Shown one piece after another: positions 1 through 61,635 of a DNA stretch of 61,635 nt. The stretch covers positions 1-61,635 of the forward strand of contig JAFLDE010000019.1 in NCBI GenBank assembly GCA_017302655.1, read 5' to 3'. The notes under the pieces were generated by a model, which saw only the letters and a program-made list of their open reading frames with translations, was not told the DNA's origin and made no database searches. How positions within the stretch are numbered: position 1 is the stretch's first letter; every line of letters begins with the position of its first letter. The DNA comes from Burkholderiales bacterium (lineage in GTDB: Bacteria > Pseudomonadota > Gammaproteobacteria > Burkholderiales > Burkholderiaceae_C). Made by a program: the position numbers and the translations under genes.

Positions 1-1884
1 GGCCTCCAGCTCGGCCTGCCGCGCCGGGGCCTGCAGCGTCTGCTCGGCTTGGCCGTCGCGCAGCTCGAAGAGCTGGCTGCTGCCGGTGGGCAGATCCAGC
101 AGGAGCTTGTGCGTGCCATCGATGACGGCCACGCGGCCCTGTTCGAGCGGGCGGAAGCGGCTTTGCCGCTCCAGCGCCATGCTCAGCACGGGGGCCGGCG
201 GCAGCTCACGGCCCTCCAGCAGCACGCGCAGCGAGCGGCCCTCGGCCTGGGGCAGCGGAGGGGCGCCGACGAGGTCGAGCAAGGTCGGCGCCAGATCGGC
301 CTGCCCGACCGGTTGAGCGACGCGCCGGCCCTCGCGCTGACCGGGCAGGCGCACGACCAAGGGGCCGTGGATCAGGGGTTCGTGCAAGCGCGGTCCGGCG
401 TGCCCGAGGAAGCCCTGCTCGAAGGACTCGCCGTGGTCGGTGCCGATGACGACGATGGCGTCGCGCAGCCAGCCGCTGGCCTCCAGGCGCGCCAGCGCCT
501 CGCCCAGCGCGGCGTCGGCCGCCATCAGCGACTCGCGATAGCGCAGCCGGTGCTTGTCCACCAGCGCCTGCTGTGCGGGTGGGTAGTCGATGTTGTCGGG
601 CAGCAGCTGGTCCCAGCGCTCCAGCTCCCCAGCAGGCAGCAGCTTGTAGCGGGTGCTCGGCGGTGGCAGGTAGGGCGAGTGAGGGGGCAGGGTGTGCAGC
701 CAGATGAACTGCGGTTGCGGGTTGCCGGCTTCCTGCGCCAACAGGCGGTCGAGCAGGGCGTACGCGGCCTCGGACCGGTAGGGGCTCTCGTGCTCCCGCC
801 ATTGCTCGCCGACGTTGAGGAAGGCCAGGCTGGTGGCGAGCAGGCGGGGTAGGGTGGTGTCGGGCCAGCGCGCCGCCCACTCGCGGTAGAGGTTGCCGGC
901 GAGGCCGGTCACGACCAGCCAGCTGCTGTCGTAAGCCGAATGACTGCCGCGGTGCCGCGGGCTGGCGAGCAGGTTGTCGGTCAGCGAGTGCGTGCGCCAG
1001 CCGGCTGCGCGCAGCTGCGCCGGCAGGCTGTGCGCGGCGGCGGCCTCGACCATGCGCGCCTCGGGCTGGTTGGCATGGTGGCGCCAGGGCAACCAGCCGG
1101 TTTCCAGCGTGGAGACCGCGGCCGTGGTGAAGTTGCTGGCCGTGTAGAAGCGCTCGAAGCAGGTGGCCTGCTGGGCGAATCGGGCCAGCGCGGGCATCGT
1201 CGTCGAGGCCGGATTGCAGGCGTCGGCGTCGGCGGCGGCTACGGCATCGAGCGTGATGAGCAGCACCTTGGGGGCGGCTGGCGAACCTGCAGGCGGGACC
1301 GACGCTGTCGCCGGCCGCGAGGCCAGCGGCAGGTAGGCGGGCGGCTGCCAGGCCACCAGACCCAGCGCGCCCAGCCAGAGCAGGGCCGAGGGCATTGCAC
1401 CCTGGCGCAGGGTCTGGGCGGCCCAGGCCAGCGCGCGCGTCCAGCCGGCACGGGTGAGCAACGCCAGCAGCAGCAGGCTGCCGATCAGCAACACGGCATT
1501 GCGCGCCGGTGCCGGCAGCTCCAGCGTGTTCTCGGTGACGGCGCGCAGCCATTGCCAGCCCAGACGGGCGAACTGGCGGGCGACGATCCACAGCAGCGGC
1601 AGCAGGGTCAACGCCCAGCCGAGCACCGCAGCGCGCGACTCGCCCAACCAGCGCCTCGACAGCCGGAAAGCGGCCACCCCAAGCACGGCCAGCGCCAGGG
1701 CCGGCACGGGGCTGAGCAGCAGAAGCAGGGCGACGTCACGCAGGACCGTCAGCGCGCGCGCACCGAAGAGCAGGCCATCGACGATCGGGAGCAGGGTCAG
1801 CGGCAACCACAGCAGCACGGTGGCAGCCAGCGCGGCCGCGAAAGCAGCCGCCAGGCGAGGTGCGGGCAGCGGTGCGGCGTTCAC
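1..1884 (-). CDS. Membrane-anchored sulfatase-family protein, 3' end beyond the window
   Basis: A GTG at 1884 opens a frame that stays open to the left edge (628 codons seen). About the first 190 residues hold four or five hydrophobic helices. An alkaline-phosphatase/sulfatase fold begins near residue 206 with a KVLLITLDAV strand, where Asp212 is a likely metal ligand. An SNFTT motif (Thr253/254, possible nucleophile) and a GTDHGE motif (Asp483/His484, metal ligands) follow. The layout of N-terminal helices plus an extracytoplasmic sulfatase domain is shared with LtaS, EptA and OpgB-type transferases, so it may modify a cell-surface glycan rather than hydrolyse a sulfate ester. It lies 58 bp downstream of the 72-aa membrane protein on the same strand and is divergent from the polysaccharide operon. 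Substrate unknown; the family call is secure, the function is inferred. Confidence 0.85.
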   Translation of the reverse strand, partial: MNAAPLPAPRLAAAFAAALAATVLLWLPLTLLPIVDGLLFGARALTVLRDVALLLLLSPVPALALAVLGVAAFRLSRRWLGESRAAVLGWALTLLPLLWIVARQFARLGWQWLRAVTENTLELPAPARNAVLLIGSLLLLALLTRAGWTRALAWAAQTLRQGAMPSALLWLGALGLVAWQPPAYLPLASRPATASVPPAGSPAAPKVLLITLDAVAAADADACNPASTTMPALARFAQQATCFERFYTASNFTTAAVSTLETGWLPWRHHANQPEARMVEAAAAHSLPAQLRAAGWRTHSLTDNLLASPRHRGSHSAYDSSWLVVTGLAGNLYREWAARWPDTTLPRLLATSLAFLNVGEQWREHESPYRSEAAYALLDRLLAQEAGNPQPQFIWLHTLPPHSPYLPPPSTRYKLLPAGELERWDQLLPDNIDYPPAQQALVDKHRLRYRESLMAADAALGEALARLEASGWLRDAIVVIGTDHGESFEQGFLGHAGPRLHEPLIHGPLVVRLPGQREGRRVAQPVGQADLAPTLLDLVGAPPLPQAEGRSLRVLLEGRELPPAPVLSMALERQSRFRPLEQGRVAVIDGTHKLLLDLPTGSSQLFELRDGQAEQTLQAPARQAELEA

Positions 1885-1942
1885 CGGAGGATCCTCCGCG
1901 TCCAGGCGCTCCGGGAGTCGCGCTGGGGGCGGCCCGGCGCGC

Positions 1943-2161
1943 TCAAGCGTCCGGGCGGCCGCGCAGACGCCGCCACAGGCGCCGGCATTGGTCACCGATC
2001 CAGCGGCGCAGGAACAGCCAGGCGCCGACGGCGGCGGCGAACACGGGCGCGAGCAGCTGGAACAGCATGCCGCCGGCATTCGGGTCGATGTAGGCCTGGG
2101 CGGGGGCCGCCACGCCCAGCAGGGCCAGCAGCAGAAGCAGGAAGCGCGACAGGTCGGACAT
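1943..2161 (-). CDS. Small membrane protein (72 aa) of the polysaccharide locus
   Basis: ATG at 2161, 72 aa. Residues 1-23 look like a signal peptide or first helix (polyleucine then AAPAQA). A YIDPNAGG motif follows, then a second hydrophobic helix and a strongly basic arginine-rich tail. I recall short proteins with a YIDPxxG motif near polysaccharide genes but cannot name a function. A TAGAAT -10-like hexamer lies upstream on this strand near 2206-2211. It probably shares a transcript with the sulfatase. It could be a small partner or assembly factor of that enzyme (inference). The antisense reading frames here are shadows. Confidence 0.7.
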   Translation of the reverse strand: MSDLSRFLLLLLALLGVAAPAQAYIDPNAGGMLFQLLAPVFAAAVGAWLFLRRWIGDQCRRLWRRLRGRPDA

Positions 2162-2323
2162 GGAACGGGAGGCGGGCCACTCGGTACAGCAGGAGGGCGC
2201 GGATTCTAGGCGGCGGGTCTGGCAGGCTCGGCGGGCCGCACAGGGGGCTCCCTACAATCGCGGCGGCTCGCGAACGCGCTGGATAGCGGCTGGGCCAAGC
2301 GCCGCCCCCATCCCATTGCCCCC

Positions 2324-3754
2324 TTGAAACTCGCCCGCCATTCCCTGTTCAATCTCGTCGGCCTGGGCGCGCCGCTGCTGCTGGCGCTCGCCAGCATCCC
2401 GGCCCTGCTGCAGGGGCTCGGGGAGGCGCGCTTCGGCCTGCTCACCTTGATCTGGGCGGTGACGAGCTATTTCGGCCTCTTCGATCTGGGCCTGGGCCGT
2501 GCCCTCACCCTGGGTCTGGCGCGCCGCCTGGCCGCTGGCGCCGATGGCGCTGCGCTACAGGCACTCACCGGTACGGCGCTGCGCTTGCTGCTCGCCCTGG
2601 GGGTTGTGGCGGCCATGGTGCTGGCGCTGGTCGCGCCCTGGGGCGTGGGACTGATGCGCGGCGTCGCGGACGAGCGGGAGGCTTTGGTGGCCACCTGGTG
2701 CATGGCCCTGGCGCTGCCGGCTATCACGCTCACCGCGGGTCTGCGAGGGGCGCTGGAGGCCGTGCACGCGTTCGGCTGGGTGAATGCCCTGCGCCTGCCA
2801 CTGGGCCTGTGGACCTTTTGCGGCCCCTGGCTGGTGCTGGCGGTCTGGGGGGCCGATCTGGTGGCGATGACGCTGGCGCTGTTGGCCGGTCGCTGGCTGG
2901 GTTTGATCGGCCATGCCTGGGCGCTGCATCGCAGCGTGCCGGCGGCCGGGCTCGGCCAGGGGGGGCGCCGCGCGCTGGTGCCCGAGCTGTTGAGCGCCGG
3001 CGGCTGGATGACAGTGAGCAACGTGGTCAGCCCGCTGATGGGCTATGCCGACCGCTTCCTGATCGGCGGCATGGTGTCGGCCACCGCGGTGAGCTGGTAT
3101 GCCACGGCCCAGGAACTGGTGAGCAAGCTGTCCATCGTGCCGGGCGCACTGACGGCCGTGCTGTTCCCAGCGGTGGCCGGGGCCGAGCCCGCGCCGGCGC
3201 TCTTCCGACGCAGCCTGCAGGCGCTGGCTGCCTTGCTGTTGCCGCTGACGGCGGGCCTGGTTGCCTTCGCCGAGCCGCTGTTGGCCCTGTGGCTCAACCC
3301 GGGCTTTGCGGTTCACGCAGCGCCGCTGCTTCAGGTGTTCGCGTTGGGCACCTTCATCAACTGCCTGGCGCACATTCCCTTCACTTACCTGCAAGCGCGC
3401 GACGCGTCGCGCATCACCGCCTTCATCCATCTGGCCGAGTTGCCATTTTTCCTGCTGCTGCTGGTGCTGGCGGTGGGGCAGTGGGGCGTGATGGGAGCGG
3501 TGGGCGCCTGGCTGCTGCGCATCGGCGTGGACACCCTGCTGATGTTCGCCGCCTGCCAGCGCCTGCTGGGCTGGAGCCTGCGCGAGACGCTCGGCCCCGG
3601 CCTGCTGCTGCAGCTGGCAGCGGCGCTGCTGGCCTTTGCGGCGGCCTGGTGGGCGGCGCCGACGGAGGCTCTGGCGGTGATCGTGCTGGCCACGCTCTTG
3701 GCTGCCTGGCCCTGCTGGCCGCCAGTTCGCGCCGCGCTGCGCAAGACCGCCTGA
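2324..3754 (+). CDS. wzx: Wzx-type polysaccharide (O-antigen) flippase
   Basis: TTG start at 2324, 476 aa, almost entirely hydrophobic with about 12-14 predicted helices. The N-terminal RHSLFNLVGLGAPLL stretch and a LFDLGLGRALT motif near residue 50 are typical of MATE/MOP-superfamily Wzx transporters. Wzx moves undecaprenyl-diphosphate-linked repeat units across the inner membrane for Wzy-dependent polymerisation. A TACAAT hexamer at 2253-2258 is a plausible -10 for the rightward operon. The next gene starts directly at its stop codon. Wzx sequences diverge widely, so repeat-unit specificity cannot be read here. Confidence 0.88.
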   Translation: MKLARHSLFNLVGLGAPLLLALASIPALLQGLGEARFGLLTLIWAVTSYFGLFDLGLGRALTLGLARRLAAGADGAALQALTGTALRLLLALGVVAAMVLALVAPWGVGLMRGVADEREALVATWCMALALPAITLTAGLRGALEAVHAFGWVNALRLPLGLWTFCGPWLVLAVWGADLVAMTLALLAGRWLGLIGHAWALHRSVPAAGLGQGGRRALVPELLSAGGWMTVSNVVSPLMGYADRFLIGGMVSATAVSWYATAQELVSKLSIVPGALTAVLFPAVAGAEPAPALFRRSLQALAALLLPLTAGLVAFAEPLLALWLNPGFAVHAAPLLQVFALGTFINCLAHIPFTYLQARDASRITAFIHLAELPFFLLLLVLAVGQWGVMGAVGAWLLRIGVDTLLMFAACQRLLGWSLRETLGPGLLLQLAAALLAFAAAWWAAPTEALAVIVLATLLAAWPCWPPVRAALRKTA

Positions 3755-4687
3755 ATGCCGATGACCGACCGCCCGCGCCTCACGCTGATCACGCCGACCT
3801 ACAACCAGGCGGGCTATCTGCCCGAGACCCTGGACAGCGTGCTGGCGCAAACTCTGCGCGACTTCGAGTACCGCGTCATCGACGACGGCTCCACCGATGC
3901 CACGCCGGAGGTGTTGGCCCGCTACGCCGGCCGCGTGGACGCGGTGCGTCAAGCCAACCAGGGCCAGGTGCGCACGCTCAACGGCGCCTGGCGCGCGGCG
4001 CGCGGTGAATATCTGGCTTACCTGAGCTCGGACGACCTGCTGGTGCCCGAGGCGCTGGAACGACTGGTGGCCGAGTTGGATGCACATCCCGAGTGCGTGT
4101 GCGTGTTTCCGGACAGCGACCTCATCGACGCCGGCTCGCGTGTCATCCGGCGCACCGTCTGCAAGCCCTTCGTGCTCGCCGAGACCCTGGTCAGCCAGGA
4201 GTGCCACATCGGTCCTGGCGCGGTGTTCCGCCGCTCGGCTTTCGAGCAACTGGGGGGCTGGCGCGAGGACCTGCGCCTGGCCCCCGACCGCGAGTTCTGG
4301 ATGCGGCTGGCGCTGCTCGGCGAGATCCGCATGCTGCCGCAGAGCCTGGCGCTGTACCGCACGCACCCGGCGGCCACTTCGTTCCGGGCCGCCACTGCCG
4401 AGGTCTCGCGCGAGTACCTGCGCGTGCTCGACGCCTTCTTCGCCATGCCTGAGGTTCCCGAGGCCCTGCGCCGCCTGGAAGCGCCGGCGCGTGCCCGCGC
4501 GCACTGGTTGATGGCGCGCAACGCGCTGTGGCGCAATGAATGGAACGCGGCCTGGGCGCTGTTCAATGAGGGCGTGGTGCTCGACCCGAGCATGGGCGGC
4601 ATGGCGGCGCGCCTGCGCCTGCTGCGCCACGGCTGGAGCCGCCACCTGAAGCTGGCCTACACGCGTCTGCGCGGAGGTGGGGCGTGA
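3755..4687 (+). CDS. Family 2 glycosyltransferase
   Basis: 310 aa starting at the ATG that overlaps the wzx stop (an ATG two codons later is possible). The GT-A signature is clear: TLITPTYNQAGYL near residues 9-21, then DDGSTDAT and a YLSSDDLL segment, the DxD-like metal/nucleotide-sugar site. Later, GPGAVFRRSAF and APDREFWMR motifs match GT2 enzymes of O-antigen loci. The C-terminal 100 residues are helical without clear membrane spans. It probably adds one sugar to the lipid-linked repeat on the cytoplasmic face. Its 3' end overlaps the polymerase gene by 4 bp. Donor and acceptor are unknown. Confidence 0.88.
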   Translation: MPMTDRPRLTLITPTYNQAGYLPETLDSVLAQTLRDFEYRVIDDGSTDATPEVLARYAGRVDAVRQANQGQVRTLNGAWRAARGEYLAYLSSDDLLVPEALERLVAELDAHPECVCVFPDSDLIDAGSRVIRRTVCKPFVLAETLVSQECHIGPGAVFRRSAFEQLGGWREDLRLAPDREFWMRLALLGEIRMLPQSLALYRTHPAATSFRAATAEVSREYLRVLDAFFAMPEVPEALRRLEAPARARAHWLMARNALWRNEWNAAWALFNEGVVLDPSMGGMAARLRLLRHGWSRHLKLAYTRLRGGGA

Positions 4688-6015
4688 ACGCGCAGCAATG
4701 GACGGCTTGGCGCACGCCGCTGTGGTTCTTTCAGGTCTATCTGGGCTTCAGTGTCTGGCTGTTCTTCTTCGGCCCCTGGCCCTGGGAGGTCGAGAACGGG
4801 GGGCAGCTCGGCGCCTTCCTGATGGCTGCGCAGGTGGCCGTGCTGGTGGGCTACCTGGCGGCCCGGCCCTGGGTGCAGGCGCGGCAGGCGCCGCCGCTGC
4901 CCGAGCGCATCGACGCAGGTCTGCGCTTCACGCGCGTGGCCATCGTGCTGTCCTGGTTGATGGCGGTGCCGACCTCGCTGGCGCGCTCGGGCGACTGGCT
5001 GCCCGACGTGCTGGGCGGTCTGGCCAATGCTGGCCTGGCCTACAACGAGAACGTGGAGCGCCTGACGACGAACAACGCCTTCGTGGCCTTCGAGTACGTG
5101 CGCATGCTCATCGCACCCTGGCTGCTGGGTGTGCTGCCGTTGACCCTCGTCTATTTCCCGAAGCTGTCCACGGCCTGGCGCCTTGCCGGGCTGGGCAGCA
5201 TCGCCTTCTCGCTGGCCATCTACCTGTCGATCGGTGTCAACAAAGGCATTGCCGATCTGGTCATCACGCTGCCGTGGTTGCTGTTGCTGTCGGCGCACAG
5301 CGGTTTGCTGCAGGTGCGAAATCTCGGTTGGAAGCTGAGCCTGGGCAGCCTTGCGCTGCTGACCCTGTTCTTTGCCTTCTTCAGCGCGGGCCAGCAATCG
5401 CGTGAGGGCAGTGGCACCGAGTACGGTAGCTTCTTCACCGGCAGCCAGGTGCTGCTGGCGAAGTCGGACCACTTCATTTCCTCCTTGTTGCCCGATGCCC
5501 TGCGTCTGGTCTTCGAGGCGGTCAGCCGCTATGTGGTGCAGGGCTACTACGCGCTGTCGTTGGCGCTGCAGACCGACACACCGAGCACCTGGGGCTTCGG
5601 CCACTCGATGTTCCTGGCGCGCAATGCCGACCTGATCAGTGGCGGGTCCTTCTTCGTGCAGCAGTCCATCCCCGGCGTGCTCGAACGCGACTTCGGCTGG
5701 CCGATGTTCATGCTCTGGCACTCCATCTACCCTTGGCTCGCCTCTGACCTCGGCTTCGGTGGCACCTTGCTGGCCATGGCCGGCTTCGGGTTCCTGCTCG
5801 GGCTGGCCTGGGGGCGGGCCTTGCAGCTGGCGTCGCCGCTCTGGGTGGTGCTGCTCTTCTTGCTGCTGCTGCTGTTCTATTACGTGCCGGCCAACAACCA
5901 GATCTTTCAGTCCGGCGAATCGCTGGCCGCTTTCACGCTGCTGCTGGTGGCCTTGGCATGGCGCGGCCTGGCGGCGCGCGCACCGGCCGCGGCGGCGGAG
6001 GGTGCCCTGCCTTGA
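4684..6015 (+). CDS. wzy: Wzy-like O-antigen/oligosaccharide polymerase
   Basis: GTG start at 4684 overlapping the upstream stop; 443 aa with about 10-12 hydrophobic helices. A long loop in the second half (GQQSREGSGTEYGSFFTG and following) is predicted periplasmic, as in Wzy polymerases. Position between the flippase and glycosyltransferases, size and topology support repeat-unit polymerase; Wzy proteins share little sequence. The locus also encodes a Wzz-type regulator that would set chain length. The last codons overlap the next start (TTGA). Alternative: an O-antigen ligase-like protein, but the O-antigen ligase family motif is not obvious. Confidence 0.7.
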   Translation: MNAQQWTAWRTPLWFFQVYLGFSVWLFFFGPWPWEVENGGQLGAFLMAAQVAVLVGYLAARPWVQARQAPPLPERIDAGLRFTRVAIVLSWLMAVPTSLARSGDWLPDVLGGLANAGLAYNENVERLTTNNAFVAFEYVRMLIAPWLLGVLPLTLVYFPKLSTAWRLAGLGSIAFSLAIYLSIGVNKGIADLVITLPWLLLLSAHSGLLQVRNLGWKLSLGSLALLTLFFAFFSAGQQSREGSGTEYGSFFTGSQVLLAKSDHFISSLLPDALRLVFEAVSRYVVQGYYALSLALQTDTPSTWGFGHSMFLARNADLISGGSFFVQQSIPGVLERDFGWPMFMLWHSIYPWLASDLGFGGTLLAMAGFGFLLGLAWGRALQLASPLWVVLLFLLLLLFYYVPANNQIFQSGESLAAFTLLLVALAWRGLAARAPAAAAEGALP

Positions 6016-7049
6016 GCCGCTTTCTGCTTCATGCGCCGAACGTGCACGTGGGCGGTGGCGCCGTGCTGCTGCGTGCGCTCTTGCAGGCCTGGCCGGCCGA
6101 CCAGTCTCTGTACGCCTGGCTGGACGAACGCGCGCGCGGCCAACTGCCGCTGCCGCCGCTGGCGCAGGTGGAATGGGTGCAGCCCCGCGTGCGCAGCCGC
6201 CTGGGCGCTGAGCGTTCGTTGCAGGCCACCGCGCAACCGGGCGATCGCCTGCTCTGCTTCCATGGTCTGCCGCCGCTGTGGCCCAGCCGTGCCCGTGTGG
6301 CGGTCTTCGTGCAGAACCGGCTGTTGCTGGGCGCCATGTCTTTGCAGGGTTTCGGCCCCAGGACGCGCCTGCGCCTGCGCGTCGAGCGACTGATGGCGTG
6401 GCGCTTGCGTGGCCATGTGCAGGATTACTGGGTGCAGACGCGTTCGATGGCCGAGGCGTTGCAGCTGTGGTGGGGCGCGGGTCCTGTGCCGCCGGTGCAC
6501 GTGCTCGGCTTCAGTGCGCCGGCCCAAGCTGTCACCTCGAACGAGCCGTCAGGGTCTGGGGCGCGCCACGATTTCGTCTACGTCGCCGATGGCGAGGCGC
6601 ACAAGAACCACCGCCGTCTGGTCGAGGCCTGGGCTCTGCTGGCGGCCGACGGCATGCGCCCCAGCCTGGCCCTGACTCTGGGCGAGCGTGACGCGGCGCT
6701 CGCGGGCTGGGTCCATGAGCGCGCTGAATCGCTGGGCCTGGCCATCGAGTTGCTGCCGCGCTTGAGCCATGCCGAGGTGCTGGCCATGTACCGACGCGCC
6801 GGGGCACTGATCTTCCCGAGCCTGGGTGAGAGCTACGGCCTGCCCCTGATCGAGGCGGCGCAGGCTGGCCTGCCCATCCTGGCCGCCGAGGCCGACTTCG
6901 TGCGCGACGTCTGCGTGCCGGCGCAGTGCTTCGATCCCCATTCACCGCGTTCGATCGCCCGGGCAGTGCGCCGCCATCTGGGGCAGCCGGAGGCCCCGGG
7001 CGCGCCGGCCACGGCGGCGGACTTTCTGGCTGCGTTGCAGGCGTCATGA
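6012..7049 (+). CDS. Family 4 (GT-B) glycosyltransferase
   Basis: Starts at TTG 6012, inside the stop of the polymerase gene; the open frame extends 18 codons upstream but those codons lie within the polymerase. 345 aa. The N-terminal half begins SRFLLHAPNVHVGGGAVLL, a glycine-rich acceptor-side loop. The C-terminal Rossmann half contains DFVYVADGEAHKNHRRL and an FPSLGESYGLPLIEAAQAGLP motif, the classic GT4 E-x7-E nucleotide-sugar site. Likely adds a residue to the repeat unit. Its end overlaps the next gene by 4 bp. Sugar specificity cannot be assigned. Confidence 0.87.
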   Translation: MSRFLLHAPNVHVGGGAVLLRALLQAWPADQSLYAWLDERARGQLPLPPLAQVEWVQPRVRSRLGAERSLQATAQPGDRLLCFHGLPPLWPSRARVAVFVQNRLLLGAMSLQGFGPRTRLRLRVERLMAWRLRGHVQDYWVQTRSMAEALQLWWGAGPVPPVHVLGFSAPAQAVTSNEPSGSGARHDFVYVADGEAHKNHRRLVEAWALLAADGMRPSLALTLGERDAALAGWVHERAESLGLAIELLPRLSHAEVLAMYRRAGALIFPSLGESYGLPLIEAAQAGLPILAAEADFVRDVCVPAQCFDPHSPRSIARAVRRHLGQPEAPGAPATAADFLAALQAS

Positions 7050-8275
7050 GGCTGCTCATCGTCAGCCAGCATTTCTGGCCCGAGAGCTTCCGCATCAACG
7101 AGGTGGCGGCGGCCTTGGTGGCGCAGGGCGTCGAGCTCACGGTGCTGACCGGCCAGCCGAACTACCCCGAGGGTCAGGTGTTCAGCGGCTACCGGGCGTT
7201 CAACTGGGGTTGTGAGCGTCACGCCGATGGCTACGACATCGTGCGCGTGCCCCTGGCCCCGCGGGGACAGGCCGGGCGCGGTGCGGCGCGGCGCCTGGTG
7301 CTGAACTACCTGTCCTTCATCGCCTCGGCATCCTTGTTCGGTCCCTGGTTGCTGCGCGGACGGCGCTTCGACGCGGTCTTCGTCTACGCCACCTCGCCCA
7401 TCCTGCAGGCGCTGCCGGCGCTGTGGTTGGGATGGCTCCAGCGCGCGGCCGTGGTCACCTGGGTGCAGGACCTGTGGCCGGCCAGCTTGCAGATCACCGG
7501 CTATGTGCGCAACGCGCGCCTGCTGGCTGCGGTGGCGGCGGTGACGCGCTTCATCTACCGCCGCAACGACCGCCTGCTGGTGCAGAGCCAGGCCTTCCTG
7601 CCGGAGGTGCGGGCGATGGCGGGCGGCACGCCGGTGGCGGTGCACGAGAACCCCGGCGACCGGGAGCCGGCGCAGCAGGTGGCGCTGCCCGAGGCTTTAC
7701 GGCCGCAGGCGGGTCGCTTCAACCTGGTGTTTGCCGGCAACCTGGGCACGGTGCAGGCGCTGGAAACCGTGCTCGATGCTGCCGAGCTCGCCGGCCCCGG
7801 GCTGCTCTGGTGGCTGGTAGGCAGCGGTGCGCGCAGTGCGTGGCTGGCTGAGCAGGTGGCGCAGCGCGGCCTGCAGGATCGGGTGCGTCTGCCCGGTCGT
7901 TTCGAGGCGGCCTGCATGCCGGCCTTGTTCGCAGCTGCTGACGCGCTGCTGGTGACGCTGAACCGCGCGCCGGCGCTGGCGCAGGTGGTGCCGAGCAAAA
8001 TGCAGGCTTATCTGGCCGCCGGGCGTCCCATCCTGGCCAGCCTGGACGGCGAAGGCGAGCGCGTGCTGCGCGAGGCCGATGCCGGCTTGGCCGTACCTGC
8101 CGAGGACGCCCAGCAGCTGGCCGCTGCCGCCCTGCGCCTGAGCGCGATGCCGGCGGCCGAACGCGAGCGACTGGGCGGCAACGGCCGGCGCTACTTCGAC
8201 ACCCATTACGAGCCCATGGAATCGGCCCGTCAGTTGCTGGAACAACTGCGCGAGGCGGTCAAGACCCTGCAATGA
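7046..8275 (+). CDS. wbuB: Glycosyltransferase, probable N-acetyl-L-fucosamine transferase (WbuB-like)
   Basis: ATG at 7046, 409 aa. N-terminal MRLLIVSQHFWPESFRINE and YPEGQVFSGY are characteristic of WbuB/WbvB-type GT4 enzymes, as are WVQDLWPASLQITGY near residue 140 and the C-terminal VPSKMQAYLAAGRPILA. In known clusters wbuB sits with fnlA-fnlB-fnlC and transfers FucNAc, and here the three FnlA/B/C-type genes follow immediately. The function is therefore inferred from both family resemblance and operon partners. It overlaps its neighbours by 4 bp on each side, so expression is probably translationally coupled. Confidence 0.85.
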   Translation: MRLLIVSQHFWPESFRINEVAAALVAQGVELTVLTGQPNYPEGQVFSGYRAFNWGCERHADGYDIVRVPLAPRGQAGRGAARRLVLNYLSFIASASLFGPWLLRGRRFDAVFVYATSPILQALPALWLGWLQRAAVVTWVQDLWPASLQITGYVRNARLLAAVAAVTRFIYRRNDRLLVQSQAFLPEVRAMAGGTPVAVHENPGDREPAQQVALPEALRPQAGRFNLVFAGNLGTVQALETVLDAAELAGPGLLWWLVGSGARSAWLAEQVAQRGLQDRVRLPGRFEAACMPALFAAADALLVTLNRAPALAQVVPSKMQAYLAAGRPILASLDGEGERVLREADAGLAVPAEDAQQLAAAALRLSAMPAAERERLGGNGRRYFDTHYEPMESARQLLEQLREAVKTLQ

Positions 8276-9132
8276 GCACCCGTCTCCTCATCCTCGGCGC
8301 CAGCGGCATGCTGGGCCATACGGCCTTGCGCCACTTCGCCAGCCAGCCGGGTTTCGAAGCCCACGGCAGCCTTCGCCGGGCGAGCCCCCAGCTCGCGGCC
8401 ATGGCTCCGCAGGCGCGCCTGCACGTCGGGGTGGACGTCGAGAACACGGATCAACTGACTCTGCTGTTGGCGCAGGTTCGGCCGCAGGTGGTGGTGAATT
8501 GCATCGGTGTCGTCAAGCAATTGGCGGCGGCCGACGACCCGTTGGTGGCGCTGCCGCTGAATGCGCTGCTGCCGCACCGTCTGGCTCGACTGTGCCAGCT
8601 GGCCGGAGCGCGATTGATTCATGTCTCGACCGACTGCGTGTTCACCGGCTCGCGCGGCGGCTATCGCGAAAGCGACGCGCCGGACGCGCTGGACCTCTAT
8701 GGCCGCTCCAAGCTGCTTGGCGAGGTGGATGCGGAGAACGCGGTGACGCTGCGCACCTCCATCATCGGCCCGGAGCTGGGTGGCGGCAGCCAAGGCCTGG
8801 TGGGCTGGTTCCTGGCCCAGCATGGCCGCGTGCGCGGCTTCACGCAGGCGGTTTTTTCCGGCCTGCCGACGATCGAGCTGGCGCGGGTCATTCAACATCA
8901 CGTGCTGCCCCGCCCCGAGTTGCGCGGCACCTGGCATGTGTCCACCGAACCGATCGACAAGCACGCTTTGCTGCAGCTGGTGAAGGCGGCCTGGGGCCGC
9001 GACACCGAGATCGAACCCGACGCGAAGCTGGTCATCGATCGTTCGCTCGACTCCTCCCGCTTCCGCACCCAAACCGGCTACGCGCCGGCACCCTGGCCGC
9101 AGCTCGTGGCCGAGATGAAAGCCTTCGGATGA
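8272..9132 (+). CDS. fnlB: UDP-FucNAc pathway reductase (FnlB/WbjC-like, RmlD-type SDR)
   Basis: 286 aa, ATG overlapping the wbuB stop. N-terminal LLILGASGMLG is the NAD(P)-binding GxxGxxG loop. STDCVFTGSRGGY near residue 118 and YGRSK near 143 give the catalytic Tyr/Lys of the extended SDR family, with an RmlD-like fold. Between a WbuB-like transferase and FnlA, this matches the bifunctional epimerase/reductase WbjC/FnlB that acts after FnlA on the UDP-L-sugar 4-keto intermediate. Known dTDP-4-dehydrorhamnose reductases are the main alternative, but no rmlABC genes are nearby. The next gene overlaps by 4 bp. Confidence 0.83.
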   Translation: MSTRLLILGASGMLGHTALRHFASQPGFEAHGSLRRASPQLAAMAPQARLHVGVDVENTDQLTLLLAQVRPQVVVNCIGVVKQLAAADDPLVALPLNALLPHRLARLCQLAGARLIHVSTDCVFTGSRGGYRESDAPDALDLYGRSKLLGEVDAENAVTLRTSIIGPELGGGSQGLVGWFLAQHGRVRGFTQAVFSGLPTIELARVIQHHVLPRPELRGTWHVSTEPIDKHALLQLVKAAWGRDTEIEPDAKLVIDRSLDSSRFRTQTGYAPAPWPQLVAEMKAFG

Positions 9133-10166
9133 ACTCCTTTCAGAACAAGACCCTGCTCATCACCGGCGGCACCGGCAGCTTTGGCAATGCGGTGCTGAGT
9201 CGCTTTCTGGCTTCCGACATTCGCGAGATCCGCATCCTCAGCCGCGATGAGAAGAAGCAGGAGGACATGCGCATCGCGCTGAACAGCGACAAGTTGAAGT
9301 TCCACATCGGCGATGTGCGCGATTACGACGCCTGCCTCGACGCGCTGTCCGGCGTGGACTACGTGTTCCATGCGGCTGCGCTCAAACAGGTGCCGTCCTG
9401 CGAGTTCTATCCGATGGAGGCGGTGAAGACCAATGTGGTCGGCGCTGAAAACGTCATTCGTGCGGCCATGGTGCAGAAGGTGTCGCGTGTGGTGGTGCTG
9501 TCCACCGACAAGGCGGTCTACCCGATCAATGCCATGGGTTTGTCCAAGGCCTTGATGGAAAAGGTGATGGTGGCCAAGAGCCGCATCGCGGACCCGACGG
9601 TGACAGTGATGAGTGCCACGCGCTACGGCAACGTGATGGCATCCCGTGGTTCGGTGATTCCGCTGTTCCTCCAGCAACTGCAGGAGGGCAAGCCTTTGAC
9701 GCTCACCGATCCGTCGATGACGCGCTTCCTGATGTCGCTGGAGGAGTCGGTCGACCTGGTGCTGTATGCCTTCGAGCACGCGCGCCCTGGCGACATCTTC
9801 GTGCAGAAGGCGCCGGCGTCCACCGTGGGCGACCTGGCCGAGGCCATGCGTCAGTTGTTCCGCCCAGAAGCGGAGGTCAAGGTGATCGGCACCCGACACG
9901 GCGAGAAGCTGTACGAAAGCCTGGTGTCGCGCGAAGAAATGGCGCGCGCAGAAGACCTGGGGGGCTACTACCGCATCCCGGCCGATGCACGGGATCTCAA
10001 TTACGACAAGTACTTTGTCCAGGGCCAGCAGGAAATTGCCCAACTCGACGACTACACCTCCCACAACACGCGCCGCCTCAGCGTCGACGAGGTGAAGCAA
10101 ACTCTGCTGAGTTTGCCGCTCATTCAGGAAGCCCTGAAGGGCGCGAAGGGAGCTGGCCATGCTTAA
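9129..10166 (+). CDS. fnlA: UDP-GlcNAc 4,6-dehydratase/5-epimerase (FnlA/WbjB/CapE family)
   Basis: 345 aa starting at ATG 9129; the open frame upstream is a shadow inside fnlB. TGGTGSFG (residues 12-19) binds NADP, STDKAV (125-130) is the catalytic segment, and AMGLSK (135-140) shows Met136-x3-Lys140 in place of the usual Tyr-x3-Lys. That replacement is characteristic of inverting dehydratases such as FlaA1, WbjB and CapE. The enzyme converts UDP-GlcNAc to the 4-keto-6-deoxy sugar that enters the L-FucNAc pathway. It overlaps fnlC by 8 bp. Together with FnlB and FnlC it gives a complete UDP-FucNAc route from UDP-GlcNAc. Confidence 0.92.
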   Translation: MNSFQNKTLLITGGTGSFGNAVLSRFLASDIREIRILSRDEKKQEDMRIALNSDKLKFHIGDVRDYDACLDALSGVDYVFHAAALKQVPSCEFYPMEAVKTNVVGAENVIRAAMVQKVSRVVVLSTDKAVYPINAMGLSKALMEKVMVAKSRIADPTVTVMSATRYGNVMASRGSVIPLFLQQLQEGKPLTLTDPSMTRFLMSLEESVDLVLYAFEHARPGDIFVQKAPASTVGDLAEAMRQLFRPEAEVKVIGTRHGEKLYESLVSREEMARAEDLGGYYRIPADARDLNYDKYFVQGQQEIAQLDDYTSHNTRRLSVDEVKQTLLSLPLIQEALKGAKGAGHA

Positions 10167-11289
10167 GGTGATGACGGTGGTCGGCACGCGGCCGGAGATC
10201 ATTCGCCTGAGCCGTTGCATCGCCTTGCTGGACCAGCACACGCGGCATGTGCTGGTGCACACCGGCCAGAACTTCGACTACGAGCTCAACGAGGTCTTCT
10301 TTGAGCAACTCGGCATCCGCAAGCCCGACCATTTCCTGGGCGCGGCGGGCAGCACCCCGGCCGAGACCATCGGCCAGGTCATCGCCAAGGTGGATGCGGT
10401 GCTGGCGCAAGAAGCGCCTGACGCGCTGCTTATCCTCGGCGACACCAACTCCTGCTTGGCGGCCATCGCCGCCAAGCGGCGCAAGGTGCCGATCTTCCAC
10501 ATGGAAGCCGGCAACCGCTGCTTCGACTTCCGAGTGCCCGAGGAGATCAACCGCCGCATCGTCGATCACACCTCGGACATCAACCTGACTTACAGCCAGA
10601 TCGCTCGCGATTACCTGCTGCGGGAAGGCCTGCCACCGGATCAGGTGATCGTGACTGGCAGCCCGATGCGCGAGGTGCTGACGCACTACCGGGCGGGGAT
10701 CGAGGCATCGCCGGCCTTGGCCCAGCTGGGTTTGGAGCCCGGACGGTACTTCGTGGTCAGCAGCCACCGCGAGGAAAACGTGGACGACCCGGCGCGGCTG
10801 CGGCAGTTGCTGGCCATCGTGGACGCACTGGCGGCCGATCACGGTTTGCCAGTCATCGTCTCAACCCACCCGCGCACGCGCAAACGCCTGGAGGCGCTGG
10901 GCGAAGGGCTGACGCGCAACCCGCTGGTGCACTTCATGAAGCCCTTTGGCTTCCTGGACTACGTGCAGCTTCAGCGCCAGGCCCGGGCCGTGCTCAGCGA
11001 CAGCGGCACCATCACCGAGGAAGCCAGCATCCTCAATTTCCCTGCGCTCAATCTGCGCGAGGTGCACGAGCGGCCCGAGGGGTTCGAGGAGGCAGCGGTC
11101 ATGATGGTGGGCCTGGACATCGACCGGGTGCGCGACGGTCTGCGCCTGCTGGCCAGCCAAGCGCGTGGCGACGAGCGGCTGCTGCGCTGGGTGAACGACT
11201 ACACGCCGGACAACGTGTCCCACAAGGTGTTGCGCATCCTCGTCAGCTACACCGGCTTCGTGAACCGGCGCGTCTGGCGCAAGGGATGA
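10159..11289 (+). CDS. fnlC: UDP-FucNAc 2-epimerase (FnlC/WbjD, WecB-like)
   Basis: 376 aa. N-terminal VMTVVGTRPEIIRLS and HTGQNFDYELNEVFF are hallmarks of the UDP-N-acetylglucosamine 2-epimerase superfamily. The middle part contains HMEAGNRCFDFRVPEEINRR and later SSHREENVD and SDSGTITEEAS, which build the UDP pocket. RCFDFRVPEE distinguishes WbjD/CapG/FnlC enzymes from WecB, which carries a different motif at that place (from memory). It catalyses the last step to UDP-N-acetyl-L-fucosamine. An 8-bp overlap with fnlA implies coupling. A TAGAAT hexamer at 11308-11313, just after its stop, probably starts a second transcript for the export genes. Confidence 0.92.
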   Translation: MLKVMTVVGTRPEIIRLSRCIALLDQHTRHVLVHTGQNFDYELNEVFFEQLGIRKPDHFLGAAGSTPAETIGQVIAKVDAVLAQEAPDALLILGDTNSCLAAIAAKRRKVPIFHMEAGNRCFDFRVPEEINRRIVDHTSDINLTYSQIARDYLLREGLPPDQVIVTGSPMREVLTHYRAGIEASPALAQLGLEPGRYFVVSSHREENVDDPARLRQLLAIVDALAADHGLPVIVSTHPRTRKRLEALGEGLTRNPLVHFMKPFGFLDYVQLQRQARAVLSDSGTITEEASILNFPALNLREVHERPEGFEEAAVMMVGLDIDRVRDGLRLLASQARGDERLLRWVNDYTPDNVSHKVLRILVSYTGFVNRRVWRKG

Positions 11290-11313
11290 CCTCCACAGGG
11301 CGCCGCCTAGAAT
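11285..11313 (+). promoter_or_regulatory. Probable sigma-70 promoter for the export/initiation genes
   Basis: A TAGAAT -10 hexamer at 11308-11313 follows an ATGACC-like -35 by about 16 nt, at the fnlC/SLBB gene junction. TAGAAT/TACAAT hexamers recur before several genes in this window (2253, 18989, 23134, 26733, 59151). The SLBB gene start lies 26 nt downstream. The -35 match is weak, so this is a tentative call. Confidence 0.45.
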
Positions 11314-11339
11314 CGCGCGCCTTTTCCCCAGGGTCGCGC

Positions 11340-13277
11340 ATGCCCCTTCATCCCTCCGCCCGTCCGTTGCTCAATTGGTGCTTTGGCGCGCTGCTGGCGT
11401 TTTCCTCCGCCGGGGTGTTTTCGCAGTCGACTCAGGACAGCGCACGTCTTCAAGTCAGTGGGCCTGTCCGATTGCAGTCGGGTGGGGTTGCCGCGGGCAT
11501 GGGCGCCAAAGACAAAGAGATGACGCCCGAGAAGGGAGTCCGAGGTCGACTGGAGACTCGCGAGACCGCCGAGATCCGCGTTCGCGAGCAAGGGGTGTTG
11601 AAGCGACCCGCTCCCGAACCCACGGAGTTCGAACGCTACGCAGGGCGCTTGGCGGCCGGTGGCCGCCTGCAGTTGCCAGGCGATCCGGAGCCGGCCCTCA
11701 GCCGCTTCGGCGCCAACATGCTGTGGTCGGCCGAGGATCAGTCAGGGGCCGAGGAGACGCTGCAGGTGCCTGATGACTACGTGCTCGGGCCGGGCGACGA
11801 GTTGCAGATCGACATCTGGGGCAGTGTGGACGCCAGCTTGACGCTGACCGTCAGCCGGGGCGGCGCGATCGTGCTGCCGCGCATCGGGCAGGTGCAGGTG
11901 GGCGGCGTGCGCTTCGGCGATGTGGCCAAGCTGCTCAAGCAGCGCACGGCGCAGAGCTTCCGCCAGTTCGACCTCAGCGTGAGCATGGGCACCCTGCGCA
12001 GCATGCGCGTGTTCGTGACGGGTTTCGTGCAGCGCCCCGGCTTGCACATGGTGCCCAGCCTGGCCAGCCTCAGCCATGCACTGGCAGCGGCGGGAGGCCC
12101 GACTCAGATCGGCAGTTTCCGCAATGTGCAGCTGCGCCGTGGTGGCGCCCTCATCGAGACCGTTGACCTGTACGAGCTGCTGCTGCGTGGCCAGTCCTCG
12201 GTGGAGCGACGTCTGCAATCGGGCGATGTGTTGCACGTGCCCTCGGTGGGGCCGCAAGTCGCGGTGATCGGTTCCGTGCAGAGTCCGGCGGTGTTCGAGC
12301 TCAAGGGCGGCGAGACCGTTGAGGACTTGTTGCGCATGGCCGGAGGCTTCAATCCGGTGGCCGATCGCGAGACGGCGGTGGTGCTCTCGCTCGACCGCCA
12401 AGTGCCGGTTCGCGAACTGCGCTGGCCCAAGGACTTGAAGAGCGTGCTTCAGGCGGGTGAGGTGCTGCAGGTGGCCAGCCTGAGCGGCGTGCAGCGTGCG
12501 GCCATGGCGCAGTCCAAACGGGTGCGAGTGGAAGGCGAAGTGAAGCGACCTGGCGACTACGTGCTGCCGGCCGGCGCCACGCTGCGCGACGCCCTGCAGG
12601 CCGCCGGCGGACTGACCGCGCAGGCCTTCCCCTTCGGCGCCGAACTGAACCGCGAGGCCCTGAGGCGGCAGCAGGTCGAGCACTACGACCGCGCGTTGCG
12701 CGAACTGGAGACGGAGTTCGCGCGGGCCGCTGTGACGCGCAAGGAGCGCATTGGGCCGCCGGCCGATGGCGAATCGCCGAAGCAGACCTCGGAGCAACTG
12801 CGGCTGATCGAGCGCCTGCGTCAGGTGCAGCCGACCGGTCGCTTGGTGATGCGGCTCAGCCCGGAGTCCACAGAGCTTCCGGCGCTGGCACTGGAGGACG
12901 GCGACCGCCTCCTGGTGCCGGCGCGGCCGCAAGTGGTGAACGTGTTTGGGAGCGTGCCCAATGCGGGCAGCTTCGCGCACACGGCCGATAGCTACCTAGG
13001 CACTTACCTGGCGCGGGCGGGCGGCATGACCCGCGGCGGTGATGCCACGCAGATGTTCGTGCTGCGGGCGGATGGCTCGGTCACCAGCAACCGCATGCTG
13101 AACTCCAGCTGGTGGAAGGGCCATGCGTTGGAACAACTGCCGGCGCTGCCCGGTGACACCGTGTTCGTTCCAGAGGAGTTGGACCGGATCAAGCTGAGCC
13201 AGGAATTGAAGGATTGGGCGCAGATCCTCTCCAGTTTCGGCCTGGGTGCTGTTGCCCTGAAGAACTTGACCCAATGA
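11340..13277 (+). CDS. SLBB-domain polysaccharide export protein (Wza/GumB-like)
   Basis: ATG at 11340 was chosen over an upstream in-frame start because it begins a signal peptide (hydrophobic LLNWCFGALLAF, then SAGVFSQS). 645 aa. A poly-export domain begins at about residue 140 with YVLGPGDELQIDIWG. It is followed by SLBB-type modules beginning near VFVTGFVQRPG, VAVIGSVQSPA, VRVEGEVKRPG and VNVFGSVPNAG. Such proteins form the outer-membrane/periplasmic conduit for exopolysaccharide or capsule. It is longer than E. coli Wza (379 aa), and no clear lipobox follows the signal peptide, unlike classical Wza. The Wzz-type gene overlaps its stop. Confidence 0.86.
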   Translation: MPLHPSARPLLNWCFGALLAFSSAGVFSQSTQDSARLQVSGPVRLQSGGVAAGMGAKDKEMTPEKGVRGRLETRETAEIRVREQGVLKRPAPEPTEFERYAGRLAAGGRLQLPGDPEPALSRFGANMLWSAEDQSGAEETLQVPDDYVLGPGDELQIDIWGSVDASLTLTVSRGGAIVLPRIGQVQVGGVRFGDVAKLLKQRTAQSFRQFDLSVSMGTLRSMRVFVTGFVQRPGLHMVPSLASLSHALAAAGGPTQIGSFRNVQLRRGGALIETVDLYELLLRGQSSVERRLQSGDVLHVPSVGPQVAVIGSVQSPAVFELKGGETVEDLLRMAGGFNPVADRETAVVLSLDRQVPVRELRWPKDLKSVLQAGEVLQVASLSGVQRAAMAQSKRVRVEGEVKRPGDYVLPAGATLRDALQAAGGLTAQAFPFGAELNREALRRQQVEHYDRALRELETEFARAAVTRKERIGPPADGESPKQTSEQLRLIERLRQVQPTGRLVMRLSPESTELPALALEDGDRLLVPARPQVVNVFGSVPNAGSFAHTADSYLGTYLARAGGMTRGGDATQMFVLRADGSVTSNRMLNSSWWKGHALEQLPALPGDTVFVPEELDRIKLSQELKDWAQILSSFGLGAVALKNLTQ

Positions 13278-14422
13278 GCATGGAACTGGATGTGCCACAG
13301 CAGCCGCATGCTGGCGCCATGGACTGGCTGCTCGAAGTTGCGCGCGGGGCCCGCTTGATCGTGGGAGGAGGCCTGTGTGCCGGCGCCTTGGCGGTGGGTC
13401 TGAGCTACCTGGTCACGCCCACCTTCACCAGCACCACCGTGCTACTGCCGCCGGCACAGGCCAGCGGCGGTGCGCAGGCTGCGCTGGCTTCGCTGGGGGC
13501 CTTGGCGAACCTGGCAGGTGGAGGTGCCGCTCGGGCGCCGCTCGACCAGTACGTGGCCCTCGCGATGAGCACGCGCGTGGCAGATCGCATGATCGAGCGC
13601 TTCAAGCTGCATGAGGTCTATGACGAAACGCTGCGCCTGGACGTACGCAAGCAGTTTTGGAAGAACCTGCGCGTTGGCGCCGGGCGGCGCGACGGCTTGA
13701 TCACCATCGAGGTGGATGACCACGATCCGAAACGTGCGGCCGACATGGCGGCCGGCATGGTGGATGAGTTTCGCCGCGTGGCGGCCGAGATTGCCGTGAC
13801 GGAAGCCCAGCAGCGTCGCGTGTTCTTCGAGGATCGTGTGCGGGAAACGGGGCAGAAGCTGGAGGCTGCGCAGAAGGCTTTGCAGGACAGCGGCGTATCG
13901 GCCAACTCCTTGAAGGCAGAACCGCGCGTGGCCGTTGAGGCCTACGCAAAGCTTCGCGCCGAGCTGACGAACGCGCAGGTACGTTTGCAGGGCCTGCTGG
14001 CAACTTTCGCCGCACAGGCGCCAGAAGTGGTGCAGCAGCGTGCGCTGGTTGGAGAGTTGGCTGGACAGTTGCGCCAACTGGAGAGTCAGGCGCCGAAGAC
14101 CGAAGATGGAGCCTACTTGAGTCGCTACCGCGAGTTCAAGTACCAGGAGGCACTCTTCGAGCAGTTCTCTCGACAGCTGGAATTGGCGCGCATTGACGAA
14201 GGTCGCGAGGGTGGCCTGGTTCAGGTGGTTGATGTGGCACAGGTGCCTGAGAAGAAGAGCAGGCCCGGTCGCGCAAAGATCGGCATGGGCGTCAGCGTGG
14301 CTACCGGGCTGTTCTTGTTGCTCTGGGTAATGCTGCGTTTCCAATTGCGAAGCCGCGATGTGGACGGCTCGATTCGTGCGAAGCTGAAGGCGATCTGGCC
14401 CGCTGTCTGGGGCCGCGCCTGA
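13274..14422 (+). CDS. Wzz/GumC-type chain-length or polysaccharide co-polymerase protein
   Basis: 382 aa, ATG overlapping the SLBB gene stop. A first membrane helix lies near residues 24-46, and the second helix near 336-360 is followed by a short basic cytoplasmic tail. Between them is a coiled-coil-rich periplasmic region with the Wzz-like TSTTVLLPPAQ segment after helix 1. A PxxP-type motif (QVPEKKSRPGRAKI) precedes helix 2, as in PCP proteins. There is no Walker-motif kinase domain, so it is a PCP without a fused BY-kinase. It probably sets glycan chain length with the Wzy-like protein and pairs with the SLBB channel. Confidence 0.85.
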   Translation: MSMELDVPQQPHAGAMDWLLEVARGARLIVGGGLCAGALAVGLSYLVTPTFTSTTVLLPPAQASGGAQAALASLGALANLAGGGAARAPLDQYVALAMSTRVADRMIERFKLHEVYDETLRLDVRKQFWKNLRVGAGRRDGLITIEVDDHDPKRAADMAAGMVDEFRRVAAEIAVTEAQQRRVFFEDRVRETGQKLEAAQKALQDSGVSANSLKAEPRVAVEAYAKLRAELTNAQVRLQGLLATFAAQAPEVVQQRALVGELAGQLRQLESQAPKTEDGAYLSRYREFKYQEALFEQFSRQLELARIDEGREGGLVQVVDVAQVPEKKSRPGRAKIGMGVSVATGLFLLLWVMLRFQLRSRDVDGSIRAKLKAIWPAVWGRA

Positions 14423-14431
14423 GGGGGAACG

Positions 14432-15553
14432 ATGGATCTGATGCCGCTGCTGGTTGCCTGCCTGAGTTTGGGTTTGTTGACCTCAATGCTGGTTGGACTG
14501 CTGACGGTTCGCTCGTCTCGCCTGCATGCAGGCTTGTCGGCAGACCATGACCTGAGCGGCCCGCAGAAGTTCCACCGGAGGCCGGTTCCCCGCGTTGGTG
14601 GAGTGGCCATCTGCCTGGGTTTCTCAGCAGCCGCGCTGAGCTGGTTCTTCATTCAACCGGAGCAGGGGCGCTTCATCGGCGCGCTCTGGCTCTGCAGCCT
14701 GCCGGCTTTTCTGGGTGGTCTCTGGGAAGACCTGACCAAGCGGGTCAGTCCTGGCCAGCGGATGATGGCGCTGCTCGCAGCGGCGTTGCTGGCCTCCCTG
14801 TGGTTGGGCGGCACCATCGACCGAACCGATATTTTCCTGCTTGACCCGCTGGCGCAGACGCTGTTCGGAGCCGTGCTTCTGGCGCTCTTCGTGGTCGCTG
14901 GCGTGACCAACTCGATCAACATCATCGACGGCTTCAACGGCCTGGCTTCGATGTGCACCATGATCATGTTGGCAGGCTTGGCGATCGTCGCGTGGACGGT
15001 CGGCGACAGCACGATCGCTGTGGCGGCGCTCTTGCTTATTGCTGCCACCTTGGGCCTGTTCATGTTGAACTACCCACTCGGTCTGATCTTCCTGGGCGAC
15101 GGCGGCGCCTATTTCCTGGGTTTCATGCTCGCCGAGTTGGGCATTTTGTTGATCGCGCGCAATCCGGGTGTCTCGCCTCTGTTCCCGCTGGTGCTCTGTG
15201 CTTATCCCGTGGTGGAGACGGTGTTCTCGATGTACCGACGCAAGGTCTTGCGCGGCCAGCCGATGGACGCACCCGATGGCGTGCACTTGCATAGCCTGAT
15301 CTACCGCCGCCTGATCCGATGGGCCATGGGCAGTGAGGACGCCCGGGAACTGGTTCGCCGCAACTCACTCACGGCTCCCTACCTTTGGGTGGCTTGCGCG
15401 TTGGCGGTGGTGCCTGCGGTGATCTGGTGGAACCACAGTGCAATGCTGGCGGTGTTCCTGTTGCTATTCGTCGTCACCTACGTCGCCTTGTATTGGCGGA
15501 TCGTGCGCTTCCGCACCCCGCGTTGGCTGGTCAGGCGGCACTTGACGACCTGA
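14432..15553 (+). CDS. wecA: WecA-like undecaprenyl-phosphate sugar-1-phosphate transferase
   Basis: 373 aa with about 10-11 membrane helices. MraY/WecA family signatures are present: QKFHRRPVPRVGG near residue 48, NSINIIDGFNGLASM near residue 165, PLGLIFLGDGGAYFLG near 212 and DGVHLHSLIYRR near 287. These give the Mg-binding aspartates and the His-containing loop of polyprenyl-phosphate HexNAc-1-phosphate transferases. It would initiate the glycan by loading a HexNAc- or FucNAc-1-phosphate onto undecaprenyl phosphate. The gene is last in the polysaccharide operon, 9 bp after the Wzz-type gene. Whether it uses UDP-GlcNAc or UDP-FucNAc is not resolvable by eye. Confidence 0.88.
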   Translation: MDLMPLLVACLSLGLLTSMLVGLLTVRSSRLHAGLSADHDLSGPQKFHRRPVPRVGGVAICLGFSAAALSWFFIQPEQGRFIGALWLCSLPAFLGGLWEDLTKRVSPGQRMMALLAAALLASLWLGGTIDRTDIFLLDPLAQTLFGAVLLALFVVAGVTNSINIIDGFNGLASMCTMIMLAGLAIVAWTVGDSTIAVAALLLIAATLGLFMLNYPLGLIFLGDGGAYFLGFMLAELGILLIARNPGVSPLFPLVLCAYPVVETVFSMYRRKVLRGQPMDAPDGVHLHSLIYRRLIRWAMGSEDARELVRRNSLTAPYLWVACALAVVPAVIWWNHSAMLAVFLLLFVVTYVALYWRIVRFRTPRWLVRRHLTT

Positions 15554-15580
15554 TCGGGCGCAGCGGCGACAATCGCCGCC

Positions 15581-17056
15581 ATGTCTGATGTTCAAAACGT
15601 CGAAGCGCCGCGCTTCGACACCCTCCCGCTAGACCCCAAGCTGTTGCGTGCGGTGTCCGATTCCGGCTACACCGCCATGACGCCCATCCAGGCCAAGGCC
15701 ATCCCCATCGTGCTCGATGGGCGCGATGTCATGGGCGCGGCGCAAACCGGTACGGGCAAGACGGCGGCCTTCTCGATTCCGCTGCTGCAGCGCATGCTCA
15801 AGCATGAGAACGCCAGCATGAGCCCGGCCCGCCACCCGGTGCGTGCGGTGGTGCTGGCGCCCACGCGCGAATTGGCCGACCAGGTGGCGGCCAACGTGCT
15901 GGCCTACGCCAAGCACACGCAGTTGCGCGTCGCCTGTGTATTTGGCGGCGTCGATATCAAGCCGCAGGCCGCGCAATTGAAGGCGGGGGTGGAGGTGCTG
16001 ATTGCCACGCCGGGTCGGCTGCTCGATCACATCGAGGGAAAGAACTGTGCACTGCATCAGGTCGAGTACGTGGTGCTGGACGAGGCGGACCGCATGCTGG
16101 ACATCGGCTTCCTGCCCGATTTGCAGCGCATCCTCAGCTACCTGCCCAAGACGCGGCAGACCCTGTTGTTCTCGGCAACCTTTTCGCCCGAGATCAAACG
16201 CCTGGCAGCCAGCTACCTGCAGAGCCCGGAGTTGGTCGAAGTCGCGCGTCCCAATGCGACGGCGACCAATGTCACGCAGCGCTTCTTCTCAGTGAATGAC
16301 GACAGCAAGCGTGCGCTGCTGAAGGCGCTCTGGCGCGAGCACGGCAGCAAGCAAGCCATCGTGTTCATGAATAGCAAGCTGGGCGCGGCGCGTCTGTCCC
16401 GGGCGCTGGAGCGTGAGGGCCTGCGGGCCAGCGCCTTGCACGGCGACAAGAGCCAGGATGAGCGCCTCAAGACGCTCGCGGCCTTCAAGGCCGGCGAGAT
16501 TGACCTGTTGGTGGCCACCGATGTAGCGGGCCGCGGCCTGGACATCGCGGAGTTGCCCCTGGTGTTCAACTTCGACGTGCCATTCAACGCAGAAGACTAT
16601 GTGCACCGCATCGGCCGTACCGGCCGCGCGGGTGCACTGGGTGTGGCCATCACCTTCATTTCGCCTAGCGATGCGCGGCTGGTTGCAGACATCGAGAAGC
16701 TGATCAAGCGCAAGATGGAGACGGAGCCTTTGCCGGTACTTGACGGCGAGGAGCGCCCTCGGCGTTTTGCAGAGCGTGGCGAGCGTTCGGAGCGCCCGCC
16801 GCGCGAGCGCCGCGACGAAGAGCCGCGTGCCTTGCGAAGCACGCCGCGGGCACCTGCGGACCCCTTCTTTGACCAACCCTACGAAGCGAAGCACACCGGC
16901 GAGCCAGCTGCCTGGGAACGCGCCACGCCCGCAGCACCGAAGAAGGCCGGCGGGCTGTCCCGATACATCAAGCCCAAGCGCCAGGTGGCGGCGCTGTTCG
17001 CTCCCAAACCGGTGGCTGAGGATCAAGAAGCCAGCCAGGAAAAGATCGCTGGCTGA
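15581..17056 (+). CDS. rhlE: DEAD-box RNA helicase, RhlE-type
   Basis: 491 aa. All DEAD-box motifs are visible: a Q motif (GYTAMTPIQ), AQTGTGKT, PTRELADQ, TPGRLLDH, VLDEADRML, SAT, and the C-terminal GRGLDI and HRIGRTGRAG. After about residue 375 there is an arginine/glutamate-rich extension (RPRRFAERGERSERPPRERR) typical of RhlE-type helicases that bind structured RNA. A GACAAT hexamer at 15568-15573 lies exactly 7 nt before the ATG, so the message may be leaderless. Its 3' end overlaps the convergent RsmI-like gene by 34 bp. Likely roles are ribosome assembly or mRNA turnover. Confidence 0.92.
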   Translation: MSDVQNVEAPRFDTLPLDPKLLRAVSDSGYTAMTPIQAKAIPIVLDGRDVMGAAQTGTGKTAAFSIPLLQRMLKHENASMSPARHPVRAVVLAPTRELADQVAANVLAYAKHTQLRVACVFGGVDIKPQAAQLKAGVEVLIATPGRLLDHIEGKNCALHQVEYVVLDEADRMLDIGFLPDLQRILSYLPKTRQTLLFSATFSPEIKRLAASYLQSPELVEVARPNATATNVTQRFFSVNDDSKRALLKALWREHGSKQAIVFMNSKLGAARLSRALEREGLRASALHGDKSQDERLKTLAAFKAGEIDLLVATDVAGRGLDIAELPLVFNFDVPFNAEDYVHRIGRTGRAGALGVAITFISPSDARLVADIEKLIKRKMETEPLPVLDGEERPRRFAERGERSERPPRERRDEEPRALRSTPRAPADPFFDQPYEAKHTGEPAAWERATPAAPKKAGGLSRYIKPKRQVAALFAPKPVAEDQEASQEKIAG

Positions 17057-17772
17057 TCCTTTGGCAAGTCCGGTACCCCTGCGCGCCATTGCGCCACGGG
17101 CTTGCTGAGCGTGCGCTCCTGCGCCGTGGTGAGCGAGAGGCTGACGGCCAACTGGGTGCCTGGCTGCAAAGTGTCGATGAGCGCGCGCAGCAAGGCCTGG
17201 TTCCGATAAGGGGTCTCGATCACCAGCTGCGTCTGCCCCTGCCTTCGCGACTGCGCTTCGAGTTCACGGATGCGCAGCGCGCGCGCGGCTGCATCCTGGG
17301 GCAGATAGCCCTGGAATGCGAAGCACTGCCCGTTCAGGCCACTGGCTGCCAGCGCCTGCACCAGGCTGCTGGAGCCTGCCAGGCTGCGCACGGGCAGGCC
17401 CTCCCGGTGCGCCTGGGCAACCAGCAAAGCGCCGGGATCGGCCACGGCAGGCAAGCCAGCCTCTGACAGCAAGCCCAGTTCATGTCCCGCGCGCAGTGGC
17501 GCCAGCAGCGGCCGGAAGTCGACTTGCACCGCACCCCCGCCTTTTGGGGGACGCGGCAATTCGACTATCTGCTGTTGCTGGATGGGCGTGACCAGCGGGC
17601 TGGCGGTGTCCACGCGCTTCAGAAAGGCCCGCGCCGTCTTGGCGTTTTCCACCACCCAATGAGAGATCTGGGCGGCCTGGCGCAGTGTCACCAGGGGGAG
17701 CAGGTCGCCCAGGGGCGCGTTGGCATCGACGCCGAAATCCAAGGGCGCAGGCACCAGCCAGAGCGACGCCAT
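17023..17772 (-). CDS. SAM-dependent methyltransferase, RsmI-like tetrapyrrole-methylase family
   Basis: 249 aa. The tetrapyrrole methylase/RsmI fold is indicated by SEAGLPAVADPGALLV near residue 100, SLAGSSSLVQALAASGL near residue 128 and FAFQGYLPQD, followed by ETPYRNQALL. It is shorter than true RsmI (about 285 aa) and lacks the usual N-terminal LYVVATPIGN opening. It is probably the second, shorter RsmI-like paralogue often found beside maf in Burkholderiales. Start ATG 17772 shares one base with the maf stop, implying coupling. The 3' end overlaps rhlE. Substrate unknown. Confidence 0.82.
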   Translation of the reverse strand: MASLWLVPAPLDFGVDANAPLGDLLPLVTLRQAAQISHWVVENAKTARAFLKRVDTASPLVTPIQQQQIVELPRPPKGGGAVQVDFRPLLAPLRAGHELGLLSEAGLPAVADPGALLVAQAHREGLPVRSLAGSSSLVQALAASGLNGQCFAFQGYLPQDAAARALRIRELEAQSRRQGQTQLVIETPYRNQALLRALIDTLQPGTQLAVSLSLTTAQERTLSKPVAQWRAGVPDLPKDQPAIFSWLAS

Positions 17773-18353
17773 CAGCGCAACAGCGGGTAGCCGGCGGCGC
17801 GCAGCAGCCGCGTCGTCTCGATGAGGGGCAATCCGACCAGTGCGGTGGGATCGGTCGAATGGATGGCTTCCAGCAACACAATGCCCAGGCCTTCGCTCTT
17901 CGCGCTGCCGGCACAGTCGTAGGGCTGTTCCAGGCGCAAATAGGTCTCGATCTCAGCGTCGTCCAGCGAGCGAAAGCGCACGTTCACGGTCACTCGGGTG
18001 CACTCGGCGTAGCCGGGCGCGACCAGCGCAACGGCGGTGTGAAAGTCGACCTGGTGGCCGCTCATGGCGCGCAATTGCGCCACGGCCGCTTCATGGTGGC
18101 CCGGCTTGCCCAGGCAGCGTCCTTGCAAGTCGGCCACTTGATCGGAACCGATGACGAAGGCGTCAGGGTGCTGGACGGCCACTGCGCGCGCCTTGGCCAG
18201 GGCGAGGCGTTCGGCCAAGTGGGGCGGCGCTTCACCGGCCAGTGGAGTTTCGTCAACGGCAGGCGCCAGCACCGAGAAGGGCAGGCGTAGGCGTTCCAGC
18301 AACTCGCGGCGGTAGCGCGATGTGGAAGCCAGGATGAGGGGCGGAGTGGGCAT
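17772..18353 (-). CDS. maf: Maf-like nucleotide pyrophosphatase (YceF type)
   Basis: 193 aa. Begins PLILASTSRYRRELLERL, the Maf signature SxSxRRxELL. ETPLAGE and ALAKARAV follow, then GSDQVADLQGRCLGKPG (catalytic Asp region) and YDCAGSAKSEG. The DQVAD and SAKSEG wording resembles the YceF subfamily, which hydrolyses m7GTP and related modified nucleotides. In E. coli yceF is likewise next to yceD-rpmF-plsX. It is divergent from yceD with about 50 bp between start codons, and a GAGAAT hexamer lies about 9 nt before its ATG. Confidence 0.92.
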   Translation of the reverse strand: MPTPPLILASTSRYRRELLERLRLPFSVLAPAVDETPLAGEAPPHLAERLALAKARAVAVQHPDAFVIGSDQVADLQGRCLGKPGHHEAAVAQLRAMSGHQVDFHTAVALVAPGYAECTRVTVNVRFRSLDDAEIETYLRLEQPYDCAGSAKSEGLGIVLLEAIHSTDPTALVGLPLIETTRLLRAAGYPLLR

Positions 18354-18404
18354 GGGTCCGGCATTCTCCCGCGCTCAGTGGGCCGCCTCCCTACACTGCG
18401 CCGC

Positions 18405-18968
18405 ATGACGAGCAAGACTTGGAATCCACTGCGTTTGGACGTCGCGGCTTTTGCGCGCGATGGCGGCTATTTCGAGGGCAGTTGGCCTGCGCAGGCACTG
18501 ACGCGCTTTGCGCAAGGTGCTCCAGAGTGCCCCGCTGAGGAATGGCCGCCGGTTCAATGGTCGGTCACCGGAGAGGAACGCGTCGTGACGGGGGGCGCTT
18601 CGCAGTGGTGGCTTCGCTTGCAGGTGCGGGCCCAGGCTCAACAGACTTGCCAGCGTTGCCTTTCGCCGGTGGCAGTTCCCCTGGAAATTGATCGCTGGAC
18701 CCAGTTCGTGCGCGACGAGGCCGAAGCAGCGGCCCTGGACGCTGAGCAGGAGGAGGACGTGCTCGTGGCCAGCCGCAACTTTGATTGCAAAGAATGGCTT
18801 GAAGATGAGCTGCTGCTCGCGCTTCCGATCGTGCCCATGCACGAACGGTGCCCCAGCCCAGTGGCGCTCAAGGACGCTCCGCCAGAGGCGGCTCTGGAAC
18901 CCTCTGAAAAGCACCCGTTTGCTGTATTGGCGGCGCTCAAACGCAAATCCGGCACAGGATCGGCTTGA
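18405..18968 (+). CDS. yceD: YceD/DUF177 protein linked to 23S rRNA metabolism
   Basis: 187 aa from ATG 18405. A central CQRCLSPVAVPLEI and a later CPSP segment give the conserved cysteines of DUF177, and an acidic stretch (EAEAAALDAEQEEDVLV) follows. The family is tied to 23S rRNA accumulation and sits before rpmF in most proteobacteria, as here. The TACACT hexamer at 18392-18397 is only 7 nt before the ATG, which would give a leaderless transcript. The rpmF promoter lies immediately after its stop. Confidence 0.9.
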   Translation: MTSKTWNPLRLDVAAFARDGGYFEGSWPAQALTRFAQGAPECPAEEWPPVQWSVTGEERVVTGGASQWWLRLQVRAQAQQTCQRCLSPVAVPLEIDRWTQFVRDEAEAAALDAEQEEDVLVASRNFDCKEWLEDELLLALPIVPMHERCPSPVALKDAPPEAALEPSEKHPFAVLAALKRKSGTGSA

Positions 18969-18994
18969 TCCGCGTCGCTCGTTTCCCCTAGAAT
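18965..18994 (+). promoter_or_regulatory. Probable sigma-70 promoter of rpmF-plsX-fab genes
   Basis: TTGATC (18965-18970) and TAGAAT (18989-18994) are spaced by 18 bp, a good match to the sigma-70 consensus. They fall at the yceD stop codon and leave a leader of about 115 nt before rpmF. The leader contains GC-rich inverted segments, but I do not recognise a riboswitch in it. Confidence 0.6.
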
Positions 18995-19117
18995 CGCCGG
19001 CTTTTCGCGCTTTGGCACCTTCGGCTACTGGCGCACCAACACCCGGGATTAAGGCATGTCAAGGGAGCCCCTTGGCCGAGCCTGAGCCGACCCTGATGCA
19101 ACTTTGGAGTAGACCCC

Positions 19118-19303
19118 ATGGCCGTTCAACAAAACAAGAAGTCGCCTTCCAAGCGCGGCATGCACCGTTCGCACAATGCCCTGGTGACGCCGGGCACCGG
19201 CATCGAGCCGACGACCGGTGAGGTGCATCTGCGCCATCACATCAGCCCGAACGGTTTCTACCGTGGGCGCAAGGTCTTGAAGACCAAGGCCGACGCCTCC
19301 TGA
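19118..19303 (+). CDS. rpmF: Ribosomal protein L32
   Basis: 61 aa, [20 protein letters not shown], the universally conserved bL32 N-terminus, followed by [21 protein letters not shown]. The cysteine-free form (no CxxC zinc ribbon) is usual in this group. A GGAG ribosome-binding site precedes the ATG. It links the ribosomal and phospholipid/fatty-acid genes in a conserved neighbourhood. 145 bp separate it from plsX, with no strong terminator visible. Confidence 0.98.
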
Positions 19304-19448
19304 GCGTTGCCGGCGGTATCGGACCGCGTTCGGCAAGTGCCGCAGCGCCATTGGAACGCGCGCTCCGCGTGACTTCCCAACTCACTGCCGACACCTTCTC
19401 GAGCCCGACACCGCGAGGTGCCGGGCTCGTGGTCTTTTCCATTCCGAC

Positions 19449-20471
19449 ATGAAGACCACCGTTCGCATTGCCGTTGACGTGATGGGGGGCGACCACGGCG
19501 CCAACGCCACCTTGCCTGCCTGCCGTGCGTTTCTGACCCGTCACGAACAGGCGGAGTTGCTATTGGTCGGCCAAGCCGAGATCCTCGCCAAGGCGGCGGA
19601 CTGGCCGCGTACGCGCTGCGTGGAGGCTGCCGAGGTGGTCGAGATGCACGACCCAATCGAAGTCGCGCTGCGCAAGAAGCGGCACTCCTCGATGCGCTTG
19701 GCCATTGAGCAACTGCGCGGCGACTCACCGGCTGCTGACGCCTGTGTGTCATCCGGCAACACCGGTGCACTGATGGCGCTGGCTAAGGTGCTGCTGAAGA
19801 CCGTGGACGGCATCGACCGACCAGCGATTGCCGCGTCCATGCCCAATGCCAAGGGTGGCGCCACCACCGTGCTGGACCTCGGGGCGAACGTCGATTGCGG
19901 CCCGGAGCACCTGCTTCAGTTCGCGGTCATGGGCAGCGCGCTCGTCACCTCGGTCACCGAGAACGAGTCTCCCTCCGTGGGTTTGCTGAACGTCGGTGAA
20001 GAGGTCATCAAGGGCAGTGAGGTCATCAAGCGCGCAGGCGAGTTGCTGCGCGCGGCGGACGCCGCTGGGCAAATCCGCTTCCTTGGCAATGTCGAGGGCA
20101 ACGACATCTTCAAGGGCACTGCCGACGTGGTGGTTTGCGATGGTTTCGTCGGCAACGTGGCGCTCAAGTCGGCGGAGGGCTTGGCATCCATGGTGTCGGC
20201 CATGCTTCGTCAAGAGTTTTCGGGCAGCCTCCTCGCTCGCGCCAGCGGCGTGCTGGCGCTCCCGGTGCTCAAGCGCTTCAAGGCGCGGGTGGATCACCGC
20301 AAGTACAACGGTGCCGCACTGCTTGGCTTGCGCGGCTTGGTCTTCAAGAGCCATGGTTCGGCGGATGCACTCGCTTTCGAGCGCGCGCTGGAGCGCGCCT
20401 ACGAAGCGGCCCGGCACGATTTGCTGGAACGTGTGCATGAGCGCGTGGCCGCGACTTTGCAAAGCGCATGA
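19449..20471 (+). CDS. plsX: Phosphate acyltransferase PlsX
   Basis: 340 aa. N-terminal [36 protein letters not shown] near residue 100, [47 protein letters not shown] and [19 protein letters not shown] are signatures of PlsX. It makes acyl-phosphate from acyl-ACP for membrane phospholipid synthesis. It overlaps fabH by 4 bp, coupling phospholipid and fatty-acid initiation enzymes. Confidence 0.97.
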
Positions 20472-21418
20472 ACCTCTTTCACTCTCGCATCCTCGGTACG
20501 GGCAGCTACCTGCCTGAGCGTCGTGTCAGCAATGCCGATTTGGCCGAGCAACTGGCGCGCGACGGCATCGAGACATCCGACGCCTGGATCCAGGAGCGAA
20601 CCGGCATTCAGGCGCGTCATTTCGCAGCACCCGGCCAGAAAAGTTCCGATCTGGCCTTGCCTGCTGCGCAAGCGGCGCTGGAAGCGGCGGGGTTGGATGC
20701 TGGGCAGATTGACCTGATCGTCGTTGCCACCACCACGCCTGACCTGGTCTTCCCGTCCACGGCCTGCCTGCTGCAAGCCAAGCTGGGCGTGCATGGCGGC
20801 GCTGCCTTCGACGTACAGGCCGTGTGCTCCGGGTTCCTCTACGCGCTGACGGTGGCCGACGCCATGATCCGAGCCGGCAGCGCACGTCATGCGTTGGTGG
20901 TCGGTGCCGAAGTCTTTTCCAGCCTGCTGGATTTCAGGGACCGGGGGACCTGCGTGCTGTTTGGTGACGGCGCCGGCGCTGTGGTTCTCGGGCCGTCCGA
21001 ACACCCCGGCATCCTGGCCACCGCGTTGCATGCGGATGGGCGCCAGGCCGGGGTGCTCTGCGTACCTGACAAAACCGTGTTGATGGACGGTCAGGCCGTC
21101 TTCAAGCTGGCCGTGGGCGCCCTGGAAAAGGTGGCGCTCGAAGTGTTGGCCAAGGCCGGTCGAGAGGCTTCGAGCATTGACTGGCTGATTCCGCACCAAG
21201 CCAATTTGCGCATCATGCGCGGCACCGCCAAGAAGCTGGGCTTGCCCGATGAACGCATGGTCATCACCGTGCACGAGCATGGCAACACATCGGCAGCCTC
21301 CGTGCCCTTGGCGCTGGACATCGCTGTTCGCGACGGCCGAGTGCATCGCGGTCAAACCCTGCTGCTGGAAGGTGTGGGGGGCGGCTTTACCTGGGGCGCA
21401 GCCCTGATCGACTACTGA
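20468..21418 (+). CDS. fabH: Beta-ketoacyl-ACP synthase III
   Basis: 316 aa. [13 protein letters not shown] at the N-terminus and [12 protein letters not shown] are FabH markers. The catalytic triad is visible: Cys120 in AVCSGFLYA, His in PHQANLRI and Asn in [10 protein letters not shown]. It starts fatty-acid synthesis by condensing acetyl-CoA with malonyl-ACP. The start overlaps plsX, and fabD begins 7 bp after its stop. Confidence 0.97.
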
Positions 21419-21425
21419 ACTTCCG

Positions 21426-22376
21426 ATGACGACTCCCTTTGCATTCGTCTTTCCCGGCCAGGGTTCGCAAGCTGTGGGCATGTTGGACGCCTGGGCCGGG
21501 CACCCGGCCGTGCAGGCCACCTTGACCGAAGCCAGCGAAGCGCTGGGCGAAGACTTGGCGGCGCTGATTGCACAAGGTCCCAAGGAGCAACTGGACCTCA
21601 CCACCAACACCCAGCCGGTGATGCTGACAGCTGGCGTGGCGTGCTACCGCGCTTGGCTGGCCGAGACCGGGTTGCGGCCTGCGCTCGCCGCGGGCCATTC
21701 CCTGGGCGAATACAGCGCCTTGGTGGCTGCTGGCGCGCTGACGCTTGCCCAGGCTCTCCCGCTTGTGCGCCTGCGCGCCCAAGCCATGCAAGAAGCCGTG
21801 CCGGTCGGCCAAGGCGGCATGGCTGCCATCCTCGGTTTGGACGGAGAGGCGGTCGTCGCTGGCTGCGCGCAGGCACGGGAGGCTTCTGGGGAGGTGGTTG
21901 AGGCGGTGAATTTCAACGACCCCAAGCAGACCGTGATTGCCGGCAGCAAGGCGGGCGTTGAAAAGGGCATGGAAGTCCTGAAGGCCGCAGGTGCGAAGCG
22001 TGCTCTACCGCTGCCTGTGTCCGCGCCCTTCCACTCGAGCCTGATGAAGCCGGCGGCCGACAGGCTGAAGGTGGCACTGGCGGGCATTGAGTTTGGCGCA
22101 TTGGCCTTTCCAGTGATCAACAACGTCGATGTGGCTGCCCCCGAAGGCGCCGAGGCCCTTCGCGATGCGCTTTTCCGTCAGGCTTATCAACCGGTGCGTT
22201 GGGTGGAGCTGGTGCGTGCCATTCGCCAGCGAGGTATCGGAACCGTCATCGAGTGCGGTCCTGGCAAGGTGCTGGCCGGCATGGTCAAGCGCATCGATGC
22301 CGAGTTGGTCAGCGCCACCCTCCTGGACCCAGTGAGTCTTGCCGAGGTCCGCACCCTGATCGGAGCCCAAGCATGA
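21426..22376 (+). CDS. fabD: Malonyl-CoA:ACP transacylase
   Basis: 316 aa. FVFPGQGSQAVGML at the start, GHSLGEYSALV with nucleophile Ser92, and SAPFHSSLMKPA with the catalytic His are diagnostic of FabD. It loads malonyl groups onto AcpP, encoded 0.8 kb downstream. The stop overlaps the fabG start codon. Confidence 0.97.
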   Translation: MTTPFAFVFPGQGSQAVGMLDAWAGHPAVQATLTEASEALGEDLAALIAQGPKEQLDLTTNTQPVMLTAGVACYRAWLAETGLRPALAAGHSLGEYSALVAAGALTLAQALPLVRLRAQAMQEAVPVGQGGMAAILGLDGEAVVAGCAQAREASGEVVEAVNFNDPKQTVIAGSKAGVEKGMEVLKAAGAKRALPLPVSAPFHSSLMKPAADRLKVALAGIEFGALAFPVINNVDVAAPEGAEALRDALFRQAYQPVRWVELVRAIRQRGIGTVIECGPGKVLAGMVKRIDAELVSATLLDPVSLAEVRTLIGAQA

Positions 22377-23095
22377 ACGTCGCCCTCGTGACCGGTGCCA
22401 CCCGCGGCATCGGTGCCGCCATTGCCGCCCGCTTGGTCGGGGCCGGCTATTTCGTCATCGGCACCGCCACCTCGGCCGAAGGCGCCGGCAAGATCCAGGC
22501 GGCGCTGGGGGAGACAGGGCAGGGGGTGGTGCTCAACGTCACCGATGCGGCGGCTTGCGAGGCGCTGGTCGAGCAGATCGTCAAGGATCGCGGCGGCCTG
22601 CACGTGCTCGTGAACAACGCCGGCATCACCCGAGACACCCTGGCCTTGCGCCTCAAGGATGAGGACTGGGATGCCGTGCTGGACACCAATCTGAAGTCGG
22701 TGTTCCGCCTGTGCCGCTTGGCCATCAAGCCGATGATGAAGCAGCGCAGCGGCCGCATCATCAGCATCACTTCGGTGGTCGGCGCCTCCGGCAATGCCGG
22801 TCAGGCGAATTACGCCGCCGCCAAGGCCGGTCTGGCCGGCATGAGCCGTGCACTGGCCCGCGAAGTCGGGAGCCGTGGCATCACGGTGAACTGCGTCGCT
22901 CCTGGCTTCATCGCCACCGACATGACGGCGGTCCTGCCCGAAGCCCAACAGCAGGCGCTGTTGGCACAGATCCCGCTGGGCAGGCTGGGCGAAGCCAAGG
23001 AGGTCGCCGAGGCCGTTGCCTACCTTGCCAGCCCGGCCGGCGGCTACGTGACGGGCAGTGAACTGCACGTCAACGGCGGCATGTACATGTGCTGA
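22373..23095 (+). CDS. fabG: 3-oxoacyl-ACP reductase
   Basis: ATG 22373 overlaps the fabD stop; the longer open frame upstream is a shadow. 240 aa. Short-chain dehydrogenase features are clear: TGATRGIG (residues 7-14), NNAG, Ser134 in SITSVVG, Tyr147 and Lys151 in YAAAK, and the C-terminal VTGSELHVNGGMYM. It reduces 3-oxoacyl-ACP with NADPH in fatty-acid elongation. Confidence 0.97.
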   Translation: MNVALVTGATRGIGAAIAARLVGAGYFVIGTATSAEGAGKIQAALGETGQGVVLNVTDAAACEALVEQIVKDRGGLHVLVNNAGITRDTLALRLKDEDWDAVLDTNLKSVFRLCRLAIKPMMKQRSGRIISITSVVGASGNAGQANYAAAKAGLAGMSRALAREVGSRGITVNCVAPGFIATDMTAVLPEAQQQALLAQIPLGRLGEAKEVAEAVAYLASPAGGYVTGSELHVNGGMYMC

Positions 23096-23179
23096 ACTTG
23101 GCCCGCGGTTTAGAGCCGGTCATCTAGACCCCTTAGAATCCGCGGCTGTTTTTCTTTGAACACCCCTCCCGGAGGAGTC

Positions 23180-23419
23180 ATGAGCGATATCGAAGCCCGC
23201 GTCAAGAAGATCATTGCCGAACAGCTCGGCGTGCCTGAGGCGGACGTCTCCAACGAAAAGGCCTTCGTCGCCGACCTGGGCGCTGACTCGCTCGACACCG
23301 TGGAACTGGTGATGGCGCTCGAAGACGAGTTCGGCATCGAAATCCCGGACGAAGAGGCCGAGAAGATCACCACGGTTCAGCTGGCTATCGATTACGCGGT
23401 CAAGCATCAAAAGGCCTGA
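23180..23419 (+). CDS. acpP: Acyl carrier protein
   Basis: 79 aa, acidic, starting at ATG 23180 behind a strong GGAGGAG ribosome-binding site; the in-frame upstream extension is not needed. The DSL motif ([15 protein letters not shown]) carries Ser37, the 4'-phosphopantetheine site filled by AcpS, encoded at 33.3 kb. A TAGAAT hexamer at 23134-23139 probably gives it a dedicated promoter. A GC-rich hairpin with a T-rich tail follows, consistent with the higher separate expression of acpP. Confidence 0.98.
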
Positions 23420-23434
23420 TCCAGGTCTCTGCAG

Positions 23435-23474
23435 CGCGCCTGCGGGGTTCAACCCAGGCGCGTTGTCGTTTCTG
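23435..23474 (+). terminator. Hairpin with T-rich tail after acpP
   Basis: CGCGCCTG (23435-23442) pairs with CAGGCGCG (about 23455-23462), with extra inner pairing of GGGTT and AACCC. The sequence after the stem is T-rich (TTGTCGTTTCTGT). This resembles a leaky Rho-independent terminator that would separate abundant acpP message from fabF. The tail is interrupted by G and C, so termination is likely partial. Confidence 0.6.
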
Positions 23475-23500
23475 TCTCGATTGAAAGAGTTGCGTCACGC

Positions 23501-24748
23501 ATGAGCCGCCGTCGCGTCGTCGTCACTGGCCTGGGTCTGGTGAGCCCGGTGGGCAACACCGTGTCTGAGGCATGGGCCGCCATCCTGGCAGGCCGCTCCG
23601 GCATTGCCAACGTCACCCGTTTTGACGCCAGCCAGTTCGCGTGCCGGTTCGCCGGCGAGGTGAAGGGCTTCAACGTGGAAGACTGGATGCCAGCCAAGGA
23701 AGCGCGTCATATGGACCGCTTCATCCACTACGGCATGGCCGCAGGCCTGCAAGCTGTGGCCGATGCCGGACTACCCGTCGGAGACCAACTCAACGAAGCC
23801 CAAGCCGAGCGCATTGGCTGCATGGTGGGCTCGGGCATCGGCGGGCTGCCGATGATCGAAGAGACCCACAGCGAGTGCCTTAACCGTGGACCTCGGCGCA
23901 TCTCTCCTTTTTTCATTCCCGCCACCATCATCAACATGGTGTCGGGTCAGCTGTCCATTCGCCTGGGCTACCAAGGGCCCAACCTGTCGGTGGTGACGGC
24001 TTGCACCACCGGTCTGCATTGCATCGGTCTGGCGGCTCGCCTCATTCAAGCCGGCGATGCGGACATCATGGTGGCCGGTGGTGCCGAGTCCACCGTCTGC
24101 GCGCTGGGTATGGGAGGCTTCGCTGCCTCGCGGGCTCTTTCTACTCGCAATGAGAGCCCCGAGACGGCCTCGCGACCCTGGGATCGCGGGCGAGACGGGT
24201 TTGTGCTTGGCGAGGGTGGCGGCGTATTGGTGCTGGAGAGTCTTGAGTCGGCGCAGGCCCGTGGCGCTCGCATCTATGCCGAACTGGCAGGCTTCGGCAT
24301 GGGGGCCGATGCATTCCACATGACCGCGCCGAATGTCGATGGTCCGCGCCGCGCCATGCAGGCGGCCTTGCGCGATGCGGGCATGAATGCTGACCAAGTT
24401 CAGTACTTGAATGCCCACGGAACCTCCACCCCCCTCGGTGACGTGAACGAAACCAACGCCATCAAGATGGCGTTTGGCGAGCATGCCAAGTCAATGACGG
24501 TCAGCTCGACCAAGTCCATGACGGGGCATTTGCTCGGCGGCGCGGGCGGCATCGAGTCGGTTTTCACGGTGCTGGCTATTCGGGATCAAGTCGCCCCGCC
24601 GACCATCAACCTGCACGATCAGGATCCGGAATGCGACCTGGACTATTGCGCCAATCAGGCGCGTGCCATGCGCATCGAGGTGGCCGCGAAGAACAACTTC
24701 GGGTTTGGCGGTACCAACGGCACGCTGCTGTTCAAGCGTTTCAGTTGA
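23501..24748 (+). CDS. fabF: Beta-ketoacyl-ACP synthase II
   Basis: 415 aa. MSRRRVVVTGLGLVSPVGN, Cys168 in TACTTGLHC, NAHGTSTPLGD and later GHLLGGAGG supply the Cys-His-His triad of elongating ketosynthases. FNVEDWMPAKEARHMDRF identifies FabF rather than FabB. It elongates acyl-ACP chains. It follows acpP as in most proteobacteria. In many Burkholderiales rpoE-rseA-rseB come next; here only a 107-aa ORF lies between fabF and mucD. Confidence 0.97.
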   Translation: MSRRRVVVTGLGLVSPVGNTVSEAWAAILAGRSGIANVTRFDASQFACRFAGEVKGFNVEDWMPAKEARHMDRFIHYGMAAGLQAVADAGLPVGDQLNEAQAERIGCMVGSGIGGLPMIEETHSECLNRGPRRISPFFIPATIINMVSGQLSIRLGYQGPNLSVVTACTTGLHCIGLAARLIQAGDADIMVAGGAESTVCALGMGGFAASRALSTRNESPETASRPWDRGRDGFVLGEGGGVLVLESLESAQARGARIYAELAGFGMGADAFHMTAPNVDGPRRAMQAALRDAGMNADQVQYLNAHGTSTPLGDVNETNAIKMAFGEHAKSMTVSSTKSMTGHLLGGAGGIESVFTVLAIRDQVAPPTINLHDQDPECDLDYCANQARAMRIEVAAKNNFGFGGTNGTLLFKRFS

Positions 24749-24751
24749 ACC

Positions 24752-25075
24752 ATGGCCGGGCGGCGGCGCCTGGCCGCCTTCTCACTTTCCTTGGCGCACC
24801 CACGCTGGCGGCAGCTGAGCTTCGACGGCGAGCGCTGGACGCTTTGGCCGCGCCTGCTGAGCGAGCCTGAGCAGGCATTGAGTGGCGTTCAAGTGGCGCT
24901 CGAGTGGCCTGGTATGCGCTTGCTTCGGCTGCGCTGGTCGCGATCCGGCTGGAGACGCTTCTGGCCGGGAGAAGCCCATGTGATGTTGCGGCGGCGCGAA
25001 CATTCAACACTCTGGCCCTTGATCGGCGCGGCCCTGACCCAATCTCAGGGCCGCGAATGGCTCGGGCGACGTTGA
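24752..25075 (+). CDS. Small hypothetical protein between fabF and mucD
   Basis: 107 aa, ATG 3 bp after the fabF stop, so almost certainly cotranscribed. Rich in Arg, Trp and Leu, with no signal peptide and no clear transmembrane span. Motifs such as LSLAHPRWRQLSF and WPGMRLLRLRW faintly recall the C-terminal half of YgfX/CptA-like proteins often found here next to rpoE-rse genes. I cannot confirm that. It could be a degraded remnant of that module. Confidence 0.55.
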   Translation: MAGRRRLAAFSLSLAHPRWRQLSFDGERWTLWPRLLSEPEQALSGVQVALEWPGMRLLRLRWSRSGWRRFWPGEAHVMLRRREHSTLWPLIGAALTQSQGREWLGRR

Positions 25076-25152
25076 TCGCCCATGACTTCCGGGTTTTCCC
25101 TGCCAAGCGACCGCATCATGTGCTGCGTCGTTTCCTTAGAGGATCACTTTTC

Positions 25153-26565
25153 ATGCTGATGCAACGTTCCCGTCTGCGCCTGATGGCTCTCGGCCTGGTG
25201 ACCGTGCTTTCGCTGGCCGCTGCGCCGGTGCAAGCGCAAGCTGCTTTGCCCGACTTCACTGAATTGGTGGAACGCGTTGGCCCGGCGGTGGTGAACATCC
25301 GCACCTCAGAGCGCGCTCGTCCGCAGCAACAAGGCGCGGCGATCGATCCGCAGATGCAGGAATTCCTTCGCCGGTTCGGCATCCCGACACCGCGCCGTGG
25401 CAATCCGCAGGAAGACGATGACGACGCCCCGCAGCGGCGCGGGGTGGGGTCGGGCTTCGTGCTGGCTGCCGACGGCGTGGTGTTGACCAACGCCCATGTG
25501 GTGGACGGCGCCGACGAGGTCACCGTCACCCTAACCGACAAGCGCGAATTCAAGGCCAAGGTGCTGGGCACCGACCGCCGCTCCGACGTCGCGGTGCTGA
25601 AGATCGAAGCGACCGGTCTGCCCACCGTGAAGCTCGGAGACGTGAACCGGCTGAAGGTCGGTGAGTGGGTGGTGGCGATCGGTTCGCCCTTCGGTTTCGA
25701 CAGCACGGTCACGGCGGGCATCGTCAGCGCCAAGGCCCGTGACACCGGCGACTTCCTGCCGCTCATCCAGACCGATGTGGCCATCAATCCCGGCAACTCG
25801 GGCGGACCCCTGCTGAATCTGCGCGGTGAGGTGGTGGGCATCAACTCACAGATCTACAGCCGCAGCGGGGGCTTCATGGGCATCTCCTTCGCGATTCCCA
25901 TCGACGAAGCGATGCGTGTGGCCGGCGAGTTGCGCAATACCGGCAAGGTGGTCCGTGGGCGCATCGGCATCGTGCCTGGTCCGGTCACCAAGGAAGTGGC
26001 CGAGGCCATCAAGCTGCCCAAGGCCCAGGGTGCCCTGGTGCAACGCGTCGAAGCCGATGGTCCTGCTGAGAAGGCGGGCATCGAGGGCGGCGACGTCATC
26101 ACCAAGGTGGACGGAAAGGTGATCGAAAAGTTCAACGACATCTTTCGCATCGTGGGCGCAATCCGGCCGGGCACCAAGACCACGGTGCAGGTGTTCCGCA
26201 ACGGCGGGCTGCGCGATCTCTCGATCACGGTGGCCGAATTGAAGGAGCCGACGGCTGGGCGCGAAGGCGGCGAAGAGAAGAGTGAGCGGGTCAGCCCCTT
26301 CGGCCTCACGCTCAAGGACATCAGTGAAGCCCAGCGCAAGGAATTGCGCATCAAGGGGGGCGTGCTGGTCGAGGAGGCGGACGGCGCAGCCGCTCGCGCT
26401 GGATTGCGCGCCGGCGATGTGATCCTGAGCGTGGACGGGACCGACGTGACGGGTGCGCGGCAGATGCAATCCCTGCTGGCCAAGTTGGAAAAGGCCAAGA
26501 CGGTGACCATGCTGGTTCGCCGAGGCGACACCACGAACTTCGTGCTGGTCAGGCCGACGCGCTGA
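25153..26565 (+). CDS. mucD: Periplasmic serine protease, DegP/MucD (Do family)
   Basis: ATG 25153 was chosen because it begins a clear signal peptide (LRLMALGLVTVLSLAAAPVQAQA); the upstream in-frame extension crosses the previous gene. 470 aa. The trypsin-like triad is His115 (TNAHVVDG), Asp145 (RRSDVAVLK) and Ser216 (NPGNSGGPL). Two PDZ domains cover roughly residues 280-370 and 385-465. It degrades or refolds misfolded envelope proteins. Its usual sigma-E/RseAB neighbours are missing here. A strong hairpin follows the stop codon. Confidence 0.94.
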   Translation: MLMQRSRLRLMALGLVTVLSLAAAPVQAQAALPDFTELVERVGPAVVNIRTSERARPQQQGAAIDPQMQEFLRRFGIPTPRRGNPQEDDDDAPQRRGVGSGFVLAADGVVLTNAHVVDGADEVTVTLTDKREFKAKVLGTDRRSDVAVLKIEATGLPTVKLGDVNRLKVGEWVVAIGSPFGFDSTVTAGIVSAKARDTGDFLPLIQTDVAINPGNSGGPLLNLRGEVVGINSQIYSRSGGFMGISFAIPIDEAMRVAGELRNTGKVVRGRIGIVPGPVTKEVAEAIKLPKAQGALVQRVEADGPAEKAGIEGGDVITKVDGKVIEKFNDIFRIVGAIRPGTKTTVQVFRNGGLRDLSITVAELKEPTAGREGGEEKSERVSPFGLTLKDISEAQRKELRIKGGVLVEEADGAAARAGLRAGDVILSVDGTDVTGARQMQSLLAKLEKAKTVTMLVRRGDTTNFVLVRPTR

Positions 26566-26575
26566 TACTGTTGAA

Positions 26576-26622
26576 CTCAGGTTGGAATGGTTGAGCAAAC
26601 ATCGACCACTCCAACCTGAATC
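26576..26622. terminator. Strong hairpin after mucD, no T-tract
   Basis: CAGGTTGGAATGGT pairs with ACCACTCCAACCTG around a short loop, about 14 pairs with one mismatch, directly after the mucD stop. No run of T follows on either strand. It may protect the mucD 3' end or act in a Rho-dependent way. Confidence 0.5.
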
Positions 26623-26732
26623 GTCTTCGGTGGGTGACATTCTGTGGATAAGCTGTTGGCAACCTGAGTGTTGGCGGTGGGCAACGCTGGGGTTGAACCC
26701 CTAGAGGGCACTGCGCACCGGGCCGCCTTGGC

Positions 26733-26813
26733 TACAATCGGCAGCCCAACAAGCAGTTGCCATACGTTTTGTTGGAAGGCGCGTCTGCCTCTTGGACGTG
26801 CCTTTTTTTTAGG
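26733..26813 (+). ncRNA. Candidate small RNA or lepA attenuator with intrinsic terminator
   Basis: A TACAAT -10 hexamer (26733-26738) is followed within about 10 nt by a hairpin with perfect CCAACAA/TTGTTGG arms. A second stem (GGCGCGTC with GACGTGCC) then ends in eight T residues (to about 26812). The expected transcript is about 65-70 nt. Such a promoter-hairpin-terminator unit reads as a stand-alone small RNA, or as premature termination of lepA transcription, since lepA starts about 85 nt later on the same strand. The -35 region is weak. No reading frame of note lies inside. Confidence 0.55.
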
Positions 26814-26897
26814 TCATCTCTGGGCTCTTGAAGCCCCTTGGCTGGGGCCTGGCGGCCCGGCCTCGCCGGTGCGGCAGCCGGCGAACCGCGCTGTCCC

Positions 26898-28706
26898 ATG
26901 GATCACATCCGCAACTTCTCCATCATTGCCCATATCGACCACGGCAAGAGCACGCTGGCCGATCGACTCATCCAACGCTGTGGGGGCTTGGCCGACCGCG
27001 AGATGGAGGCCCAGGTGCTCGACTCGATGGACATCGAGCGCGAGCGCGGCATCACCATCAAGGCCCAAACGGCAGCGCTTCAGTACAAGGCGCGCAATGG
27101 CAGGGTCTACAACCTGAACCTCATCGACACGCCTGGGCATGTCGACTTCAGTTACGAGGTGAGCCGCAGCTTGAGCGCCTGCGAGGGCGCGCTGTTGGTG
27201 GTGGACGCCAGCCAGGGCGTCGAAGCGCAGACGGTGGCCAACTGCTACACCGCGCTCGACCTGGGCGTGGAAGTGGTGCCGGTGCTGAACAAGATGGATC
27301 TGCCGCAGGCCGATCCTGACAACGCCAAGGCCGAGATCGAAGATGTGATCGGCATCGATGCTTCGGCTGCCATTCCATGTTCCGCCAAGAGCGGCATGGG
27401 CATCGACGACATCCTGGAGGCGGTCATCGAGCGCATGCCGCCGCCGCGTGGCCAGGTCGAGGCGCCTTTGCGCGCGATGATCATCGATAGCTGGTTCGAC
27501 AATTACGTCGGCGTGGTGATGCTGGTCCGTGTGGTGGACGGCACGCTCAAGAAGAACGAGCGCATCCGCATGATGGCCACCAACGCCGTCTATCCGGCCG
27601 ACCAGCTCGGCGTCTTCACGCCCAAGAGCGAGCAGCGTGAGCAGTTGAATGCCGGTGAGGTCGGGTTCGTCATCGCCGGCATCAAGGAGTTGGCAGCGGC
27701 CAAAGTGGGCGACACCATCACGCTGGAAAAGAAGCTGCCGAACAACCTAGGCCCTGCCTCGGAGCCTTTGCCTGGCTTCAAGGAAATCCAGCCCCAGGTG
27801 TTCGCCGGGCTCTACCCCACCGAGGCCAGTGAGTACGACTCCTTGCGAGATGCGCTGGAAAAACTCCAGTTGAACGACAGCAGCCTGCGCTTCGAGCCTG
27901 AGGTCAGCCAAGCGCTTGGATTCGGCTTCCGCTGCGGCTTCCTGGGCCTGCTGCACATGGAGATCGTGCAGGAACGCCTGGAGCGCGAGTTCGATCAGGA
28001 TCTCATCACCACGGCCCCCTCGGTGGTCTACGAAGTCGTGACCGGCGACGGCACGGTGCTTGAAGTGGAAAACCCGAGCAAGATGCCTGAGCCAGGCAAG
28101 ATTGAGGAGATCCGCGAGCCCATCGTCACCGTGCACCTGTACCAGCCGCAGGAGTATGTGGGCGCGGTGATGACGCTGGCCAACCAGAAGCGTGGCGTGC
28201 AGATCCAGATGAGCTATCACGGCCGTCAGGTGCATCTGACCTACGAAATGCCGCTGGCCGAGATCGTGCTCGACTTCTTCGACAAGCTGAAGTCCGTGAG
28301 CCGCGGTTACGCCTCCATGGACTACGAGTTCAAGGAGTACCGCGCGTCCGACGTGGTCAAGGTAGACATGCTGATCAACGGCGACCGGATCGACGCGCTG
28401 GCCATCATCGTGCACCGCACCCAAAGCCAGTTCCGCGGCCGCCAGGTGGCCGCAAAGATGCGCGAGATCATTCCGCGGCAGATGTACGACGTGTCCATCC
28501 AGGCCGCGATCGGCGTGAAGATCATTGCGCGCGAGGACATCAAGGCGCTGCGCAAGAACGTCATTGCCAAGTGCTACGGCGGCGACATCACGCGCAAGCG
28601 CAAGCTGCTGGAGAAGCAGAAGGCGGGCAAGAAACGCATGAAGCAGATCGGTACCGTTGAAGTTCCCCAAGAGGCCTTCCTGGCCATCCTGCAGGTCGAA
28701 GAATGA
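26898..28706 (+). CDS. lepA: Translation elongation factor 4 (LepA)
   Basis: 602 aa from ATG 26898; the 20-codon upstream extension is not conserved in the family. [21 protein letters not shown] supplies the P-loop, with [23 protein letters not shown] and NKMDLP as G2-G4. The C-terminal [21 protein letters not shown] is the LepA-specific tail. The protein is a ribosome-dependent GTPase. lepB overlaps its 3' end by 4 bp, the standard lepA-lepB operon. Confidence 0.98.
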
Positions 28707-29728
28707 GCTCCATGATGTCCACCCCTCCCGCAGCCCACAACGACTCGGCGCTGCACACCGGCCTGGCCACGCTGACCGGCGTCCTCTACGCGGCGTTGGT
28801 CGTCTATCTCGGCGGCTGGTTCTTCAACCAGTGGATCGGCAACTTCTCGCTGCTGCTTTTTCTGATGTCCGCCATCACCGGCGTGTACTGGCTGGGCGAG
28901 CGTTTCAAGTTCGAGCCGGCGCGCATCGCCGCTGCGCATGCGCTGGTACGCGAGGACCAGGAACGCCGCGAACGCCTGAAGGCCCAAGGCATTCCGCAGG
29001 TGGACGGAGAAGTCGAAAAGGCGCGACAGGCCATCCTGCGTCAGCCTTGGTGGCTGGATTGGACGGCCGGCCTCTTCCCGGTGATCCTGCTGGTCTTCGT
29101 ACTGCGGAGCTTCCTCTTCGAGCCCTTCCGCATCCCCTCGGGCTCCATGATCCCGACGCTTTACATCGGTGATCTCATCCTGGTGAACAAGTTCCACTAT
29201 GGCGTCCGGCTGCCGGTGATCAACAAGAAGATCATCAGCAACCATGAAGTGAAGCGCGGCGACGTGATGGTGTTCCGCTACCCGCTGGACAAGCGCCAGG
29301 ACTACATCAAGCGCATCGTCGGCCTGCCGGGTGACGAGATCAGCTGGCGCAACCAGCGCCTGTTCTTGAATGGCCAAGAAGTCCCGACCACGGCCGAAGG
29401 CCCGAAGTTCGAGCCCGATCGCATGATCTTCGTGCCGCAGTTCAAGGAGAAGCTGGGCGACGTTGAGCACATCATGATGGTCGATCGCGAGCGCGGCAGC
29501 TTCTTCCCGGGGGTGCCGCAGTTCGCCATGAGCGAGCATTGCCGCTACACCGTCGAGTCGGTGACCTGCAAGGTGCCGGCCGGCCACTACTACGGCATGG
29601 GCGACAACCGCGACAACTCGGGCGATAGCCGGCTCTGGGGCTTCATCCCTGACGAGAACATCGTCGGCAAGGCCGTGTTCATCTGGATGAACTTCAGCCA
29701 ACCCAGCCGCATTGGCAGCTTTCGCTGA
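28703..29728 (+). CDS. lepB: Signal peptidase I
   Basis: 341 aa. Two N-terminal membrane helices (about residues 22-42 and 47-65), then a helix at 122-138 just before the catalytic domain. Ser148 in PSGSMIPTL is the nucleophile and Lys203 in [11 protein letters not shown] is the general base. [11 protein letters not shown] is the conserved box E. It cleaves Sec/Tat signal peptides at the periplasmic face of the inner membrane. ATG 28703 overlaps lepA; an alternative ATG lies 9 bp downstream. Confidence 0.97.
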
Positions 29729-29742
29729 GTAAAGTTCGGCGC

Positions 29743-30123
29743 ATGTCCCGTCGCGGAGTCGCACCCATGCCCCAGCCCGCCCGCCGCCAGCGCGGCCTGT
29801 CTCTGCTTGGCCTGCTTTTCTGGGGGGCCTTGATTGCCATGGCTGCGGTCGTCGGCGCCAAGGTCACCCCGACGGTGATGGAGTACTACACCATCAAGCG
29901 CGCCGTCGACACGATTGCACGAGGCAACCCGGCCACCGTGGCGCAGGCCAAGGGGGAGTTCGAGCGCATCAAGCAAGTCGAGTATTCGATTCAGCTCTCC
30001 GGCAACGACCTGGAAGTCACCAAGGTGAACGACCGCGTGAAGATCCACTTCGCTTACTCGCGCGAGGTAGCACTGGGCGGTCCGGTCTACCTGTTGCTGA
30101 AGTACGAAGGGCAGTCCAACTGA
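29743..30123 (+). CDS. DUF4845 membrane-anchored protein
   Basis: 126 aa. A basic N-terminus (PQPARRQRGLSLLG) and one hydrophobic helix (GLLFWGALIAMAAVVGAKV) resemble a pilin-like or type II anchor, followed by VTPTVMEYYTIKRAVD. DUF4845 proteins sit between lepB and rnc throughout the Betaproteobacteria; function unknown. A TAAAGT hexamer at 29730-29735 lies 7 nt before the ATG, so a leaderless transcript is possible. The 3' end overlaps the probable rnc start. Confidence 0.85.
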   Translation: MSRRGVAPMPQPARRQRGLSLLGLLFWGALIAMAAVVGAKVTPTVMEYYTIKRAVDTIARGNPATVAQAKGEFERIKQVEYSIQLSGNDLEVTKVNDRVKIHFAYSREVALGGPVYLLLKYEGQSN

Positions 30124-30803
30124 ATCCGGCCGACCTGGAAGCAGGGCTGGGCCACCGCTTCAGCACGCCCACCTTGCTGCGCCGTGCGCTCACGCACCGC
30201 AGCCATGGTCAGGACCACAACGAGCGCCTGGAATTCCTGGGTGACGCGGTCCTGAACCTGGTGGTCTCGCAGCTTCTCTATACCCATCAGCCGCGTGCCA
30301 GTGAAGGCGAACTCAGCCGCATGCGCGCGCATCTGGTGCGTGAAGAGAGCCTGCACCGCCTGGCCCTCCAGCTCGGGTTACCTGCCCATCTGCGCCTGAG
30401 CGAAGGGGAAGCCCGCAGCGGCGGTGCGCAGCGCGCCTCAATCCTGGCCGATGCGCTCGAAGCCCTGTTCGGTGCCGTGCACCTGGACGCTGGTTTTGCC
30501 GCCGCCGCCGCCGTCGTCGAACGCCTATTCCTGCCCCTGGTGCAGGGTCAGCACGACGATGCCCGCTGGGACAAGGACGCCAAGACTGCGCTGCAGGAAT
30601 GGTTGCAGGCACGCCGCCACCCGCTGCCGCACTACCGCATCGCCGCCACCAGCGGCCAGGCGCATGCGCAGCATTTCGAGGTCGAGTGCTCGGTGCCAGC
30701 CTTGTCCTTGACGGCACTTGGCGAGGGCCGTTCGCGCCGCACGGCCGAACAGGCGGCTGCCGCCGCGTTGCTCGCTCAACTGGAGAAGCCTCATGCGGGA
30801 TGA
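30120..30803 (+). CDS. rnc: Ribonuclease III
   Basis: The conserved N-terminus ([25 protein letters not shown]) requires codons upstream of the first TTG at 30174. The only plausible initiator is CTG at 30120, which overlaps the DUF4845 stop as CTGA. 227 aa from there. [17 protein letters not shown] is the RNase III signature with the catalytic acidic residues. A double-stranded RNA-binding domain occupies roughly residues 155-225. It processes rRNA precursors and structured RNAs. It overlaps era by 11 bp, the usual rnc-era arrangement. Confidence 0.93.
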
Positions 30804-31743
30804 ATCCGCCCCCCCCGTCCCCACGCGCTGCGGCCTCATCGCCATCGTGGGCCGGCCCAACGTCGGCAAGTCCACGCTGCTCAATGCGCTGGTGGGGCAG
30901 AAGGTCTCCATCACCAGCAAGAAGGCGCAGACCACTCGCCACCGCATCACTGGCGTGCGCACCGTCGAGGCCAACCAGTTCGTCTTCGTCGACACCCCGG
31001 GCTTCCAGACCCGACACGGCAACGCGCTGAACCGCAACCTCAACCGCACCGTGACCGCTGCGTTGGCCGATGTGGACCTGGTGCTGCTGGTTGTCGAGGC
31101 CGGCAAGTTCGGTCTGGACGACGCCAAGGTCCTCAGCCTGCTGCCCAAGGACAAGCCCGCCGTGCTGGTGGCCAACAAACTCGACGCCATCCACCGCCGG
31201 GCCGACCTGCTGCCCTGGCTCAAGGGCATGCAGGAACGCCATCCCTTCGCCGAGTTCGTGCCCCTGTCGGCCAAGAAGGCGGCCGACGTCGAGCGTCTCT
31301 TCGCCATCCTGGCGCCGCACCTGCCCGAGCAGGAATGGTTCTTCGAGGAAGACGCGTTGACCGACCGCAGCGAGCGCTTCCTGGCCAGCGAATTGATCCG
31401 CGAGAAGCTGTTCCGCCTGACGGGCGACGAACTGCCCTACAGCTGCACGGTGGTCATCGACAAATGGGACGAGGAGAGTGCGCAGGCATCGGCTGCTTCG
31501 GACTTCCCTGCGCTGCCGAAGCCCGCGTTGCGACGCATTGCCGCCACCATCGTGGTGGAGCGCGACGCCCACAAGGGTATGGTCATCGGCGAAGGGGGCG
31601 AGCGACTCAAGCGCATCGGCACCGAGGCTCGGCAGGAACTGGAGCGGCTCACCGAGTCCAAGGTCTTCCTGGAACTGTTCGTGAAGGTGCGCTCCGGCTG
31701 GGCCGACAACGAGGAACACCTGCGCTCCTACGGCTACGAGTGA
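30793..31743 (+). CDS. era: GTPase Era
   Basis: 316 aa from ATG 30793, inside the end of rnc. [12 protein letters not shown] (residues 20-31) is the P-loop, then [17 protein letters not shown] and NKLD. A KH domain near the C-terminus includes [19 protein letters not shown]. Era binds the 16S rRNA 3' end and aids 30S assembly. It lies between rnc and recO, as in E. coli. Confidence 0.97.
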
Positions 31744-31750
31744 GAGCCGC

Positions 31751-32511
31751 GTGAGGACACCGCAGGGCCTCAACGCCTACATCCTGCACGCCTGGGACTG
31801 GCGCGAGTCCAGCCTCATCCTCGATGCCTTCACGCGCGAGCAGGGTCGCATCGCCCTGGTCGCCAAAGGCGCCAAGCGGCCCACGAGCAGCCTGCGCGCG
31901 GTGCTCCTGCCCATGCAGCGCCTGCACCTGCAGCTCACCAAGAGCAAGACGCAGATGGAGGAGGGCGCCGCCGAGGTGCACACCCTGCGCCACGCCGAAT
32001 GGCAGGCCGCGCACCCGCTGCCGCGAGAGGGCGCGCTGCTGGCCGCCTACTACCTCAACGAGCTCCTCATGCGCCTGCTGCCGCGCGGCGAGGCGCATTC
32101 GCGCCTGTTCGACGCCTACGCACAGGCTCTGCATGGTCTGGCCCTCAGCCCCGGCGCGCCCGAAGCGTGGTTGCGCGCCTTTGAGCTGGCGCTGCTGGCC
32201 GAGTTGGGCTGGCTGCCGCAATTGGGCGAGGACAGCCTGCAGCAGGCGCCGCTGCAGGCGGGGCGCCGCTACCAGCTCTCGCCCGAACTGGGCTTGGTGC
32301 CCAGCACCGAAGGGCAGGGCCTGCTCGCACAGAGTTGGTTGCTCATCGAGCAGAACCAGTCGCAGAGCCTCGCCACGCAGGCGCAAGGCCTGCTGCAGCT
32401 GAGCGACCGTGCCCAGCTCAAGGCCGTGCTGCGCGTGGTGCTCCACTACCATTTGGGCCACCAGCCGCTGCGCAGTCGCGCCGTGCTGCACCAGGCCCAC
32501 GATCTGCTCGC

Positions 32512-32515
<4 letters not shown>
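31751..32515 (+). CDS. recO: DNA repair protein RecO
   Basis: 254 aa, GTG start 7 bp after era. N-terminal [21 protein letters not shown] and [16 protein letters not shown] match the OB-fold of RecO. A helical C-terminal part includes [11 protein letters not shown]. No zinc-finger cysteines, as is usual in proteobacterial RecO. It helps RecR load RecA on SSB-coated DNA. The stop overlaps the pdxJ start (GTGA). Confidence 0.94.
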
Positions 32516-33288
<773 letters not shown>

Positions 33289-33299
33289 ACGCTGCGCCC

Positions 33300-33716
33300 A
33301 TGCCTGAGCTCGTCGGCCTGGGCACCGACCTGTGCGAGATCGCCCGCATCGCCGAGGTGCTGGGGCGGCACGGCGAGCGCTTTGCCAAGCGCGTGCTCGG
33401 CCCGGCTGAGCTGCTGCTCTTTCACCAGCGGCGCGCGCGCCACGAAGCGCGCGGCATCGCCTTCCTGGCCACCCGCTTCGCCGCCAAGGAAGCCTTCAGC
33501 AAGGCCCTGGGCACTGGCATGCGTCAGCCCATGAGCTGGCGCGTCTGCGAGATCCTGCCCGACGCCAGCGGCAAGCCGGTGGTGCGCGCGCATGGCGCGC
33601 TAGCCGCCTACCTGGCCGAGCGCCGGCTCACGGCCCTGGTCAGCGTCACCGACGAACGCGGCATGGTCGCCGCCACCGTGTTGCTCCAACAAGAAAGGGA
33701 TCCACCCCATGCTTGA
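33300..33716 (+). CDS. acpS: Holo-ACP synthase
   Basis: 138 aa. VGLGTDLCEIARI near the start carries the Mg-binding Asp. FLATRFAAKEAFSKALGTG gives the catalytic Glu/Lys motif of 4'-phosphopantetheinyl transferases. It activates AcpP, encoded in the fab cluster. It overlaps nagZ by 8 bp. Confidence 0.96.
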   Translation: MPELVGLGTDLCEIARIAEVLGRHGERFAKRVLGPAELLLFHQRRARHEARGIAFLATRFAAKEAFSKALGTGMRQPMSWRVCEILPDASGKPVVRAHGALAAYLAERRLTALVSVTDERGMVAATVLLQQERDPPHA

Positions 33717-34779
33717 AGCCACCCCACATTGCCCCGTCGTGCTCGACGTGGCCGGCACCACGCTCGACGCCAACGACCGCCACCGCCTCAAGCACCCGCT
33801 CACCGGCGGCCTCATCCTTTTCGCGCGCAACTTCGAAAGTCGCGCCCAGCTCACCGCGCTCACAGCCGAGATCAAGACCCTGCGCCCCGATGTGCTCATT
33901 GCCGTGGACCACGAGGGCGGCCGCGTGCAGCGCTTCCAGACCGATGGCTTCACCCATCTGCCGCCCATGCGCCGCCTCGGTGAACTGTGGATGCAGGACG
34001 CCATGGCCGCGCTAGCCGCCGCCCGCGCCTGCGGCTACGTGCTCGGTGCCGAGTTGCGCGCCTGCGGTGTGGACTTCTCCTTCACCCCCGTGCTCGACCT
34101 CGACCACGGCCCGTCCGCGGTGATCGGCACCCGCGCCTTCCACCGCGATGCACGCGTGGTCAGCCTGCTCGCCCAGAGCCTGATGCACGGCCTGCTGCAG
34201 GCCGGCATGCAGGGCTGCGGCAAGCACTTCCCCGGCCATGGCCATGTGGCCGCCGACAGCCACCATGAGATTCCGGTGGATCGGCGCAGCCTGAAAGCCC
34301 TGCTGGCCGACGACGCCGCACCTTACCGGTGGCTCTCCGGTGTGATGGCCTCGGTGATGCCGGCGCACGTCATCTACCCCAAGGTGGACAGCCGGCCGGC
34401 AGGCTTCTCGCGCGTCTGGTTGCAGGACATCCTGCGCGGCCGCCTGGGCTACGGCGGCGCGATCTTCTCTGACGATCTTTCCATGGCCGGCGCGCGGCAG
34501 ATCGACGGCCGCGAAGTCTCCCGCACCGACGGGGCGGTGGCCGCGCTGGGCGCTGGCTGCGACCTCGTGCTGCTCTGCAATGAGTCCCTGGTGGCTGAAG
34601 GCGCCGAGATCGATGCTTTGTTGAGCGGCCTGCAAGCCGCCCACGCCAGCGGCCTGTGGACGCCCAGCAGCGACAGCGAGGCCCGTCGTCAAGCCTTGTT
34701 GCCAGCCACCGAGCCGCTGGCCTGGGACGAGCTGATGCACCAGGGCGCCTACCTGCAGGCCTTGGAGCAACTGCCCTGA
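33709..34779 (+). CDS. nagZ: Beta-N-acetylhexosaminidase NagZ
   Basis: 356 aa, glycoside hydrolase family 3. AVDHEGGRVQRF near residue 65, KHFPGHG (172-178, catalytic-loop His) and FSDDLSMAGA (nucleophile Asp) are the diagnostic motifs. There is no signal peptide, so it works in the cytoplasm on GlcNAc-anhydroMurNAc peptides from cell-wall recycling. It is last in the recO-pdxJ-acpS-nagZ chain; the LacI regulator follows closely. Confidence 0.95.
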   Translation: MLEATPHCPVVLDVAGTTLDANDRHRLKHPLTGGLILFARNFESRAQLTALTAEIKTLRPDVLIAVDHEGGRVQRFQTDGFTHLPPMRRLGELWMQDAMAALAAARACGYVLGAELRACGVDFSFTPVLDLDHGPSAVIGTRAFHRDARVVSLLAQSLMHGLLQAGMQGCGKHFPGHGHVAADSHHEIPVDRRSLKALLADDAAPYRWLSGVMASVMPAHVIYPKVDSRPAGFSRVWLQDILRGRLGYGGAIFSDDLSMAGARQIDGREVSRTDGAVAALGAGCDLVLLCNESLVAEGAEIDALLSGLQAAHASGLWTPSSDSEARRQALLPATEPLAWDELMHQGAYLQALEQLP

Positions 34780-34814
34780 GCACAGGCAAGTCGGGCAGGG
34801 CAGGCCGGCTGCAG

Positions 34815-35810
34815 ATGGCCGACCTGGCCCGAATGGCCGGCGTGAGCACGGCCACGGTGAGCCGTGCCCTGGCGGATAGCCCGCTCATCAATGCCCAGAC
34901 GCGGCAGCGCATCCAAGCACTTGCGCGAGAGCACCACTACGCCATCAACCAGGGCGCTCGCAACCTGCGCACCCAGCGCAACCAGACCATCGCCGTCGTC
35001 GTGCCCTACGAGCAAGCCGCGCACCAGCAACTCAGCGACCCGTTCTTCCTGGCCATGATCGGCGCCCTGGCCGACGCCATGACCGGGCGCGGGCACGACA
35101 TGCTGCTCAACCGCCTGGATGCCGCCGACCTGGAACGCATGGCCGACCTGGTGCACACCGGCCGGGCCATGGGCATCGTGCTCATCGGCCAGTGGCACCA
35201 CCACGAGCGGCTCAATGCCCTCGCCGACACCGGCCTGCCGATGGTCGTCTGGGGCGCGGACATGGGCCCTGGGCAGCGCTACGCCAGCGTCGGTGGCGAC
35301 AACCGTGCCGGCGGCCGCCTGGCTTGCGAGCACCTGCTCTCGCTCGGTCGTTCGCGCATCGTCTTCCTGGGCGACCCCGAGCTCCCCGAGGTGGCGCAGC
35401 GCTGGCAGGGACATTGCGACGCGCTCGCCGAGGCCGGTCTCAAGCCCGATCCCCGCTTGCTGCTTTCGGTGCCGTTCGACACGCGCCGCGCGGCGCAGGC
35501 GCTCAGCGCGCTTTGCGATAGCGGCGTGGCCTTCGATGCCGTCCAGGCCAGCTCCGACCTGCTGGCCTTGACCAGCATCCAGGTGCTGCGCCCGCGCGGC
35601 TTGCGCGTGCCGGCCGATGTGGCCGTGATCGGCTACGACGACATGCCGCTTTCTGCGCTCGCCAACCCGCCGCTGTCCAGCATCCACCAGCCGGTCCCGC
35701 AGGCCGGCCAGGTGCTGGTCGAGAGCTTGTTGGCCCTGCTGGCCGGCGAGACGGTGCCCCATCACACGCTGCCGGTGCACCTGGTTCAGCGGCGTTCCAC
35801 GGAACCCTGA
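34815..35810 (+). CDS. LacI-family regulator of the sucrose locus
   Basis: 331 aa from ATG 34815; a CTG overlapping the nagZ stop is a less likely alternative. The N-terminal helix-turn-helix is MADLARMAGVSTATVSRALADSPLI with the LacI hinge following. The periplasmic-binding-like effector domain includes GRLACEHLLSLGRSRIVFLGD and VIGYDDMPLSALANPPLSS. It precedes a perfect LacI-type operator and the receptor/transporter/sucrose phosphorylase operon. The likely inducer is sucrose or a derivative (inference). The arrangement recalls suxR in the Xanthomonas sucrose locus. Confidence 0.9.
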   Translation: MADLARMAGVSTATVSRALADSPLINAQTRQRIQALAREHHYAINQGARNLRTQRNQTIAVVVPYEQAAHQQLSDPFFLAMIGALADAMTGRGHDMLLNRLDAADLERMADLVHTGRAMGIVLIGQWHHHERLNALADTGLPMVVWGADMGPGQRYASVGGDNRAGGRLACEHLLSLGRSRIVFLGDPELPEVAQRWQGHCDALAEAGLKPDPRLLLSVPFDTRRAAQALSALCDSGVAFDAVQASSDLLALTSIQVLRPRGLRVPADVAVIGYDDMPLSALANPPLSSIHQPVPQAGQVLVESLLALLAGETVPHHTLPVHLVQRRSTEP

Positions 35811-35873
35811 GCCTCAGCCGAACCATCGAGGCCCGTGGCGATGGCAAGCCGCATGGCTCCGTGTTTGCCCTAA

Positions 35874-35887
35874 TGCAATCGATTGCA
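35874..35887. promoter_or_regulatory. LacI-family operator, perfect 14-bp palindrome
   Basis: TGCAATCGATTGCA is a perfect palindrome and fits the LacI-family half-site pattern TGnAAn-CG-nTTnCA. It lies 64 bp after the regulator's stop and about 97 bp before the TonB-receptor start, where it would repress the sucrose operon. A good sigma-70 hexamer pair was not obvious beside it. Confidence 0.8.
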
Positions 35888-35983
35888 ATCGCGCCAAGAA
35901 TCGCACCCCAAGCAGCACCGCCCCGAATTTCTTTGCTGCGCCACCAGCTCGCCCCACCGCCCCACCGCCCCCGGAGACCCCCG

Positions 35984-38326
35984 ATGAACCGCTCGCGCCG
36001 CCCCGCCTCCCCCCTTCAACCCTTGGCCCTGGCCACCCTGCTGATGCTGGGTGGCGCAGTTGGCGCGCAGACGTCCGCCGCTGACGAATCCAAGCCGGAA
36101 GAGAAGGGCACCTCGCTGAAGCTGGATGCGGTGGTGGTCACCGGCACCACGGCCAGCCGCAGCAAGATGCTGCAGTCGGTCTCGGTGTCCAGCGTGAACA
36201 GCGAGTCGATCGCCAAGAGCGGTGCGGCCAGCGCCGCCGAGGTGCTGCGCAACGTGCCCGGCCTGCGTGCCGAAAGCAGCGGCGGTGAAGGCAACGCCAA
36301 CATGACCGTGCGCGGTGCGCCCATCAGTGCCGGCGGCTCGCGCTACCTTCAGCTGCAGGAAGACGGCTTGCCCGTCCTGCTCATCGGTGACGTGAGCTTC
36401 GCCACGGCCGACCAGTTCGTGCGCGCCGACGGCATGGTGGACAGCATCCAGGTGGTGCGCGGCGGCTCCGCCGGCACCACGGCCACCAACTCGCCGGCCG
36501 GCATCGTCAACTTCCTCAGCAAGACCGGCCGCCAGGCCGGTGGCTCCGTGGCGCTCAGCGCAGGACTCGACCACGAGCAGGCCCGGCTGGACTTCGATGC
36601 CGGCGGCAAGATCAGCGACAGCCTGCGCTACCAGATCGCCGGCTTCTACCGCCTGGGCGAAGGCCCGAGGAACACCAATGTGAGCACCGAAGACGGCGGC
36701 CAGGTTCGGATGAACCTGACGCACAGCTTCAAGGGCGGCTACCTGCGTTTCCACTTCAAGGCGCTCGACGACCAGACGCCGACCTACCTGCCGGTGCCGG
36801 TGCGGCTGAATGGCAACCGCATCGAGCAACTGCCGGGCATCGACCCGCGCACCGCCTTCTTCATCAACAGCAACCTGGCGCAGGACACCGTGCGCGACCG
36901 CAACGGCAACGCGGTGACCACCCAGCCAGGCGATGGCCTGCAGATCAAGAGCACCGCATTCGGCGTCGAGCTGCAGGCCGACGTCGGCGACGGCTTCTCC
37001 GTCAACAGCAAGTTCCGCGCGGCGAACAACAGCGGTCGCTTCATCGGCGCCTTCCCGGCCGGCAGCGCCCCCACGGCGGCCGCCAACGGTGCCAACCGCT
37101 ACACGGGCAGCACACCGGTGTTCTCCATGCACCTCTTCAACACCTCGCTGGACGACATGGGCAATGCCTTCAGCGACACCCGCCTGGCCAAAGCCTGGGA
37201 CCTGGGTGGCGGGCAGAAGCTGACCGGCACGGCGGGCCTCTTCTGGGGCAAGCAGGCGGTGGCGCAGACCTGGTACTGGAACCGCTACAACGTCGAACTG
37301 AAGGGCGACGGCGCCCGCATCCTGGACAACGCCGGCAACCCGAGCACCGTGCCCGTCGGCCACGCCACCACCACCTGGGGCGGCTGCTGCGTACGCGCCA
37401 TTGACGTGGACCTGACCTCCGTCGCCCCCTACCTGGCGCTGACCTACGACGCCGGTCCGCTCTCGATTGACGGCTCGATTCGCCGTGACCGCCAGCGCGC
37501 CAGCGGCTGGCAGATGTTCGACAACGCCCCCGCCGCCGACGGCAGCTTCACCGGCTGGGACCTCGCAAGCCGCAACAACGTGGCCTACAAGGCCAGCAAC
37601 AGCAGCTACTCGCTGGGCGCCAATTACCGCCTGAGCGGCGACATGGCAGCCTTCGCTCGCATCAGCAAGGGCAACAGCTACGCCAGCCCCGACCGCATCA
37701 TCTGGGACGGCGACGTGGCGGCTGGTCGCACCCCCTACCCGGTCAACGAGCTCAAGCAGTTCGAGGCCGGCCTCAAGGTGCGAGATGGCGGGTTCAACGG
37801 CTTCTTCACCTTCTTCGACGCCAAGACCAACGAAGACGGCGGCTTTGAAGTGACCACGCGCAGCTACCTGAAGGACAAGTACCACGCCCGCGGCATCGAG
37901 GCCGAGGTGAGCTACGCGATGGGCGCGTTCTCGCTGACCGCTGGCGCCACCTGGACGAACGCGAAGATCAAGAGCGGCGCGAACAACGGCAAGACGCCCC
38001 GCCGCCAGGCCGACTTCGTCTACCAGCTGACGCCCAGCTACGCGTTGGGTGACGCCCTGGAGTTCGGTGCCAGCATCGTCGGCACCACCAAGAGCTACGC
38101 GCAGAACGACAACCAGGTGGTGCTGCCGGCCTACTTCGTGGTGAACCCCTACGTGACCTACAACGTGAGCGCCAAGCTGCAACTGCAGCTCAGCGTGAAC
38201 AACGCCTTCAACAAGCTCGCCTACACCGAGGCGGAAGGCCAGGGCAATCTGGAAGCCAACCCGCTCTATGTGGCGCGTGCGCTGAACGGCCGCGCCGCCA
38301 AGGCCACGCTGAGGTACAGCTTCTGA
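35984..38326 (+). CDS. TonB-dependent outer-membrane receptor, probably for sucrose
   Basis: 780 aa from ATG 35984, which opens a signal peptide (LQPLALATLLMLGGAVGAQ). LDAVVVTGT near residue 47 is the TonB-box-like region. A plug domain (about 60-190, NVPGLRAESSGGEGNANMTVRG) and a beta-barrel ending in aromatic Phe (TLRYSF) follow. Specificity is inferred from position between the LacI regulator/operator and a sugar transporter plus sucrose phosphorylase, as with suxA in Xanthomonas. The very long antisense open frame here is a codon-bias shadow. Confidence 0.92.
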   Translation: MNRSRRPASPLQPLALATLLMLGGAVGAQTSAADESKPEEKGTSLKLDAVVVTGTTASRSKMLQSVSVSSVNSESIAKSGAASAAEVLRNVPGLRAESSGGEGNANMTVRGAPISAGGSRYLQLQEDGLPVLLIGDVSFATADQFVRADGMVDSIQVVRGGSAGTTATNSPAGIVNFLSKTGRQAGGSVALSAGLDHEQARLDFDAGGKISDSLRYQIAGFYRLGEGPRNTNVSTEDGGQVRMNLTHSFKGGYLRFHFKALDDQTPTYLPVPVRLNGNRIEQLPGIDPRTAFFINSNLAQDTVRDRNGNAVTTQPGDGLQIKSTAFGVELQADVGDGFSVNSKFRAANNSGRFIGAFPAGSAPTAAANGANRYTGSTPVFSMHLFNTSLDDMGNAFSDTRLAKAWDLGGGQKLTGTAGLFWGKQAVAQTWYWNRYNVELKGDGARILDNAGNPSTVPVGHATTTWGGCCVRAIDVDLTSVAPYLALTYDAGPLSIDGSIRRDRQRASGWQMFDNAPAADGSFTGWDLASRNNVAYKASNSSYSLGANYRLSGDMAAFARISKGNSYASPDRIIWDGDVAAGRTPYPVNELKQFEAGLKVRDGGFNGFFTFFDAKTNEDGGFEVTTRSYLKDKYHARGIEAEVSYAMGAFSLTAGATWTNAKIKSGANNGKTPRRQADFVYQLTPSYALGDALEFGASIVGTTKSYAQNDNQVVLPAYFVVNPYVTYNVSAKLQLQLSVNNAFNKLAYTEAEGQGNLEANPLYVARALNGRAAKATLRYSF

Positions 38327-38338
38327 GGCAAGCTGCCT

Positions 38339-38381
38339 GCGCGCTGGCTGGCCCACCCGGCCGGCGCGCCCTTTTCAACTC
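38339..38381 (+). terminator. Intercistronic GC-rich hairpin after the receptor gene
   Basis: GCGCGCTGGCT pairs with GGCCGGCGCGC around a short CCCA-containing loop, followed by CCCTTTT. It sits between the receptor and the MFS gene and would reduce or stabilise transcription differentially, a common arrangement where an abundant outer-membrane protein precedes inner-membrane genes. Confidence 0.55.
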
Positions 38382-38394
38382 TTGAAAGCCCGCC

Positions 38395-39696
38395 GTGAGC
38401 AAACCCCTGCTGTCACCCTGGCAGATCGTGAACATGAATGTCGGCTTCTTCGGCATCCAGTTCAGCTTCGGCCTGCAGCAGGCCAATATGACGCCGATCT
38501 ACCAGATGCTCGGCGCCGAGGGCAAGAGCCTGCCGCTGCTCTGGCTGGCCGGGCCGGTGACGGGGCTGCTGGTGCAGCCCATCATCGGCGCGCTGTCCGA
38601 CCGCACCACGCACCGCTGGGGCCGGCGCACGCCGTACTTCCTTTGGGGGGCGCTGGTCTGCTCGCTGGGCCTGCTGGCCATGCCCTACAGCCCGGCGCTG
38701 TGGTTCGCCGCCTCGCTGCTGTGGATCCTGGACGCTGCCAACAACGTGACGATGGAACCCTACCGGGCCTACGTCAGCGACCGCCTGCGCCCCGAGCAGC
38801 ACGCGCCGGGCTTCCTCACGCAGTCGGCCTTCACCGGGCTGGCGCAAACCACCGCCTACCTGGCGCCCAGCATCCTGGTGTGGCTGGGCATGAGCAAGGA
38901 CACGCTTGGATCGAACGGCATCCCGCTCATCGTCACCACCGCCTTCGTGATCGGCGCGCTGCTCTCCTTCAGCACCGTCTACTACTCGGTGAAGACGGTG
39001 CCCGAGTTGCCGCTCACGCTGGCCGAACGCACCCACATCGCGGCGCAGCCGCGCGGCGTGGGCGCGGTGTTCGCGGAGATCTGGGACGCCATCCGCGAGA
39101 TGCCCGACACCATGAAGCGCCTGTGGTGGATGGCGCTGTTCCAGTGGTACGGAATGATGTGCTACTGGCAGTACATCGTGCCCACCGTGGCCTCCACCGT
39201 CTACGGCACGAACGACCCGAAGTCGCCCGCCTACCTTGACGCGGTGCTCACCAACGGCCAGATCGGCGGCTTCTACAACGCCATCGCCTGCGTGGCCGCC
39301 TTCGCCATGGTGCCCTTCACGCGGCGCCTGGGCGCGAAGTGGGTGCATGCCTTCGCCCTCGGCTGCGCAGCCCTGGCGATGGCCCTGCTGCCCGGCATCC
39401 ATGACAAGGCCTGGCTCTTCCTGCCCATGGTCGGCATCGGCCTGGCCTGGGCGTCCATCATGGGCAATCCCTATGTGCTGCTGGCGGGCTCCATCCCGCC
39501 CGCGAGGGCCGGCGTCTACATGGGCATCTTCAACATGTTCATCGTCATCCCGATGCTCATCCAGATGCTCACCCTGCCCCTGCTCTACGACACCCTGCTG
39601 GGCGGCCGCGCCGAGAACGTGATCCGCCTGGCTGGCCTGCTGCTGGCCTGCGCTGCGGTGGCCGTGTGCTTCGTGAGAAGCGAGAAGTCCGCATGA
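38395..39696 (+). CDS. MFS sugar transporter (sucrose/H+ symporter type)
   Basis: 433 aa, GTG start, about 12 membrane helices. Begins KPLLSPWQIVNMNVGFFGIQFSFGLQQANMTPIYQ, and the loop GALSDRTTHRWGRRTPYFLWG is the MFS motif A of the glycoside-pentoside-hexuronide/SLC45-like sucrose carriers. It is equivalent in position to suxC in Xanthomonas. It would bring sucrose taken up by the TonB receptor across the inner membrane. It overlaps the sucrose phosphorylase gene by 4 bp. Confidence 0.9.
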   Translation: MSKPLLSPWQIVNMNVGFFGIQFSFGLQQANMTPIYQMLGAEGKSLPLLWLAGPVTGLLVQPIIGALSDRTTHRWGRRTPYFLWGALVCSLGLLAMPYSPALWFAASLLWILDAANNVTMEPYRAYVSDRLRPEQHAPGFLTQSAFTGLAQTTAYLAPSILVWLGMSKDTLGSNGIPLIVTTAFVIGALLSFSTVYYSVKTVPELPLTLAERTHIAAQPRGVGAVFAEIWDAIREMPDTMKRLWWMALFQWYGMMCYWQYIVPTVASTVYGTNDPKSPAYLDAVLTNGQIGGFYNAIACVAAFAMVPFTRRLGAKWVHAFALGCAALAMALLPGIHDKAWLFLPMVGIGLAWASIMGNPYVLLAGSIPPARAGVYMGIFNMFIVIPMLIQMLTLPLLYDTLLGGRAENVIRLAGLLLACAAVAVCFVRSEKSA

Positions 39697-41144
39697 AGAA
39701 CCAGGCTCAACTCATCACCTACGTCGACCGCTTCGGCGGCGGCAACCTCGCCGCGCTGCAGGCGCTGCTGACCGGGCCGCTGGCCGGCCTGTTCGGCGGC
39801 GTGCACCTGCTGCCCTTCTTCCACCCCATCGACGGCGCCGACGCCGGCTTCGACCCCATCGACCACCTCAGCGTCGACGCCCGCCTCGGCCATTGGGACG
39901 ACGTGCGGCGCCTCAGCGAGCACATCGAGGTGATGGGCGACGTCATCGTCAACCACGTCTCCAGCCAGAGTCCGCAGTTCCTGGACTACCAGGCGCGTGG
40001 CGCGGACAGCCCCTACGCAGGCCTCTTCCTGCGCATGGACACGGTGTTCCCGAACGGCGCCCGCGAGGCCGACCTGCTCGGCATCTACCGTCCGCGCCCC
40101 GGCCTGCCCTTCACGCCCTACACCACCGCGGCGGGGCGTGAGCTCCTCTGGACGACCTTCACGCCGCAGCAGCTCGACATCGACGTCCAGCACCCGCAAG
40201 GCAAGGCCTACCTCTCCAGCATCCTGCAGCGCTTCGCCGACAGCGGCATCCGCATGGTGCGTCTCGACGCCGTCGGCTACGCCATCAAGCAGGCCGGCAC
40301 CAGCTGCTTCATGGAGCCAGCCACCTTCGCCTTCATCGCCGCCTTCGCGGCCGAGGCGCGGGCACTCGGCATCGAGGTGCTGGTGGAAATCCACAGCCAC
40401 CACCAGCGGCAGATCGACATCGCGCGCCAGGTGGACTGGGTGTACGACTTCGCCCTGCCGCCGCTCCTGCTGCACGCGCTCTTCAACGGCACGGCCGAGG
40501 CGCTGAAGCGCTGGATCGCCATCCGCCCCAGCAACGCGCTGACCGTGCTCGACACGCACGACGGCATCGGCATCATCGACATCGGCGCCGACGCCCGCGC
40601 CGGACTGCCCGGCCTGGTGCCCCCCGCCGAGCTGGACCGGCTGGTGGACCAGATCCATGAGGCCAGCGGCGGCCAGAGCCGGCAAGCCACCGGCGCGGCG
40701 GCCAGCAACCTCGACCTCTACCAGGTCAACTGCACCTACTACGACGCCCTGGGCCGCGACGACGAGGCCTACCTGCTGGCGCGCGCCGTGCAGTGCTTCC
40801 TGCCGGGCATCCCGCAGGTCTATTACGTCGGCCTGCTGGCCGGGCACAACGACATGGACCTGCTCGCCCGCACACGGGTCGGGCGCGACATCAACCGCCA
40901 CCACTACACGCCCGCCGAGATCCAGGCCGACCTGCAGCGCCCGGTGGTGCAGCGCCTGTGCGCGCTGCTGAAGCTGCGCAACACGCATGCGGCGTTCAAC
41001 GGGCGCTTCCACCTGGCGTCCAGTGACGAGCACGCGCTCCACCTGGCCTGGGAAGGCGAGGGCGGCGAACGACTCGTGCTGAAAGCCGACTTCCGCACGC
41101 GGCGTTTCGAGATCACCGAGGACGGCATCGCGCGCGCGCTTTGA
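39693..41144 (+). CDS. Sucrose phosphorylase (GH13_18)
   Basis: 483 aa from ATG 39693. The numbering coincides with the known Bifidobacterium enzyme: nucleophile Asp192 (VRLDAVGY), acid/base Glu232 (LVEIHSHH) and Asp290 (LDTHDGIG). GDVIVNHVS is the first GH13 conserved region. It converts sucrose and phosphate to glucose 1-phosphate and fructose, saving one ATP compared with hydrolysis. The fructose would be phosphorylated by the kinase 25 bp downstream. Bacterial sux loci more often carry amylosucrase here. Confidence 0.95.
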   Translation: MKNQAQLITYVDRFGGGNLAALQALLTGPLAGLFGGVHLLPFFHPIDGADAGFDPIDHLSVDARLGHWDDVRRLSEHIEVMGDVIVNHVSSQSPQFLDYQARGADSPYAGLFLRMDTVFPNGAREADLLGIYRPRPGLPFTPYTTAAGRELLWTTFTPQQLDIDVQHPQGKAYLSSILQRFADSGIRMVRLDAVGYAIKQAGTSCFMEPATFAFIAAFAAEARALGIEVLVEIHSHHQRQIDIARQVDWVYDFALPPLLLHALFNGTAEALKRWIAIRPSNALTVLDTHDGIGIIDIGADARAGLPGLVPPAELDRLVDQIHEASGGQSRQATGAAASNLDLYQVNCTYYDALGRDDEAYLLARAVQCFLPGIPQVYYVGLLAGHNDMDLLARTRVGRDINRHHYTPAEIQADLQRPVVQRLCALLKLRNTHAAFNGRFHLASSDEHALHLAWEGEGGERLVLKADFRTRRFEITEDGIARAL

Positions 41145-41169
41145 CGGCCGCCGCAGAATGCGCGCCGCC

Positions 41170-42084
41170 ATGCACACCAGCCCCATCCCGTCCGCCCTCG
41201 TCATCGGCGAGGCCCTGATCGACCGATTGCCTTCGGGCGAGGTGGTGGCCGGGGCGCCGCTGAACGTGGCGCGGCATCTGCAGATGCTCGGCGTGCCCGC
41301 GCTGATGGTCAGCCGCGTGGGCGAAGACGCCAACGGCCGGCGCGTGGCCGCCACGCTGCAGGCGGCGGGCCTCAGCCTGGACGGCCTGCAGCGGGACGCG
41401 CAGCAGCCCACCGGCGTGGTGGACGTGGAGCTGGATGCCGCCGGCCAGGCCCGCTACACCATCCGAAGCCCGGCGGCCTGGGACCACATCGAGACCGAGC
41501 CGCTGCAGGCCCTGCTGCGCCGCCAGGCGCCGCGCCTCGTCGTGTTCGGCACCCTGGCGCAGCGCCATGCCGACTCGCGCGCCGCCCATGCCGCCCTGCT
41601 GGCAGAGGCGGGTGCGCAAGGCGCCCTGCGCTTTTGCGACCTGAACCTGCGCACCAGCGTGCCGGACATCGAACAGCGCGTGCGCGACTGCGTCGCCCAG
41701 GCCGAGGGCCTGAAGCTCAACGACGAAGAACTGCCGCACGTGCTCGGCTGGCTGGGCCAGAGCGACGTGCCGGCGCTGATGCGCAGCCAGCCGCAGCTGC
41801 AATGCCTGCTGCTCACACAGGGCGCCAAGGGTTTCGAGGCCTACGACGGCGAAGGCCGCCTGCGCGTGCAGGCGCCCTGCGCGCCGGTGGCGCAGCTGGC
41901 CGACACCGTGGGAGCCGGGGATGCCTTCTTCGGCTTCACGCTCGCCGCCTTGATGCACGGCCGCGAGCTCTGGGCCGCGCTGCCCGACGCCAACCGCTTC
42001 GCCGCCGCGATGTGCGGAGAGCACGGCGCCGCGCCGGCCGATCCGGAGCGCTTCTACCCGCCCTGGCGGGCGTTGCTGAGCTAG
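41170..42084 (+). CDS. PfkB-family fructokinase
   Basis: 304 aa from ATG 41170 (an in-frame ATG at 41158 would add four residues). N-terminal ALVIGEALIDRLPSGEVVAGAPLNVARHLQMLG is typical of ribokinase-like fructokinases. ADTVGAGDAFFGF near residue 250 is the second PfkB signature with the catalytic Asp. It phosphorylates the fructose released by the phosphorylase. Its TAG stop codon lies in the CTAG that forms the left end of the 272-bp repeat element. Confidence 0.92.
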   Translation: MHTSPIPSALVIGEALIDRLPSGEVVAGAPLNVARHLQMLGVPALMVSRVGEDANGRRVAATLQAAGLSLDGLQRDAQQPTGVVDVELDAAGQARYTIRSPAAWDHIETEPLQALLRRQAPRLVVFGTLAQRHADSRAAHAALLAEAGAQGALRFCDLNLRTSVPDIEQRVRDCVAQAEGLKLNDEELPHVLGWLGQSDVPALMRSQPQLQCLLLTQGAKGFEAYDGEGRLRVQAPCAPVAQLADTVGAGDAFFGFTLAALMHGRELWAALPDANRFAAAMCGEHGAAPADPERFYPPWRALLS

Positions 42085-42352
42085 GGCCTGTTAACGCTAC
42101 GGGAATCCAGCGCGTTGCCATCCAGAAACGGCACCAACGAGGCGCGAAACGAAGCCGGGGTGGTTCCCCCGGCGAGGCTTCGCAACGAAGTGGGTGCCGT
42201 TTCTGGTGGCAACCCGAAGGGAAAGTGGCTGTTGGGCCGGGATGCGGCGTTGCGCGGCTTGCCCAGGCACCAGCCTGGGCTGCGCCGCGCGCCTGGCCTG
42301 CCGGCCCAACAGCCACTTTCGCGTGGCTTCCCGTAGTGTTAACAGGCCCTAG
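42081..42352. repeat. 272-bp MITE-like structured element, copy 1
   Basis: Bounded by CTAG on both sides with terminal inverted repeats CTAGGGCCTGTTAAC-x-CTACGGGAA at each end. Inside are nested hairpins: TTGCCA-x-CCAGAAACGGCACC with its complement, a GAAGCC/GGCTTC stem, a GCCCAGGC/GCCTGGGC stem and an AAGTGGCTGTTGGGCCGG arm with its complement. No coding frame of note is present. It lies exactly between the convergent fructokinase and oligopeptidase genes. A second copy of identical length is at 52057-52328 in the same orientation, and several arms differ between copies with compensating changes. It is probably a nonautonomous mobile element. Confidence 0.88.
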
Positions 42353-44155
42353 TCAGTCAAACGACCGCTCCAACTCGTCGATCAATCGCCCCACGTACGC
42401 CACGGCTTCGTGGATGGGCTGCGGTGAGCTCAGGTCCACGCCCGCCATCTGCATCAGCTCCAGCGGCTTGCGCGTGCCGCCGGCCTTCAGCACCTCGATC
42501 CAGCGCTGCACGGCCGGAGCGCCTTCCTCTTGCACGCGCAGCGACATGGCCGTCGAGGCCACCAGGCCCACGGCGTAGGTGTAGGGGTAGAGGCCCATGT
42601 AGTAGTGCGGCTGGCGCATCCAGGTCATGCGCGCGCCCTCGTCGATCTCCACCGTGTCGCCCCAGAAGCGTTCCAGGATGCGGCCCTTGCGCTCGTTCAG
42701 CAGCGCCGCGGTGATCGCCCCGCCTTCCTCGGCCAGCGCATAGACCTGGCGCTGCAACTCCGCTTCGAGCAGGTGGGTGACGAAGTTGTGGTGGTAGGTG
42801 CCAAGCACCTGCATGATGACCGAGCGGCGCAGCCGCGTCTCCCGGCTGCGCGCCAGGATGTGCTGCGCCAGCAGCATCTCGTTCATGATTGACGGCGCTT
42901 CGATGAAGGGCATGGCCGGGCGCGTGTTCACGAAGCGCTGGTGCGCCATCGCCAGGCCGAAATGACCACCGTGGCCCAGTTCATGCGCCAGCGTGAAGAC
43001 ATTGCGCATCGTGTCCGACCAGGTAATCAGGATGTAGGGGTGCACGCCATAGGGCGAGGCGCAGAACGCGCCGGAGGACTTGCCGACGTTGTCGGCGCGG
43101 TCCACCCAGCGCTGCTCCAGCGCCCGGCGCGCGTAGGCCACGTACTCGGGCCCCATCACCTGCAGCGCTTCGAGGATCAGCGCGCAGCCGTCCTCGTAGC
43201 GCATGCGCGGGTTGAACTCCGGGTCCAGCGGGGCCTTGATGTCGCAGTACAGCAGCCGGTCCAGCCCGAGCACCCGGCGGCGCAGGCGGGCGTAGCGCTG
43301 CATGTGCGGCGCCAGTTCGGCCTGGATGATGTCGAGGATGTGGCGGTAGACCGCGTGCGGGATCTGGTGCGGCTGCAGCAGGCAGGCCTCGGTGCTGGGG
43401 TAGCCGCGCAGGCGCGCCATCACCACGTTCTTCTTCACCTCGGTGGCGAAGGTGGCGGCCCAGGTCTGGTTGTAGGCCTTCAGCCCGGCGCTGAACGAGG
43501 CCCAGGCGCCGCGGCGCACGCTCACGTCGGCATGTGCCTCGAAGTTGGACTCGAAGCCGTTCACCGAGTTGGCGTGGTGCGTGCCGGCGCTGTCGGTGAA
43601 GGGCGCGAACTGCAGGTCGCTCGCCTTCGAGCGGCTGTAGATCATCAAGGGCGCGCCCAGCACCTCGCCCAGCGCGGCCAGCACCCGCTCCGACTCGGCG
43701 GACAGCCGGTGTGGGCGCAGCGCCAGCAAGTCGTCCAGGTAGATGTCGAAGTCGGCGAGCCCCGGCTCGGCGGCGCGGAACTGCGCCAGCAGGCCCTCAG
43801 GGAAGGCCAGCAGTTCGGACGGTATGAAGCTCGTGCTGGCAGCCACCTGCGCCTGCAGCGCCGTCACGCGGGCGTTGGCCGCCTGATGCGCGGGGTGGGT
43901 GCCGTCCTGCGCGTTGCGCAGGTGCGCGAAGGTGCTCACCCGCACCGACCGCGCCTGCAGCGACTCCATCGCATTCAGGCAGGCGAGCAGGGTGGCCGCA
44001 TCGCGGGCCAGCGTTCCCTCGAAGTCGGCGAGGCTCTGGCTGGCTGCTTCCACCGCCTGCAGCTCGCGCTCCCAAGCCGCCTCGTCGGCAAACAGATCGC
44101 TCAGATCCCAGGTCAGTTCGATGGGGACTTCGGCGCGGGAAAGACGGGTCGGCAT
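42353..44155 (-). CDS. pepF: M3-family oligoendopeptidase F
   Basis: 600 aa. Zinc-binding HELGH near residue 390 with GGHFGLAMAHQ after it, and a downstream EAPSIMNEMLLAQH segment carrying the third ligand Glu, mark the M3B clade. GLYPYTYAVGL near residue 515 is the substrate-binding tyrosine/glycine segment. No signal peptide, so it degrades peptides in the cytoplasm. The stop codon (42353-42355) abuts repeat element copy 1. Confidence 0.94.
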   Translation of the reverse strand: MPTRLSRAEVPIELTWDLSDLFADEAAWERELQAVEAASQSLADFEGTLARDAATLLACLNAMESLQARSVRVSTFAHLRNAQDGTHPAHQAANARVTALQAQVAASTSFIPSELLAFPEGLLAQFRAAEPGLADFDIYLDDLLALRPHRLSAESERVLAALGEVLGAPLMIYSRSKASDLQFAPFTDSAGTHHANSVNGFESNFEAHADVSVRRGAWASFSAGLKAYNQTWAATFATEVKKNVVMARLRGYPSTEACLLQPHQIPHAVYRHILDIIQAELAPHMQRYARLRRRVLGLDRLLYCDIKAPLDPEFNPRMRYEDGCALILEALQVMGPEYVAYARRALEQRWVDRADNVGKSSGAFCASPYGVHPYILITWSDTMRNVFTLAHELGHGGHFGLAMAHQRFVNTRPAMPFIEAPSIMNEMLLAQHILARSRETRLRRSVIMQVLGTYHHNFVTHLLEAELQRQVYALAEEGGAITAALLNERKGRILERFWGDTVEIDEGARMTWMRQPHYYMGLYPYTYAVGLVASTAMSLRVQEEGAPAVQRWIEVLKAGGTRKPLELMQMAGVDLSSPQPIHEAVAYVGRLIDELERSFD

Positions 44156-44219
44156 GGGCTGAAGGGAGGCTGCAAAGGGCGCAGTGTCGGGGAGGGCCGG
44201 GACGACCCACCATCCGGGC

Positions 44220-44540
44220 TCAGTCGGCCTCTTCCAGCGCCCAGGCGCAACCCAGCAGGGCCACGACGAGCACGCCCAGATAGACGAGCCCGAGCGCAGC
44301 GCCCAGTTCGCCCGCCCCCCACTCCCGGGCAGCGCCTTGCCACAAGGAAGAGGGCAGCAGCGCGCCCCAGCTCAGCAGCGCGCCCAGCACGGCCACCCAC
44401 GGCATCCTCAGCGTGCGTGGGCGCCGGCGCGGCGGCAAGCGGGGCATCAGCCGCGCGGTGAAGCCCTCATCGGCCACGGCCTCCAGCCCGTCGCGGCGCA
44501 ACAGATCCTCCAGCGGGTCGTCGCTCAGGTCCTCGTTCAA
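44220..44540 (-). CDS. Putative anti-sigma factor (small membrane protein)
   Basis: 106 aa. An acidic N-terminus (MNEDLSDDPLEDLLRRDGLEAV) precedes two hydrophobic helices (PWVAVLGALLSWGALL and LGLVYLGVLVVALLGCAWAL). It overlaps the ECF sigma gene by 4 bp, the usual sigma/anti-sigma arrangement, with a cytoplasmic N-terminal sigma-binding segment. No zinc-binding HxxxCxxC motif is visible, so it is not a ZAS-type anti-sigma. Function inferred from context. Confidence 0.65.
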   Translation of the reverse strand: MNEDLSDDPLEDLLRRDGLEAVADEGFTARLMPRLPPRRRPRTLRMPWVAVLGALLSWGALLPSSLWQGAAREWGAGELGAALGLVYLGVLVVALLGCAWALEEAD

Positions 44541-45130
44541 GGTGCGCCTCCTTCAGCGCCCGGCGCCCAATCCTGCAGCAGCTCACGCAGCCTCGCCTTG
44601 CCGCGCAGCACATGGGTCTTCACGGTCCCCAGCGGCATGTCCATCACCACGGCGGCCTCCTCGTGGCTGAGTCCCAGCTGCACGCAATAGAGCAGGGCGG
44701 CGCGCTGCGCGGTGGACAGGCGCTGCAGCGCGACCTCGACATCCAGCCGGAGCGCCGGCGAGGCGTGCTCGGCCGGGTGGCTGCTGCTCCCTTCGGCCAG
44801 CGTCGCCTCGAGGCTCTCCTGCACGCGGCCACGCTCGCTGCGCAGATGCTGCAGGAAGCACGAGTGCGCGATGCGGTATAGCCAGGTGCTGAAGCGCGCA
44901 TCGCCGCGGAACTGCTCCAGCTTGCGCCAGGCGATGACGAAGCAGTCTTGCGCCAGGTCATCGGCCAGGGCCGCCTGCTCCCCCAGCAAGCGCCGAAGCT
45001 GTGCGCGCACCAGGCCCTGGTGCCGGCGCACCAGCAGCTCGAAGGCGCGCGCATCGGCGTCGCGCACGGCGCGCGCCACCAGCGCGGCATCCAGGCGCGC
45101 CTGTTCATCCTGCGCACCCGGCTCATTCAC
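44537..45130 (-). CDS. ECF-family RNA polymerase sigma factor
   Basis: 197 aa. Region 2 is AFELLVRRHQGLVRAQLRRLLGEQAALADDLAQDCFVIAWRKLEQFRGDARFSTWLYRIAHSCFLQ in consecutive segments (DDLAQDCF and FSTWLYRIA are the key parts). Region 4 contains LGLSHEEAAVVMDMPLGTVKTHVLRGKARL, the -35-binding helix-turn-helix. It resembles RpoE-like ECF factors that work with membrane anti-sigmas. Three genes (125-aa membrane protein, sigma, anti-sigma) overlap in one operon. Confidence 0.92.
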   Translation of the reverse strand: MNEPGAQDEQARLDAALVARAVRDADARAFELLVRRHQGLVRAQLRRLLGEQAALADDLAQDCFVIAWRKLEQFRGDARFSTWLYRIAHSCFLQHLRSERGRVQESLEATLAEGSSSHPAEHASPALRLDVEVALQRLSTAQRAALLYCVQLGLSHEEAAVVMDMPLGTVKTHVLRGKARLRELLQDWAPGAEGGAP

Positions 45131-45500
45131 GCGCGCTGCCGCGATGGGTCAGGTACCAGTTGCCCAGATAGCCCAGGCCCAGCGCCACGGGCAGGATGCC
45201 CAGGCCCCACAGCTCAGCCAGCGGGTGCCCGTGGTGGTACTGCAATGGCAGCACCAGCAGCGTGGCTGAGAGGCCGAGACCCCCGGCCATCAGCACCAGC
45301 CCGCGGCGCCGGTCGCAGGCCTGCACCGTCGCCTCGCCGGGCAGCGTGGCCGGCAGCGCTGTGCCGGTTTCCGCCAGCTTCAGCATGAACTGGTAGCGCA
45401 TCTCGGCGCGGGTGCGGCGGTAGCGCAGCACCAGGGCGGTGATCAGCACCGGCGCCAGCATCAACAGCGCCGGAATCATCAACATGGGAAGCACGTCCAT
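45123..45500 (-). CDS. Small membrane protein of the sigma-factor operon (DUF6249-like)
   Basis: 125 aa. An N-terminal helix (MLMIPALLMLAPVLITALVL) is followed by a basic RYRRTRAEMRYQFMLKLAE segment and two further helices. This resembles DUF6249 membrane proteins frequently found directly upstream of ECF sigma genes. It overlaps the sigma gene by 8 bp. The function is unknown; a sensor or modulatory role in the sigma pathway is an inference from operon structure. Confidence 0.7.
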   Translation of the reverse strand: MDVLPMLMIPALLMLAPVLITALVLRYRRTRAEMRYQFMLKLAETGTALPATLPGEATVQACDRRRGLVLMAGGLGLSATLLVLPLQYHHGHPLAELWGLGILPVALGLGYLGNWYLTHRGSARE

Positions 45501-45549
45501 GGCGTTCTCTCAGGGTAGGGACGGGTGGGCACCGGCCGGCGCCCGCCGT

Positions 45550-47070
45550 TCAGGGGCGAGCGAAGAGCGACGCTTCCACCTGCGCGTGCAGCCACTCGCG
45601 CATGGCCTCGGCGGCGTGGTCCTGGTTGGCCAGCACCGCGATCACCAGGCCGTCGTCGGGGTAGAAGAGGAACTCGGCCGAGATGCCCGGCGCCCCGCCG
45701 TTGTGCCCCACCCAGCGCTTGCCGGCGCTGTCGCCCACGGTGAAGAGGTAGCCGTAACCCATCGGGCCGAATCGCTCACGCGGCTTCCACAGCGTTTCCA
45801 GCTGGGCGCGGGGCAGCAGGCGCTCTTGCTGCAGGGCGCGAGCGAAGGCCTGCAGGTCGCGCACCGAGGCGTAGCCGCCACCCGCCGCCGATCCGCGCAG
45901 GCTCAGCCCGTCCAGGTGGTCCTGCCAGGCGCCGGCCTCGGTCTTGGTGTAGCCCAGCGCGAAGCCGGCCTGGCGGTCGTCGCGCCGGAAGTGCTCGGCC
46001 TTGCGCATGCCGGCCGGCTGGTAGAGATGCTCACGGATGTAGCGGTAGTAATCCTTGCCGCTGAGCGCCTCGATGATCAAGCCCAGGATGACCACCCCGC
46101 CATTGCTGTACTCGGTGCGCGTGCCGGGCTCGAACAGCAGCGGCTGGTCCACGAAGGTCTGCAGAAAGGCCTGCTGGCTGTCCAGCGTGGCCCGCTGCGC
46201 TTCGTGTGCCGCGTTCCAGTACGAGCCGACGCCGGAGCGGTGCGTCAGCAGCTGATGGATCGTCACCTGCTCGCGAATCTTCGCGTTCGGGAAGTTCGGC
46301 AAATGCCGCCCCACGGTGTCGCTCCAGTCCAGCCTGCCCGCCGCCTGCAGCTGCGCGATGGCGATGGCCGTGAACATCTTGTTGATCGAGCCCAGATTGA
46401 AGGGCGTGTCCACCGTGTTGCGCCGCCCGGTTTGGCGGTCCGCCAGGCCCACGGCGCCGGCGTGGATGAGCTGCTCGCCCCGCGCCACCAGCACCGCCCC
46501 GGAGAAGCGCCCCGCCTGCGCCTCGGCACGCAGCCGCGCGTCGATGGCAGCCGGCAGTTCCGCCGGCGCCAGCGCCGCCACATTCGGCGGCAAGGGCCGA
46601 ACGCCGAAGCGCTCGATCAGCGGTGGGTTTTCGCCCGTCAGCGTGAGCGTCAAGGCCACCCGTCGGCCACCTGCCAGCGTGTAGATCAGCTCGCCCTCGC
46701 GCGCGTCGCCCTGCCGCTCCGTGGGCCGGGCCGTTGCCAGCTCCGAGCCCAGCGCCTCGGCCAGCATGGAGAAAGCCTCCTGCAGCCCGGCCTCGCCCCG
46801 GCGCTCGCGGATGCCGGGGCTGAAGAAGCGCTGCATCAAAGCCGGCCGCTCGGCCGGCTTGGCCACCACCGTCTGCCAGAACCCGGCGCCCATCTGCTCC
46901 ATGGCGTGCGCCACCGGCGCTGCCGGTGAACCCTGCGCCACCGCACCGGCCGGCTGCGCCGCCAGGGCCCGGGTAGCGGGCAGTGAACCCCCCAGGGCCG
47001 TGACCAGCGTGGCCACCGCCAGCCGGCCCAGGGTGCCACGCCGGCGCCATCCCCCGTTGAAATCGACCAT
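45550..47070 (-). CDS. Exported serine hydrolase of the beta-lactamase/class C fold
   Basis: 506 aa from ATG 47070, which has a GGAG site 6 nt upstream; in-frame codons further upstream lack a signal. An N-terminal twin-basic hydrophobic signal (GWRRRGTLGRLAVATLVTALGG) is followed by a 130-residue domain. The S12 beta-lactamase-like domain then shows GSINKMF (Ser-x-x-Lys near residue 228), YSNGG (Tyr-x-Asn) and HNGGAPG. Such proteins are usually esterases or peptidases rather than resistance enzymes. The gene is just outside the integron's last attC. Confidence 0.9.
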   Translation of the reverse strand: MVDFNGGWRRRGTLGRLAVATLVTALGGSLPATRALAAQPAGAVAQGSPAAPVAHAMEQMGAGFWQTVVAKPAERPALMQRFFSPGIRERRGEAGLQEAFSMLAEALGSELATARPTERQGDAREGELIYTLAGGRRVALTLTLTGENPPLIERFGVRPLPPNVAALAPAELPAAIDARLRAEAQAGRFSGAVLVARGEQLIHAGAVGLADRQTGRRNTVDTPFNLGSINKMFTAIAIAQLQAAGRLDWSDTVGRHLPNFPNAKIREQVTIHQLLTHRSGVGSYWNAAHEAQRATLDSQQAFLQTFVDQPLLFEPGTRTEYSNGGVVILGLIIEALSGKDYYRYIREHLYQPAGMRKAEHFRRDDRQAGFALGYTKTEAGAWQDHLDGLSLRGSAAGGGYASVRDLQAFARALQQERLLPRAQLETLWKPRERFGPMGYGYLFTVGDSAGKRWVGHNGGAPGISAEFLFYPDDGLVIAVLANQDHAAEAMREWLHAQVEASLFARP

Positions 47071-47365
47071 CGCTTGCTCCTTGTGATCCATGGATCCGTG
47101 CGCACCGCCGACATGGCGGTGTTTCGGATGCTTGGATGCACGGAGAGCAGGTGTTGGATTCAGCGCCTCGCAACTTTCTTGGATCCGCAGCAGGCGTTTG
47201 CCATGCGGAGCGCCGCAGCGGAGCCGGCGGGATGCGAGTGGGTGGGCGCTCGCCGTTGGGCGTGCAGGAGCGGTCCGTTCCCGGCGCCTCAATCAGAGGT
47301 CGTTGGGGGCCAAGGCGGTTGCTCGATCGGCCTGGGCCAGGACTGGATCAAGAGCTGCGTTTGCT
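47071..47365. other. Intergenic stretch between the hydrolase gene and the last attC
   Basis: About 295 bp, GC-rich. I see no gene with a ribosome-binding site, no terminator with a T-tract and no further attC. Open frames on the plus strand reach into the attC and look like chance. It is the boundary between resident chromosome and cassette array and may hold decayed cassette sequence. Confidence 0.5.
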
Positions 47366-47425
47366 GATCAACGCAAAGCTAAACGGCGGCCCGCCAGGGC
47401 CGTCCGTTTGAGCGACCTGTTGTAC
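47366..47425 (-). repeat. attC of the methyltransferase cassette (terminal attC)
   Basis: R'' GTACAAC (minus strand, 47425-47419) and R' core GTTGATC (47372-47366). Inner arms AAACGGCGGCCC and GGGCCGTCCGTTT pair with one extra unpaired base, the extrahelical base expected of attC. Length 60 bp. The following core has no complementary box further left, so this is the array end. Confidence 0.85.
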
Positions 47426-47451
47426 GACACACGCACCAACGTAGGAACGCG

Positions 47452-48288
47452 ATGCCTGAGAAAGTGAACATCGGAGCGCACGAGCTGTGGCATGGAGACT
47501 GCCGCGAAGTGCTGCCCATGCTGGCCGACGCGAGCGCCGACATGGTGTTCACCTCGCCGCCCTACAACTTGGGCAACACCACTGGCGGCGGCTTCCCCGG
47601 GAAGAAGCTCGGCCACTACAACCAGCAGGCAGGCATGAAGGCGCGCGGCGGCCTTGGCAAGTGGGGTGGCGGTGGCTTGGCCGATGGCTACGAGGACTAC
47701 GACGACGCGATGCCGATGGATGACTACATCGCGTGGCAGAAGGACACGCTGCGGCAGTGCTGGCGAATCCTGACCGACAAGGGTGCGATCTACTACAACC
47801 ACAAGCCGCGCGTGCTGGACGGCGTGGCGCTGCTGCCGCTGGCCTACAACCCCGACTTGCCGCTGCGCCAGATCGTGATTTGGGCGCGCGCTGGCGGGGT
47901 GAACTTCTCGCCCGTGGCGTACCTGCCCACGCACGAGTGGGTGATGATCTTGGCGCGGCCCGACTTCCGGCTGCGCGACAAGAGCGCGAGCGGCGCCGGT
48001 GACGTGTGGTACGTGCCGCAGGAGGCGAACACCGAGCACCCTGCTCCATTTCCTTTGGCGCTGCCGATGCGCGCCATTGAATCGACTTCGTGCGCGACCG
48101 TGCTGGACCCGTTTATGGGCAGCGCGACGACTGGCGCGGCGTGCGTGGCACTTGGGCGCCGGTTCATCGGCATCGAGCGCAGCGCACGGTTTTTCGACAT
48201 GGCGTGCAAGCGCATCGAGAACGCGATGGCGCAGGGCACGCTATTGGCCCCAACCCCTGCTGGCGAACAGCAGGCGCTGGAACTGTGA
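47452..48288 (+). CDS. Cassette-borne DNA methyltransferase (beta-class, N4-cytosine/N6-adenine)
   Basis: 278 aa. TSPPYNLG (residues 34-41) is the catalytic motif IV and [10 protein letters not shown] (219-228) is the SAM-binding motif I. The order IV before I marks the beta class; Ser before Pro-Pro-Tyr favours N4-cytosine methylation but does not prove it. A glycine-rich insertion ([20 protein letters not shown]) follows motif IV. The gene fills cassette C5 but reads opposite to aadA and qac, so it needs its own promoter. No restriction endonuclease gene is next to it, hence an orphan methylase. Phage relatives are likely. Confidence 0.9.
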
Positions 48289-48289
48289 C

Positions 48290-48359
48290 GTACAACGTTT
48301 GAGTTCAGCCGACCGAGCCAGCGCAGCTGGCGCGGGTCGGCTGCAATGAAAGGTTATGG
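48290..48359 (-). repeat. attC of the membrane-protein cassette (C4)
   Basis: R'' CCATAAC (48359-48353) and R' core GTTGTAC (48296-48290), 70 bp. The inner arms CAGCCGACCCGCGCCAGCTG and CAGCTGGC/GGTCGGCTG on the same strand fold into a long stem. It lies directly after the stop of the 129-aa gene. Confidence 0.88.
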
Positions 48360-48360
48360 A

Positions 48361-48750
48361 TCAACCGCATGGCCCATCATTTAGGGAAATGCGAAAGAGC
48401 CTTATGTACTCTGCAAGAGACTCCGGTGGCCCCGGGTAAAACGGAGCGGCCGCCGCCTCAATGAGGAAGTAGCCGACAACGAGGATGCTTAGAAATACGA
48501 TCCTCCTTGGGTGTGATGTAAGTAGCTGACTCGGTCGCACGAGCGCAGCGCCAGCCGCGACTGCAGCGCAGGCAAGAAAAGCCTTCTTGTGCCACAGGTA
48601 CCCACCACAAGAGGCAAATCCAAACCAGACGGCGCCAATGAAGACCACCGCAAACGCCAACCAGACCAATGCGTTGCGCTCGGAGCGGCTGGCAATACCC
48701 TGCAATTGAGCTGCCTCAGTAGTTCGCATTTCGTCGCAAATCTGATCCAT
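48361..48750 (-). CDS. Cassette-encoded membrane protein of unknown function
   Basis: 129 aa. The ATG at 48750 is inside the GTTATGG core site, so the integration site supplies the start codon; no Shine-Dalgarno is visible. Three hydrophobic stretches are seen: VWLAFAVVFIGAVWFGF, AFLACAAVAAGAALV and FLSILVVGYFLIEAAAA. The C-terminal tail is soluble. I recognise no family. Being in C4 and facing away from attI, it would be expressed from the integron promoter or by coupling. Confidence 0.75.
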   Translation of the reverse strand: MDQICDEMRTTEAAQLQGIASRSERNALVWLAFAVVFIGAVWFGFASCGGYLWHKKAFLACAAVAAGAALVRPSQLLTSHPRRIVFLSILVVGYFLIEAAAAPFYPGPPESLAEYIRLFRISLNDGPCG

Positions 48751-48845
48751 AACGTTTGACGTGAGGGGCCGCCGTAGCGGCGAAGCCGCGAAGGGAACCC
48801 GCAAGCGCAGCTTGTGGGCGGTCCCTCTCGACGGAATGGTTAGAT
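48747..48845 (-). repeat. attC of the qac cassette (C3)
   Basis: R'' ATCTAAC (48845-48839) and R' core GTTATGG (48753-48747), 99 bp. Inner arms GAGGGACCGCC and GGCGGCCCCTC pair with a one-base offset, and a second internal stem (GCGAAGCCGCGAAGG region) extends the loop. It follows the qac stop by about 10 bp. Confidence 0.88.
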
Positions 48846-48854
48846 GCGACCGTT

Positions 48855-49187
48855 TTAGTGAACACTTGCCTTAGATAGCAAGTTGAGCACAGCAACGCCG
48901 CTGATAATGAAGCCGACACCAACAAATCCCCACATATCTAGTTTTTGACCATGCAAAACCCATGCAATCGCAGTGACCAAGACGATCCCGAGGCCCGACC
49001 AAACTGCGTAGGCGATTGCAACAGGAATCGATTTGAGTGTCAGCGACAGGAAATAAAAAGCAGCAGCGTATCCCGCTACGACGATAAAAGACGGTACTAA
49101 CCTAGTAAAGCCCTCACTAGACTTGAGCGCAGAGGTTGCAATGACCTCAGAAATAATGGCCGTAGCCAGAAATAACCAATTTTTCAA
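48855..49187 (-). CDS. QacE-family small multidrug resistance efflux pump
   Basis: 110 aa, the standard length of QacE/QacF/QacG/QacH, from TTG 49187 with a GGAG site upstream; qacE-type genes are also known with this start. Four helices. The essential Glu14 sits in [28 protein letters not shown] and the tail [12 protein letters not shown] match cassette-borne Qac pumps rather than SugE. It exports quaternary ammonium compounds with proton antiport. The cassette is strikingly AT-rich (for example around 49170-49260) against its GC-rich host, a sign of recent acquisition. Confidence 0.92.
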
Positions 49188-49283
49188 AATATTTCTCCAT
49201 GGAGTTCCGCGAAGAAATTTTAGGTTCGATTTAAGAAAAAAAACAGTCTTGTTGCTGGCCGAAATTTGTGCGCACAGCAAAGC

Positions 49284-49340
49284 ATCTAACGCATAGTTGA
49301 GCGGCGGGCGCAGCCCGTCCGCTTGAACGCCGAGTTAGGC
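49284..49340 (-). repeat. attC of the aadA cassette (C2)
   Basis: R'' GCCTAAC (49340-49334), L'' and L' arms around CAAGCGGACGGGCTGCGCCCGCC, and R' core GTTAGAT (49290-49284), 57 bp. Short, compact form typical of aadA cassettes. Confidence 0.92.
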
Positions 49341-49386
49341 ATCAGATGCCCTCGGCGCGGGTCGATGCACTTTTCGCACATGCCGC

Positions 49387-50175
49387 TCAACGCAAGATTC
49401 TCTCAATCGTTGCTTTGGCATATCGAACGAACGCGGCCGTCTCTTCGACGCGCATTGCTAGGTCGTCGTCCTCGCTACCCAGGTACGCCGCGCGTGCCTT
49501 GCAGATGAGGGGCCGATGCTCGGCAGGCAAACGCTCCGATACCCATGCGGCAGCAACGTCCTTAGGAGCAATGAGACCAGTTGAAGCGCTGTACCAAATG
49601 CGAGCAAGAGCAAGAACGACGTTCCGCTCGTCACCCTTCCAATCCGACTCTGCATTCCACTGGGCAATAGTGTCGAAAAGCGCCTTGGAGAAATGCTCCT
49701 TCGGCACCGGCTCGAAAAACGTGGCTGCGGATGGGCCTAGAAGCGCAAGGCTGTGTTGCCTCGCCTTGGTCAGCAAAATCGCAAGATCGTGATCCAGAAC
49801 GGCAGGCTCGAACGTTCCGGAAAGGATGTCGTGGCGGAGCCACTCACCGAACTGAAGCTCACGCCGCGCCGGATAGCGCCAAGGCACTACTTCGCTTCGA
49901 GCGACAACAGTTAGCTCCAGCGGTCGCCATGTTCCGCCATCGCCTGGCGGTGATGAGACTTTCAGCAAATCGAGCATTAGCGCCTGCCGGAGCGAATCGT
50001 TAGGTGCGGCGCTGACGGTCACGAGCAAGTCTATGTCGCTGTCCGGCTTCAGCCCTCCATCGATCGCAGATCCGAACAGGTGGATTGTGTCCAGTGTCGC
50101 AGCCAGATGGCGCTCGATCACCGCGCGAGCGTGGGACAGCTGCTTGAAAACTTGTGCAGGGAAAAATTCACCCAT
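49387..50175 (-). CDS. aadA: Aminoglycoside (3'')(9) adenylyltransferase, AadA5-like
   Basis: 262 aa, beginning MGEFFPAQVFKQLSHARAV, which agrees with my memory of AadA5/AadA4 from clinical class 1 integrons (often next to dfrA17). I see no difference from that recollection, but identity needs an alignment. FGSAIDGGLKPDSDIDLLV (34-52) is the nucleotidyltransferase motif with Mg ligands Asp47 and Asp49. KRELQFGEW-type and WKGDERNVVLALARIWYS segments are AadA signatures. It modifies streptomycin and spectinomycin. The ATG follows the GTTAGGC core by 3 nt and has no ribosome-binding site. The upstream attI-borne reading frame stops 5 nt before it. Confidence 0.95.
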   Translation of the reverse strand: MGEFFPAQVFKQLSHARAVIERHLAATLDTIHLFGSAIDGGLKPDSDIDLLVTVSAAPNDSLRQALMLDLLKVSSPPGDGGTWRPLELTVVARSEVVPWRYPARRELQFGEWLRHDILSGTFEPAVLDHDLAILLTKARQHSLALLGPSAATFFEPVPKEHFSKALFDTIAQWNAESDWKGDERNVVLALARIWYSASTGLIAPKDVAAAWVSERLPAEHRPLICKARAAYLGSEDDDLAMRVEETAAFVRYAKATIERILR

Positions 50176-50178
50176 GAT

Positions 50179-50280
50179 GCCTAACGCCAGCATGAGCGGA
50201 CCCCAACGGCCCGCACAGGAGGTTGAAGATGGAACAGAGTAGCCGGGCCGTTGAGGGTCCGCTCGATGCGACAGTTGTGC
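50179..50280 (-). repeat. attC of the first cassette (C1)
   Basis: R'' GCACAAC (50280-50274) and R' core GTTAGGC (50185-50179), 102 bp. Inner arms AGCGGACC/GGTCCGCT and CAACGGCCCG/CGGGCCGTTG pair with one extra base. The R'' box matches GTTGTGC at 50593-50587, which fixes the cassette's attI-side boundary. Confidence 0.88.
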
Positions 50281-50675
50281 CGCTGGATCCGAAGCGCGCG
50301 GCGTTTGAGGCCTGGTGCTGCAGACGCTGGGCCGGTGACCGCGGCGGGCTTGCGCGCTACCCGCAGGACCACGAGCGACACGCAGGCCAGTACAGGACCG
50401 GTGCCGTGGAGTTTGCTTGGTGCGCGTGGCAGGCGGCGCAATGAGCAGCAGGGAGCCCGGCATTTCAGACGGGGCCGGTGTCGCGCCGGCTCGATTTTCC
50501 CTGCTACCGCGTGGCGCCTGCGGATCAGGCGTTGACCCCCGACAGCCGCTGACGTTGCGGGCCAGATTCTACGCGGACCACAAGCGGCACAACGAGTTTT
50601 GGGGAGACTGCATAAAGCAGGGCACTGCCGCATAAAAACGCAGGTCATGGGCAGCGTAAGTGCTTGATCGAGCAT
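50181..50675 (-). CDS. attI-initiated reading frame running through cassette C1 to the aadA start
   Basis: ATG at 50675 with a near-ideal GGGAGGA Shine-Dalgarno (50686-50680) 4 nt upstream. The first 27 codons are in attI (50675-50594); the frame then continues uninterrupted through cassette C1 and ends at the TAG formed by the aadA core site (50183-50181). The encoded 164 residues are Arg/Ala/Pro-rich and match no family I know, so the product itself is probably not functional. Its importance would be translation towards aadA, like ORF-11 in attI1. The frame through C1 could also be a chance result of high GC. Confidence 0.5.
   Translation of the reverse strand: MLDQALTLPMTCVFMRQCPALCSLPKTRCAACGPRRIWPATSAAVGGQRLIRRRHAVAGKIEPARHRPRLKCRAPCCSLRRLPRAPSKLHGTGPVLACVSLVVLRVARKPAAVTGPASAAPGLKRRALRIQRHNCRIERTLNGPATLFHLQPPVRAVGVRSCWR
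50277..50444 (+). CDS. Small phage-like hypothetical protein in cassette C1
   Basis: Frame open from within the attC; start uncertain (GTG 50277 or ATG 50229). The segment AAFEAWCCRRWAGD and the end EFAWCAWQAAQ match a pattern (FEAW...AWxAWQAA) that I have seen in many small phage and plasmid hypothetical proteins. It reads towards attI, opposite to aadA. About 55 aa from GTG. Function unknown. Confidence 0.6.
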   Translation: MPLDPKRAAFEAWCCRRWAGDRGGLARYPQDHERHAGQYRTGAVEFAWCAWQAAQ

Positions 50676-50690
50676 AAATTCCTCCCAAGT
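50587..50690 (-). other. attI region with the attI/C1 junction core
   Basis: The core GTTGTGC (minus strand, 50593-50587) marks the recombination junction, cut between 50593 and 50592. The remainder to about 50690 is the integrase-proximal attI, holding the ribosome-binding site and first codons of the leader reading frame. Imperfect direct repeats of GCATAAA occur at about 50610 and 50630. Integrase-binding sites other than the core cannot be defined by eye. Confidence 0.7.
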
Positions 50691-50718
50691 TGACTGTTGT
50701 TTTATCCAGTAGCAAACT
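50690..50718 (+). promoter_or_regulatory. Integrase promoter with overlapping LexA box
   Basis: TTGACT (50690-50695) is a strong -35; a weak CAAACT -10 lies 17 bp downstream at 50713-50718. CTGTTGTTTTATCCAG (50694-50709) fits the LexA pattern CTGT-N8-ACAG with one mismatch and overlaps the -35 and spacer, as reported for SOS-controlled integron integrases. LexA binding would repress intI until DNA damage. The divergent cassette promoter Pc probably overlaps but is not clear. Confidence 0.72.
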
Positions 50719-50782
50719 GCGCCCTAAATCGGCCCGACCTGCAGGCGCTCTGCGGGCAGGGTGCCGATGCAAGGAGGCCATC

Positions 50783-51847
50783 ATGCCGTCCGCCCCTCAC
50801 GGTCGCGAGTCCGAGTTTGCCCCAGGGCAGCGAACGCTGGCCAGGCCTCTCAGGCTGGTGGCGCCGCTGCCCCCGCTCAGGGCCCCCAAATTGCTCGATC
50901 AGGTGCGTGAGCGCATCCGCTACTTGCACTACAGCCAGCGGACCGAAGACGCCTATGTGCATTGGATTCGCGCCTTCGTGCGCTTCCATGGCCTGCGTCA
51001 CCCGTCCGAACTGGGCGCGCCGGAGGTCGAGGCCTTCTTGCGCTTTCTCGCTTCGGAGCGTCAGGTGGCGCCGTCCACCCACAACCAGGCGCTGGCCGCG
51101 CTGATCTTTCTGTACGCCAAGGTGCTTGGAGGGTCTCTGCCGTGGATGCAGGAGATCGGCCGGCCCAGAGCCTCACGCCACGTACCGGTGGTGCTCACAC
51201 CCAGTGAAGTCACGGCTGTGCTGGATGGTTTGCAGGGTGAACACCGCTTGCTGGGCCGTTTGCTCTACGGAGCGGGGCTGCGCATCTCCGAGGCGCTGGA
51301 ACTGCGCGTCAAGGACGTGGACTTCGGGCATCAGGCCCTGGTGGTGCGGCAGGGCAAGGGCAAGAAGGACCGGGTGGTCATGCTGCCCGTCAGCCTCCAA
51401 CCCGCGCTGAAGGATCAGCTGCTGCGCGCCCATGCGGTTTGGGAACAGGACGTCGCGGCGGATCGCAGCGGCGTGGCGCTGCCCGATGCGCTGGAGCGCA
51501 AGTACCCGCGCGCTGGGCACAGCTGGGCCTGGTTTTGGGTGTTTCCGCAGGATCATCACTCGACCGACCCACGCAGTGGGGTGGTTCGCCGGCACCACCT
51601 GTACGACCAGACCTTTCAGCGGGCGTTCAAACGCGCGGTGCAGGCCGCAGGCCTTCACAAGCTGGTCACCCCGCACACCTTGCGCCATTGCTTCGCCACG
51701 CATTTGCTGCAGGCGGGCTACGACATCCGCACCGTGCAGGACTTGCTCGGCCATGCCAATGTGGCCACCACCATGATCTACACCCATGTCCTCAAGCTCG
51801 GTGGCGGCGCGGTGCGCTCGCCGCTGGATGGCTTGGGCATGGCTTGA
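50783..51847 (+). CDS. intI: Integron integrase (tyrosine recombinase)
   Basis: 354 aa. ATG 50783 was chosen for the AAGGAGG site 5 nt upstream; the frame is open to a TTG at 50690, which lies inside the promoter. Catalytic residues are all present: Arg167 ([10 protein letters not shown]), His298 and Arg301 ([14 protein letters not shown]), His324 (LLGHANV) and Tyr333 (MIYTHV). The IntI-specific insertion covers about 245-290 ([29 protein letters not shown]), which binds the extrahelical bases of folded attC. It resembles freshwater/soil betaproteobacterial IntI. Apparently intact and functional. Confidence 0.97.
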
Positions 51848-51859
51848 ACGGAGGCACTC

Positions 51860-51931
51860 ATGAACTTGGATCCGGATCGCATCGACGACGCCGTGCTGGC
51901 TTTGCTGCGGACCCTGTTCTCGCAGCGGTGA
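51860..51931 (+). pseudogene. Truncated DUF6429-like remnant after intI
   Basis: 23 codons, MNLDPDRIDDAVLALLRTLFSQR, with a CGGAGG ribosome-binding site and 12 bp after intI. The first 16 residues match the N-terminus of DUF6429 proteins (about 85-100 aa), which I recall as frequent companions of betaproteobacterial intI genes. The rest is missing, and 125 bp later repeat copy 2 begins. Probably a decayed gene. The match is short, so chance is not excluded. Confidence 0.55.
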
Positions 51932-52056
51932 CCGGCGCCAGAGAAGGCGCCTGCCGCAGGCGTGCGGCCATGGCATGGGCTTGCGGTGCGCCCTTGGGCG
52001 AATGCTGCCGGCTCGCCTGCGTTGCGCGAAGCGCTCCGATCAGACTTCCGGCGCTC

Positions 52057-52328
52057 CTAGGGCCTGTTAACACTACGGGAAGTCAGCGCGTTGCCATCCC
52101 AAAACGGCGCCAACGCGGCGCGAAACGAAGCTGGTGCGAGTGCACCAGCGAGGCTTCGCAACAAAGTGGGCGCCGCTTTAGGTGGCAACCCGGAGGGAAA
52201 GGGCCTGTTGGGCCGGGATCCTGCGTTGCCCGGCTTGCCCAGGCGCGAGCCTGGGCAGCGCCGCGCGCCTTGGCTGCCGGCCCAACAGGCCCTTTCGCGT
52301 GGCTTCGCGTAGCGTTAACAGGCCCTAG
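52057..52328. repeat. 272-bp MITE-like structured element, copy 2
   Basis: Same length and orientation as copy 1, CTAG at both ends and the same terminal inverted repeats. Compared with copy 1, the long arm reads AAGGGCCTGTTGGGCCGG with its complement CCGGCCCAACAGGCCCTT, so both sides changed together. A second arm reads GCTGGTGC/GCACCAGC instead of GCCGGGG/CCCCGGC, and a third CGGCGCC/GGCGCCG instead of CGGCACC/GGTGCCG. It lies between the convergent intI (with remnant) and hisD, and its right CTAG supplies the hisD TAG stop. Confidence 0.88.
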
Positions 52329-53629
52329 CCCAAGCGCAAGCTCGCCGAACGCGCGTGCGCTTGCAGGCCCTCGCCCTGGGCCAGCACCTCGGCCACCGGG
52401 CCCAGCGTGCGGGCGCCGGCTTCGCTGATGTGCAGCAGGCTGCTGCGCTTGACGAAGTCGTACACGCCCAGCGGCGACGAGAAGCGCGCGGTGCCGCTGG
52501 TGGGCAGCACGTGGTTGGGGCCGGCGCAGTAGTCGCCCAAGGATTCCGACGCGAAAGCGCCCAGGAAGATGGCGCCGGCGTGCTGGAGTTGCGGCAGCCA
52601 GCGCAGGGGCTCCTGGCTGCTCACCTCCAGGTGCTCGGGGGCGATGCGGTTGCTCAATGAGCAGGCCTCGTCCATGGAGCGGGTGAGGATGAGTCCGCCG
52701 CGCCCTTCCAGGCTGGCGCGGATGGTGGCGGCGCGCGGCAGCGTGGGCAGCAGGCGCTCCATGGCGGCCTGCACGGCGTCGAGGTAGGCGGCGTCGGGGC
52801 TGAGCAGGATGCTCTGCGCCAGCTCGTCGTGCTCGGCCTGGCTGAAGAGGTCCATGGCGACCCAGTCGGGGCTCACGCTGCCGTCGGCCAGCACCAGGAT
52901 TTCGCTGGGCCCGGCAATCATGTCGATGCCGACCTGCCCGAACACGCGGCGCTTGGCGGCGGCCACGTAGGCGTTGCCGGGGCCGGTGATCTTGTCCACG
53001 CGCGGGATGGTGGCGGTGCCGTAGGCCAGCGCGCCCACCGCCTGCGCGCCGCCCACGGTGAACACGCGGTGCACGCCGGAGAGAAACGCGGCGGCCAGCA
53101 CCAGGGCGTTGCGTTCACCTTTCGGGGTGGGCACGACCATGACGATCTCGCCCACGCCCGCCACCTGCGCGGGAATGGCGTTCATCAGCACCGAGCTGGG
53201 GTAGGCCGCCTTGCCGCCGGGCACGTAGATGCCCACGCGGTCCAGCGGCGTGACCTGCTGGCCGAGCACCGAGCCGTCTTCGTCTTCGTACTGCCAGCCC
53301 TGGCACACGGCGGCCGCCTGCGCCTCGTGGTAGCGGCGCACGCGGGCGGCGGCAGTCTGCAGGGCCGCTGCTTGCGCGGCCGGCAGGCCGTCGAACGCGG
53401 CCTGCAGATCGGCGCGGGCAATTTCCAGCTCGGCCACCGAGGCGGCCTGCACGCCGTCGAACTGGGCGGTGCGTGCCAGCACGGCGGCGTCGCCGTCGCG
53501 GCGCACCTCGGCCAGGATGCCGGCCACCGCCTGCTCGATGCCCGCGTCCTGCGCCTCGCTCCAATGCAGCAGGGATTGCAGGCGGGTGTCGAAGTCGGCG
53601 TGGCGGGTGTCGAGGCGGGCGATCTTCAC
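52325..53629 (-). CDS. hisD: Histidinol dehydrogenase
   Basis: 434 aa. [59 protein letters not shown] and the later [20 protein letters not shown] are HisD signatures with the zinc-binding and catalytic residues. It performs the last two steps of histidine synthesis. It overlaps hisG by 4 bp. Its TAG stop lies in the end of the 272-bp repeat; hisC and the rest of the his genes, usually next, are absent. Confidence 0.97.
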
Positions 53630-54269
53630 GGCTGGAGCGAGGAGCGGAGGGATTGCAGCAGGGGTTGCAGCGCGTCGCGCTTGAGCCGGGCAGACACCGG
53701 GTTGAGCACGAGCTGCGAGGAGATGGGCATCAGGGTCTCGACCTCGACGAGGTCGTTGGCCTTGAGCGTGCTGCCGGTGGAGACGAGGTCGACGATGGCG
53801 TCGGCCAGGCCGGTCAGCGGCGCCAGCTCCATCGAGCCGTAGAGCTTGATGAGGTCGACGTGCACGCCCTTGTCGGCGAAGTGCTGGCGCGCCAGGGCCG
53901 TGTACTTGGTGGCCACGCGGATGCGTGCACCCTGACGCACGGCGGCCGCGTAGTCGAAGCCCTTGCGCACGGCCACGCTGAGCCGGCAGCGGGCGATCTT
54001 CAGGTCGATGGGGCGCAGCATGGGCGTGCCGCCCTGGTGGGCCTCGTGCTCCAGCAGCACGTCCAGGCCGGCCACGCCAAGGTCGGCACCGCCATGCTGC
54101 ACGTAGGTCGGCACGTCGGAGGCGCGCACCAGCACCACGCGCACGCCGGGCTGGTTGGTGGGCAGGATGAGGGCGCGGGAGTTGGCGTCCTGCACCTCGA
54201 TGCCCGCGGCCTTCAGCAGCGGCAGGGTGTCGTCAAAGATGCGGCCCTTCGAAAGGGCAAGCGTGAGCA

Positions 54270-54273
<4 letters not shown>
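53626..54273 (-). CDS. hisG: ATP phosphoribosyltransferase, short form
   Basis: 215 aa from tandem ATG codons at 54273/54270. [33 protein letters not shown] and [18 protein letters not shown] match HisG. The protein lacks the C-terminal regulatory domain, so it is the short HisG that needs HisZ for activity and feedback control; hisZ is not in this window. It overlaps murA and hisD by about 4 bp each. Confidence 0.96.
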
Positions 54274-55538
<1,265 letters not shown>

Positions 55539-55787
55539 TCAGGAGCCTTGCGTCTGGAATTCGGTGGGGGTGAGGGTCTTCATCGACAGCGCGTGGATCT
55601 GCTCCTTCATGCGCTCGCCCAGGGCCGTGTAGACCCGCTGGTGGCGGCGCACGCGGCTCAGGCCTTCGAACTCGCTGCTGACGATGGTGGCGAAGAAGTG
55701 GCGGCCGTCGCCTTCGACTTCGAGGTGGGTGCAGGGCAGGCCGGCGGCGATGAAGCTCTGGACTTCTTGGGGGGTGGGGTCGGTCAT
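55539..55787 (-). CDS. BolA-family protein (IbaG type)
   Basis: 82 aa from ATG 55787; longer in-frame starts run through an intergenic repeat. HLEVEGDGRHFFATIVSSEFEGLSRVRRHQRVYTALG contains the BolA core, with the HQRVY signature. IbaG/YrbA-type BolA proteins precede murA in many proteobacteria and bind monothiol glutaredoxins in iron-sulfur handling and acid response. The stop is one base from the murA start. Confidence 0.92.
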   Translation of the reverse strand: MTDPTPQEVQSFIAAGLPCTHLEVEGDGRHFFATIVSSEFEGLSRVRRHQRVYTALGERMKEQIHALSMKTLTPTEFQTQGS

Positions 55788-55795
55788 GGCTCGAG

Positions 55796-55868
55796 CGAAG
55801 GGCCGCTCCCGAGCGGGAGCGCGCCCCCTCGGGGGGTGGCGACCGCAGGGAGACTGGGGGTCAACATG
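55796..55868 (-). repeat. REP-like intergenic hairpin repeat, copy A
   Basis: The 17-bp core CCCCCTCGGGGGGTGGC (55824-55840) is identical to one at 56674-56690, and both are followed by CCGCAG and a CTGGGGG arm. GCTCCCGAGCGGGAGC forms an additional stem beside it. Similar CCCCCTCGGGGGG repeats are common between genes in Comamonadaceae-like genomes. Confidence 0.65.
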
Positions 55869-55869
55869 T

Positions 55870-56634
55870 TCAGTGTCGGATCTTGTAGCCGGTGGACAGC
55901 AGTCGCAGCGCGATGCCCGCAACGCCGATGAAGGCGAGCGCCACCACGCCCAGGCTGATCCATGGGTTCGTGTCGCTCACGCCGAAGAAGCCGAAGCGGA
56001 AGCCGTCGACCATGAAGAAGAAGGGGTTCAGGTGCGAGACGCCCCACCAGAAGCGGGGCAGGCCGTCCACCGAATAGAACACGCCTGCCAGCATGGTGGC
56101 CGGCATGACGATGAAGTTCTGGAAGGCGGCGAGCTGGTCGAACTTGTCGGCCCAAAGCCCGGCGATCAAGCCCAGCGAGCCCATCAGGCCTGCGCCGAGC
56201 AGTCCGAAGGTCAGCGCCCAGGGCAGGTGGGCCCACTGCAGGCCCTGCCAGGGCACGAACCACAGGGCCACCAGGCCGACGCCCAGGCCCACCGCCAGCC
56301 CGCGCACGATGGCCGCGCCGACGTAGGCGAGGTACCAGGCCCGCGCATCGAGCGGGGTGAGCAGCAGGAACACGAGGTTGCCAGTGACCTTGCTCTGGAT
56401 GAGGCTGGAGCTGCTGTTGGCGAACGCGTTCTGCAGCACGCTCATCATCACCAGGCCGGGCAGCAGGAAGGTGCCATAGGCCAGGCCGTGCACCTCCAGC
56501 CGCCCTTCCAGCACGTGGCCGAAGATGAGCAGGTAGAGCACGGCGGTGAGCACCGGCGCGGCGATGGTCTGGAAGGCGACCTTCCAGAAGCGCAGGATTT
56601 CCTTCTTGACGAGCGTCCGCAAACCGAGGCTCAT
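55870..56634 (-). CDS. ABC-2 type exporter permease
   Basis: 254 aa from ATG 56634, the first start giving the family N-terminus (RTLVKKEILRFWKVAFQTIAAPVL). Six membrane helices. QNAFANSSSSLIQSKVTGNLVFLLLTPL and MLAGVFYSVDGLPRFWW are characteristic of YadH-like permeases. It pairs with the ATPase encoded just upstream on the same strand. The bolA-murA neighbourhood is conserved in Burkholderiales. Substrate unknown. Confidence 0.9.
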   Translation of the reverse strand: MSLGLRTLVKKEILRFWKVAFQTIAAPVLTAVLYLLIFGHVLEGRLEVHGLAYGTFLLPGLVMMSVLQNAFANSSSSLIQSKVTGNLVFLLLTPLDARAWYLAYVGAAIVRGLAVGLGVGLVALWFVPWQGLQWAHLPWALTFGLLGAGLMGSLGLIAGLWADKFDQLAAFQNFIVMPATMLAGVFYSVDGLPRFWWGVSHLNPFFFMVDGFRFGFFGVSDTNPWISLGVVALAFIGVAGIALRLLSTGYKIRH

Positions 56635-56643
56635 ACGGGACCC

Positions 56644-56722
56644 CGGCGCCGGGCCGTTCCCAAGCCGGGGCGGCCCCCTCGGGGGGTGGCGGAGGCCCGA
56701 AGGGCCGCAGACCTGGGGGCGT
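56644..56722 (-). repeat. REP-like intergenic hairpin repeat, copy B
   Basis: Carries the same 17-bp core (56674-56690), then GGCCCGAAGGGCC as a short stem and a CTGGGGGC arm. It fills the gap between ATPase and permease genes and may affect relative expression or message stability. Confidence 0.65.
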
Positions 56723-57619
56723 TCATTTGGTGATTTCCAGAAACACGTCCTCGAGGTCGGCACGGCCGATCTCCAGGTCCTCCACCAGCACGCGGGCTTC
56801 ACGCAGGCGGGCCAGGATGGCCTCCACCTCGGCGGCATCGTGCGCCTTCACCTGCGCGATGCGGCCGGTCACGCGGGCGTCGAGCCCTTCGGGCAAGGCG
56901 GCGTCGGTCTTGAAGCGCAGCACCTGGTGGCTGCGGCCGGCCAGCAGGTTGGCGGTGCGGTCCAGCGCCACCAGCTGGCCCCCCTTGAGCATGCCGATGC
57001 GCCCGCACAGGGCCTCGGCCTCCTCCAGGTAATGGGTGGTGAGCAGCACGGTGCTGCCCTGTTCCTTGTTCAGCCGGGCGATGAATTGCCAGAGCTGCTG
57101 GCGCAGTTCCACGTCCACGCCGGCGGTGGGCTCGTCCAGCACGATGACCGGCGGCTTGTGCACCAGCGCCTGGGCCACCAGCACGCGCCGCTTCATGCCG
57201 CCGCTGAGCTGGCGCATGTTGGCGTTGGCCTTGGCCGAGAGCCCCAGGTGGCCGAGCAGCTCGTCGATCCAGTCGTCGGTGACCGGCACGCCGAAGTAGC
57301 CGGCCTGGAAGCGCAGGGTCTCGCGCACGCTGAAGAAGGGGTCGAAGACCAGTTCCTGCGGCACCACGCCGAGCAGCCGGCGGGCGGCGGCGAAGTCGGT
57401 GACCACCTCGTGGCCCATCACGCTCACGCGTCCACTGCTGGCACGTGACAAGCCCGCCAGGATGGCGATCAGGCTGGTCTTTCCGGCGCCGTTGGGCCCC
57501 AGCAGACCGAAGAATTCGCCGGCCTCGATGTCGAAGCTGACGTCCTGCAGGGCGGGGGAGGGGGCGCCGCGGTAGGTCTTGCTCACCCGCTCGAAGCGGA
57601 TGGCGGGGGTCGCGGTCAT
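56723..57619 (-). CDS. ABC exporter ATP-binding protein (YadG-like)
   Basis: 298 aa from ATG 57619. Walker A GPNGAGKTS, Q-loop VVPQELVFDPFFSVRETL, signature LSGGMKRRV, Walker B VIVLDEPTAGVD and switch His in LTTHYLEE. A TACAAT hexamer on this strand at 57632-57627 ends 7 nt before the ATG, excluding the ATG at 57628 and suggesting a leaderless message. Divergent from the tetR gene by 58 bp, so the pair may share a control region. Confidence 0.9.
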   Translation of the reverse strand: MTATPAIRFERVSKTYRGAPSPALQDVSFDIEAGEFFGLLGPNGAGKTSLIAILAGLSRASSGRVSVMGHEVVTDFAAARRLLGVVPQELVFDPFFSVRETLRFQAGYFGVPVTDDWIDELLGHLGLSAKANANMRQLSGGMKRRVLVAQALVHKPPVIVLDEPTAGVDVELRQQLWQFIARLNKEQGSTVLLTTHYLEEAEALCGRIGMLKGGQLVALDRTANLLAGRSHQVLRFKTDAALPEGLDARVTGRIAQVKAHDAAEVEAILARLREARVLVEDLEIGRADLEDVFLEITK

Positions 57620-57677
57620 GTCGAGCATTGTAGAAAGTGCGAGTGAGGGCACCCCTCCAAGCGGGTATCGTGCAGCC

Positions 57678-58334
57678 ATGGCCACGCAGAAGAAGCCCCG
57701 TCGCACGGCAGAACGCATCCTCGAGGTGACGCTCGACCTGTTCAACCGCTTTGGCGAACCCAATGTCAGCACCACGCTGATCAGCGCCGAACTCAATATC
57801 AGCCCGGGCAATCTGTACTACCACTACCCGGCCAAGGACGAACTGATCAACTCGCTCTTCCAGCGCTTTGACGCCGAGTTGGCCGACCTGCTGCTGGCCG
57901 CCGACAACGTGCGCCATGTGGAAGACGCCTGGTTCTTCTTCCACACCCTGTACGAGCTGATCTGGAAGCACCGCTTCCTGTACCGCGACCTGAACGACCT
58001 GCTGAGCAAGAACCGCAAGCTGGAAACGCACTTCCAGACCGTGCTGGCGCGCAAGCAGGAGGCCATGCGCGGCGTGCTGGCCGGGTTGAAGATCGGCGGT
58101 GCGCTGAAGATGGACCCGCGCGAGGCGGCGCCGGTGGGGGCCTCGATGGTCGTGCTGCTGTCCTACTGGTTGAGCTTCGAGTACGTGAAGGACCCGCGTC
58201 ACGCGCTGGAGCCTGAGCGCGCCGGCGCGGCCCTGATGCGCGGCGCCTTCCACGTGCTGAGCCTGCTCATGCCCTACCTGGAACCGGCCTCGCGCGAGCA
58301 CCTGTTCAAGCTGGCCGGGCAGTACCAGAGCTGA
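57678..58334 (+). CDS. TetR-family regulator
   Basis: 218 aa. The N-terminal helix-turn-helix is RILEVTLDLFNRFGEPNVSTTLISAELNISPGNLYYHYPAKDEL, and the C-terminal ligand domain is helical. NISPGNLYYHY is typical of the TetR recognition helix, and the long FFFHTLYELIWKHRFLYRDL segment resembles regulators of membrane-lipid or exporter genes. Its divergent position suggests control of the ABC exporter, which is an inference. It is followed 11 bp later by the TPR-like gene. Confidence 0.88.
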   Translation: MATQKKPRRTAERILEVTLDLFNRFGEPNVSTTLISAELNISPGNLYYHYPAKDELINSLFQRFDAELADLLLAADNVRHVEDAWFFFHTLYELIWKHRFLYRDLNDLLSKNRKLETHFQTVLARKQEAMRGVLAGLKIGGALKMDPREAAPVGASMVVLLSYWLSFEYVKDPRHALEPERAGAALMRGAFHVLSLLMPYLEPASREHLFKLAGQYQS

Positions 58335-58345
58335 GAGCCGGCGAG

Positions 58346-59122
58346 ATGGACCGCTGGGCGCCCTTCCCGTATGAATGCGCCGGCTGCTGGCGCGACTTGA
58401 CGGAATTGCGGGCGCTGTGGCCGCAGCTGCACCGGGGCGACTGCGAGCCCTGGCCGAAGGAGGCGGCGGTGCAGCAGGCCTGGCAGCTCTACCACGCGGG
58501 GCGCTTTCGCGAGGCCTACGAGGCGGGCTTGGCCGCCGGCGGTGCCGGCCTGCATTGCGCGAACAAGGCCGAGGTGGTGCAGGCGCGCTACTTGGAGCGT
58601 CGTGAGGGCATCAAGATGGCGCGCTGGTGGGCGGTGGTGGAGCGCGGTGCGGCCCTGCGCGAAGCGCAGCCCTACAGCGCCAACGCCTGGTTCTGGCCCA
58701 CCTACGCGCTGGGCCTCTATGCGCTCGGCCTGAGCCTGCCCGAGGCGCGTGCGCAGGGTCTGCTGGCCCAGGTGAAGTTGGGCCTGGAAACCACCCTGCG
58801 CCTGCAGCCCCGCCACGCCGATGCCTGGCTGGCGCTGGCCGTGTACCACGCCGAAACGGTGGCCAAGCTCGGGCGCCGCGCCGCCCGCGCCCAGGGAGCC
58901 GATGCCGCCACGGCCATGGCTTGCTTCGAAAAGGCGCAGGCGCTGAACCCCGGATCGGCCATCGTGCGTGTGGAACGCGCGCAGGGCCTGTTGCTGCTCG
59001 AAGGCCGGCGCCGCTTGGTGGAAGCCGACGCGCTGTTCGCCGAAGCGGCGGTCATCGAGCCGCTGGACGCTGTGGAGCGCTTGCACCGCGAACTGGCGTG
59101 CGCGGACCCGGTCACCCCATGA
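58346..59122 (+). CDS. Hypothetical TPR-like helical protein
   Basis: 258 aa. No signal peptide and no membrane span. Alternating small/large residues (AWQLYHAGRFREAYEAGL, ETTLRLQPRHADAWLALAVYHAE, KAQALNPGSAIVRVERAQGLL) indicate three or four TPR-type helix pairs. The N-terminus has a CxxC-like PYECAGCW. It follows tetR and precedes the fba leader. Function unknown; probably a protein-interaction scaffold. Confidence 0.75.
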   Translation: MDRWAPFPYECAGCWRDLTELRALWPQLHRGDCEPWPKEAAVQQAWQLYHAGRFREAYEAGLAAGGAGLHCANKAEVVQARYLERREGIKMARWWAVVERGAALREAQPYSANAWFWPTYALGLYALGLSLPEARAQGLLAQVKLGLETTLRLQPRHADAWLALAVYHAETVAKLGRRAARAQGADAATAMACFEKAQALNPGSAIVRVERAQGLLLLEGRRRLVEADALFAEAAVIEPLDAVERLHRELACADPVTP

Positions 59123-59150
59123 ACGAGCAGGGACTTGCCCAGCGCATCCC

Positions 59151-59248
59151 TAGAATCCCTAGCAGTTACGAAGCGATTACAGTCTGACGCTTCGAGCGGC
59201 CACCCGGTGTGGCCGTTTGCGTTTTCTCCACTCTCTTTGAGGTCTCCC
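59151..59248 (+). promoter_or_regulatory. fba: fba promoter and structured leader
   Basis: TAGAAT at 59151-59156 is a likely -10. The leader then forms a hairpin with perfect CGAAGCG/CGCTTCG arms (59169-59194) and a second with CGGCCAC/GTGGCCG arms (59197-59215), followed by TTTGCGTTTT. The second stem plus T-rich tail looks like a terminator, so an attenuation-type control of fba is possible. It may simply be a partial terminator for the upstream gene. Confidence 0.5.
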
Positions 59249-60313
59249 ATGGCTCTCGTCTCGATGCGTCAACTGCTGGACCACGCCGCCGAACACGGCT
59301 ATGGCATCCCGGCTTTCAATGTCAACAACCTGGAGCAGGTGCAGGCGGTGATGGCGGCGGCCGACGAGGTCGGCGCCCCGGTCATCCTGCAGGCCAGCGC
59401 TGGGGCCCGCAAATACGCCGGCGAGAGCTTCATCAAGCACCTGATCCAGGCCGCCACCGAGGCCTACCCGCACATCCCCCTGGTCATGCACCAGGATCAC
59501 GGCACCTCGGCCAAGGTCTGCCAGGGCGCGATCGACCTGGGCTTCGGCTCGGTGATGATGGACGGCTCGCTGATGGAAGACGGCAAGACCCCGGCCAGCT
59601 TCGACTACAACGTGAACGTCACGCGCACCGTGGTCGAGATGGCGCACAAGGTCGGCGTCACCGTCGAGGGCGAACTCGGGTGCCTGGGCAACCTGGAAAC
59701 CGGTGACGCGGGCGAGGAAGACGGCATCGGCGCCGAGGGCAAGCTGGATCACAGCCAGATGCTCACCGACCCCGAGGAGGCCGCGACCTTCGTCAAGGCC
59801 ACGCAGCTCGACGCGCTGGCCATCGCCATCGGCACCAGCCATGGCGCCTACAAGTTCAGCCGCAAGCCGACCGGCGACATCCTGGCCATCTCGCGCGTGA
59901 AGGAAATCCACGCCCGCATCCCCAATACCCACCTGGTGATGCACGGCAGCTCCTCGGTGCCGCAGGATCTGCTCGACCTCATCAACCAGTACGGCGGCAA
60001 GATGAAGCAGACCTTCGGCGTGCCGGTCGAGGAGATCCAGGAAGCCATCAAGCATGGCGTGCGCAAGATCAACATCGACACCGACATCCGCATGGCCATG
60101 ACCGGCGCGGTGCGCAAGTTCCACACCGAGAACCCCGACAAGTTCGACATGCGCGAATGGATGAAGCCGGCGCGCGAGGCCGCCAAGGCGATCTGCAAGC
60201 AGCGCTACCAGCAGTTCGGCTGCGAGGGTCAGGCGGGCAAGATCCAGGGCCGCACCCTGGTCGACATGGCCGCCGCCTACGCCCGCGGCGAGCTGGCCCA
60301 AGTGGTCAACTGA
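59249..60313 (+). CDS. fba: Fructose-bisphosphate aldolase, class II
   Basis: 354 aa. [15 protein letters not shown] and VMHQDHGTS (Asp83 catalytic, His84 zinc ligand), GELGCLG, then GTSHGAYKF and VMHGSSSVP with further zinc ligands. The length and wording place it with the class IIB/Calvin-type enzymes of Betaproteobacteria. It cleaves or forms fructose 1,6-bisphosphate in glycolysis and gluconeogenesis, linking to the sucrose-derived sugars. Confidence 0.97.
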
Positions 60314-60336
60314 GCCTGAACCACAATGCGCGCGCC

Positions 60337-61224
60337 ATGCGCGCATTCCTGATTCGATTCCAAGCGGCGGCCCTGATGGCCGCCGCTTCCCTTTGGGCGC
60401 AGGCCGAGCCCACGCCGCGTTTCCCGGTCGGCCCGCAGCTGGCGCGGCACTGGACCTCGCCCGAGAACCGCAGCACTGTGTTGGAGGCGCTGAACACCGA
60501 GCGGCAGCGACATCGCCTGGCCCCGCTGCGCCTGCACGCGCAGCTGCAGGAAGCCGCGCAGGCGCACGCCGACTACCTGGCCCAGCATGGTGAAGCCAGC
60601 CACGGGCAGCGTGCCGGGCTGGCCGGCTTCACTGGCGCGCGGCCCCTGCAGCGTGCACGTGCTGCCGGCTACGAGGCGGCGGCCAATGAGGTGGCCGAAC
60701 TCTTCGTGGTCGGGCTGAGCGACGTCCCCGCCGCGCTGGAGCAATTGCTCTCCGGCCCCTACCACCGCCACTTCCTGCTCTGGGCCGCAGCCAGCGAAGT
60801 CGGCGTCGGCCTCTCCGAGCAACCCGGCCTGGTGCTCAGCCTGGGCGCGCCACGCGCCGGGGCCATGGCATCGCCGGAATGGGTGCTCTGGCCCACGCCC
60901 GATGCCCGCGACGTGCCGCCGCTGGCCTGCTGCGAACGCCCGCGCCCGGCCGGGCTCGACGAGTTCGGCACGCCGGTGTCGGTGCAGGCGCCGCTGGGCG
61001 TGCGACTCAGCGTGCAGCAGTTCCAGCTGCTGGATGCCGAGGGCCGCGCCGTGCCCACGCGCCTGCTGCAGGCCGACTCCGATCCGCACCTGGCCTCGGC
61101 CGTGCATGTCGCCTACCTGCTGCCGCTGCAAGCGCTGCAAGGCAAGCATCGCTACCGGGTGGAGCTGCGCGCGCAGGCCGGTTCGCGCAGCCTGCAGCGC
61201 CAGTGGCATTTCGAGACCCGCTGA
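60337..61224 (+). CDS. Secreted CAP/SCP-domain protein
   Basis: 295 aa from ATG 60337, which starts a signal peptide (FLIRFQAAALMAAASLWAQAEP). A CAP domain follows (about 45-180): LEALNTERQRHRLAPLRLHAQLQEAAQAHADYLAQHGEASH in overlapping parts, with conserved His/Glu residues (HADYLA, EVAELF, YHRHFLL). The C-terminal 100 residues are beta-rich and unfamiliar. The stop overlaps the next gene by 1 base. Role outside the cell unknown. Confidence 0.85.
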   Translation: MRAFLIRFQAAALMAAASLWAQAEPTPRFPVGPQLARHWTSPENRSTVLEALNTERQRHRLAPLRLHAQLQEAAQAHADYLAQHGEASHGQRAGLAGFTGARPLQRARAAGYEAAANEVAELFVVGLSDVPAALEQLLSGPYHRHFLLWAAASEVGVGLSEQPGLVLSLGAPRAGAMASPEWVLWPTPDARDVPPLACCERPRPAGLDEFGTPVSVQAPLGVRLSVQQFQLLDAEGRAVPTRLLQADSDPHLASAVHVAYLLPLQALQGKHRYRVELRAQAGSRSLQRQWHFETR

Positions 61225-61635
61225 TGACCTCCACCACCCTCAGCCACTGCCGCAACTGCGGCCAACGCCTCAACCCCTGGGACAAGTTCTGCAGCCAATG
61301 CGGGCAGGACACCCTGGACCACGCGCCCAGCCTCTGGGAGTTCGTGCACGAGTGGCTGCTGCACTACGTGGCCGCGGAGGGCAAGCTCTGGAAGAGCCTG
61401 TGGGCGCTGCTGGCCAAGCCCGGCTTCCTCACACTGGAGTACCTGCAGGGGCGCAAGCAGCGCTACGTGCTGCCGCTGCGACTGCTGCTCACCTTCGGCC
61501 TGCTCTTCTTCCTGTCGCTGAAGTTCGTGCCCTCCCCGGTGGAGCTCAACACGCAGGTGCCGGTGACGCCGGAGGCGGCTGCCGAGGCGGCATCGCAGGC
61601 CGAGGCGCAGCTGGCCCAGAGCGGCCTGCCCGCCC
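61224..61635 (+). CDS. DUF3667-type membrane protein, 3' end beyond the window
   Basis: ATG 61224 overlaps the upstream stop; 137 codons visible. A zinc-ribbon start (CRNCGQRL then CSQCGQDT) is followed by a helix near residues 88-102 (LRLLLTFGLLFFLSLKF). EGKLWKSLWALLAKPGFLTLEYLQGRKQRYVLPLRL in parts is the DUF3667 core. Function unknown. The gene continues past the window end. Confidence 0.85.
   Translation, partial: MTSTTLSHCRNCGQRLNPWDKFCSQCGQDTLDHAPSLWEFVHEWLLHYVAAEGKLWKSLWALLAKPGFLTLEYLQGRKQRYVLPLRLLLTFGLLFFLSLKFVPSPVELNTQVPVTPEAAAEAASQAEAQLAQSGLPA

What the first reader, a model, noticed from the sequence alone, without database searches (positions are those of the whole stretch)
42081..42352. 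272-bp structured element whose two copies differ by compensating changes
Copies at 42081-42352 and 52057-52328 have the same length and ends but many substitutions. In at least three hairpin arms both partners changed together: GTGGCT/AGCCAC to GGGCCT/AGGCCC, CGGCACC/GGTGCCG to CGGCGCC/GGCGCCG, and GCCGGGG/CCCCGGC to GCTGGTGC/GCACCAGC. That pattern indicates that the folded form (RNA or single-stranded DNA) is under selection, which is unusual for a passive MITE. I know no named family with these ends. It could be a structured mobile element, a bidirectional terminator or a small RNA carrier.
Basis: seen in the sequence. Interest (0 to 1): 0.85.

Follow-up and report, generated by a model that had tools for sequence, protein, structure and literature searches.

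The report
Mobile DNA with conserved folded shape
The 272-bp repeat is a small passenger mobile DNA element found in many Proteobacteria whose sequence drifts while its two-armed folded shape is kept, and the mutation pattern suggests that the DNA, not an RNA made from it, is what folds.

Summary
In detail: both copies are 272 bp and the three quoted double changes are there. In 81 divergent relatives, 38 column pairs covary beyond a tree-based null: 36 belong to one fold, 2 lie within two columns of a pair, 0 elsewhere. The fold is a three-way junction: paired ends, two arms, a near-invariant CAACCCnnnGGG centre.

It is a non-autonomous transposon (MITE) of IS5 type: its ends match those of ~824-bp IS5-family insertion sequences and it sits at YTAR between TA dinucleotides. 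Relatives lie in Beta-, Gamma-, Alpha- and Zetaproteobacteria.

A one-strand RNA role is disfavoured: in helix cells flanked by Watson-Crick pairs, G.T and A.C mismatches are equal (98 vs 99), against 111 vs 0 in RNase P; unfiltered counts lean to G.T. So pairing is kept at the DNA level, by selection on folded DNA, template-switch correction, or both. Conserved boxes in fixed order suggest selection contributes.

The fold's use is inferred: I favour a cis-acting mobility module in single-stranded or extruded DNA. Terminator or small-RNA roles found no support. New variant of a known kind.

The parts
42081..42352 (+). Element copy 1 (272 bp), between a PfkB-family kinase gene (41158-42084 +) and an M3-peptidase gene (42353-44155 -), tail to tail
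52057..52328 (+). Element copy 2 (272 bp, 87% identical), 209 bp beyond an integron-integrase gene and abutting the 3' end of hisD (52325-53629 -)
42083..42113 (+). Left terminal inverted repeat and 5' strand of the terminal stem (AGGGCCTGTTAACGCTA...)
   Evidence: helix 1
42321..42350 (+). Right terminal inverted repeat and 3' strand of the terminal stem
   Evidence: helix 1
42114..42213 (+). Arm 1: stem, internal loops, apical hairpin
   Evidence: helices 2-4
42138..42144 (+). Box X1 (consensus CAAGGCG; here CGAGGCG)
   Evidence: 106 of 123 pattern-scan elements within one mismatch
42182..42190 (+). Box Y1 (consensus GCAACGCCG; here GCAACGAAG)
   Evidence: CAACGCC within one mismatch in 96 of 123
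42210..42221 (+). Central box Z, CAACCCnnnGGG, with a mini-hairpin at the junction
   Evidence: 110 of 123; columns at 0.93-1.00 over CAACCC and the GGG in 81 elements
42221..42320 (+). Arm 2: stem, internal loops, apical hairpin
   Evidence: helices 6-9
42245..42253 (+). Box Y2 (CGGCGTTGC), reverse complement of the Y1 consensus
   Evidence: GGCGTTG within one mismatch in 80 of 123
42289..42296 (+). Box X2 (consensus GCGCCTTG; here GCGCCTGG), reverse complement of the X1 consensus
   Evidence: CGCCTTG within one mismatch in 92 of 123
42082..42084 (+). TAG stop codon of the kinase ORF, shared with the element's left end
52325..52327 (-). TAG stop codon of hisD, shared with the right end of copy 2; five congeners show no such inverted repeat (up to 2 mismatches) in the loci fetched around the same gene

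Best explanation
A non-autonomous DNA transposon (MITE) with IS5-type ends whose interior is a conserved, DNA-level three-way-junction fold. Shown: multi-copy dispersal with IS5-like inverted ends at YTAR sites; one architecture (terminal stem, arm 1, CAACCCnnnGGG centre, arm 2) kept by paired change in relatives from several proteobacterial classes; conserved boxes in fixed order within the arms, partly paired and partly in loops; mismatch symmetry that speaks against a one-strand RNA. Inferred: an IS5-family transposase moves it in trans, and the fold forms in single-stranded or extruded DNA during replication and helps mobility (for example by pairing the two ends, or by presenting the boxes and junction to a transposase or host protein). 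Mismatches arise on one side first and are compensated later; template switching may supply part of the compensation. Insertion at YTAR keeps the stop codon of a gene ending in TAG, which makes many insertions harmless.
For: Ends and target: 18 of 30 fetched IS5-transposase loci, from 11 genomes, show paired GGGCCTGTTAACACTA-like ends (up to 4 mismatches) 805-830 bp apart; the other 12 show one end or none. Transposase halves match DUF4096 and DDE_Tnp_1 and NF033580 (second half 133.1 bits over a cut-off of 110, first half 99.6, under it). Sequence shared between six such IS and the elements is confined to the ends (0 of 161 hits elsewhere). TA on both sides in 103 of 126 elements, pyrimidine before TA in 96% of their flanks. 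Mobility: in a one-contig genome, copies identical over 271 bp at two unrelated sites; two subfamilies amplified in another genome; no matching inverted repeat in 5 of 5 congener hisD loci. Fold: 35 of 94 pairs (22 copies) and 70 of 83 (81 elements) with both-side changes; 36 of 38 significant covarying pairs in the fold. DNA not RNA: G.T 98 vs A.C 99 against RNase P 111 vs 0. Boxes: 107 of 123 pattern-scan elements carry 3 or more of 5; of shuffles 0.12% carry 3 and none more. Box order: arm 1 forward in 88, inverted in 1 (a row that also reads forward); arm 2 87 and 0; of 140, the rest unscored. Timing: at 95% identity or more 2 double vs 39 single changes; at 80-90% 259 vs 305. 53-59-bp derivatives keep only the paired ends, as expected if the hairpin forms in vivo (inference).
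Against: No test shows that the fold matters for mobility. Five element-bearing genomes searched (window's own, G003, G004, G012, G106) have no NF033580 match over the cut-off; the window's has one weak hit and G106 eight partial ones, so the mobiliser was lost, is incomplete in the assembly, or is another enzyme. Without the flanking-pair filter G.T exceeds A.C (399 vs 320; genus set 71 vs 37; RNase P 297 vs 15), and in the stem-segment test 65 vs 46, p = 0.087, with arm 1 skewed 34 vs 13. The RNase P control is less divergent (mean identity 0.70 vs 0.52). In the pairwise timing test RNase P also shows only a weak G.T excess, because single-sequence folds contain wrong pairs, so one search is the one that discriminates. 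Unpaired columns are on average no more conserved than paired ones (0.56 vs 0.60). Exact empty sites were not recovered; the TA duplication is inferred from flanks.
Confidence: 0.55

Rival explanations
1. Ordinary IS5-type MITE; the paired changes are only a mutational by-product. Hairpin-forming inverted repeats are corrected against each other by template switching during replication, so arms stay complementary without any use of the fold.
For: Template switching is described as able to create and maintain hairpins with compensatory changes (PMC8794818, abstract and passages seen) and to homogenise inverted-repeat arms (PMC8604942, abstract seen). G.T/A.C symmetry and many transversion-type double changes (139 of 259 at 80-90% identity; RNase P 6 of 25 in that bin) fit copying that ignores mismatch type.
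Against: It does not by itself explain conserved boxes, a conserved length (108 of 129 pattern matches are 266-269 bp) or a conserved junction. Spacer inversions, reported with this mechanism, are almost absent: 1 doubtful case in arm 1 and 0 in arm 2 of 140 elements, of which 88 and 87 could be scored forward.
Confidence: 0.27
2. A structured RNA (small RNA, 3' UTR element or bidirectional terminator) spread by transposition.
For: Very stable fold as RNA and frequent position at gene ends: 41 of 226 element sides coincide with the stop of an ORF of 100 aa or more, against 143 of 4510 control YTAR sides.
Against: A.C mismatches as common as G.T in flanked cells; no Rfam match at gathering score; no promoter-like site and one chance-level terminator-like hit; orientation balanced (23 vs 22). 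No expression data were available. An RNA used from both strands would not be excluded.
Confidence: 0.08
3. A folded single-stranded DNA substrate of a different recombinase (as attC is for integron integrase, or REP hairpins for RAYT), with the IS5-like ends incidental.
For: Stems free to vary while boxes and junction stay fixed is what structure-recognised DNA would show (comparison from general knowledge); copy 2 lies next to an integron integrase gene; four of five element-bearing genomes searched have no or only one weak IS5_3 match.
Against: The window's integrase has hits in only 2 of the 122 fetched element loci L042-L163, at 32% identity and over 61 residues. Ends, TA flanks and YTAR target are those of the IS5-type IS.
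Confidence: 0.1

Closest known systems
IS5 family insertion sequences (NF033580 transpos_IS5_3; about 824 bp; two reading frames around an A8 run in L193)
   Same: Terminal inverted repeats GGGCCTGTTAACAC(TA), insertion between TA dinucleotides at YTAR
   Different: The element has no room for a transposase; sequence shared with six such IS is confined to the ends (0 of 161 hits elsewhere)
Bacterial MITEs such as RUP, Correia/NEMIS, ERIC (PMC2229807, passages seen)
   Same: Small, repeated, inverted ends, TA at the ends, foldable; RUP is proposed to be moved by an IS transposase in trans
   Different: In that review they are about 100-200 bp, and apart from CIR their structures are described as stem-loops without arms; here about 270 bp, a three-way junction with conserved boxes in several classes
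CIR repeats of Caulobacter and Brucella (PMC2229807, passages seen)
   Same: Two inverted-repeat arms joined by a linker, structure conserved between genera
   Different: Described as arms without 5'-3' end pairing; here the ends pair and a central mini-hairpin sits at the junction
Integron attC sites (general knowledge)
   Same: Folded DNA with conserved features and free stem sequence
   Different: Integrase relatives in only 2 of 122 fetched element loci; ends and target are IS5-type

Membership tests
IS5-type MITE | Terminal inverted repeats shared with an autonomous IS of the family | tested here: met
   18 of 30 fetched transposase loci (11 genomes) have both ends, 805-830 bp apart; Pfam and NCBIfam place the transposase halves in IS5
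IS5-type MITE | Target duplication (TA) at YTAR | tested here: inconclusive
   Flanks read TA/TA in 103 of 126, pyrimidine at -3 in 96%; no exact empty site recovered
IS5-type MITE | Dispersed copies without a transposase gene | tested here: met
   9 near-full-length copies in the window's genome plus partial ones. The largest ORF wholly inside either copy is 73 aa; its frame stays open in 57 of 140 elements and no frame is favoured clearly, so a conserved protein is unlikely
IS5-type MITE | Moved in trans by the transposase | not testable with these tools
   Needs a bench assay; recent movement is indicated by copies identical over 271 bp at unrelated sites
Structured RNA acting on one strand | G-U tolerated and A-C not, on the functional strand | tested here: not met
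   98 G.T vs 99 A.C in 81 elements, 22 vs 29 in the genus set; RNase P control 111 vs 0; unfiltered 399 vs 320 and 71 vs 37
Structured RNA acting on one strand | Match to a described RNA family | tested here: not met
   No Rfam 15 match at gathering score in the window
Structured RNA acting on one strand | Transcribed as a discrete RNA | not testable with these tools
   No RNA-seq
Integron attC | Lies in arrays beside an integron integrase | tested here: not met
   Window integrase finds distant relatives in 2 of the 122 loci L042-L163 only
REP/REPIN moved by RAYT | GTAG-tagged hairpins and a RAYT transposase | not tested
   Size and ends differ; not searched

The most novel reading that the evidence does not exclude
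A transposable-element family spread over several proteobacterial classes whose DNA, not RNA, secondary structure (a three-way junction with boxed arms that can form on either strand) is under long-term selection as a cis-acting mobility module: a folded-DNA architecture riding on IS5-type ends.
Probability: 0.4. Interest if true: 0.85.

Novelty: new variant of a known kind. Interest (0 to 1): 0.66.

Why it matters
Covariation is usually read as RNA evidence. Here 36 covarying pairs come with a mismatch symmetry that argues against a one-strand RNA, so the case gives a test set for telling RNA selection, folded-DNA selection and template-switch correction apart. If the fold serves mobility, it is a passenger transposon that keeps a DNA shape rather than a sequence across bacterial classes.

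Tried and rejected
Rfam on the window, and on the integron stretch with lax E-values: nothing above a cut-off. Plasmid and phage searches with the window copy: no match; phages with one Vogesella copy: none; E. coli genomes with two queries: none. An alternative long single hairpin (X1 with X2, Y1 with Y2): the boxes hardly vary, so it is hardly testable there; no significant covarying pair supports it. Strand asymmetry by stem segments was inconclusive because one arm dominated, so one search was made with flanking-pair filtering and an RNase P control. Integron integrase as mobiliser: disfavoured. attC-like sites by a simple pattern in 44101-50800: none found, so the cassettes are not shown by attC. 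Empty sites: relatives lacked the element but were too diverged for an exact junction; three of the five hisD congeners have no copy of the element at all, so their empty hisD site is less telling. Two longer forms in G112: a 344-bp element with extra sequence in arm 1, and a 421-bp one that contains an N run and is probably an assembly artefact. Literature: the end sequence occurs in one paper, as a primer; searches listed no paper that I recognised as describing this family (listings and abstract starts only; most subscription papers are not held). Searches served template switching and integrons.

Rows dropped: one search kept 140 of 145 elements (length 262-280), then 81 below 85% identity. 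Context used 113 of 145 elements with at least 900 bp on both sides; flanks 126 of 145. The RNase P control used 29 of the 30 best-scoring loci fetched (L297, cut short, left out). Timing bins hold 62, 42, 37, 19 and 20 element pairs and 13, 13, 5 and 2 RNase P pairs. The 129 matches include duplicate loci of the window's genome; 123 pattern-scan elements are used.

Full report
What is there. The two copies are real, 272 bp each, 87% identical and both in the + orientation. The window's genome holds nine near-full-length copies plus partial ones. Three of six genomes of the genus, the window's own included, have the family. By record titles (class of each genus partly from general knowledge) they are Beta- and Gammaproteobacteria, with two Alphaproteobacteria (Pelagimonas, Pelagibacterium) and one Zetaproteobacterium. 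Two further records are titled Acidobacteriaceae and Croceivirga; the first carries one box within one mismatch, the second none, and the Pelagimonas copy one. Among 129 matches 108 are 266-269 bp long (some duplicate loci included). Strict prevalence is 7 of 398 genomes drawn across the phylum; with looser ends it is 9 of 229 drawn from the class; both include the window's own genome. 26 of 150 genomes of the family carry the exact 18-base end. End variants GGGTCTGTTGAC and GGGCCTGTTGAC with a similar interior occur on Azotobacter, Pseudomonas and Halomonas plasmids, so exact-end counts are lower bounds.

Anatomy. The fold is a terminal stem made by the inverted ends, two arms and a mini-hairpin in the centre. 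Five boxes recur: CAAGGCG, GCAACGCCG, CAACCCnnnGGG, CGGCGTTGC and GCGCCTTG; the last two are reverse complements of the second and first. 107 of 123 pattern-scan elements have three or more within one mismatch; of interior shuffles (20 per element) 0.12% have three and none more. Outside the 15-base ends the mean top-base frequency is 0.60 at 186 paired and 0.56 at 55 unpaired columns; 37 and 9 of these reach 0.8. So the boxes are partly paired and partly in loops, and unpaired columns as a class are not more conserved.

Covariation. In 22 genus copies 35 of 94 pairs have changes on both sides. In 81 elements it is 70 of 83. With a null built by redistributing the substitutions of each branch of a FastTree phylogeny (40 null alignments, 35,778 column pairs), 38 pairs pass E < 0.05: 36 are consensus pairs (of 108), 2 lie within two columns of one, 0 are elsewhere. 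This is my own implementation; R-scape was not available.

RNA or DNA. In an RNA helix G-U is tolerated and A-C is not (general knowledge). In cells flanked by Watson-Crick pairs, RNase P RNA from 29 genomes of the phylum gave 111 G.T and 0 A.C of 1380. The element gave 98 and 99 in 81 sequences, and 22 and 29 in the genus set. Unfiltered counts lean to G.T (399 vs 320; 71 vs 37; RNase P 297 vs 15), in the genus set partly from a few columns, and a segment-based test gave 65 vs 46, p = 0.087, with arm 1 at 34 vs 13. I read this as no strong one-strand RNA selection; folding on both strands, or copying between arms, fits. The control is less divergent than the element set (mean identity 0.70 vs 0.52).

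Tempo. In pairs of copies, each copy used once per bin, there are 2 double and 39 single changes at 95% identity or more; 39 and 90 at 90-95%; 259 and 305 at 80-90%; 466 and 498 at 70-80%; 745 and 1169 at 60-70%. Breaks come first and compensation follows. Template switching could do the compensating (PMC8794818, abstract and passages; PMC8604942, abstract). The latter reports spacer inversion along with arm homogenisation. Here the box order in arm 1 is forward in 88 and inverted in 1 (that row also reads forward), and in arm 2 87 and 0, of 140 elements, the rest not scorable, so selection on the interior is likely as well.

Mobility. Ends match IS5-family elements of about 824 bp, whose transposase is found in 14 of 150 family genomes at E <= 1e-30. 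Six such IS share sequence with the elements only at the ends (0 of 161 hits elsewhere), so the interior is not a simple remnant of the IS. Flanks show TA on both sides in 103 of 126 and a pyrimidine before TA in 96%. Five of five congeners have no such repeat in the loci fetched beside hisD; three of them lack the family altogether. One single-contig genome carries copies identical over 271 bp at two unrelated sites; a third identical copy shares one flank with the second. Another genome has two subfamilies, 95-98% identical within and about 70% between, yet no IS5_3 match at E <= 0.001; the window's own genome has only a weak one under the cut-off. Deletion derivatives of 53-59 bp keep only the paired ends.

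Placement. 41 of 226 element sides coincide with the stop codon of an ORF of at least 100 aa, against 143 of 4510 sides of control YTAR sites in the same loci. Orientation relative to a lone tail-end neighbour is 23 vs 22 (simple ORF calls, and the control includes sites inside genes). In the window both copies share a TAG with a neighbouring gene. The largest ORF wholly inside either copy is 73 aa; its frame is open in 57 of 140 elements and other frames are open about as often.

Judgement. It is an IS5-type MITE by ends, target and dispersal; trans mobilisation and exact target duplication remain untested. It differs from the MITEs in the review I consulted (PMC2229807, passages) by a conserved three-way junction with boxes in several classes. 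The function of the fold is inferred. In my paper searches I recognised no description of this family.

Noticed in passing
48855-51847: An integron lies between the two copies: an integron integrase (50690-51847 +; TIGR02249 E 8.9e-140), an aadA-family ORF (49387-50463 -) and a qacG2-like SMR transporter ORF (48855-49280 -). The ten plasmid records listed, several annotated intI1, match about 60% of 48300-52060 at about 80%. A simple attC pattern found no site.
   Followed up: partly
45550-47292: ORF with a Beta-lactamase Pfam domain, far below the cut-offs of the 25 NCBIfam families shown; probably an esterase- or PBP-like relative (inference).
   Followed up: no
L398 (G000:C143:29781-30048): A second subfamily in the window's own genome, with ends AGGGTCTGTTGACC and the same kind of fold.
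   Followed up: partly
L361, L363, L364: Plasmid copies in Halomonas, Azotobacter and Pseudomonas aeruginosa with other end sequences but a similar interior: the end sequence can change while the architecture stays.
   Followed up: partly
L161, L162, L163, L366: Four IMG/VR viral contigs carry the end pattern at this spacing.
   Followed up: no
L196, L197, L199, L201, L202: 53-59-bp perfect or near-perfect hairpins made of the element ends, apparently independent internal deletions.
   Followed up: partly
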